IMG/VR virus record: IMGVR_UViG_3300043786_000180
Location: 1 to 30,425 of that record
Reading direction: 5' to 3' (one strand)
From: a virus
DNA length: 30,425 nt
In this document: piece after piece, positions 1-30,425 of the stretch
How positions within the stretch are numbered: the first letter of the stretch is position 1
Layout of the letters: the number at the start of each line of letters is the position of its first letter
Position numbers and translations under genes: made by a program
Notes under the pieces: model-generated
Seen by the model: only the letters and a program-made list of their open reading frames with translations
Told to the model about the DNA's origin: nothing
Databases searched by the model: none

Positions 1-13
1 GCCCGATAGGGTT

Positions 14-85
14 TGGCCACTAGCTCAATGGCAGAGCAACCGCCTGTTAAGCGGTAGGTTCTTGGTTCGAGTCCAAGGTGGCCAG
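14..85 (+). tRNA. tRNA-Asn (anticodon GUU)
   Basis: A complete cloverleaf can be folded by hand. The acceptor stem is TGGCCAC (14-20) with GTGGCCA (78-84), 7 bp, and the discriminator is G85. The D stem is GCTC/GAGC (23-26/34-37). The anticodon stem is ACCGC/GCGGT (39-43/51-55) with loop CTGTTAA, giving anticodon GTT at 46-48 (Asn). The T stem is CTTGG/CCAAG (61-65/73-77) with loop TTCGAGT. The 3' CCA is not encoded. It sits 12 nt before the WhiB start codon, so tRNA and mRNA are probably cut from one transcript. Phage tRNAs usually supplement host tRNA pools; that role is inferred here. Confidence 0.96.
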
Positions 86-97
86 CGGAAGGGAAAC

Positions 98-394
98 ATG
101 TATAACACAACACGAGCAACAGATTTATACAAAGAACTAACAGAACGCATTAGGGAACAGGGTGGGGTGCCCTGCGAGAATGCACCAGATATGTTTTTTA
201 TCGATCATTCTGATAAGTTGATTCGAGAAAAAATTAGAACAACAAAAATATTGTGCGGTGGCTGCCCACTGAAGAATCTGTGTCTAGAGTATGCTTTGGA
301 AGCAAACGAACAAGATGGTATATGGGGCGGTCTGACCAGACCACAGCGCAACTTACTTCAAAGAGGCAGGGTTATCCGTGAAAGAGTTCATTGA
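98..394 (+). CDS. WhiB-family transcriptional regulator
   Basis: This 98-residue protein has the WhiB signature: four cysteines (C26, C53, C56, C62; CxxC plus a fourth Cys six residues later) that would ligate a [4Fe-4S] cluster, followed by the G(I/V)WGG turn at 74-78 and a basic C-terminal tail (RPQR and RVIRERVH). The family is confined to Actinobacteria and their phages, where members bind the primary sigma factor and retune transcription; this is the best host indicator in the window. ATG 98 is preferred over an upstream GTG at 62, which lies inside the tRNA, and has GGAAGGG just upstream. The 3' end overlaps the primase-helicase gene by 17 nt. Its target promoters cannot be read from the sequence. 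Confidence 0.93.
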   Translation: MYNTTRATDLYKELTERIREQGGVPCENAPDMFFIDHSDKLIREKIRTTKILCGGCPLKNLCLEYALEANEQDGIWGGLTRPQRNLLQRGRVIRERVH

Positions 395-2603
395 GAAGGT
401 GCTCGGTACGTCTTCCGGCAACGCCTTCGTCAGTCGAGCTAGCGGTAAAACCGCAAACGGGAAACTCAACGTCAACATTCATAAAACATTTTTATATCCT
501 AAACAGATTAAGGAGATGATTGAGTATGCAGAGCAGCATTCGACAGAAGATGTCTACCTTTCGCCTTTACTTTATGGTGACAAAAGAAACGACAAAGGTA
601 ATATTGCTCGCACTCCTGAGAATGCGCTAAGTTCCAGGACTATCTACATGGACTCGGACTTGTGTACACCAGACAAGTTCAGGCTCAAGCCCTCTATCCA
701 CGTTGTCACCTCGCGTGGTCGTGGCCATGACTACTGGTTGCTCGATGAGCCGGTCGATGCCAAGCGCGCTGCTGAAGTTGCGCACAAGATTACTACGGCG
801 CACAAGGACGACGGGTGCGATCCATCTGGATGGTCGGCCAACAAGGTTCTAAGACTTCCGAATACCGTCAACACTAGCCACGGGTTCCCCGAGTCCGTTG
901 TCGCCGAGTACACCGGAATTGTGTACAACATTATGGACATAGAAGGAGCATACGATGACATCGAAACGGTTGAGAGACCTATCATGGGTCGAGAGACTAG
1001 CGTTCAAGTTGCGACACCTAAAGCGCTCCCGGATTACGCTGATGCGCTGGCGAAACTACCGCAAGATGCGCTCAATCTCGCGCTCGCGGAACCGAAGGTT
1101 GGTCCAGATGGAAATCGCTCAGAGGCTAGGTATAAATTACTATGCGAGCTCTTCCGACTGGAGGGACTTATCACTCAAGAGGAGGCTCTCTCGATTGCGT
1201 GGAATGCACCGGCATCCCGCAAGTGGAAGGAAGAGGACCCTCGGGGCATCGAGGGACTAATCGCCGAAGCGAGCAAGGCTTACGGTGAAATCCAGTGGGA
1301 GAGGGGCGAGGGTAGGGAAGCGCCAGAGCTAGACACCACGGAGAGTAATCCTGACCTGCTAGAAGACGACGAACGTGAGGCACTGAAGCACCATAGAACT
1401 TGGGTTGATCACTACATGGATTGGTCTGGGCGCAAGGTGGCCAAGCAGAACCCACCCTACGATCGCATCAATGCCTGGACCGTACTATCGTGCGCGTTCT
1501 CTGACATGGCATTTATTCCCAGGAAGAACGGACCGGAGGGACTCAACCTGTACACGATGACACTGGGCGAGACCACGACCGGTAAGTCGCAGTCACTCAA
1601 GATGATGCGCACGGTGCTCGATGAGGTGTTCGCGGAGGACTTGGGCTACAACTTGGGCGGTAACGCTAGCCCCAACGCGCTAGGAGAGAAGCTGCTGGAG
1701 CGCGACGGCAAGGTATCGCTGTTCAACAAGGACGAGGCGCACGGTCTGTTCAAGCAGTGGGCCACACAAGAGTGGACAACCGGCATGATGGAAGACTTGG
1801 CCCTGTTATACGACGGCACGGTGCCACCTATGCTGCGCGTTGGTAAAAAAGAAATGGCCAAGCCAGCTAAGACACAGTTCGTTATGCACCTAATGGGCAC
1901 ACCGGAAGAGATTGCTCGCAGTCTCAACCGCGAGATGTTCAAGTCCGGTTTCCTGGCGCGATTCATGTGGTCGATTGGCGAGCCACGCACGCTCACCAAG
2001 GATGCGGTAATCGAAGAGGACTCTGACGGTACCGAAATTCGCCTGGGCTTCGAGCCCATGGCTCGCCAGTGGGGCGCAGAGTTTGCGGAAATAAAAAGGC
2101 AACTCCGCAGTGAGGTCAGCTCGGGCAGGGTTTCGATTGGTATCACTAAGCAGGCCGCTGATCGGATGACTCAAGTGAAGTGGAAGCTGAATAACTTGGT
2201 CAAGGTGTCTGACCCCAACTGGGACATCATCAATCCGTCTCTCGTACGCATGGGCGTGACTATCCGTAAATGCGCCACCCTGCTAGCCGTATCGGACGGG
2301 CGCAAAGAGACCGAGCTAATCGATGTACTCAAGGCCATTGAGGCAGCCGAGGAATGGGTAAAGAACCTACTGATTGTAGCCAGGAAGATTAATGCCAGCG
2401 ACTTCGAGCGTTCATGCGACGAGGTGGAAGCATTCGTGCGCAGTAAGGACGACAGGGTGAAGCTCGAGTTCGTGAACCGACGTTTCAAAGCGTGGCGCGT
2501 TAGGGATTTACACGAAGCAATCAGTGCACTAGCATCACAAGGTAGAATTAGAGAAGTACTAGAATCGGGCAGCAAATGGTTAGCAATCAACAAGAAGGAT
2601 TAG
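378..2603 (+). CDS. Primase-helicase (AEP-like primase plus DUF3987-like ATPase)
   Basis: This 741-residue protein starts at GTG and overlaps the whiB end. The N-terminal part looks like an archaeo-eukaryotic-type primase/RepB fold: an acidic DSD motif at 92-94 (metal site), SRGRGH at 112-117 with W120, and LRLPNTVN at 158-165, the usual late motif of this fold. The C-terminal part carries a P-loop, GETTTGKS, at 397-404 and a Walker-B-like FNKDEAHG at 449-456, matching the DUF3987/helicase half of phage and plasmid primase-helicases. It would synthesise primers and unwind the fork during phage replication. No zinc ribbon was seen. The assignment rests on motifs; a primase-less replicative helicase is the main alternative. 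Confidence 0.82.
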   Translation: MKEFIEKVLGTSSGNAFVSRASGKTANGKLNVNIHKTFLYPKQIKEMIEYAEQHSTEDVYLSPLLYGDKRNDKGNIARTPENALSSRTIYMDSDLCTPDKFRLKPSIHVVTSRGRGHDYWLLDEPVDAKRAAEVAHKITTAHKDDGCDPSGWSANKVLRLPNTVNTSHGFPESVVAEYTGIVYNIMDIEGAYDDIETVERPIMGRETSVQVATPKALPDYADALAKLPQDALNLALAEPKVGPDGNRSEARYKLLCELFRLEGLITQEEALSIAWNAPASRKWKEEDPRGIEGLIAEASKAYGEIQWERGEGREAPELDTTESNPDLLEDDEREALKHHRTWVDHYMDWSGRKVAKQNPPYDRINAWTVLSCAFSDMAFIPRKNGPEGLNLYTMTLGETTTGKSQSLKMMRTVLDEVFAEDLGYNLGGNASPNALGEKLLERDGKVSLFNKDEAHGLFKQWATQEWTTGMMEDLALLYDGTVPPMLRVGKKEMAKPAKTQFVMHLMGTPEEIARSLNREMFKSGFLARFMWSIGEPRTLTKDAVIEEDSDGTEIRLGFEPMARQWGAEFAEIKRQLRSEVSSGRVSIGITKQAADRMTQVKWKLNNLVKVSDPNWDIINPSLVRMGVTIRKCATLLAVSDGRKETELIDVLKAIEAAEEWVKNLLIVARKINASDFERSCDEVEAFVRSKDDRVKLEFVNRRFKAWRVRDLHEAISALASQGRIREVLESGSKWLAINKKD

Positions 2604-2607
2604 AAGA

Positions 2608-2931
2608 ATGGCCGACGATAACTATAGAATTCCGGCAGGAGCCAGAGCCGCTGCTAAACGAGCTTTGGCGTGGATCAAGGAAGGCAAAGCCGGTAAAGGT
2701 TTTACGGATGTGGGACGCGCTCGTGCCGCTCAGCTCGCGCGGGGTGGCAACGTTTCTCGAGATGTGGCGGTTAAGATGCGTAGTTATTTTGCGCGCCATG
2801 AAGTCGATAAGAAAGCTGAAGGGTTCCGTGCGAACCAAGATGGATATCCTTCACCTGGTCGTGTCGCTTGGGATGCTTGGGGCGGAGACGCTGGACGTTC
2901 GTGGGTCAACGGACTAAGCCTTGATGACTAA
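2608..2931 (+). CDS. Conserved phage protein of unknown function (HEVDKK/AWDAWGGDAG motif)
   Basis: This 107-residue basic soluble protein starts 4 nt after the primase-helicase stop, with AAGGA about 9 nt upstream of ATG 2608. It has two blocks that I recall from many actinophage and metagenomic phage proteins: an N-terminal region rich in Ala, Lys and Arg, with RSYFARHEVDKK in mid-protein, and a C-terminal YPSPGRVAWDAWGGDAG segment. From memory, this module occurs both alone and as an appendage of larger phage proteins, but I cannot assign a biochemical function. Position between replication genes suggests an early-expressed DNA-metabolism accessory. No Cys/His metal site or membrane segment is present. 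Confidence 0.75.
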   Translation: MADDNYRIPAGARAAAKRALAWIKEGKAGKGFTDVGRARAAQLARGGNVSRDVAVKMRSYFARHEVDKKAEGFRANQDGYPSPGRVAWDAWGGDAGRSWVNGLSLDD

Positions 2932-3244
2932 CGTATTGCCACTGCCCATATACCCGTCAATGCCGACAGGTGACGATCTGGCGATGCTAAAAGAAGCGAA
3001 GGCCAAAGTGGATACCGACATTATGATTCAGCCTGTAAGAGCGGTACGCGGCTCGCCAGGTAGGGTTATCGCACTACGCGAAAGACCGGATTGGATATGT
3101 GATTACGCATACATACCCAATCCTAACCAACAGTTAATGAAGGAGGCGTTGGAATGGGCGCTTGGTTTAACGGAAGATTCACGAGCTTTCACCGTGGTTC
3201 GAATGCTCAAGGAGATATTCGGGGACGGGACAAAAGAATTGTGA
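2924..3244 (+). CDS. Hypothetical protein, 106 aa
   Basis: The start is taken as ATG 2924, which overlaps the previous stop (ATGACTAA); TTG 2921 is the alternative. The protein is soluble, with a Pro-rich N terminus, a central block around PERPDWICDY-like residues (ALRERPDWICDYAYIPN), and a helical C-terminal half ending in RAFTVVRMLKEIFG. I do not recognise the family. The overlap on both sides (8 nt upstream, GTGA downstream) indicates translational coupling within the plus-strand early operon, and the codon use is like that of its neighbours, so it is very likely a real gene. Confidence 0.72.
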   Translation: MTNVLPLPIYPSMPTGDDLAMLKEAKAKVDTDIMIQPVRAVRGSPGRVIALRERPDWICDYAYIPNPNQQLMKEALEWALGLTEDSRAFTVVRMLKEIFGDGTKEL

Positions 3245-3417
3245 TTGGCGGCAGGGTACGCATTTTAGATACCGCAGAATGCAGCCCTTACTGGCATGAT
3301 AGAAGAGGCACCGTAATAGATACTGTGCAGGACGACGGGAGATTCTATTGGGAAGTTCAGATAGACGACCACGCTGTACCTGTGCCGTTTGTAGAACACG
3401 AGATGGAGATACTGTAA
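3241..3417 (+). CDS. Small beta-rich protein (KOW/SH3-like), 58 aa
   Basis: The start is GTG 3241, whose GTGA overlaps the previous stop; an in-frame upstream start at 3154 would lie wholly inside the preceding gene and is less likely. The product begins IGGRVRIL and contains HDRRGTVIDTV and FYWEVQIDD, an alternation of short strands and turns typical of KOW- or SH3-like barrels in small phage proteins. It ends in TAATG, shared with the next gene. Function is unknown; nucleic-acid or protein binding is a guess from fold only. Confidence 0.68.
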   Translation: MIGGRVRILDTAECSPYWHDRRGTVIDTVQDDGRFYWEVQIDDHAVPVPFVEHEMEIL

Positions 3418-3929
3418 TGAAAGATAACCTGTTTGAAACTGAAGTAGATCGCGCACGCAGAGAAAGATATGAGCAGCAGGAGGCCAAGCGAGCCCCCAAG
3501 ATTCAGGTGGACCAGGCGTTCACCCTCAATGCGTGGCTGATTGGTGTGGCGATTGCGTTCATATCATCCGCCATCGTATCGTTCAACGGCATCACCTCGG
3601 TGGCCGTATTCGTTGGCCTATCCGTGGAGTGGATGGCTTACCTGTTCTTCTTCTTCATCGAGCTTATGTACCTGCTGTTCCTGGTGGCGTACCTTATCCT
3701 CGAGTCGAGAGAGAACGAGGATAGTCGTGGCGCTCTAGTGGGCATGATTTTCTTTGCCGCGATTGCCGTGCTGGCTAATGGATTCCACACCGCCGATTAC
3801 TGGGAGTGGGACTTTACGGAGCCACGCGCATGGGCTGGTGTAATCCTTTCCGTATCCGCACCTATCGCAATTATTTCCGCATCCAAGATGGCTAGCCGCG
3901 TTATTTTTGCTAAAGCACTGGTAGTGTAG
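3417..3929 (+). CDS. Four-helix membrane protein (DUF2637-like)
   Basis: This 170-residue protein has a charged cytoplasmic N terminus (about 35 residues, many Arg/Glu) followed by four predicted hydrophobic helices at roughly 37-60, 64-97 (long, with FFFFIELMYLLFL), 107-130 and 140-163. The topology resembles the DUF2637 membrane proteins of actinobacterial plasmids, phages and integrative elements, whose function is not known. ATG 3417 overlaps the previous stop as TAATG and has GGAG upstream. It lies just before the RuvC-like gene. A role in host-membrane takeover or DNA anchoring is possible but not shown. It is not in the lysis block, so I do not call it a holin. Confidence 0.72.
   Translation: MKDNLFETEVDRARRERYEQQEAKRAPKIQVDQAFTLNAWLIGVAIAFISSAIVSFNGITSVAVFVGLSVEWMAYLFFFFIELMYLLFLVAYLILESRENEDSRGALVGMIFFAAIAVLANGFHTADYWEWDFTEPRAWAGVILSVSAPIAIISASKMASRVIFAKALVV
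3922..3927 (+). promoter_or_regulatory. Extended -10 (TGG-TAGTGT), probable leaderless promoter of the RuvC-like gene
   Basis: TGG precedes TAGTGT, and ATG 3935 lies 7 nt downstream with no Shine-Dalgarno. The hexamer runs into the stop codon of the upstream membrane-protein gene. It matches the recurrent promoter form seen on the minus strand. Confidence 0.45.
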
Positions 3930-3934
3930 CGTCC

Positions 3935-4453
3935 ATGAGTGTTGACTACTACATGGCCATTGACCCCGGTAAAGCTACAGGGGTCGCCATTGGCCGTGTC
4001 ACCGACGAGAGGGCGATGGACGTAATATATACGGCCATCATCCCCGGCGGTGCCAAGGGACTGATTGATTGGCTCGAGCTGACCAGAGACGGTAAGAACA
4101 TTACCGAGCTGGACTGCATGGCTTACTTTCCCGGCGAGTATGACAACATTGATTATCACCTTGACGTTATATGCGAGACATTTCAACTAAGGGGTGGTAG
4201 ATTTACACCAGACCTAGAGCCGCTTCGAATTGAGGGAGTACTCATGGACAGGTTCGGATCAGTTGTTCACTGGCAATCACCAGCGGACAAGAGCCTTGTC
4301 GGTGATGCTTTCCTCAAGGAGAACGACCTCTGGCTCACCGGAAGAGATGTGTCGCACGAAGATGGGCGGGACGCTAACGATGCCTTGCTGCACCTGTTTG
4401 CTTTCGCCATGAAGCTGCGCCACATGCCAACACTAGAAGCATATTGGAGGTAA
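3935..4453 (+). CDS. RuvC-like Holliday junction resolvase
   Basis: This 172-residue protein has the RNase H-fold nuclease pattern of RuvC: MAIDPGKATGVAI at 7-19 (catalytic D10), an acidic residue in RIEGVLM (E100), and DGRDANDALLH at 143-153 (D146/D149), which together give the metal-binding acidic set. Length matches the family. It would cut branched DNA before packaging or during recombination. The start at ATG 3935 has no Shine-Dalgarno but an extended -10 seven bases upstream, suggesting a leaderless transcript in addition to read-through. It is followed 1 nt later by a GTG-start mini-gene. A related RNase H-fold nuclease without resolvase specificity is the alternative. Confidence 0.85.
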   Translation: MSVDYYMAIDPGKATGVAIGRVTDERAMDVIYTAIIPGGAKGLIDWLELTRDGKNITELDCMAYFPGEYDNIDYHLDVICETFQLRGGRFTPDLEPLRIEGVLMDRFGSVVHWQSPADKSLVGDAFLKENDLWLTGRDVSHEDGRDANDALLHLFAFAMKLRHMPTLEAYWR

Positions 4454-4454
4454 A

Positions 4455-4628
4455 GTGGCACCGTACTATATTGCGCCAGACAGGCCAGGATGCGAAAGCG
4501 GATGGGCCGTCGTTAAAAAAGATGGCGAAGTCATCAACTGTAAAGATACCAAGAACGAAGCCATTCGGCAGATGGTTGCCATGAGTATCGCCGAGGGCAT
4601 TGAGCCAGGAGGAGAGTGGGAAGGATGA
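4455..4628 (+). CDS. Conserved 57-aa phage mini-protein (SGWAVVKKDGEVI motif)
   Basis: This ORF is short and starts at GTG 4455, four bases after a good GGAGG at 4446-4450. It encodes 57 residues with CESGWAVVKKDGEV, KNEAIRQMVAMSIAEGIEPGGE. The two-strand/helix pattern (WAVVKKDGEV, then an amphipathic helix) is a module I recall from actinophage genomes, alone or attached to larger head proteins. Function is unknown. The stop overlaps the next start (ATGA), so it is translationally coupled to it. Confidence 0.75.
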   Translation: MAPYYIAPDRPGCESGWAVVKKDGEVINCKDTKNEAIRQMVAMSIAEGIEPGGEWEG

Positions 4629-4819
4629 TTAAAAAAATTGAAGAGGCTTGGACCGAGTACCAGTTCGGCAAGATGATTGACCCCGTGCACAGATACGAGC
4701 ACGATGACAAGGCAATCTTCACCGCAGGCTGGGAAGCGGGACAAAAGAAACCGACAAACACTCAAAGAGAGTCGGTCTGGGTCTCCGTCCCTATCGCACC
4801 AGACGTTGACCCCGAGTAG
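4625..4819 (+). CDS. Hypothetical protein, 64 aa
   Basis: ATG 4625 overlaps the previous stop in an ATGA and is preceded by a purine-rich GGAGGAGAGTGGGAAGG. The product is acidic and soluble, with an N-terminal helix (IKKIEEAWTEYQFGK) and AIFTAGWEAGQKK, a segment seen in many small phage and bacterial hypothetical proteins (an AFxAGWxAG-like pattern). No function can be assigned. It is the last gene of the plus-strand early operon, 15 nt before the terminator. Confidence 0.72.
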   Translation: MIKKIEEAWTEYQFGKMIDPVHRYEHDDKAIFTAGWEAGQKKPTNTQRESVWVSVPIAPDVDPE

Positions 4820-4834
4820 CCAAACAGGGAAACG

Positions 4835-4864
4835 AAAAGGCCCGGGTTAATTCCCGGGCCTTTT
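4835..4864 (+). terminator. Bidirectional rho-independent terminator
   Basis: A perfect inverted repeat, AAAAGGCCCGGG (4835-4846), a 6-nt loop TTAATT, and CCCGGGCCTTTT (4853-4864) lie between convergent genes. The A-tract on the left and T-tract on the right let it stop both the early plus-strand operon and the minus-strand holin operon. Confidence 0.93.
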
Positions 4865-4881
4865 CTGTTGTATCGGATCAC

Positions 4882-5094
4882 CTACCCTTCTTTACTTGGC
4901 TCCTTGTCATAAGTAAGAACTGAGGTGAGTAATGACATGACTCCGGCTAGAGCCGCAACGCCGACGGCTTGACCGAAGTCAACGTCAACGATGCTGAGTG
5001 CGGAGCTCGCGGTAATAAAAGCGATGAGGGTCTGTGCTACCGTTTTGATTGCACGTTCTGTGCCATAGGCGTGGAAACGCTTGAGCTTATCCAT
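4882..5094 (-). CDS. Holin, r1t-type
   Basis: This 70-residue protein has a charged amphipathic N terminus (RFHAYGTERAIKT) and two hydrophobic helices, about 18-36 (AQTLIAFITASSALSIV) and 41-64 (GQAVGVAALAGVMSLLTSVL), with a charged tail. The ERAxKTxAQTL start, the DVDFGQA turn and the length fit the phage r1t holin family of actinophages, which forms lesions in the cytoplasmic membrane to release the endolysin. The start is ATG 5094 with GGAG upstream; an in-frame ATG at 5145 would overlap the upstream membrane protein extensively. It overlaps that gene's stop by 8 nt. It is the last gene before the terminator. Confidence 0.87.
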   Translation of the reverse strand: MDKLKRFHAYGTERAIKTVAQTLIAFITASSALSIVDVDFGQAVGVAALAGVMSLLTSVLTYDKEPSKEG

Positions 5095-5314
5095 CTGGAT
5101 TTTCTCCTTTATGTTTATGTATCTGGGTATCTTCGTATGCTGCAAACCCAGTATACGCGGTAAGTATTACAGTGATGAGGCCAACGCCACCGATGACCAT
5201 CTGCGACCCAATCTGCGTGTCGCTGGGATAAGTGATGGCACCAAAGATAACCATGCCGGCACCGAGGATATACGATGCGTAGATTAGCCTGCGTCTGTGC
5301 TTCCAACTAGGCAT
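5087..5314 (-). CDS. Two-helix membrane protein of the lysis block (holin-like)
   Basis: This 75-residue protein has a basic N terminus (KHRRR), two transmembrane helices at about 9-29 and 36-61, and a short charged tail (HKHKGENPDG). Its 3' end overlaps the r1t holin start by 8 nt. The position just before a holin, the size and the two-helix topology suggest a second holin, antiholin or accessory lysis membrane protein. There is no clear Shine-Dalgarno before ATG 5314, so it may depend on translation of the tiny ORF 12 nt upstream. Confidence 0.75.
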   Translation of the reverse strand: MPSWKHRRRLIYASYILGAGMVIFGAITYPSDTQIGSQMVIGGVGLITVILTAYTGFAAYEDTQIHKHKGENPDG

Positions 5315-5326
5315 CTGGTCGGGTTT

Positions 5327-5380
5327 CTATTGTACTTTTGGGCAGGTGTTGCACCTGGGGTCGCAGTCGCAACACCTCAT
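5327..5380 (-). CDS. Tiny Cys-rich ORF (17 aa)
   Basis: This 17-residue ORF has five cysteines (C3, C4, C6, C10, C13; CCDCDPRCNTC). Its ATG overlaps the stop of the preceding 26-residue ORF as ATGA, the same coupling used by neighbouring genes, and its stop lies 12 nt before the two-helix membrane protein. The Cys density suggests a metal-bound mini-peptide or a leader-peptide role. It is too short for coding statistics, so confidence is limited. Confidence 0.4.
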   Translation of the reverse strand: MRCCDCDPRCNTCPKVQ

Positions 5381-5457
5381 TGACATGAATCGCAATTCAG
5401 CGCCTCCATTGGATCGACCGGACAAGCTACACCATCTACGAGTTCATATTCATTCAT
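5377..5457 (-). CDS. Tiny Cys-motif ORF (26 aa), probable leaderless gene
   Basis: This 26-residue ORF ends in ACPVDPMEALNCDSCQ. The C-P-x-D-P spacing followed by CxxC resembles a minimal zinc- or iron-knuckle, and I recall similar short ORFs (CPxDPxxxxxCxSCQ) in other actinophages. It starts at ATG 5457 with TGG-TAAAAT placed 6 nt upstream, the same leaderless promoter form found before the endolysin and head genes. It is the first gene of the minus-strand holin operon. Function is unknown. Confidence 0.55.
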   Translation of the reverse strand: MNEYELVDGVACPVDPMEALNCDSCQ

Positions 5458-5463
5458 TACCCT

Positions 5464-5469
5464 ATTTTA
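5464..5469 (-). promoter_or_regulatory. Extended -10 (TGG-TAAAAT), leaderless promoter of the holin operon
   Basis: The minus strand reads TGGTAAAATAGGGTA then ATG 5457; the 6-nt spacer leaves room for transcription to start at the ATG. No convincing -35 was found. Confidence 0.65.
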
Positions 5470-5483
5470 CCACCGCACCGTGT

Positions 5484-5489
5484 TAGACT
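5484..5489 (+). promoter_or_regulatory. Extended -10 (TGT-TAGACT), promoter of the exonuclease operon
   Basis: TGTTAGACT lies 24 nt before GTG 5514. It leaves a short leader that contains the GGAGG ribosome-binding site at about 5503-5507. It is divergent from, and less than 20 bp from, the minus-strand -10 at 5464-5469. Confidence 0.45.
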
Positions 5490-5513
5490 TGGGCAACATT
5501 ACTGGAGGATTCT

Positions 5514-6245
5514 GTGAAGATACTGCACCTCGACCTAGAAACAAGCCCAATTACCGCACATACATGGGGCTTGTGGCAACAGAATATTTCACTTAAACAA
5601 ATACTTCAATCTACTGAGGTCATGTGTTTCGGAGCGCGCTGGAATCATAGCAAAAAAGTAATCTTCAAATCAATTCACCACGATGGCAAGCCCGAGATGC
5701 TGAAAGAGCTGCACGCCTTGATGGACGAGGCTGACGCTATCGTCGGCTGGAACTCTAAGGGCTTCGATCACAAGCACATTCGTCGGGAGTTTCTCGAGGC
5801 TGGAATGCTACCGCCATCACCGACCGCAGACATCGACCTGATGCTCGAGGTCAAGCGTAACTTCAGGTTCCCCTCCAACAAGCTGGACTACGTGGCCCAG
5901 ACCCTTGGCGTTGGTGCCAAAGTGGAGCACAGTGGGTTCGACCTGTGGATTAAATGTATGGCCGGTAACGACAAGGCGTGGGCAGAAATGAAGCGCTACC
6001 AGATTCAGGACGTCAACCTACTGGTGGAGCTATACGACAAGCTTCTGCCTTGGATTAAGATGCCTAGTGTCGCAGCGCACGATCTGGTGGAGGATGGCTG
6101 CACGAACTGTGGCTCTACCAATATTCATTCGCGTGGCATGAACGCTACTAACACCGGGAACTACCGCAGATACCAGTGTGTGGACTGCGGGACGTGGATG
6201 CGTGGCTCGAAGAGAGAGACTTCTACCTCCATGAGGAAGTTATGA
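5514..6245 (+). CDS. 3'-5' exonuclease (RNase H-like, DEDDy) with C-terminal zinc ribbon
   Basis: This 243-residue protein begins at GTG 5514 with GGAGG upstream. The exonuclease core shows LDLET (D7, E9), GWNSKGFDHKHI (D85) and YQIQDV (Y162, D166), the DEDDy metal-ion set of DnaQ/DNA polymerase B-type exonucleases. A four-Cys zinc ribbon follows (CTNCG at 196-200 and CVDCG at 222-226), probably for DNA binding. In phages such free-standing exonucleases act in proofreading, recombination or host DNA degradation. The stop overlaps the next start (ATGA). The zinc ribbon fused behind the nuclease is a useful diagnostic but is not unique. Confidence 0.85.
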   Translation: MKILHLDLETSPITAHTWGLWQQNISLKQILQSTEVMCFGARWNHSKKVIFKSIHHDGKPEMLKELHALMDEADAIVGWNSKGFDHKHIRREFLEAGMLPPSPTADIDLMLEVKRNFRFPSNKLDYVAQTLGVGAKVEHSGFDLWIKCMAGNDKAWAEMKRYQIQDVNLLVELYDKLLPWIKMPSVAAHDLVEDGCTNCGSTNIHSRGMNATNTGNYRRYQCVDCGTWMRGSKRETSTSMRKL

Positions 6246-6460
6246 AAACCTGCTTTACCTCCGAAGAGTTCGATGAGGTCGAAAACAACGCTTATCTGGT
6301 TGGCATAACGGTTGGCACTACTACTGAGCGTGCGCGGATTATTGATTTATTGAAACTAGAAGCATCGGAATGGCTGTCGCATGACGGTGGATGCGACTGC
6401 GCAATTCGGGGCGAAGAGGTTTTCAGGCTAATATCTCTTATTGAGGGAAAGAAGCCGTGA
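6242..6460 (+). CDS. Hypothetical protein, 72 aa
   Basis: ATG 6242 overlaps the exonuclease stop and has GAGGA 5 nt upstream. The product is mostly helical: an N-terminal EEFDEVENNAYLVG segment, then TTTERARIIDLLK and a Cys pair (CDC at about 51-53). It resembles small phage proteins that regulate or decorate replication enzymes only in size and operon position; no family is recognised. The longer in-frame start at 6176 lies inside the exonuclease and is not favoured. Confidence 0.65.
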   Translation: MKTCFTSEEFDEVENNAYLVGITVGTTTERARIIDLLKLEASEWLSHDGGCDCAIRGEEVFRLISLIEGKKP

Positions 6461-6699
6461 GCACCAAAACCTACAATGCCCTCCAGGAAGCCATCACAGC
6501 CCACGTGGCGAGCGAACTAGACGTCTCCGTGGTGGTAATAAGGGACTGGGTTCTGGTGGCCTCACCGAGCGACCTACAGGACGTAGAGGGGCTTGAGAAT
6601 ATCGTGGTACACCGCTCCGCCCACACTCCATTGTATGCCGTTACGGGCCTACTACAGTGGGGCTCGGAGACAATGGCCCCTGCCGAGTTCTTTGACTAA
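6457..6699 (+). CDS. Hypothetical protein, 80 aa
   Basis: GTG 6457 overlaps the previous stop (GTGA) and has GAGGG upstream. The protein is soluble: an N-terminal helix (YNALQEAITAHVASEL), then strand-like segments (VSVVVIRDWVLVASP, IVVHRSAHTPLYAV) and LLQWGSETM. This alpha-beta pattern suggests a small folded domain; no family is recognised. Its end overlaps the convergent XhlA-like gene by 4 nt, with no terminator visible between the two transcripts. Confidence 0.65.
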   Translation: MSTKTYNALQEAITAHVASELDVSVVVIRDWVLVASPSDLQDVEGLENIVVHRSAHTPLYAVTGLLQWGSETMAPAEFFD

Positions 6700-6959
6700 C
6701 CAATCATCTTAATAATCACTGGCATTCCCGCAGCGACAAAGCCGGCGACCGCCATGATTTGCCAAACGCGCATCTCCACCTTGCGGATTCGTGCCTCGTG
6801 ATCGGCAAAAATCTTAGCGGTATCGCGTTCGTGCTCTTCAAGTCTTTGGGTTGTGGTCGGTAGATTCTCAGCCAGTCTCTCGAGTAGCGACTTCATCTCC
6901 TGGACCTGTGTGTACACGTCCTTCAATGTAATCCTTAATGATGGTTCGGTGTCTGCCAT
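6696..6959 (-). CDS. Coiled-coil plus single-TM protein (XhlA-like), lysis block
   Basis: This 87-residue protein has a long N-terminal amphipathic coiled coil (about 10-65, with Leu/Ile/Val heptads and many charged residues) followed by one transmembrane helix at 66-86 (VWQIMAVAGFVAAGMPVIIKMI). This is the architecture of haemolysin XhlA-like proteins, which sit in the membrane next to holin and endolysin genes in many phages. The ATG overlaps the previous stop as TAATG. An accessory lysis role is inferred from architecture and the nearby endolysin. Confidence 0.75.
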   Translation of the reverse strand: MADTEPSLRITLKDVYTQVQEMKSLLERLAENLPTTTQRLEEHERDTAKIFADHEARIRKVEMRVWQIMAVAGFVAAGMPVIIKMIG

Positions 6960-7144
6960 TACAGTGTTCCGTCTTCAATCTTTTGATAGATTTCTTCAAT
7001 GCTTAAATCTCCCCAAAGCTCGGCCGCCATTGCCTGCTTTTCCGGCCAGGTAAGGTCTTGGCCAGACTCGGGCAGGCACTCGAACATGTCCGTGAAGATT
7101 TGATTGACCAGTACTAACTGATTGTGCAAGTCTTTAAGTAGCAT
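6959..7144 (-). CDS. Hypothetical protein, 61 aa
   Basis: A small acidic protein, mostly helical, containing TWPEKQAMAAELWGDLSIEEIYQKIE. The start is either ATG 7144 (sharing one base with the endolysin stop) or GTG 7147 (GTGA overlap). It links endolysin and XhlA-like gene in one coupled operon. No membrane helix is present, so it is not a holin by sequence. A regulator or chaperone of lysis would fit the place, without direct evidence. Confidence 0.65.
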   Translation of the reverse strand: MLLKDLHNQLVLVNQIFTDMFECLPESGQDLTWPEKQAMAAELWGDLSIEEIYQKIEDGTL

Positions 7145-7872
7145 CACATTGTCCCATCATTAATTGTGCGCTGAATTGCCGACACGGTGACCGGTCCCCA
7201 GACACCATCGGGCTTTTCGCCAACGTGTTTCTGGACGGCCTTGCGGGTCGCGTCATCGAGGACGCCGGTCTTGGGCGCTCCCACCGACTGCTGAATTGCA
7301 CGGTATGTCATCGGTCCGGGCTTGCCGTCGATAACTCCGGTGTATCCATGGTCCCTAAGAACCTCTTGCCAAGCTTTCCACGTTTCGTTATTAAGTCGGC
7401 CCGTAACTTTGACCGTATTATGTGATGCCGTAGGCGTGTTGCTGGCGTTGAGGTAAGGGATAGGATCGACGTGGCCAGCACTTTGGCTGGTTCGCACCTC
7501 GAAGTGTAGGTGGTTGCCCGTGGACAAGCCGGTGCTTCCGGATCGGTAGATGACATCTCCGGGAACGACGCGCTGACCAATCTTGAGCGGGCTCTTGTAC
7601 GCGCCGTGGAAGTATGCTGTATAGCAATCCGATGCGTGCTGAATGATGACGACGTTGCCACCAGACTGCCTGCGCTTGGCGGCCGCACTTAGCGATGCCC
7701 AATCGGGAGAGACGTGCACAACTTTACCCTCGCCAGCTACCAGCACATCGAAGACGCCGCCGTAGTCGATACCACGGTGAAAGGTGCGCTTCTTGCTGAT
7801 CGGGTGTACGCGCCATCCGAAGCCGCTGCGCATCTGCTGACCTGGTGCAGGGTTGGATAGACGATAGAGCAT
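7144..7872 (-). CDS. Endolysin: M23 peptidase plus peptidoglycan-binding repeats
   Basis: This 242-residue protein lacks a signal peptide. The N-terminal domain carries M23 metallopeptidase zinc motifs: HRGID (H32, D36), YFHG with H89, and HLHFE (H121, H123), with the SGFGWRVHP opening typical of the family. Residues about 157-240 contain two peptidoglycan-binding repeats (TGVIDGKPGPMTYRAIQ and DGVWGPVTVSAIQ). It would cleave cell-wall peptide bridges at the end of infection once holin opens the membrane. ATG 7872 follows TGC-TAAAAT with a 6-nt gap and no Shine-Dalgarno, so it is probably translated from a leaderless mRNA. Confidence 0.94.
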   Translation of the reverse strand: MLYRLSNPAPGQQMRSGFGWRVHPISKKRTFHRGIDYGGVFDVLVAGEGKVVHVSPDWASLSAAAKRRQSGGNVVIIQHASDCYTAYFHGAYKSPLKIGQRVVPGDVIYRSGSTGLSTGNHLHFEVRTSQSAGHVDPIPYLNASNTPTASHNTVKVTGRLNNETWKAWQEVLRDHGYTGVIDGKPGPMTYRAIQQSVGAPKTGVLDDATRKAVQKHVGEKPDGVWGPVTVSAIQRTINDGTM

Positions 7873-7878
7873 GTATCT

Positions 7879-7884
7879 ATTTTA
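7879..7884 (-). promoter_or_regulatory. Extended -10 (TGC-TAAAAT), leaderless promoter of the endolysin operon
   Basis: The minus strand reads TGCTAAAATAGATAC then ATG 7872. It allows the endolysin operon to be transcribed separately from the tail operon that ends at 7911. Confidence 0.65.
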
Positions 7885-7910
7885 GCAGAGCGCCCAGCCG
7901 GGGCAGGGGA

Positions 7911-8657
7911 TTAGGCCCAGTTGCCAGAAATTAAATCGCCAGCGTAGGAACCCAACGAATTAAATCTTGTGTAAGAAAGCCTCGTAACTTGATTTGTTCC
8001 AGTTGGGTTAGCGCTAAAAGCAATTTGCGGACGCAGTGTTCCGGCGGTTGAGGTTTCGATAAGGCCGGAAATCCTGAATGATTTAGTTACCGTAGTAGAG
8101 GCGGGGCTGATAACACCGTTCGCAGCGCTGTTTGGGTTTCCGGTGAATGTTACGTTAGTAGATGACGCGGGCGCTGCGGGAGCAGCCACACCGGTAGAAA
8201 ACAATGAGTTGGAAAAGTCTGTAAAATACTGAATCTTGTCGATGCCAGCAGTTCCACCGAAGGCGAATGACACCGTGTGAGACGTGGCACCGGTCCTAAG
8301 CCCTACAAAGATGTCGAAAAGATACGAACTGGACGCCGGCATACTGATGCCAACTCCAAAAATATCGTAAAAAGTGTTAGCGACAACGGTGGCGACAATT
8401 GTTCTATCATTGTCAAGTCCATAAAAAAGACTGTCATCATTGAAAGCCTTACCCGAAACCGAACTAGAGGTAGTTAGAAAAGTATTTCCGTTATACTCCA
8501 GGCTTCCGGCAACGGGAGAAGTGAGACCCGGACCAGCGGTGAAACGCATTGGAGCGCGATCGGTGGAGCCGGCCGTCATGACCATGGTGCCAGATGAGCT
8601 ATTAAAAATACTTTGGCCGTTTAGATTCTGATGCGTATTTACTTTAATGGTACTCAT
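7911..8657 (-). CDS. Tail fibre / minor tail protein (beta-rich)
   Basis: This 248-residue protein is rich in Ser, Thr, Gly and Asn and poor in Lys and Glu, as in beta-structured fibres. Near the N terminus is PVAGSLEYNGNTFLTT, a motif common in tail fibre and appendage proteins. The remainder looks like a beta-sandwich head domain. AGGAG precedes ATG 8657. It is the last gene of the tail operon and lies just beyond another fibre-like gene, so it may form the distal receptor-binding element. No enzymatic motif was seen. Confidence 0.7.
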   Translation of the reverse strand: MSTIKVNTHQNLNGQSIFNSSSGTMVMTAGSTDRAPMRFTAGPGLTSPVAGSLEYNGNTFLTTSSSVSGKAFNDDSLFYGLDNDRTIVATVVANTFYDIFGVGISMPASSSYLFDIFVGLRTGATSHTVSFAFGGTAGIDKIQYFTDFSNSLFSTGVAAPAAPASSTNVTFTGNPNSAANGVISPASTTVTKSFRISGLIETSTAGTLRPQIAFSANPTGTNQVTRLSYTRFNSLGSYAGDLISGNWA

Positions 8658-8666
8658 TTGTTTCTC

Positions 8667-9770
8667 CTAAAGAACTACCCAAACTGTGTCGCTTGGAATT
8701 GTTATGGTGACACCGTCATTAACCGTAACCGGACCGACCGTCAATCCATTATACCCCGCGGGTAAAGTTTTGTTAGCCAGATATATCGGGTCGGCAACAA
8801 TCTTATCGAATGTCAGGCTGCTCCACTCGGTGTCGTAGTCGTCTCCGGTTGATTTTGCCAGTACTTGACCGGTAGTCCCACCCGGAACGACCCCCGCCCC
8901 GTATCCGGTTACAGCAGAAGCTACAATGCGACCACGTCCCAAAGTTATCGATTCGGTTCCGCTGTGGTTGGCCACATAAACCGCAACTTCCGAATCGTCG
9001 GGGACGTTAATAATCCAAGATGTTACAAGCTTGGCCTCCGCGCCAGCCTGACCGGTCGCGGCCCTACACTCAGTTGCGTCTATCTGCGCGCCATCTATTG
9101 CCAGTTTGATACCCAGTGTTTTATTTGAAGAGCCAACAGAAGCGTCAATCGATGCGTAAAAACGTAGCGTTCGTTCGTGCCCAGAAATATTTTTCAGGGA
9201 GAATCCGTCCGTGCCGACTACCATGTCCAAGTCGGTTGCCGTATCGAGCGTCAGAGTCAGCCCCGTGGATTGATAAACGCCCTGAGTGGCAATTGAAATT
9301 GTACCGCTGGTGGTCTTGGACGCCTGACCCTGCTGGGGGGTGCCGTTCGCAATCGGTCCCTCTGGCCCAACCGGTCCGATGGGGCCCTCAACGCCGCGAA
9401 GGCCGTCAGAAAATCTGTATTTAATAATAAAATCGTAATCGGGGTCGCCGGTTAGGTTGGGCAGATTGAATGTGTTGACTCCGTCGCCATCGCCGTAAAA
9501 GGTTCCGGTTGCGGCAAACAATTGTACATAAACAGTTCTTGAAACCGCCGACCCGTCACACAGGAACCAGTTATCCGGTGGCGCTGTAACCTTGGGCCAG
9601 CGAACAATAATACCCGGAGCCACGGCAGCAACCGACCTTTCATCAATTTCGATGCGGTAGGTATTGAGTGCGTTTTGTATCGAGGAAGCTTCGGCGGCGC
9701 TAATCGCAGCGGCCGACATTTTGGCGGTGGAGTCTGCGTAATAAATACCGTCAGGAGTAGTTAATGGCAT
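8667..9770 (-). CDS. Tail fibre with phage collar domain and collagen-like segment
   Basis: This 367-residue protein contains an N-terminal helix, then a phage tail-collar domain at about 52-106 (PPDNWFLCDGSAVSR, TFYGDGDGVNTFNLPNL), a collagen-like GxxGPxGPxGPxGP stretch at 126-139 and a beta-rich C-terminal part that ends with TGQVLAKSTGDDYDTEW at about 306-322, a recurrent fibre motif. The collagen-like stretch implies a trimer. It would be part of the host-recognition apparatus. AGGAG lies upstream, and the ATG shares a base with the preceding stop (TAATG), so it is coupled to the 42-residue ORF. Confidence 0.87.
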   Translation of the reverse strand: MPLTTPDGIYYADSTAKMSAAAISAAEASSIQNALNTYRIEIDERSVAAVAPGIIVRWPKVTAPPDNWFLCDGSAVSRTVYVQLFAATGTFYGDGDGVNTFNLPNLTGDPDYDFIIKYRFSDGLRGVEGPIGPVGPEGPIANGTPQQGQASKTTSGTISIATQGVYQSTGLTLTLDTATDLDMVVGTDGFSLKNISGHERTLRFYASIDASVGSSNKTLGIKLAIDGAQIDATECRAATGQAGAEAKLVTSWIINVPDDSEVAVYVANHSGTESITLGRGRIVASAVTGYGAGVVPGGTTGQVLAKSTGDDYDTEWSSLTFDKIVADPIYLANKTLPAGYNGLTVGPVTVNDGVTITIPSDTVWVVL

Positions 9771-9898
9771 TATTGTCTCCTAGCATCTACTTGCGCTCTT
9801 AGAATGCCGAGGCTTCTCTTGAGATCAGCCAATTCCTTCTCGACCTCCGCCTTCCAGCGCTGGTCGTCTCCTTGCGATTGAATACTATTTATGGGCAT
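9770..9898 (-). CDS. Small coiled-coil protein, 42 aa, leaderless
   Basis: This ORF encodes 42 residues, largely a charged helix (RWKAEVEKELADLKRSLGIL) ending in RRQ. Its start, ATG 9898, lies 5 nt after TGA-TAGAAT. Its stop overlaps the fibre ATG as TAATG. The helical sequence suggests an oligomerising peptide, perhaps a fibre chaperone or a separate N-terminal piece of the fibre; this is inferred from position only. Confidence 0.65.
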   Translation of the reverse strand: MPINSIQSQGDDQRWKAEVEKELADLKRSLGILRAQVDARRQ

Positions 9899-9903
9899 AA
9901 TTC

Positions 9904-9909
9904 ATTCTA
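9904..9909 (-). promoter_or_regulatory. Extended -10 (TGA-TAGAAT), leaderless promoter of the fibre genes
   Basis: The minus strand reads TGATAGAATGAATT then ATG 9898. The 5-nt spacer is the shortest of the set. It lies in the 28-nt gap after the 870-residue minor tail gene. Confidence 0.55.
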
Positions 9910-9926
9910 TCAAAGTTATAAAAATT

Positions 9927-12539
9927 CTAAGAACCCTGTTCGCCGATTTCGGGGTAGCCCACTTCTCGGAATGGAAATATTTTCTGATCCTGAACCTGAT
10001 TTTCCCCCCACAAATCATCGTGCACGGATACATCGATGTCGCCCCATAGCGAATCAAATTGCCCGACAGTTACATATTCCGTGGCGGAAAATTCTACCGA
10101 AAGGTTCCCAATGGTGGCATCGTTAACCCTGTATATATTATCTCTGTATTGGATAAGAGACCCTGCCACGAAGCCAAATCCTTCGATTGCCGACACCGGG
10201 ATTGTCCCGGTTAGAGTAACATTAGGGCCGGCCGCAATGTCGGCTGCGGTTGAGCCAAGATCGTAAGCCTGCTCCAGCGTGTTAATAAATGGATTATTAA
10301 TAGTCGTGGCGGTAACTCTTGTAACCCTATCGGTGGGGGCCCCTGTTAATATTTCTACGTTTTTTATGTCGAACAAAACGCCGGAGCCAATGATTGCTAG
10401 AGCGCCACTATCTGCCCCCTCCCCAGAAGAATACGCAACACTATAGGGGGCCGTCGTTCCCGGTATCTCCTGCCTGGGCCCCTTGAGTCTAACGTTTATC
10501 GAGTTTGGGATTTGCGTGTTTATGGAAACCTCAAGAAGTCCCTCGTAGTCAGCCCACTGCTGGGGCAAGATGGGAAGGCCGGTCTGGTCAATAATTCCGT
10601 AAACGCTAAAAGGGAAACTGCCGGCCTCTATATAGGTCAGGTATTGCTCAACTTCAATCAGAATTGGCTGCTGTACAAATGACGGCGAGCCTGGTGTTTC
10701 TACCGTTGTTGTAATATCTTCCCCAAAGCTTGCGGTAAAGATTCTATTATTGTCTTCCAGCGAATAATATAGTAAGCCCTGAGAAAGAATGCTTGCGTTG
10801 GTATAGGAGACATCAATAGCCTGACCAGACGAGGCGGTCGTCGGCGTGATGTTTGGCTGAGGCGCAATGTTTGTAATGTCTATCAGCCTTACCCCGATGT
10901 TTCGTGCAGTTGGCAAATTGTCAACCACGCTAACTTCCGCCCTGCTCGAAGTTGCCGCATCCTGGACATAGTCCCAAACGTTTCCAATTAAAGATGGGAC
11001 CGACCCGGACAGCGAAAAGTTTCCGTCAATAGCATACTCCGGGTTCCTTTCGTATTCAAAAACCTCGTCGGGCCCCAGTGTTCTAAGGTTGTTGGACACG
11101 CAGAGCGACCTAATGTTTCCGGAAATTTGAACCCGCTGCGTAACGGCATCCCGAGCGTCCGTTTCGTATTGAAGTAGAACGCTAACCGGAGCGCTAAAAT
11201 CTGATACTGGACAAACCGAAACAAGTAAATCATATTCGTATGTGACCGCAAGTGTTACCTGATTAACTTTGGACACTCTTTGATATTGAACCGTTACCGC
11301 TATCTCCTCGTTCAAATCAATCGTTGACAGAGAAGTGCTTTCGGTTGTTTGCACCCTGGTGCCATCTAGAGAGTATTCCGATGTAGCGGTTAGTGTTTCG
11401 TCTTCGTAGTCAATTGTTATATTAAAATCTTTCCCGCCGTAAACGGAGGGAAAGGATGGGTTGCCCACCCAAGATACCGAGCAGTTCTCTCCGGACAAAA
11501 TAGTCTTAAACCTTATTGCGTTTAGGGAGCTGATTGATGGACTGATTGGGTTTGGCACGAAGTAGAGTGTGTCAGTTGTTACGTTTTTTGCATAAATATT
11601 ATTACCAATAATTTCGTACGCATTTGTTGTTGGCGTGTATAGCCTCACCTCGTAATCTAAATCTGTCTCAACGCCCGGAACAAATTTTCCGTTCACATCA
11701 AATCCGGCTACGTGTCCGGCCAGAGAGTAGAATACCGGGTCGTAGGTTCCCGGACTATCAATTCTTGATTCCGTTGGGAAGAGTTCTAATACGATTAAAA
11801 CTGAAACCACCGTTGATGGCGCACCCTCGCCGTCTGCGTTGACGGCACGCACCCTAAAGTAATAAACCTCGCCCTGATCCAAGCCGGTAAACAATCTGTT
11901 ATTGACTTCTGGGTCCACGGATGCCGATGATACTCCGGTGGCAAAAGTTGCGTCTTTACTATATTCAATTTTAAATGAACTAACGGGGTTTATCGCCAAA
12001 CTTTGAGTTGCTGGAGTAAAGGCCACGAGGGCAGAGCCGGCAAAGAATGAGTTAACCGTAACGCTTGTTGGTGGTAGCGGGGGAACTAAACCCACAACCT
12101 TATCAAAAGTTTCGCTCCATGGCGAGTATGATCCTATAGAAGTATTTTCGGTCCAGGTACCAAAAAATTGTCCCTGGGTAAATACGTTACCATTTCTCAT
12201 TCTTACTCGGCAATAGTGAATACTATTATTTGCAATGGCGTTAAACATCGAGGTACCAAACGTTGCGCCCATAAGAAAACCATTGGCGCCAAATTGACCT
12301 ATGCTATTAGAAACAGTAGGGTTGGTATAAGTTTTGGTGTTTACTAAAAATGCCGGGTCGGTAGAAACTTGTATTTGGGCACCGGCCAAGGCGGAGCTTC
12401 CAACTGAAGTCGGATAATTCCATGTTATATATAAATACGGGGCAACCCTGGGGAACGGGTCGGGACTCCAATAGCCGTCAAGATCTGGAGTAAAATTTAA
12501 GGTCGCTTGAGTAATAACCGATGGACCGGGTGCCGTCAT
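9927..12539 (-). CDS. Large minor tail protein with Fn3-like domains
   Basis: This 870-residue protein begins with two fibronectin III-like segments, about 20-145 and 150-252; the second shows PLPPTSVTVN, FKIEYSKD and YYFRVRAVNADGEG, which is diagnostic. The rest is beta-rich without recognised catalytic motifs. In siphoviruses such proteins form the tail-tip hub or central fibre, after the tape measure and distal-tail genes, which is its place here. GGAGG precedes ATG 12539, which overlaps the preceding stop (ATGA). It could equally be called a baseplate or tail-tip protein. Confidence 0.82.
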   Translation of the reverse strand: MTAPGPSVITQATLNFTPDLDGYWSPDPFPRVAPYLYITWNYPTSVGSSALAGAQIQVSTDPAFLVNTKTYTNPTVSNSIGQFGANGFLMGATFGTSMFNAIANNSIHYCRVRMRNGNVFTQGQFFGTWTENTSIGSYSPWSETFDKVVGLVPPLPPTSVTVNSFFAGSALVAFTPATQSLAINPVSSFKIEYSKDATFATGVSSASVDPEVNNRLFTGLDQGEVYYFRVRAVNADGEGAPSTVVSVLIVLELFPTESRIDSPGTYDPVFYSLAGHVAGFDVNGKFVPGVETDLDYEVRLYTPTTNAYEIIGNNIYAKNVTTDTLYFVPNPISPSISSLNAIRFKTILSGENCSVSWVGNPSFPSVYGGKDFNITIDYEDETLTATSEYSLDGTRVQTTESTSLSTIDLNEEIAVTVQYQRVSKVNQVTLAVTYEYDLLVSVCPVSDFSAPVSVLLQYETDARDAVTQRVQISGNIRSLCVSNNLRTLGPDEVFEYERNPEYAIDGNFSLSGSVPSLIGNVWDYVQDAATSSRAEVSVVDNLPTARNIGVRLIDITNIAPQPNITPTTASSGQAIDVSYTNASILSQGLLYYSLEDNNRIFTASFGEDITTTVETPGSPSFVQQPILIEVEQYLTYIEAGSFPFSVYGIIDQTGLPILPQQWADYEGLLEVSINTQIPNSINVRLKGPRQEIPGTTAPYSVAYSSGEGADSGALAIIGSGVLFDIKNVEILTGAPTDRVTRVTATTINNPFINTLEQAYDLGSTAADIAAGPNVTLTGTIPVSAIEGFGFVAGSLIQYRDNIYRVNDATIGNLSVEFSATEYVTVGQFDSLWGDIDVSVHDDLWGENQVQDQKIFPFREVGYPEIGEQGS

Positions 12540-12931
12540 TCGAACGCCTCCACGTTGACCCTACTTCTACCCACTAGCTGGCTTGCCATATCAAGCGCGG
12601 ACCAAACAGAGCCGGCACCGAGCGGCGGTATAAATCTTTCCGCGTCAAGTAAATCTAAAACGGTGGAGTGTGTAATGGAAGCAACGAGCCCACTGTCGGA
12701 AACGGTTTTCACGACCCCGCGAATTTCCCCCAGACCGTCATCGTGCGTTGTGATGGCGTCGTTGTTAACGAGCAGCAAAGAGTTTTCTTTGGCCTTCGCG
12801 TTTATTGTAACCGATCCGGTGCCACCGGCGCGACCGCCAATCTCAACGGGTGAAACAAACTCCTGGACCGACCATCCGGGTTGATTGTCGCCAATGTCGC
12901 CCTCCCCAGATATCTGAATATTTATCGCCAA
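12536..12931 (-). CDS. Minor tail protein, 131 aa
   Basis: This small protein starts at TTG 12931, with GGAGG 7 nt upstream, and overlaps its upstream neighbour by 10 nt. Strand-like repeats (SVTINAKAKENSLLLVNNDAI, LVASITHSTVLDLLDAE) and GSVWSALDMASQLVG recall the N-terminal portion of larger tail hub proteins in actinophages. Its stop overlaps the 870-residue gene as ATGA, so the two may work as a split hub. Its role as a structural tail-tip component is inferred from gene order. Confidence 0.65.
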   Translation of the reverse strand: MAINIQISGEGDIGDNQPGWSVQEFVSPVEIGGRAGGTGSVTINAKAKENSLLLVNNDAITTHDDGLGEIRGVVKTVSDSGLVASITHSTVLDLLDAERFIPPLGAGSVWSALDMASQLVGRSRVNVEAFE

Positions 12932-13803
12932 GCGCCAACCTCCATCATCTCAAAGGCCGTGGCCTTGCGTGGTGGGTCTATATAAACATATGACTCCTGC
13001 ACGACGGGGGTGGCGAACTCCACCCCGGTGTGACCCTCGCCGTGGATGTGGTTGCTAATTGCGGGTGTCGTGTTGCTATCGGTAATCTGAGCCATCATTG
13101 ACGTGAGGTTTAGCACTGAAGTGGGTGTGACTGTTGTTGGCATTGATATTTTTACTGCTTGATAAGTGTCGCCACTAAAAACTCTATTCATCCTAACGCT
13201 GCCGGTGGCGCTAAGTAGGGTTAGATTAACGGCAGTGTCTTCTGCGTTGTTGGCAAGTATTGGAACAACCCTTACAACCGCAGCCCCCGTGGCCGATCCG
13301 GATGCCCCCAGGTGCAAAAACTTTCCGGGGGGAATTGTAATAGTGCAATACGAGTTGGCTCCGGTAATTGGCTCAATATTACTAAGATTAAAAACAGCAG
13401 TTTTTGCGGGTTGCAACCTGGTATTAGCGGCCGTGTTGACAAAAGTTGGGGTTATGTCAGAAATGTTCTTCCAGCCCTTATTGATTAAAGCCGGGGTCGC
13501 CCACGCCGGGGGCAACACATTAGTTGCGTATGTATACGGGTCAACAAAAAAGAATGGACCGTCCCCGTGGAAACCGGATGCGAATCTGGAGTAACCATTA
13601 ATTCCCTCGTAGTCCTCAACCGTGCCAGAAACCTGAAACGAAAACATTTTTCTAAACTGATTGGACCTTCTAATATCTCCGCCGCCATTTTCAAACTCAA
13701 TCGCTTCGACATAGGACGCGCTAGAGGAACTCGATTGGATCGATGGCGCTGGCAATAATTCCATATGCACGCCAGGTATCCCGAACCAAAGCTTCTTACT
13801 CAC
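12922..13803 (-). CDS. Minor tail protein (distal-tail position)
   Basis: This 293-residue protein begins at GTG 13803, which overlaps the tape-measure stop (GTGA) and has GGAAGG upstream. It contains FSFQVSGTVEDYEGINGYSRF and GPFFFVDPYTYATNVLPP near residues 50-95 and ends in a strand-rich domain. Genes immediately after the tape measure in siphoviruses encode the distal tail protein that joins tail tube to tip; that assignment is by position and overall composition, not by a clear motif. The VDPYTYATNVLPPAWATP stretch resembles those seen in actinophage minor tail proteins. Confidence 0.7.
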   Translation of the reverse strand: MSKKLWFGIPGVHMELLPAPSIQSSSSSASYVEAIEFENGGGDIRRSNQFRKMFSFQVSGTVEDYEGINGYSRFASGFHGDGPFFFVDPYTYATNVLPPAWATPALINKGWKNISDITPTFVNTAANTRLQPAKTAVFNLSNIEPITGANSYCTITIPPGKFLHLGASGSATGAAVVRVVPILANNAEDTAVNLTLLSATGSVRMNRVFSGDTYQAVKISMPTTVTPTSVLNLTSMMAQITDSNTTPAISNHIHGEGHTGVEFATPVVQESYVYIDPPRKATAFEMMEVGAWR

Positions 13804-16800
13804 GGACGGCCGCCTTCCGAAATGATTGACTTGTTGCCCTTGTTTGCAGCGCGAGCTATCTCCCTCGAGTCTACGGACACAATGATATCACCAGAGCCGC
13901 CGACCGACCTTAAGAGGTTTCTGTCAACGGGTGACAATTCAACTATCATCGCGCTGGCCGGCGAAGAGGAACCAACCGGACCGCCGACATTGTAGCTGCG
14001 CATACCGTTCTGCAACTGCGCCAGGAATGATGAGTCTGGCATTCCGGTTGACTGGTTTACATACTTTTTGGGAACGACATACTCACCCTTGTGGACAATG
14101 CCGGCCGGCTCCATTGTCCCACCCTGCCCGGTGAAGCCGCCGCGGGAGTATCCTCGGAGATTTCTGAGCTGTCTCTCCAGTGTTTCTAGCTCTCGCTGGA
14201 GTCTATCCCTAGTGGTCTGCCACGCCGCAAGGTTTCCCGCTCTTGCGTACAGCCCACGGTCCGAGTTGTGCGCCGAGATGAAAGTTCTTTGCCTGTTTAT
14301 CTGCCTTTCCACCTCAGCAACTTGGGCAGCACTACCGCCGCCGCCACCCCCACCCCCACCGCCCCCACCGAAATTGGGCTGACCCAGGGCTGTATTTAAC
14401 GCCCTCGCGGCATCGATGTTTTTATTGAGGCTAGCATTGAGTTCATTAAGTGCCTGGAGTGCGGGGTTGACATTGGCGTCTACCGTAACGTTGCGCGGAA
14501 CTTTATCTATTGCCGTCTGCACGTCATCGAACGCCTTGGCGTACTCTAGGACAACCGACTCCTGGAAGCCAAGCTCGGTTGCCTGCTGAATAAATTCTTG
14601 TCTAGCTTGCTGCGTTGCCGCTGTAAGCTCGGCCTGCGTCGCACCAGATTCCGCAAGAGCCGTAATGTAGTCTTGGTATTCCCCAACCAGGCCAAGAAGG
14701 GCGCGCCTGTTCTGAATAGATGCGGGATTGGAGCCGGTTAGGTTGCCGCCGGTAGCGGCTTGAGATTCTTCCAGTCTGCTGGCGTTCTCGGCCTGCTCGC
14801 GGTCTAGTTCGGCAATCTCGTTGCGCAGCTTTGCCGCCCTTAAGGTATCGCCATATGCCTCGGCAACCGATAGGAAGTATTCTTTAATTGCCCTGTCTGC
14901 GCCAAGACTTTGCTGGGTAGCTTGTAGCTCTTCAATTTCTTTTCGCGCATCTTCTACCCGATCTGCCAGGTCGGCCCACGATTCGGCAATGTCGTCAATC
15001 GCCATTGTTTCCGCAAATCTAATATCAAACGCGCGACTAAAGACTTGCTCGAGGTCGGATGCGTAATCAAGTAGCGTGCGAACTTCTTTCTGCGCGTTCT
15101 GTACGCCACGGTTGAAGTTGTCGAGGTTGATGTTGGAAAGACCACCGCCGGCAGTGTTAATAAACTGCTGCACCTGTGCCTCTGTCATACCGAACTGTGC
15201 GCCGACCTGAGAGATTGCTTGACGAAGAATCTGTAGTGATGGTGCCGACTGACCTCCAGCCGTTTTGGATAGGTGTACGAATAATGCGGCAAGATTAGCA
15301 ACGCCTTGTTCGGCGCTTCCCGACTGAGCCAAGATGGCTCCGATAGCATCTTGCATCTCGTCGCTGGCATACAAAGCCTCGCTTCCGGTTTCGCCGAAAG
15401 CCTCACCCAGTGCGAAGATTGCGTCCTCCGTGTCTCTGCCCAAGTTGATTGCCTCAAACATGGAGTTGGTGAGCTTATCGAATTGCTCAGCAAGGGTCTC
15501 CGCCCTAGCGCCAGCTCCACCCATCTTTGTTCCGGCATCTTCAGCACCAGCGCCAATGCCACTAAATAGGTTGACAAGAGGCTCTGCCTTAGAAATGAGG
15601 AATTCCATTTTATCCTCGACCGTTGTCAGGCCCTCTGGCATTCCCTCGATTCCTAGGGTTCCGAGGTCTGCTGCGGCAGCCAATTGGAGCATGGCCTGTG
15701 TCAACAATAGTGCCATCTGTGACGTTCCCTGGCCCTCGTCCTTGAGCCTTTGCAGTACGGCGTTCATGTCTCCCAGTCGGTCTTGAACGCTCCTGAATTC
15801 ATTGCCCGCCAGGGCGACAATCATTTCCTGAAAGCTTTTGGATGTAACGTCCGATGTGTCTGCGCCATTGGCGAGTTCGTCGAAGAATTTTCCAACAGCG
15901 TCGCGTCCGGCGCCCGCCGCATTCTCTGCGCCGAACAATGACTCCATTAGACCGTCTACCTCGCCAGCAGCAAGTGCCGCCTGGGCCTCAAGTTGGGGCA
16001 TTCCCTCGTTGAGAATATCGTTTGCCTTTGCGAGCTCGAGAATTCTTTCGGGATTGCCCGCCTCCACGTATCCAGTGAGAGCGTCCTTGGCGGCGTTTAT
16101 TGCATCTATTTCGTCACGGTTCTGAAGGAATAGTGTACTAAAGAATGCTCCAGTAGAGGAGTACATATTCGTTGCTTTATCAATCTCGGCAAATACTTCA
16201 TCAAGCCTAGCGCTTGCCTCTTCCGGGTTTCCTATGATTAAGTCGGTAAAACTTTCAAAATTATCAAACTGGCCAACGAACGCCGTGCTTACTTCTGGTA
16301 TTGAAAGGGCCCCTTGGATTTCCGGGCTCTCCGATGCCTGCTGGCGCAAGTAGAGTGCAACATTTTCTCCGAGTATTAGATACTCGTCCGCGGCTTTTTT
16401 GGCCGCCTCGGCCTCGGCATCAAGGCTCGACACGAGATCGCCCGATGTAGATACAGAGTCTCCCTGGACATCAAGTAATCTTCTGGCCTTTTCTTCTTGT
16501 AGCTCAGTGGCGGCTGCTTCTTTCTCTTTTGCTACTGCAACTCTTCTGCTTAATTCGTCAATTGCCTGAAGATAAAAGGGTTGGTCACTGCTTGTTTTCT
16601 CAACACCAATTTGAGCCTTTTCGAGAACCATATAGCCCTCGGCCGCTTCTTTTGCGGAATCGGAAAGTTTGCTGTACCCATCCGCATCGGCCTGCAAAGC
16701 CTTCGATAAGCCGGCCTGGTCGGAAAGCAAGCTGTTCGTTACTGATTGAACCTGCTGCACGCGCTGTCCATAGGCGGACATAATCCCACCCACGACAGCG

Positions 16801-18521
16801 ATAGCAACACCAATCGCACCGAAAGCCAGGGTCCCGAACTTTATTGTCGTAGCAAGCCTCATGAAAGAAGCGTTGGCCGTGAGCGCACCAAGTCCAGCTG
16901 ACTGTAAACCCTTGGCGCTAAAAATAGCCCTGAAGCCAAGAAGGCCAAGGTCGACACCCAGTGTTCTAGACGCAAACACAAGCGCGCTGAATCCAGCAAT
17001 TAGTGCGGTAAGAATTGCTCCCGCGGCAGTAGCGGCGGATACTACAAGGGCCAGCGCAATAGCAACACCGGAAAGAATTTGACCCGGAGTGGTGGCAAGG
17101 AAGTCTGTAATTCCGGCGGTAACATTGCTGAGGGAAGCGAACAATTGAGCAAGGCCGGGGATTGACTGCCCCACGGTTGCGGCAAGTAGTTCAAAGTTTT
17201 GTACAAGTCTACGAAGTTCTTCTGCCGTGGTGCCGGCAATAATTGCGTATTGCTCTTGAATCTTTTGACCGCGATCGAACTCATCATTGCTTAGAGCAAC
17301 AAGACGGCGAACCTCGTCAGAGCTTTGCGCCAAACGTAGCAACGCTGGAATGTCGCGCACGGAGGTGATGCCGAGATCGCGCAGGGTTCTCTCGGCGTCG
17401 CCAGCGGTCTGGCCCAGGCCATCAAAGAAGTCTAGGATTACATTGATTGATTGCGAAGTTCCCCACGCTGAGGTAAATTCTTCTGCGCTCCTACCCGAGA
17501 GTCTAGAGAACTCCTCGAGCTCGTATCCACCCGTTGCCACAGCAGCGCCGATATCAGAGAAGAGCCTGGTTACAACACCACGCGCAAGTTCCGGTGCGAT
17601 ACCGAGCGAGGCCAGCGATCCGGAAAGACCAATAATATCTGCAGCGCTAAGTTCAGCCAAGTTACCCATCGAGGCAATCTGCGTAGCCACGCCAACAATC
17701 TGAGATTCTGTAGCAATAGAGTCAACACCGACCGCGAGGATTGCGGAGCCCAACTCGGCGAACTGACCCTCGGCACCATCGATGAGCATGGTAAGTCTAC
17801 CGAACGCCGTTGCAGCAGCCTCCACAGTAAGGTCGGTGGTTGCGGAGAACTTGGCCACGTTGTCAGTAAAGTCAGCAACAAGTTCTGTAGAAATACCCAA
17901 CTGTCCGGCCAGTGTGGCTATGTCGGTGATTTCAGTCCAAGAAATTGGCGTTGCTTGGCTAATGTCCCTAAGCGCCCCAAGAAGCTGGTCCCTGGCCTCG
18001 TTAGCAGCCTGCCCCGCCAAGTCACTTGTGCGGACTACGTTGGCAAATTCTCTTTCGTACTTAATGGCAAAGCCGATTGGCGCTACGGCAAGGGCGGCAG
18101 TGGCGAGGGCTACCTGACGAAGACTGCTGGAGATGTCATAAAGAGCGTACCTAAGTGCCGGCTTGCTAATTTTTTCAAGCGCTTCGCCATAAGCTTTGGT
18201 CGCAGCAATGCCTCTCTTGAGACTATCAATCTCTCGCTGGCGAACTTGAATCTGTGCGTTCTGCCCACCAATAGAACGCCCCAGTGCCGCTCGCTCTTCC
18301 TTGAGACTAGCAATCTTGCGTTGTCTGGCTGCGGTAAGCTTCTTATCGGCAGCAAGCTCTTCGTTAATCTTGTCAATGCGCTGACGATTAGAGGAAACGT
18401 TCCCTTCGGCTTTTTTGTTCTGCGCCTCTAACTGCTTTAGCCTCTTTGTTAGTTCGCCAATTCTTTCAATAATTTGGTCAGCATTACTTGATATGTTAAT
18501 GCTGATATCACTGGTGGCCAA
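13800..18521 (-). CDS. Tail tape measure protein
   Basis: This 1573-residue protein is the longest in the window. An N-terminal coiled coil (about 10-115) is followed by the TP901-type tape-measure core (about 150-380, with ATPISWTEITDIATLAGQLG) and by hydrophobic stretches at about 470-610. Further helical regions lead to a 12-Gly linker (14334-14369) and a C-terminal GGFTGQGG, EPAGIVHKGEYVVP signature. Length sets tail length; at about 0.15 nm per residue the tail would be near 230 nm. The start is TTG 18521 with AAGGAA upstream and a TAGAAT -10 at 18555-18560, so it can be made from its own promoter. Confidence 0.96.
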   Translation of the reverse strand: MATSDISINISSNADQIIERIGELTKRLKQLEAQNKKAEGNVSSNRQRIDKINEELAADKKLTAARQRKIASLKEERAALGRSIGGQNAQIQVRQREIDSLKRGIAATKAYGEALEKISKPALRYALYDISSSLRQVALATAALAVAPIGFAIKYEREFANVVRTSDLAGQAANEARDQLLGALRDISQATPISWTEITDIATLAGQLGISTELVADFTDNVAKFSATTDLTVEAAATAFGRLTMLIDGAEGQFAELGSAILAVGVDSIATESQIVGVATQIASMGNLAELSAADIIGLSGSLASLGIAPELARGVVTRLFSDIGAAVATGGYELEEFSRLSGRSAEEFTSAWGTSQSINVILDFFDGLGQTAGDAERTLRDLGITSVRDIPALLRLAQSSDEVRRLVALSNDEFDRGQKIQEQYAIIAGTTAEELRRLVQNFELLAATVGQSIPGLAQLFASLSNVTAGITDFLATTPGQILSGVAIALALVVSAATAAGAILTALIAGFSALVFASRTLGVDLGLLGFRAIFSAKGLQSAGLGALTANASFMRLATTIKFGTLAFGAIGVAIAVVGGIMSAYGQRVQQVQSVTNSLLSDQAGLSKALQADADGYSKLSDSAKEAAEGYMVLEKAQIGVEKTSSDQPFYLQAIDELSRRVAVAKEKEAAATELQEEKARRLLDVQGDSVSTSGDLVSSLDAEAEAAKKAADEYLILGENVALYLRQQASESPEIQGALSIPEVSTAFVGQFDNFESFTDLIIGNPEEASARLDEVFAEIDKATNMYSSTGAFFSTLFLQNRDEIDAINAAKDALTGYVEAGNPERILELAKANDILNEGMPQLEAQAALAAGEVDGLMESLFGAENAAGAGRDAVGKFFDELANGADTSDVTSKSFQEMIVALAGNEFRSVQDRLGDMNAVLQRLKDEGQGTSQMALLLTQAMLQLAAAADLGTLGIEGMPEGLTTVEDKMEFLISKAEPLVNLFSGIGAGAEDAGTKMGGAGARAETLAEQFDKLTNSMFEAINLGRDTEDAIFALGEAFGETGSEALYASDEMQDAIGAILAQSGSAEQGVANLAALFVHLSKTAGGQSAPSLQILRQAISQVGAQFGMTEAQVQQFINTAGGGLSNINLDNFNRGVQNAQKEVRTLLDYASDLEQVFSRAFDIRFAETMAIDDIAESWADLADRVEDARKEIEELQATQQSLGADRAIKEYFLSVAEAYGDTLRAAKLRNEIAELDREQAENASRLEESQAATGGNLTGSNPASIQNRRALLGLVGEYQDYITALAESGATQAELTAATQQARQEFIQQATELGFQESVVLEYAKAFDDVQTAIDKVPRNVTVDANVNPALQALNELNASLNKNIDAARALNTALGQPNFGGGGGGGGGGGGSAAQVAEVERQINRQRTFISAHNSDRGLYARAGNLAAWQTTRDRLQRELETLERQLRNLRGYSRGGFTGQGGTMEPAGIVHKGEYVVPKKYVNQSTGMPDSSFLAQLQNGMRSYNVGGPVGSSSPASAMIVELSPVDRNLLRSVGGSGDIIVSVDSREIARAANKGNKSIISEGGRP
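14334..14369 (-). repeat. GGN-codon tract encoding 12 consecutive Gly in the tape measure
   Basis: The minus strand carries 12 consecutive glycine codons, read as a C-rich tract on the plus strand. It separates the helical tape region from the C-terminal domain and is likely prone to length change by slippage. Confidence 0.9.
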
Positions 18522-18554
18522 AGGGATTCCTTACAGGATGCGGGCGTTATATAT

Positions 18555-18560
18555 ATTCTA
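18555..18560 (-). promoter_or_regulatory. -10 element (TAGAAT) before the tape measure gene
   Basis: TAGAAT lies about 34 nt before TTG 18521, leaving a short leader that contains AAGGAA. There is no TGn extension and no visible -35, so this is a weaker candidate than the leaderless set. Confidence 0.35.
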
Positions 18561-18565
18561 CCCCA

Positions 18566-19635
18566 TTACGCTTTTCTGCCCTGGAGTATATGTGGGCCAG
18601 AGTTGCGCTGCTGAACATTGGACATCCCGTTCTTGCGATGCTGTTCGTCTAGCCATTCTTCTCGGGTTGGCATATCTCCACCGTCAATAACCTTCGGTTC
18701 GGCTACATAATATTTTCCGTAAGACTTTGACTTCTTCTTCGAGTCGGACTCTTGCGCCCTCTCAATGGACGCTCGAGACTTAGAGAAGCGAGCTTTGGCG
18801 TCAAAGGTTACACGATCAGACTCATCCCACCATAGTGGAATACCATCCCTGTACCAATCCTCCAGGATATAGTGCGCCTTGAGTAGTCGGTAGTCCCACA
18901 TCGTCCACTTCTTGTGCGATGGGTCGCTAAAAATAACAGCAATGGGTGGTTGCCCCGTACCGACCGCGGCCTTGAGGTAGGTCGCTATGAACCTATTCTG
19001 TGGCCAGGTTAGGGCTTCGCTAAAAAATCCTCACCAGTGTCCATGGTGAAGATTGCCGTAGACGCCCTCAGCTTTTCAATGGCCTCATTGATTCTTACCA
19101 TTGCGTTCAGCGGGAACGATTCGCGCATCGTGCGGATGGTGGAGTAGGCAAACTCTGTTTGCTCGTCGCCATCGGGGTTTACAATCTTCTGGATATGACC
19201 TTGCCACAAGTAGTCAGTAAAGAGTGCGTCACGTTCCGGTGAGTTTTTTTCAATCTTATTAGACTCGACACCGATAAGACTAGAGATACCGCTCTGTGCT
19301 TGATACTCGACGGGATACTTCTTTACTGCCTGACGGTAAAACTCTTCCCTCTTACCCTCGGAGATACCCATAAGATGCACGGTATATTTGGAGGCAACCA
19401 GTCGGGCTTGGGTCTCGTTACGCTTTGTTGTCAACTCTTCGCGCTGAACATTTTGTTTTTCTGTAAGCCCCTCGAGTTCCTCTGCAATTGTAGAGAGTTC
19501 GTACATGGCTGCTTCGTCCATGTAAATATCAATCTCGGTCTTGGGGTAGCCACGCTCTTGTAGAACCTGGACAATATTAAAAGTGCCGGGTGCCTTGGCG
19601 GCTTCTACCGACTCAAGGATATCTTCTTCTGACAA
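18566..19635 (-). CDS. Tail assembly chaperone, -1 frameshift fusion (G-T)
   Basis: The 19009-19635 frame carries a canonical slippery heptamer, T TTT TTA (19027 down to 19021, zero frame GAT TTT TTA GCG), 12 nt before its stop. Slipping back one base continues with SEALTWPQNRFIATYL and on through SDPSHKKWTMWDYRLLKAHYILEDWY to a stop at 18566, giving a fusion of about 356 residues. The -1 frame has a stop (TGA) at 19031-19033, so only a 22-nt window (19009-19030) allows the join, and the slip site is in it. Both products are typically needed to load tail-tube subunits on the tape measure. The downstream frame has an in-frame ATG at 18901 but no Shine-Dalgarno of note, so it is not treated as an independent gene. 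Confidence 0.92.
19009..19635 (-). CDS. Tail assembly chaperone, unshifted product (G)
   Basis: This 208-residue helical, charged protein starts at TTG 19635 with AGGAGG 4 nt upstream. It lies between the major tail protein and the tape measure, the invariant place of this pair in siphoviruses. It ends GEDFLAKP, just past the slip site. It would bind the tape measure and recruit tube subunits during tail assembly, and is absent from the virion in known cases. It has its own TGA-TAGTAT promoter after a strong terminator, so its level may be set separately from that of tail tube. Confidence 0.9.
   Translation of the reverse strand: MSEEDILESVEAAKAPGTFNIVQVLQERGYPKTEIDIYMDEAAMYELSTIAEELEGLTEKQNVQREELTTKRNETQARLVASKYTVHLMGISEGKREEFYRQAVKKYPVEYQAQSGISSLIGVESNKIEKNSPERDALFTDYLWQGHIQKIVNPDGDEQTEFAYSTIRTMRESFPLNAMVRINEAIEKLRASTAIFTMDTGEDFLAKP
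19021..19027 (-). other. -1 ribosomal frameshift slip site TTTTTTA
   Basis: The minus strand reads GGATTTTTTAGC. The heptamer is in the correct zero-frame phase (T TTT TTA) and leads into the open -1 frame. I saw no strong hairpin in the first tens of bases beyond it, so a stimulatory structure remains unidentified. Confidence 0.9.
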
Positions 19636-19662
19636 TGTTCCTCCTAGTTTGTGAACACCTTG

Positions 19663-19668
19663 ATACTA
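19663..19668 (-). promoter_or_regulatory. Extended -10 (TGA-TAGTAT) before the tail chaperone gene
   Basis: TGATAGTAT lies 27 nt before TTG 19635 and directly after the terminator at 19676-19703. The transcript would have a short leader holding AGGAGG. Confidence 0.5.
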
Positions 19669-19675
19669 TCACAGC

Positions 19676-19703
19676 AAAGAAAAAACCCCCGCCGAAGCGA
19701 GGG
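19676..19703 (-). terminator. Rho-independent terminator after the major tail genes
   Basis: The minus strand reads CCCTCGC, loop TTCG, GCGGGGG (one G-T pair), then TTTTTTCTTT. The stable TTCG-capped stem with a long T tract follows the tail-tube gene and would reduce read-through into the chaperone and tape measure genes. Confidence 0.9.
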
Positions 19704-19723
19704 CCTTTCCCGTCCTAAGGTAG

Positions 19724-20479
19724 TTAGGAAACTGTTACAACACAAGTGTCGCTGTTGCCGTTGTTTGGCCATGTTCCAGTAATGGTAGCCGAACCGTTTG
19801 AAAGCGCAGTTACAACACCGGCGGTGGAGACCGTAGCAACCGCAGGGTTGCTGGACTTCCACTGAATGCCATAGGTGTAGTTGCGTCCACCAAGAGTGGC
19901 GCTCAGCTTGCTAACAGCAGGATCGGTCACAGCCAAGGTGGCTGGCAACACAACTGGTGTCAGGGCCGAACCGATGACCGTGCGAACAGCAAAGTCACCC
20001 TGGGGGAGCATGGTTACCGTATAACGGAACGCTTCCTCACCAACAATAGACTCAGCGTATCCATCGGTCATTACCTTGAATACGTGCACAAGTTGACCGT
20101 TGGCGGCCAATGGGTTGGTGCGCTCGCCATCGATACGGATGACAAGGTAACCCTTAGTGCGTGGTGCGTCAAGCGCGTCGTAAGCCAGCGAGTAAACACT
20201 GGATGCGTCGTCAAAGTCGCGTGGGTAGTAAAGGGAAAGCGATCCACCGAAGTTAGTAAAACCACGGTCAATGACTTTACCAATAGCGGTGATGGCTGGG
20301 TCATCCAGCTCATTGCTCGCCTCGAGGTTGAAGTCAAAATCGTTCCAAGAGATAGCGTCCGAGATGTCCAACGATGCGTTGATCTCGGCTGCTGTGGGGG
20401 CCTGGTAGTTAGCGAAGGCGTTTTCCAATGCCCACCATACACGGATGTTACCGCTTGCGGGTACTCTTACGTCAGTCAT
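19724..20479 (-). CDS. Major tail (tube) protein with C-terminal Big_2 Ig-like domain
   Basis: This 251-residue protein has an N-terminal tail-tube-like domain (about 1-170; APTAAEIN, FGGSLSLYYPRD, YSLAYDALDAPR) and a C-terminal bacterial Ig-like Big_2 domain (about 175-251; QWKSSNPAVATVSTAGVVTA, GSATITGTW). Similar Ig-like appendages project from the tail tubes of lambda-type phages and may bind the host surface. The gene directly upstream is a paralogue. Its ATG overlaps that stop as TAATG. It is followed by a strong terminator, as expected for an abundant tube subunit. Confidence 0.87.
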   Translation of the reverse strand: MTDVRVPASGNIRVWWALENAFANYQAPTAAEINASLDISDAISWNDFDFNLEASNELDDPAITAIGKVIDRGFTNFGGSLSLYYPRDFDDASSVYSLAYDALDAPRTKGYLVIRIDGERTNPLAANGQLVHVFKVMTDGYAESIVGEEAFRYTVTMLPQGDFAVRTVIGSALTPVVLPATLAVTDPAVSKLSATLGGRNYTYGIQWKSSNPAVATVSTAGVVTALSNGSATITGTWPNNGNSDTCVVTVS

Positions 20480-21021
20480 TAGGAGTTAGTCACCTCGTAG
20501 TTCCAGTTCACGAAGTCGTTGTTAAGGAACGACTGGCTGATGCGAAGGTTCTCGCCGCTAGCGGCAACATCAATACCAAAGTCAGTCTTAACGCCAACCA
20601 TCTTTACGCGGTCGTCCACAGCGAATGGAGTATCGCTGCGTCCGCCCACACGGAGGATTGCAATATATTCAATGTCCGGCCAAGCCAAAAGGTCAAAGGC
20701 CAGGTTGTACTCACCGGCGGCAGTAACGTCAGCGTCGCGGAACGCTTCGAAAACAACCTCGGGGTTGTAGAACGTGGGGGTAGAAACGTTGCCGGCGTCA
20801 CAGAATGTAACTGAATCGTCGGTGTCCGAATCTCCCAGCGTGAAAGTGGTTCCGTCCTCATTGAGCGCACAGGTGATGTTGTAGACCAGGCCGTCTGCGT
20901 TGGTGCTTGCGTCGAACCAGTCGTTCAATTCAGCAGCAGTTGGAGCGGTACGGTCAGCAAATGCCTCCGGGTGCGCGAGGAGGAACGTAATATTCTCACG
21001 GTAGAGTCTTACGTTTGCCAT
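20479..21021 (-). CDS. Tail-tube paralogue (second major tail protein)
   Basis: This 180-residue protein shares with the next gene the APTAAELN opening block and a YNLAFDLLAWPDIEYIAILRVGG segment that aligns with YSLAYDALDAPRTKGYLVIRIDG, in the same order and at similar spacing. It lacks the Big_2 tail. I infer a duplication of tube proteins, with either a mixed tube or one acting as a tail-end or initiator subunit. GAGGAAGAG precedes the ATG. Which of the two is the main tube subunit cannot be decided from the sequence. Confidence 0.75.
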   Translation of the reverse strand: MANVRLYRENITFLLAHPEAFADRTAPTAAELNDWFDASTNADGLVYNITCALNEDGTTFTLGDSDTDDSVTFCDAGNVSTPTFYNPEVVFEAFRDADVTAAGEYNLAFDLLAWPDIEYIAILRVGGRSDTPFAVDDRVKMVGVKTDFGIDVAASGENLRISQSFLNNDFVNWNYEVTNS

Positions 21022-21266
21022 TAGTTCTCTTCCTCAATATCGATATTGGATGTAGTCTCTTGCGCGTCAGTCTCTTTTTTCTTCGCGAAGAATCCAGAAC
21101 GCAGTTCTTCCTTGCCCTCTACCGTGCCAGGTTTGTACATGACGGGGTTGTAGGGCTTTTTATCCGCATCAACGGGCACCAAGATGTCCTTGAATTTTGG
21201 GTGAAGAAGTGTCTTGGGTGACACGTCAGCGATCTGTCCGGAGACAGTATTAAGCGCAAGTACCAT
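21021..21266 (-). CDS. Small protein in the head-tail region, 81 aa, leaderless
   Basis: This 81-residue protein is highly charged in its C-terminal half (FFAKKKETDAQETTSNIDIEEEN) with a short ordered N-terminal part (LLHPKFKDILVPVD). It starts at ATG 21266, 6 nt after TGG-TAAACT, so it begins a transcript for the tail-tube genes. Its stop is coupled to the next ATG (TAATG). No family is recognised. An assembly factor or tube accessory is plausible from its place only. Confidence 0.6.
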   Translation of the reverse strand: MVLALNTVSGQIADVSPKTLLHPKFKDILVPVDADKKPYNPVMYKPGTVEGKEELRSGFFAKKKETDAQETTSNIDIEEEN

Positions 21267-21272
21267 AGACCC

Positions 21273-21278
21273 AGTTTA
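21273..21278 (-). promoter_or_regulatory. Extended -10 (TGG-TAAACT), leaderless promoter of the tail-tube operon
   Basis: The minus strand reads TGGTAAACTGGGTCT then ATG 21266. No Shine-Dalgarno is present. Confidence 0.6.
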
Positions 21279-21285
21279 CCACTAA

Positions 21286-21744
21286 CTAAGAGCCTATATA
21301 CGAGTCCGGGTTCTCTGAGTTGAATCGGAATCCAAGTGTTCCAATACCCAAATAAAGATGTGGCGAACCGTTCCTATCTGTTACCGGAAACACAGTCTGC
21401 CCCAGCGTGGGCGTCAATGCCGCACCGTTTGATATCTTCCAACCAATCAGTTGGTCCATAAAAAGATTCAATACCTTGCGCGCAATTCTTGGCGCTGGTG
21501 CCACTGCAATAATGTCAAATCTAGATGAGTACTCATCGTGTCGAACTCCGGCAAAAGATGCGTTAGCTACCTCGCGGGTTAGCCCGCTCCAACGGATAAC
21601 TACAAAGGGTTTTGTTTTTCTGTCTATACGCATGAGGTATTCGTCATCAAGAACCTCGTCTTCCTTGACCTCGTACTGCGGAAAAGATGTCTCAATATGT
21701 AAAGCTATTTCGTCCTGAATAGCCACCAGGTCTATGCCATTCAT
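21286..21744 (-). CDS. Tail terminator / tail completion protein
   Basis: This 152-residue protein has the alpha-beta composition of tail-completion proteins: an N-terminal helix (IALHIETSFPQYEV), then strands (PFVVIRWSGLTRE, SSRFDIIAVAPAP) and a helix (RIARKVLNLFMDQLIG). It lies after the HK97 gp10-like gene and just before the tail-tube genes, the usual place of the protein that caps the tail. ATG 21744 overlaps the preceding stop (ATGA), with AGGAGG about 11 nt upstream. The family is inferred from order and topology. Confidence 0.65.
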   Translation of the reverse strand: MNGIDLVAIQDEIALHIETSFPQYEVKEDEVLDDEYLMRIDRKTKPFVVIRWSGLTREVANASFAGVRHDEYSSRFDIIAVAPAPRIARKVLNLFMDQLIGWKISNGAALTPTLGQTVFPVTDRNGSPHLYLGIGTLGFRFNSENPDSYIGS

Positions 21745-22295
21745 GCTTTGTTAATCCTCCTGGTAATTCTGGACTTGTATTTTGTTGTCAGTCTTGGCAA
21801 TTGAGATTCGGCGTCAGCGCCAGAATCCCGAAGAGCAAACATTCCCTTGGTGTTCTTGTAGCCACCAAACGGGTTACGCATGATTACGGGACCGCCGTTG
21901 ACAATTCTAAGCCTACCCGAACCAGTATAAGCCGCAATGAATTTGTTCTTGAATCCAGTCTCCTGGTATTCAAAGTATTCCTCAAAGTTTCTTATCCAAC
22001 CAAACTCGGCAGAGACTCTGGTTCCGGAAGCATTCGAACCGACAAGCGAAACTCGAGCATCTACGGAGTCGTACATCTTTCCAGTTCTAATTCTTCCCGG
22101 TCCCTTGTTCAATCCAGCAGCCGCGGCCGCGGCGCTAAACTTCGTCCCCCTCTGCTTGATGTATTCGCGCATTCTTTCTGCGCCAAATTCAGCAAGCTCC
22201 TCGGCCATTAGCTTGGATTCCTGTTTAATTATTTCTTTAGCAGAGGCGAGTTTTCTTTCCAGGCCGGAAATATTTATTGTGATAAACCGTGCCAT
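21741..22295 (-). CDS. HK97 gp10-like head-tail connector protein
   Basis: This 184-residue protein has an N-terminal helix rich in Lys and Glu (RKLASAKEIIKQESKLMAEE), then GPGRIRTGKMYDSV and an FGWIRNFEEYFEYQETGF block, the pattern of HK97 gp10 family tail-component proteins (a RTGxLRxS-like site followed by a V/FGxxxxYxxYxExGT-like site). It ends in a basic KYKSRITRRINKA tail. It belongs to the connector series between portal and tail. The ATG shares TAATG with the preceding stop. Confidence 0.8.
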   Translation of the reverse strand: MARFITINISGLERKLASAKEIIKQESKLMAEELAEFGAERMREYIKQRGTKFSAAAAAAGLNKGPGRIRTGKMYDSVDARVSLVGSNASGTRVSAEFGWIRNFEEYFEYQETGFKNKFIAAYTGSGRLRIVNGGPVIMRNPFGGYKNTKGMFALRDSGADAESQLPRLTTKYKSRITRRINKA

Positions 22296-22750
22296 TATGA
22301 ACCGCCGGAATCCGCAGTGGACTTGACATCAGCGTCACACTCGATAGTTCTGTTCCATCCGTAGGAGGAATTGATAGCGGATCGCACGGTAAGAATCAGG
22401 TTCTCGAGAACCACATCTTCCCCGCCGTCGGTAATCCTAATTTGCATACCCTCGCGAATAAGGGAAAGGTTGGCGTCATAAGGAACTTGAATCCTAACCC
22501 CCCGGACGGCACCCTGCATGATGTCCATATCCGGCAATCTCTCTGTTTTGATTGGCTGTACCCTGGCCGACCCAGACCAAATTACGGTCTCCGAGTTGGA
22601 GATGTAGTCGTTAGTAAACTCATCCCACTCCTGCTCGCGAATGTTTGTATCAATGATTTCTATTTGAGCGTTATACCAGCGCGCAACAGCGGCGCGCATT
22701 TCCATAGCAATGCTGGCGAAGTCGATGGGCGAGCTACTAGATACCGGCAT
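22295..22750 (-). CDS. Head-tail connector (stopper position)
   Basis: This 151-residue protein begins at ATG 22750, with TAATG overlap and GGTGGAA upstream; an in-frame GTG at 22759 is less likely. After a helical N-terminal part (SIAMEMRAAVARWYNAQIEI) it has strands such as WSGSARVQPIKTE and a GMQIRITDGGEDVVLENLILTV region. Composition and gene order (adaptor, stopper, gp10-like, terminator) agree with a head-completion stopper, possibly DUF6093-like. Assignment is positional more than motif-based. Confidence 0.65.
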   Translation of the reverse strand: MPVSSSSPIDFASIAMEMRAAVARWYNAQIEIIDTNIREQEWDEFTNDYISNSETVIWSGSARVQPIKTERLPDMDIMQGAVRGVRIQVPYDANLSLIREGMQIRITDGGEDVVLENLILTVRSAINSSYGWNRTIECDADVKSTADSGGS

Positions 22751-23175
22751 TAGTTCCACCAGGTGTAGTCTTCGTACTCCCGTTCCGCGAAGTCCATGTA
22801 GTGATCTTTATCGACATACATTGCAACCAGGTTAAAGTATTCTGAGGACTCGTCAGCAAGGGCCTCTTGGCGCAACTGAGCCGCAATCTTGCGAAGCGAT
22901 TCGGCAATGCGATCGCCATTGACAGTAAGGTCGTCGCTGGACCAGGACTTGAGTAGTAGTGCCTGAGAGGAGGCAATCGTCTCCATCGCACGGGCGGTAG
23001 CCAGCTTGACGTTCTCGCCATACATTTCAAGGAAAGCGTTGATTTCATCATCGCTAAAATAAAGGTATTCACCGACGCCACTAATAACATTAGTAGCAAC
23101 CGTGTCACCTAGAAGTACTCTTACTTTTCCGGTATCGGAATTGAAGTTAACAGGAGAGACGCCAAGGTTTGCCAT
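22750..23175 (-). CDS. Head-tail adaptor
   Basis: This 141-residue mostly helical protein has the gp6-like adaptor pattern: VRVLLGDTV, YFSDDEINAFLEMYGENVKLATARAMETIA and SESLRKIAAQLR-like helices. It lies first in the connector series, which fits the adaptor that docks on the portal. ATG 23175 is preceded, 6 nt upstream, by TAAAAT without Shine-Dalgarno, so it begins a leaderless transcript just after the glycosyltransferase cassette and its terminator-like hairpin. Confidence 0.75.
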   Translation of the reverse strand: MANLGVSPVNFNSDTGKVRVLLGDTVATNVISGVGEYLYFSDDEINAFLEMYGENVKLATARAMETIASSQALLLKSWSSDDLTVNGDRIAESLRKIAAQLRQEALADESSEYFNLVAMYVDKDHYMDFAEREYEDYTWWN

Positions 23176-23181
23176 GTTCTT

Positions 23182-23187
23182 ATTTTA
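23182..23187 (-). promoter_or_regulatory. -10 (TAAAAT), leaderless promoter of the connector operon
   Basis: The minus strand reads GCGGTAAAATAAGAAC then ATG 23175, with a 6-nt spacer. TGn is replaced by CGG, so this is a slightly divergent member of the set. Confidence 0.55.
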
Positions 23188-23202
23188 CCGCATAAAAGGG
23201 AA

Positions 23203-23249
23203 CCCCGCACCGGAGCCGGGGAAGGGGGGTTAGGCTCGACGGTGCGGGG
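23203..23249 (-). terminator. Large hairpin, probable minus-strand terminator
   Basis: CCCCGCACC (23203-23211) pairs with GGTGCGGGG (23241-23249), and GAGCC (23213-23217) pairs with GGCTC (23233-23237), leaving a 15-nt G-rich loop. On the minus strand it is followed by TTCCCTTTT. It would end transcripts from the glycosyltransferase genes before the connector promoter. The long loop is unusual for a terminator, so another structural role is possible. Confidence 0.55.
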
Positions 23250-23252
23250 AAT

Positions 23253-23269
23253 CCAGCAGGAGGGGCTGG
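23253..23269 (+). other. Small hairpin with AGGAGG in its loop, upstream of the plus-strand glycosyltransferase
   Basis: CCAGC (23253-23257) and GCTGG (23265-23269) close a 7-nt loop, AGGAGGG. It lies about 20 nt upstream of ATG 23291, further than a normal Shine-Dalgarno. It may be chance. Confidence 0.3.
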
Positions 23270-23290
23270 TATTACAAAGTTATCATAAAA

Positions 23291-23965
23291 ATGAAGTACT
23301 ATTTGAGTGTGCCCAGACTTGCCGTTGTTCTCACATTGTACGACAGATTAGAGTATTTAGATAGGCAAATATCAGAACTCGGCGCTCAGCGCAATCAAGA
23401 TTTTGATTTGTATATATGCAATAACAGCGCGCAAGATGTATCGTTTCCTGGCGCCCGTGTATATAACTACTTCAACAAATACAAAATGTACGGCAGGTTC
23501 TATCTAATCAGGGACCACATTGCAAACGCCGACTACGATATGGTGCTGCTCGTGGATGACGACGAGACGTTTCCGCCCGACCTAATAGACGAATGCTACC
23601 GACAGTTCGACGAGTGTATCGTAAAGTCCTTCTGGGGCTTCCAGACGTACCAGGATTACTGGGTGAGGGATAGACTGCGGGGCGACTGGAAAGGCGATTA
23701 CGCGGGCACTGGTGGCCTGCTGAGCCCTATTGAGCTGTGGCGTGTCCCCGAAGTTTATGAGGCACCGGAAGAATATTGGATTATAGATGATCTCTGGTTG
23801 TCTCACTGCATATTGAGATATACCGACTACTTGATTATGGGGCTCAACGTTGCAATTACCTTCTATAAAGATGAGGGAAAGAAGGCAACGTACTTATCAA
23901 TCAAGCCATTGAAGTCAGCGTTTCATAAAGAATATATTATGCCTTACCGCAGAGCCATCGAATAG
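23291..23965 (+). CDS. Predicted glycosyltransferase, GT-A fold (GT2-like)
   Basis: This 224-residue protein opens with AVVLTLYDRLEYLDRQISEL, a typical GT2-like nucleotide-sugar strand-helix start, and has LLVDDDETF at 86-94 (DxD-type metal site) and EEYWIIDDLWLSH at 160-172, with acidic pair D166/D167 in the catalytic-base position. No membrane helix is present, so it would act in the cytoplasm. It is the only plus-strand gene of the cassette and converges on the GT4 gene, overlapping it by 29 bp. Its promoter may be TATCAT at 23281-23286, only 4 nt before ATG. Donor and acceptor are unknown. Confidence 0.77.
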   Translation: MKYYLSVPRLAVVLTLYDRLEYLDRQISELGAQRNQDFDLYICNNSAQDVSFPGARVYNYFNKYKMYGRFYLIRDHIANADYDMVLLVDDDETFPPDLIDECYRQFDECIVKSFWGFQTYQDYWVRDRLRGDWKGDYAGTGGLLSPIELWRVPEVYEAPEEYWIIDDLWLSHCILRYTDYLIMGLNVAITFYKDEGKKATYLSIKPLKSAFHKEYIMPYRRAIE

Positions 23966-24881
23966 CGTTGTGCAGTTCCCCAATCTGTTTAGAAAACTCT
24001 TTGGATAAATTGAACGCACGGGCCTCGGCCTTCTGGGAATACTTCTGATAAGTCCGCTCGTCGTCAAGCGACTTTATTAATCTGACAAAAGAGTTTACGT
24101 CGTCGGGCTCGGCAAGCATTCCAGCGTCTCCAACTGATTCGACCAGGCCACGAGCATTTGAGCCAACGACAGGTATCCCTGATGCCATTGCCTCGACAGC
24201 AGCCCTGCCCCAGCTTTCGTACTTTGAGGGCATAAAGAATATTTTCGTCTGAGCGTAAATCGACTTCATGTTGCCAGTGTTTTCTACCACGCTCACGTTG
24301 CCCAACCTCTTGACTATTTGAGTTCCATAGCCACCCCTCACTGCCAGGAACTCTCGATCGCTAAGAATTTCCGCAACCCGCCAAAACATATTGACACCCT
24401 TGATGTCAATGAGATTTATAAATGTAATCTTGCTCGCGTCTTGTCGCTCGGTTTTGTAAGTGTCAATGTCCGTGTGTGGATTGACAATCATCTTGGTTAG
24501 ATTGTTAATCTTTATTCCGTCGTAGACCCACTTGGAGTTCGCGACTACTAAGTCGGAATTTGTTGTATTTAATCTAAAGAGTTTTACGGCCTGATCATTG
24601 TGAACGAAATGAACAATCGGTTTATTGATTGACTTGGCGTGGGTTATGGCGTGCTTGGTATCGTGATTTTGCGTGAAGACAATATCCGCATCAAACTCAT
24701 AGACCTGTGAGTACTTGATAATCCGTATTCCGTCTACAACCTTGTGCTGAGGATTTGGCTGCGCCACCATAACTTCGTGCCCAAGATTGCGCAGGGACAA
24801 AAGTATTTCATGCAACATCAACTCAGCGCCGGCCCGAGTGGATGGTGGATATAGATTTACATAGGCGAGAATTTTAGCCAT
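23937..24881 (-). CDS. GT4-family glycosyltransferase (GT-B fold)
   Basis: This 314-residue protein starts at ATG 24881 (an in-frame ATG at 24893 adds four residues). It has the GT-B pattern: an N-terminal glycine-rich segment (YPPSTRAGAELMLHEILLSL), ADIVFTQNHD and VVANSKWV in the first half, and the GT4 signature E222-x7-E230 (ESWGRAAVEAMASGIPVVG), whose glutamates contact the nucleotide sugar. It would transfer a sugar from NDP-sugar with retention of configuration. Its start overlaps the previous gene by 8 nt (ATGGCTAA), so the two are translated together. The acceptor is unknown. Confidence 0.9.
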   Translation of the reverse strand: MAKILAYVNLYPPSTRAGAELMLHEILLSLRNLGHEVMVAQPNPQHKVVDGIRIIKYSQVYEFDADIVFTQNHDTKHAITHAKSINKPIVHFVHNDQAVKLFRLNTTNSDLVVANSKWVYDGIKINNLTKMIVNPHTDIDTYKTERQDASKITFINLIDIKGVNMFWRVAEILSDREFLAVRGGYGTQIVKRLGNVSVVENTGNMKSIYAQTKIFFMPSKYESWGRAAVEAMASGIPVVGSNARGLVESVGDAGMLAEPDDVNSFVRLIKSLDDERTYQKYSQKAEARAFNLSKEFSKQIGELHNAIRWLCGKA

Positions 24882-25605
24882 TGGCCCAACCATGCAGCCC
24901 TGGCAAAGATTTCAACAATTGCTCATCCCTAAATCCTATGTGTGTTATGTAAGCGTCGTATGGATTGTCCGCCCAGAATCCAACCGTAGCGCTACTGTCA
25001 AGCTTTAGTAACTGTATTCCAAAATCATACTCGTGGCTTGGTGTGTTGGGATACTTGTTGTCAAGCACTCTTCTATGAAACACTGATGGATTATGCGCCC
25101 AGAAGTAGAAGTGCCCTCTTGTTTCGTACCAGTGGTCTCGCTTTATCGCAACTTGCCCCTTGTCATCGTTTAAGTGATGCAACAACAGGCTGCCAGCATC
25201 CAGATCAAGACGATGGTATTCGGAGTGCCACACCGTGCGGGGAACGCGCATCTGGATAATGTGTGGATTATTGCATAACTCATATATTACGCTCTGAACA
25301 TCTAGCGGCCTGAATAGCATCCAGTCTTCTTCGATTCCAAGGAAGTAGTCAACGTCAAGCTCGCGCAACGTGTCGAATATCTTCTGTACCGCTATGGCTT
25401 GACCGGCCACGCCACTGGATATGGGAACAATCGTAAAGTCCTGGCCGTAATTATTGACAAGCCATTTGACGTGCTCAGGGTCGCCGGAGTCATCGAAGAT
25501 ATAACTATACTTAGGCTTGTCTACCAGATTTGCCAGCCAAGAAGCTATGGTTCGCTCTATGTATCCGCGTCTACCGTTCCCTAAAATATACCAAGCGTAA
25601 TCCAT
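24874..25605 (-). CDS. Predicted glycosyltransferase-like protein (GT-A-like)
   Basis: This 243-residue protein has an opening typical of GT-A enzymes (YAWYILGNGRRGYIERTIASW, then YSYIFDDSGDPE) and FLGIEEDWMLFRP at 88-100, whose acidic EED could replace the DxD. HEYDFGIQLL and WADNPYDAYITHIGFRDEQLL near the C terminus resemble acceptor-side elements. The fold assignment is moderate. ATG 25605 lies 6 nt after a TAAAAT that is itself part of the preceding gene's last codons, suggesting a leaderless transcript as well as read-through. It is followed by the GT4 gene in the same operon. Confidence 0.7.
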   Translation of the reverse strand: MDYAWYILGNGRRGYIERTIASWLANLVDKPKYSYIFDDSGDPEHVKWLVNNYGQDFTIVPISSGVAGQAIAVQKIFDTLRELDVDYFLGIEEDWMLFRPLDVQSVIYELCNNPHIIQMRVPRTVWHSEYHRLDLDAGSLLLHHLNDDKGQVAIKRDHWYETRGHFYFWAHNPSVFHRRVLDNKYPNTPSHEYDFGIQLLKLDSSATVGFWADNPYDAYITHIGFRDEQLLKSLPGLHGWANG

Positions 25606-25609
25606 GCTT

Positions 25610-26236
25610 CTATTTTAGTGCAAACACTCCGGACTTATTAGTGGCATTTGGACCTGGCAATGTAAAGTTCGTTTCTTTTTCATTTATGCCATCTTGATAC
25701 ACCATTGGATCAGTGAGCCCGTAAACCTCAAAATACTTTACGAGCTCGGCGTTCGCCTTGTCTACTGGTTCGGATACTGATACAAGAAAGTCATATGACC
25801 TCATAAGTAATTTGGCATAATCTCTATTGAAGTAAACAATGCCGTGCGTTGAGAGCATATTGTAAATCCGATATAAATCTCTACTGTGTTGCTCAACTGA
25901 TATGCGTGTGTGCCCCGTGCCATTGTAAATGCCCCAGCGGGATATGCCGACGTACAAAGCATCGGCGCTGTCCGGCACATCTATTGTGGTGTTTGGGTTT
26001 TTTATGAAGATGTCATCTTCGAATATTGCGAATGGGCCACTTGTTGATTCAAGAGCGGTGCCGATTGCCTTGATGTGCGCCATGGTGCAGCCAACAATTT
26101 TGCCCAGGCCCTCGATGCCGGAAATTCTTGTAACGCTTTCGAACCCAAGAATCTTTAGAACGGATTCTGTAGATTCTTTTTTATGGACATCGGCATCCAT
26201 GTTTATGTAGAACGCCGGAATCTTATTTATTTCCAT
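25610..26236 (-). CDS. GT25-like glycosyltransferase
   Basis: This 208-residue protein has the layout of family 25 enzymes: an N-terminal IPAFYINMDAD strand, GCTMAHIKAI at 49-58 (the conserved GCxxSH-like site) and FAIFEDDIFI at 69-78 with an EDD metal-binding motif (E73, D74, D75). It lacks a signal peptide. Family members transfer galactose or other sugars to lipooligosaccharide or proteins. It is the first gene of the minus-strand cassette, with TATTCT 6 nt before ATG 26236. The stop TAG overlaps the -10 element of the next gene. Confidence 0.8.
   Translation of the reverse strand: MEINKIPAFYINMDADVHKKESTESVLKILGFESVTRISGIEGLGKIVGCTMAHIKAIGTALESTSGPFAIFEDDIFIKNPNTTIDVPDSADALYVGISRWGIYNGTGHTRISVEQHSRDLYRIYNMLSTHGIVYFNRDYAKLLMRSYDFLVSVSEPVDKANAELVKYFEVYGLTDPMVYQDGINEKETNFTLPGPNATNKSGVFALK
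25612..25617 (-). promoter_or_regulatory. -10 (TAAAAT), leaderless promoter inside the cassette
   Basis: The minus strand reads CACTAAAATAGAAGC then ATG 25605. The element lies across the last codons and stop of the GT25-like gene. It matches the TAAAATAG-N4-ATG form of the endolysin promoter. Confidence 0.5.
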
Positions 26237-26242
26237 TGGTCA

Positions 26243-26248
26243 AGAATA
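26243..26248 (-). promoter_or_regulatory. -10 (TATTCT), leaderless promoter of the glycosyltransferase cassette
   Basis: The minus strand reads TTGTATTCTTGACCA then ATG 26236, 6-nt spacer, no Shine-Dalgarno. It follows the capsid terminator, so the cassette appears to be transcribed independently. Confidence 0.5.
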
Positions 26249-26257
26249 CAACACAAA

Positions 26258-26279
26258 GGCCCCCGGTTTCCCAGGGGCC
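26258..26279 (-). terminator. Rho-independent terminator after the major capsid gene
   Basis: The minus strand reads GGCCCCTGG, loop GAAA, CCGGGGGCC (one G-T pair), followed by TTTGTGTTGT. The 9-bp GC-rich stem with a GAAA tetraloop would end the abundant capsid mRNA before the glycosyltransferase cassette. Confidence 0.85.
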
Positions 26280-26295
26280 AAAGTGTTTGTTTTTG

Positions 26296-27420
26296 TTAGG
26301 AGCCTGCTGCGCCAGTCGAGTAGCGCAGACCATCCTTGGTGATGTTGTACGCCTGTACAACGTGGCGGATACGGGTCTGAACGTCGTCCTCGTCGAAGCT
26401 ACCGTCACGAACGGGGACCTCTCCACCGGCGAGGGTGAAGTGTCCGTTGTCCTTGATGGAGATAAGAGGAGTGCGTGCGCCCGAGAGGAAGACCTCCCAG
26501 AAGTACGGACGGGTGTTCAGGTCCGGAATCACGAACCACCATGCGTCAGTCTGTCCACCCGAAACCGTGTCGAGAGCATTGAACTCGATTGGGTTGAATG
26601 GGCTGGTGATGAACGATGGGTTCAGGATTGTGGTCTCAGAACCGGAAACGCGCTCGATCTGCGAGATAGCAAACAAGTTACGAACGGTCATCGCGAGCGA
26701 GGTGCCGTAGACGAGCTTGTAGTTGTTTGCGACCACGCGGTTGCCACCAACGGTGTCTTCGCGCGATGATGCCATAGCGTTCTCGAGGGCGGTAAGGCTC
26801 AGGGCTGGGTTACCAGCAAGGCCCTTGCCCGAGAAGCCGGTGCCGACAGCGCCAGCGGTGGTAACAAACAACTTGGCCAGAGCGATGTCTTCCTGACGCG
26901 CAGCGTACTGTGCGAAACGAGAAGTCATCTGTCCGATCATGTCGAAGTTACCAATGCGACGCAAGGATTCCCATGACATACGGGCACGGATACCAGTTTT
27001 GCCTTCGAAGTCCTTGTCGAGCTGAGTGGTGGTGAACGGAACTGCGGGGTACTCTTCGTACTCTCCGACAGCGGGAAGTCCACCCTCAATGAATTCCTCA
27101 CCAGTGCCGCTTACAAGCGCGCTGGGGTCAACCTGGAAGTCACCGAAACGAATGATGCCAAAGTTGTCGGTGATGTACTCATCGGCAATCTGGTTCCATA
27201 CGTTCTGCTCCGCAGCGTACTGTGCGAGGAAGATAACGTTAATAGCAGGCTCCAGGACGGTGGGAATGTCCGAAGAGGAGATTCCTTCCTGAAGCATCAC
27301 CTTTGCACGAAGGTCACCCGACAGTGCGTTAGTCAGAAGCTTTGCAGCCTCAATCTGACGCTTGGTCGAACGCTCTTCAATGCGGGCGATCTCCTGCTCA
27401 ACAACTTTAATGTTAGCCAT
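26296..27420 (-). CDS. Major capsid protein
   Basis: This 374-residue protein lies after protease, scaffold and decoration genes, as in HK97-fold heads. N-terminal helices (about 5-40) precede a central domain that includes DFEGKTGIRARMSWESLRRIGNFDMIGQMTSRFA and ARQEDIALAKLF, and a C-terminal half rich in aromatic strands (AWWFVIPDLNTRPYFWEVF). AGGTGA lies upstream of ATG 27420. A strong terminator follows its end, as expected for an abundant gene. The HK97-like fold is inferred from order and composition, not from a motif. Confidence 0.9.
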   Translation of the reverse strand: MANIKVVEQEIARIEERSTKRQIEAAKLLTNALSGDLRAKVMLQEGISSSDIPTVLEPAINVIFLAQYAAEQNVWNQIADEYITDNFGIIRFGDFQVDPSALVSGTGEEFIEGGLPAVGEYEEYPAVPFTTTQLDKDFEGKTGIRARMSWESLRRIGNFDMIGQMTSRFAQYAARQEDIALAKLFVTTAGAVGTGFSGKGLAGNPALSLTALENAMASSREDTVGGNRVVANNYKLVYGTSLAMTVRNLFAISQIERVSGSETTILNPSFITSPFNPIEFNALDTVSGGQTDAWWFVIPDLNTRPYFWEVFLSGARTPLISIKDNGHFTLAGGEVPVRDGSFDEDDVQTRIRHVVQAYNITKDGLRYSTGAAGS

Positions 27421-27437
27421 TAGTCAATCACCTATTC

Positions 27438-27785
27438 TTAGTTGTTAATCCGGACGAAAACGTCACCAGCAACAGCACCCTTGGCCTTGATCGCGTAGCC
27501 AACAAGCTTGTTGGACCCAACGGTCGTGGTCAAAGCGGTGCCGTAAGTAGCGGCGCTTGCCAGGTAGATAGCGGCGCCCAGGGTGACGGCGTCAGCGGTT
27601 GTGCCGCGAAACACGCCAATGTGGCGAATGGTTGCGTAGTGCTCTCCGTCTGCGCCAAGCTCGGCGTCAGTTTCGGCCACACCACGGATGCCAGCGCTCA
27701 ACCAAACAAAGTCACCAGATTCAACGTTCTCGTCGACCTCGTAGTTGAGTGAGTTGCCATCCTTGTAAACTTCGTTAAGAGCCAT
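27438..27785 (-). CDS. Capsid decoration / stabilisation protein (DUF2190-like)
   Basis: This 115-residue protein has the DUF2190 pattern: YKDGNSLNYEVDENVESGDFVWL near the start, ATIRHIGVFRGTT in mid-protein, AIYLASAAT, and a C-terminal GYAIKAKGAVAGDVFVRIN. Related proteins bind on the outside of phage heads as trimers and strengthen them. It sits between protease/scaffold and capsid genes, where such proteins belong. Its ATG overlaps the protease stop as TAATG. Confidence 0.88.
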   Translation of the reverse strand: MALNEVYKDGNSLNYEVDENVESGDFVWLSAGIRGVAETDAELGADGEHYATIRHIGVFRGTTADAVTLGAAIYLASAATYGTALTTTVGSNKLVGYAIKAKGAVAGDVFVRINN

Positions 27786-28156
27786 TAGGCACCAACCTTT
27801 ACATTGAGAATGTCAGAGAGGCGGGGGGCCTTCTCTGAGGTGTTAACAATAACGGTCTCTTCGATAGCCTTAGCGGAAGCGTTGGCCTCCTCCTTGAAGT
27901 GCGACTTGACGGACTCAACGAAAGCCTTCTGGCTCTCGATGGCGTCATTCAAGTTTGCACCGGCGCGAAGTGACTCGTACACGGCCTTGCGGGAAACCTC
28001 GGGAAGGTCAGCGGCAACCATAGCCTCGGCTACAGCCGCAACGTCAACTTCTTCCTTCTCCTCTGGTTCCTCAGCAGGCGCAAGGGCTTCTGCAACAGCA
28101 GCTGCTACCAAGTTTGGCAGCTCAGCTAGCTGGTCGCTCAATTCCTTGAGTTCCAT
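27785..28156 (-). CDS. Probable nested scaffolding protein (internal start)
   Basis: In frame with the protease, ATG 28156 (codon 255) is preceded by AAGAAGGAT about 8 nt upstream, a Shine-Dalgarno at the exact junction between the Cys4 insert and the helical domain. The 123-residue product would be a free scaffold (ELKELSDQLAEL, AVYESLRAGANLNDAIESQK, EKAPRLSDILNV). Nested scaffold genes within protease genes are known from lambda-type and other phages. Whether it is used here needs proteomics. Confidence 0.5.
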   Translation of the reverse strand: MELKELSDQLAELPNLVAAAVAEALAPAEEPEEKEEVDVAAVAEAMVAADLPEVSRKAVYESLRAGANLNDAIESQKAFVESVKSHFKEEANASAKAIEETVIVNTSEKAPRLSDILNVKVGA

Positions 28157-28918
28157 AATTGAGTATCCTTCTTTCGTATTGATAACGGTGGCTGCGGCTG
28201 TAGGAGCAGCAGTACCTTTTTCCCCGCCCATAGGGGCGGAAGATTCTTCTCTGGCTTTCCATGCGTTGCAGTAGGAGCCGCCAGCGGCGTATGCGTCCCA
28301 CTTTTCGCAGTAAGCCTTGCCATCTTCGTCAACCTTGTTCTCATTGAAGAACATACAGTTGCCACAAGCGCGACCCTCGGGCACGTCGTCCGATGTTGCT
28401 GGACGATAGTTATCCGGCAATGCCTCGGCGACCATAGAGATGGCTGCCTCGTAGAGTTTATCGGCAAGCTTCGATCCGGGGCGGCCAGGATATGAAACCA
28501 GGTCAACGGAGTTCTGTGTGTGGGGAACGAGAGATTCAACAACAACTTCGCCGTCGTCGTTGTAGTTACCCTCGCCCATCGCGTAGATAGACAGGCCGGT
28601 GTGCGGGGCAACGGCCTCGACAAACTCTTTCCAGTGGGGCATGATGGACAGCTCGGCCACTAGGCCAACACCCTTTTCGTAACGAGCGTCTTCCGCTAGT
28701 ACACCGATAAGATTCTTGGGTGAGCGGATGTCGCCTTCGTCGCGAGGGTGATCGACATAAGAGTGAGTGCCCTTCTTGAATGCTTGCGGGCCGTACTCGC
28801 GGAGCATCTCCTCGGTGTAAACACCAGAAGAACCCTTACCGGGAGTGATTAAAACGGCACGCCAATTGTTCCCAGATTTTACCGGCGCAGAACCGGACTC
28901 AGATAGAAGCTTGGCCAT
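27785..28918 (-). CDS. Head maturation protease fused to scaffold
   Basis: This 377-residue protein has three parts. Residues 1-165 form a serine-protease-like prohead protease domain: YVDHP (H57) and HTGLS (S110) as likely catalytic residues, and a SVDLVSYPG strand at 137-145. Residues 185-220 carry four cysteines (C185, C188, C204, C217; CGNCMFF, YCEKW, YCNAW), a small metal-knuckle-like insert. From M255 on it is helical and acidic (ELKELSDQLAEL, then EEPEEKEE), as in a scaffolding domain. ATG 28918 follows TGG-TAATAT by 7 nt. It would cleave itself, scaffold and capsid during head maturation. Confidence 0.85.
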   Translation of the reverse strand: MAKLLSESGSAPVKSGNNWRAVLITPGKGSSGVYTEEMLREYGPQAFKKGTHSYVDHPRDEGDIRSPKNLIGVLAEDARYEKGVGLVAELSIMPHWKEFVEAVAPHTGLSIYAMGEGNYNDDGEVVVESLVPHTQNSVDLVSYPGRPGSKLADKLYEAAISMVAEALPDNYRPATSDDVPEGRACGNCMFFNENKVDEDGKAYCEKWDAYAAGGSYCNAWKAREESSAPMGGEKGTAAPTAAATVINTKEGYSIMELKELSDQLAELPNLVAAAVAEALAPAEEPEEKEEVDVAAVAEAMVAADLPEVSRKAVYESLRAGANLNDAIESQKAFVESVKSHFKEEANASAKAIEETVIVNTSEKAPRLSDILNVKVGA

Positions 28919-28925
28919 ACCTCTT

Positions 28926-28931
28926 ATATTA
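28926..28931 (-). promoter_or_regulatory. Extended -10 (TGG-TAATAT), leaderless promoter of the protease-capsid operon
   Basis: The minus strand reads TGGTAATATAAGAGGT then ATG 28918, 7-nt spacer. It sits in the 21-nt gap after the portal gene. Confidence 0.55.
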
Positions 28932-28939
28932 CCACGATA

Positions 28940-30424
28940 TCATCGGGGGTTATCTTGAAGGTCCCTCAGATTATTGTCCCCATCGGAGAGGTCGTCAACT
29001 CCAGCACCGGAGTTGCCCTGGCTACTGGCCACGTTATTTGGGTTACCGGCACCTAGCGTGCGCCCAGTGTTAGGGAAACTGCTTGTGTTGTTTGGAACAA
29101 GAACACCTCTCGGTACATTACCCGGTGCCTCGATGCCCAGCTGCTCTGCCATGGCGTCCTGCATAATCTCTGCGTCGAATAGACCCGTCATCCAGGCTTG
29201 GCTTAGCGATTGAATGGTGCGGTACGCGGGGTCAACGATAATGTTATTGAAGGTAACACTAGGGTCTGGCACGCCAATCACGCGAAGCACGCGCATAAAG
29301 AAGTCCTCCCAGTTGCCCTGGCGTGCGTAAGCAGAGTTGATGGTTGACTGGTCGAGAATCTGCGAACCGCCACCACCCTGCTGACCAGCACCGGCAAGAA
29401 GGGCGTCAACCGAAACTTCCATCGCCGTAGCGGCCATAGCGGCCAAAGGCTGACCGGTAGCCAAATCAACGGAGTTATTCCTTGGCATGGCGTTGAGCTC
29501 AATATCAGCGCCAGTCACCGCAGTAGAAGCGACTTCCCTGTTGGTCAAAAGCTTGGAGGAGATATTTGCCCCACCCTTAGCGGTCTTCGTCTTTACCTGC
29601 CACGCAATGCTCGAGAGAGCCTTGAGCATCTTCGAGCCATCCTTGAGATACTCGGAGTATGCCCATGACCACGGCAAAGCCGGGAGCGCATCGGGCAAAC
29701 CCCACAGCGATCCGGTCTCGTCGTTAGCCTTGGTGTCGATAATGACAAAGTTGCGGTCCACTGGGATGTCGTTAATCTGCGACACTGGGTTATCTACGTA
29801 GTCCAGTGGGTACCAGACCTTGACCGTCTCGGCGAGATATGAGTTGTAAGGATCGGTTACTGGCTCGCGCTTGGAGTACTCGCGCAGGTAGTACCGAATC
29901 ATCTCGGGGTCGTCGGGGTCTGTGGCCCAGCCGCTTATTTCATCAAGAGGGACACGACTAAAGCGCCGGTTACGACGGTCATACCGAACGAAAAAGTTAC
30001 CGTCCGTAAAAAGCGCTCGTTCATTCTTCTTGCACGCACCTTCGCTAAAGAGAACCTGTTGGTTTACGGCGTCATCAATAATACGCTGGAACCGTGGGGC
30101 AAGGGGATTGCCGGCCTGAGACATCTTGAAGCCGCGACCAAACACATAGCTAGCTCGCAGTGATGCGCCGCGCTTGAGGATTGGGTTGGATGCTGTCTGC
30201 CTCCGTGCCTGCTTGGCTACAATCTTTACGTCCTCGAGGCGAACACCAGCCTCGGTGAACTGGTTGATTGGTGCCCAGCCCTTGTCATCGAACTCTAGGG
30301 TTGCACGAGCAAGCGCGGAGTAGGACTCAGAAAGAATTTGATTGTTCTGAGAAAGCTCCTGAATCTCCTGCAAAAGTGCATCAGAGGCGGAAGAACTAGA
30401 AGTAAACCTGTCGAAAATTCCCAT
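28940..30424 (-). CDS. Portal protein
   Basis: This 494-residue protein is complete in the window, with ATG at 30424. It contains NPILKRGASLRASYVFGRGF near 78-97, an FTDGNFFVRYDRRNRR-like segment (about 140-155), a wing/stem region (PALPWSWAYSEYLKDGSKM, about 250-268) and a disordered Asn/Gly/Ser-rich C terminus. Such proteins form the dodecameric ring through which DNA enters the head. It precedes protease, capsid and connector genes, as in lambda-type phages; the terminase should lie just beyond the right edge. No promoter can be judged because upstream sequence is absent. Confidence 0.9.
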   Translation of the reverse strand: MGIFDRFTSSSSASDALLQEIQELSQNNQILSESYSALARATLEFDDKGWAPINQFTEAGVRLEDVKIVAKQARRQTASNPILKRGASLRASYVFGRGFKMSQAGNPLAPRFQRIIDDAVNQQVLFSEGACKKNERALFTDGNFFVRYDRRNRRFSRVPLDEISGWATDPDDPEMIRYYLREYSKREPVTDPYNSYLAETVKVWYPLDYVDNPVSQINDIPVDRNFVIIDTKANDETGSLWGLPDALPALPWSWAYSEYLKDGSKMLKALSSIAWQVKTKTAKGGANISSKLLTNREVASTAVTGADIELNAMPRNNSVDLATGQPLAAMAATAMEVSVDALLAGAGQQGGGGSQILDQSTINSAYARQGNWEDFFMRVLRVIGVPDPSVTFNNIIVDPAYRTIQSLSQAWMTGLFDAEIMQDAMAEQLGIEAPGNVPRGVLVPNNTSSFPNTGRTLGAGNPNNVASSQGNSGAGVDDLSDGDNNLRDLQDNPR

Positions 30425-30425
30425 G

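Follow-up and report, generated by a model that had tools for sequence, protein, structure and literature searches.

The window analyzed here is the whole of IMG/VR record IMGVR_UViG_3300043786_000180 (30,425 bases). A second IMG/VR contig, G001 (45,766 bases), has 99.9% identity to the window over most of the window and adds the part that is missing from it. Four open reading frames (ORFs) fill positions 23291-26236, between the major capsid gene and a head-tail adaptor-like gene. All four lie where a sequence-only reading of this DNA had placed a cassette of glycosyltransferases (GTs), and both flanking genes were identified. The features of the locus, together with a tail protein discussed below, are:

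26296-27420, minus strand: major capsid protein, flanking gene and candidate acceptor (Phage_capsid_4, 8e-12)
26258-26279, minus strand: terminator-like hairpin in the gap between capsid gene and cassette, a 9-bp stem followed by TTTGTG (z of -4.7 for 26240-26300)
26243-26248, minus strand: candidate -10 element (TATTCT), separated by 6 nt from the ATG that opens the cassette; the transcript may be leaderless
25610-26236, minus strand: putative GT25-like glycosyltransferase, 208 aa, first gene past the capsid terminator
24874-25605, minus strand: GT-A-like glycosyltransferase, 243 aa, galactosyl transferase family phrog_3047
23937-24893, minus strand: GT4-family glycosyltransferase, 318 aa, its 5' end overlapping the preceding gene by 20 bases
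23291-23965, plus strand: glycosyltransferase of family GT2, 224 aa, converging on the GT4 gene with a 29-base overlap of the 3' ends
23194-23270, minus strand: two-hairpin RNA element with C-rich loops, about 77 nt, between cassette and adaptor gene (83 bits with model R1)
22750-23175, minus strand: head-tail adaptor-like protein, flanking gene (phrog_18316, 2.3e-22), at the same post-capsid place in relatives; gene order suggests the adaptor function
19724-20479, minus strand: tail tube protein with a C-terminal Big_2 Ig-like domain, candidate acceptor (Phage_TTP_16, 9.8e-38; Big_2, 1.2e-8)

The GC content of the cassette is 0.459, compared with 0.518 in the rest of the record, and none of 550 sliding stretches of the same length (2,946 bases) is lower, which agrees with the earlier impression that the cassette is AT-richer than its neighbors. 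The motifs claimed for the four ORFs are also all present in the sequence, namely GCTMAH and FEDD (GT25-like), IEEDW (GT-A-like), E-x7-E within YESWGRAAVEA (GT4), and LVDDDE (GT2). All four ORFs are best explained as glycosyltransferases, with the GT4 and GT2 proteins well supported, the GT-A-like protein supported by homology and a partial fold, and the GT25-like protein weakly supported.

The GT4 protein contains the E-x7-E motif and matches Glycos_transf_1 at 5.8e-17 (62 bits, cut-off 26.4), which places it in family GT4. It also matches Glyco_trans_1_4 (6.1e-17) and phrog_26352 (1e-58), and is homologous to gp20 of Streptomyces phage TurkishDelight. The GT2 protein of the window scores 18.0 bits against Glycos_transf_2, under the cut-off of 23.3; the same profile is matched by 25 of the 25 members of its family (best 5e-8), among which DDD is invariant. 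The family profile finds TagF and SpsA in the PDB at 2e-5. With the full-length model (pLDDT 82, pTM 0.84), the best 50 Foldseek matches are all GT-A glycosyltransferases (best 2.6e-8), and the GT-A fold, DxD motif, and family profile match together identify the protein as a GT2 member. Its relatives in larger phages are convergent genes at the end of glycan-synthesis clusters, which variously include an epimerase, a nucleotidyltransferase, and a methyltransferase. Comparisons gave no support for the GT2 and GT4 proteins of the window as relatives of the Che8 or Firecracker GTs.

The GT-A-like protein matches the galactosyl transferases of phrog_3047 at 8.8e-10 over residues 13-214, which is most of the protein. 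Its profile matches the galactosyl-transferase family of Iota gp239 and Octobien14 gp118, found in cluster C1 mycobacteriophages and a Gordonia phage (99.6%, 1.6e-23). Searching this profile against PDB sequences returned nothing useful. The fold search proposed earlier yielded GT-A glycosyltransferases for this protein as well as for the GT2 protein, in this case for approximately residues 1-92 only, the usable part of the model (RmlT, Z of 8.7 over 90 residues); the C-terminal part is too poorly modeled for its fold to be read (mean pLDDT 47.6). A host origin of the gene was considered, and no match was found in 150 Microbacteriaceae genomes, an uninformative result because the search lacked a positive control.

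The GT25-like protein is the least certain GT of the four. It contains the motifs GC-x3-H, EDD, and YVG, and its match to PF01755 (E 0.0043, 17.4 bits) is under the curated cut-off of 24, such that it is named GT25-like only. PF01755 is matched by five of the nine members of its family, with a best E of 0.0011 among the nine relatives. The protein also matches phrog_24091 (6.7e-45) and the glucosyltransferase phrog_2835 (3.5e-7), and matches cyanophage proteins at 34-35%, some of which are annotated as glycosyltransferases. Its profile shows a weak match to the family of Che8 gp110 and Corndog gp38 (28% probability, E 6e-4), compared with 0.2-1.7% for controls, and both families match PF01755 and phrog_2835 over the same stretch. 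The search against PDB sequences found nothing useful. Taken together, the cassette includes four GT families but probably two folds, with three proteins in GT-A-type families and one in a GT-B family (GT4), rather than the four distinct folds previously suggested.

Relatives of the phage were collected by the capsid protein and then searched with the proteins of the window. In about 20 related contigs, some of which are near-duplicates, the capsid and adaptor genes are adjacent and about 170 bases apart, with no cassette, as expected from the comparison that the sequence-only reading had proposed. The cassette-free genomes G002, G004, G006, and G007 have no GT2 or GT4 match at any other location. 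In comparison, L006, L007 (contig of G001), L008, and L028 each carry all four GTs, with order and strands as in the window; the L028 contig stops just short of the capsid gene. At the same junction, L024 has relatives of the GT25-like gene (35%) and of the convergent GT2 gene (49%), preceded by a 157-aa ORF with no assigned family. These patterns establish the cassette as a true insertion into an otherwise conserved capsid-adaptor junction. Moreover, the junction of the distant L116 contains collagen-like and fibre-like genes, and that of L122 contains a 213-aa ORF that is HNH-like by eye. Because these two contigs carry other genes there, the junction is a general location for additional genes.

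The insertion lies between the capsid terminator and the two-hairpin RNA and breaks neither. The cassette had been described as bracketed by two hairpins, and the one at 26258-26279 is present and folds well; a terminator-like hairpin likewise follows the capsid gene in cassette-free relatives. The other, at 23203-23249, is the larger half of the two-hairpin RNA, which is found at the same place in cassette-free relatives. This RNA predates the insertion and is a boundary rather than a part of the cassette. Among 19 sequences, 12 of its 21 pairs have compensatory changes on both sides, a level reached in none of 500 shuffles. A scan of the collection followed by a covariance model confined the strong matches to this junction in this phage group, with L116 and L117 having weaker matches at the corresponding position. 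A conserved TAAAAT-N6-ATG follows the RNA, ahead of the adaptor gene. No Rfam family was assigned, as the best match (mycobacterial sRNA F6, 28.3 bits) is under the gathering score of 46. A general host sRNA was also considered and rejected, as 150 Microbacteriaceae genomes gave only the phage contig and two weak matches. The element is perhaps worth a separate study. As for the promoter elements ascribed to the cassette, sigma-70-type matches occur at chance level (six found, 5.6 expected). What is left of that claim is the -10-like TATTCT-N6-start, which is also found in L006 and L008, and in L024 ahead of another first gene; this conservation suggests a promoter.

Divergence was estimated by the Nei-Gojobori method with our own script. 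In the comparison with L006, the capsid and adaptor genes of the window have a synonymous divergence of 0.04-0.07 and its cassette genes one of 0.24-0.99. Against the closest relatives, the cassette dN/dS values of 0.045-0.175 indicate strong purifying selection on every gene (GT25-like, 0.06-0.18; GT-A-like, 0.05-0.11; GT4, 0.045-0.064; GT2, 0.045-0.072). The GT25-like proteins of the window and L006 have 77% amino acid sequence identity, and the other cassette proteins have 94-97%. Conservation of the proteins despite differences in the DNA is consistent with cassette replacement through recombination among phages whose head genes are almost the same, and cassette alleles have been swapped among phages with near-identical flanking genes.

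One clue to the host is a WhiB-type gene (PF02467, 7e-14), a type of gene described as a key indicator of actinophages (PMC10202952). Capsid relatives are found within a MAG labelled uncultured Microbacteriaceae, an assignment made by binning alone. The closest annotated phages include Clavibacter phage CN1A. The host is likely a member of Microbacteriaceae, and related phages suggest a freshwater origin of the phage.

A late-expressed virion-glycosylation cassette similar to the Corndog and Che8 cassettes, which would use sugar nucleotides of the host to modify the capsid and/or tail tube, is the explanation that we consider somewhat better than an even choice; the virion acceptor, late expression, and single pathway are what we infer. 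The cassette would be transcribed late, from its own start past the capsid terminator. The four soluble cytoplasmic enzymes would then use host-made sugar nucleotides. Before lysis, a short glycan would be attached to freshly synthesized proteins of the virion, with the capsid and/or tail tube as the most likely acceptors. Cytoplasmic action on host-made donors is suggested because none of the four proteins has a transmembrane segment (maximum 19-residue hydropathy 1.26) and no sugar-nucleotide gene was recognized in G001, where ORFs were read and some were profile-searched. Virion glycosylation appears to be the best reading because of the Corndog and Che8 precedents, the GT25-like family match that is weak yet above all controls, and a relative of the GT-A-like protein that is found in the same cassettes as a member of that family in Iota and Octobien14. 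The C-terminal tail of the capsid was considered as a cassette-linked acceptor; the G/S-rich ends are similar with and without the cassette, and no co-varying feature was seen. In the genomes compared, no virion gene is confined to those with a cassette.

Alternatively, the cassette may alter the host surface, for superinfection exclusion or receptor masking, by glycosylating a precursor of a cell-wall polymer at the cytoplasmic face. The wall teichoic acid enzymes RmlT, TarS, TarP, and TagF are among the fold and profile matches, although matches within the GT2 superfamily are uninformative on the acceptor. Such a role has been proposed for the phage GTs Tweety gp104 (PMC2884959) and those of phages E7 and F5 (PMC10202952), and is equally likely for the large glycan-synthesis clusters of other phages in which the GT2 family is also found. 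However, the cassette has no membrane GT, flippase, or polymerase, and all four proteins are soluble. Furthermore, three of the four genes are co-oriented with the capsid gene in the structural block, and late expression would leave little time for wall remodeling. We regard this explanation as rather unlikely. Glycosylation of hypermodified bases in the phage DNA as a defense against restriction is very improbable. A protective role of this type has been proposed for the GTs of the freshwater phages E7 and F5 (PMC10202952), G001 encodes two C5-cytosine methyltransferase-like genes, and 18 of the 25 GT2-family members have weak similarity to a TET-associated glycosyltransferase (best 3.5e-5). 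However, the family is closer to ordinary GT2 (5e-8), and a four-enzyme set adjoining the capsid gene is unusual for DNA modification. In addition, the 45.8-kb G001 has no TET/JBP match and no Thymidylat_synt (hydroxymethylase-type) match, such that two known routes to DNA glycosylation are absent.

The genes may also be passengers (i.e., morons), with enzymes that act independently on different host or phage molecules and form no single pathway. Gene turnover at the junction is consistent with this explanation, as the only cassette genes with relatives in L024 are GT25 and GT2, accompanied there by an unrelated ORF; so are the faster divergence of GT25 compared with the other cassette genes and the location of the GT2 gene on the opposite strand. 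Nevertheless, the four genes are found together in all five cassette-bearing contigs, over synonymous divergence of up to about 1 and with dN/dS of 0.045-0.175. Because they stay together under constraint, independent passengers are less likely, and we consider this explanation improbable.

If the virion is the target, as in the preferred explanation, the range of particle glycosylation widens from mycobacteriophages to include uncultured freshwater actinophages, for which evasion of animal antibodies is an unlikely reason. Among close relatives, occupied, empty, and allele-swapped states all occur and provide a natural comparison set for the function of a sugar coat. More tentatively, and on the unlikely side in our judgment, the capsid-adaptor junction may be a virion glyco-type locus, at which multi-GT cassettes are swapped, lost, or replaced among phages with near-identical head proteins, such that otherwise identical particles differ in their sugar coat in lake water, a setting that rules out vertebrate antibodies as the main selective force.

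The parallel with virion glycosylation in other actinobacteriophages, drawn in the sequence-only reading, is borne out by published systems. Corndog-type phages have an O-methyltransferase and three GTs among the head genes, and modification of their capsid was suspected because expected peptides were missing (PMC4351075). In a later report, Che8 gp110 and Corndog gp38 are described as essential for capsid glycosylation (PMC12363180), and another locates glycans on the C-termini of capsid and tail-tube proteins (PMC12619734). Like these systems, the cassette consists of several clustered phage-encoded GT genes. By contrast, it differs from Gtr-type serotype conversion (GtrA/GtrB) in that none of its four proteins is a membrane-embedded flippase or a membrane-anchored GT.

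The cluster O phages Corndog and Firecracker similarly have a multi-GT block with a GT25-like gene in the head-gene region. However, this block, which on the Firecracker map includes an O-methyltransferase and three GTs, is located between portal and protease rather than between capsid and adaptor and lacks a GT4 match, and only its GT25-like gene has profile similarity to the cassette, which is weak. In Che8 (cluster F), for which capsid glycans have been reported, gp108-110 are three GTs that likewise end in a GT25-like gene, but these genes are near the genome end, outside the structural block, and the sequence link is weak. Iota gp237-242 (cluster C1 mycobacteriophage) and Octobien14 gp118-121 (Gordonia phage) contain a clear homolog of the GT-A-like protein in the same cassette as a GT25-like member of the Che8 gp110/Corndog gp38 family; these cassettes, compared from genes alone, are away from the capsid and adaptor genes. 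TurkishDelight gp20, which is homologous to the cassette GT4, is located between the major capsid and tail/adaptor genes, but is one 678-aa protein rather than four genes. The Nanopelagicales phages E7 and F5, described as belonging to a phage family of their own, are similar by description in being freshwater actinophages that have WhiB and GT genes (PMC10202952). The cassette is thus a further case of the actinobacteriophage glycosylation cassettes already known in mycobacteriophages, and its occupied, empty, and allele-swapped sites form an unusually clear series.

Among the features noted at the capsid-adaptor junction, where the glycosyltransferase cassette lies, are two start-proximal hexamers, an RNA element, and the leading gene of a variant cassette:

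Within window 23176-23193, -10-like hexamer TAAAAT, six bases 5' of the adaptor start codon, kept in relatives
Window 23194-23270, minus strand, two-hairpin RNA with C-rich loops and strong covariation
Within window 26237-26248, -10-like hexamer TATTCT, six bases 5' of the GT25 start codon, kept in relatives
L024 (variant cassette) 9186-9659, 157-aa ORF, first gene of that cassette

Late leaderless transcripts of the adaptor and GT25 genes, driven from TAAAAT and TATTCT, respectively, are possible. The 157-aa ORF had no matches in Pfam or PHROG and may encode another transferase. In the distant relative L116 (9101-11487), the same junction is filled by collagen-like and fibre-like genes. Just past the adaptor, three connector genes of the cassette-bearing relative L008 (8058-9477) fall sharply to 30–72% identity with the window (21286-22759), whereas the flanks are near-identical; judged from this identity profile, the drop is a mosaic exchange.

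The GT2 family occurs in more than 60 IMG/VR contigs at 35–40% identity, with no PHROG match and no members in the annotated phage collection. In the neighbourhoods read (L035, L047, L065, L072, and L082, at about 8001-8700), a large glycan-synthesis cluster ends in a gene of this family in convergent orientation. A second, strong GT2 gene is present in the cassette-bearing phage G005 (L142 14552-16553), immediately following a collagen-like tail-fibre gene.

In G001, the near-identical phage, two adjacent C5-cytosine DNA methyltransferase-like genes (L130 5577-7147) lie in the early region. At the window start, a tRNA-Asn (GTT; 14-86) directly precedes a WhiB-like gene (62-394). In this small sample, the WhiB-like gene was found in the cassette-bearing G001, G005, and G003 but not in the cassette-free G002, G006, and G004, a split that may be explained by ancestry or incomplete contigs.

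The two-hairpin RNA is kept at the junction in this phage group, whether the cassette is present or absent. It may act as a small RNA of the phage or as a leader or terminator element. It resembles the mycobacterial C-rich-loop sRNAs, matching F6 with a score below the threshold.
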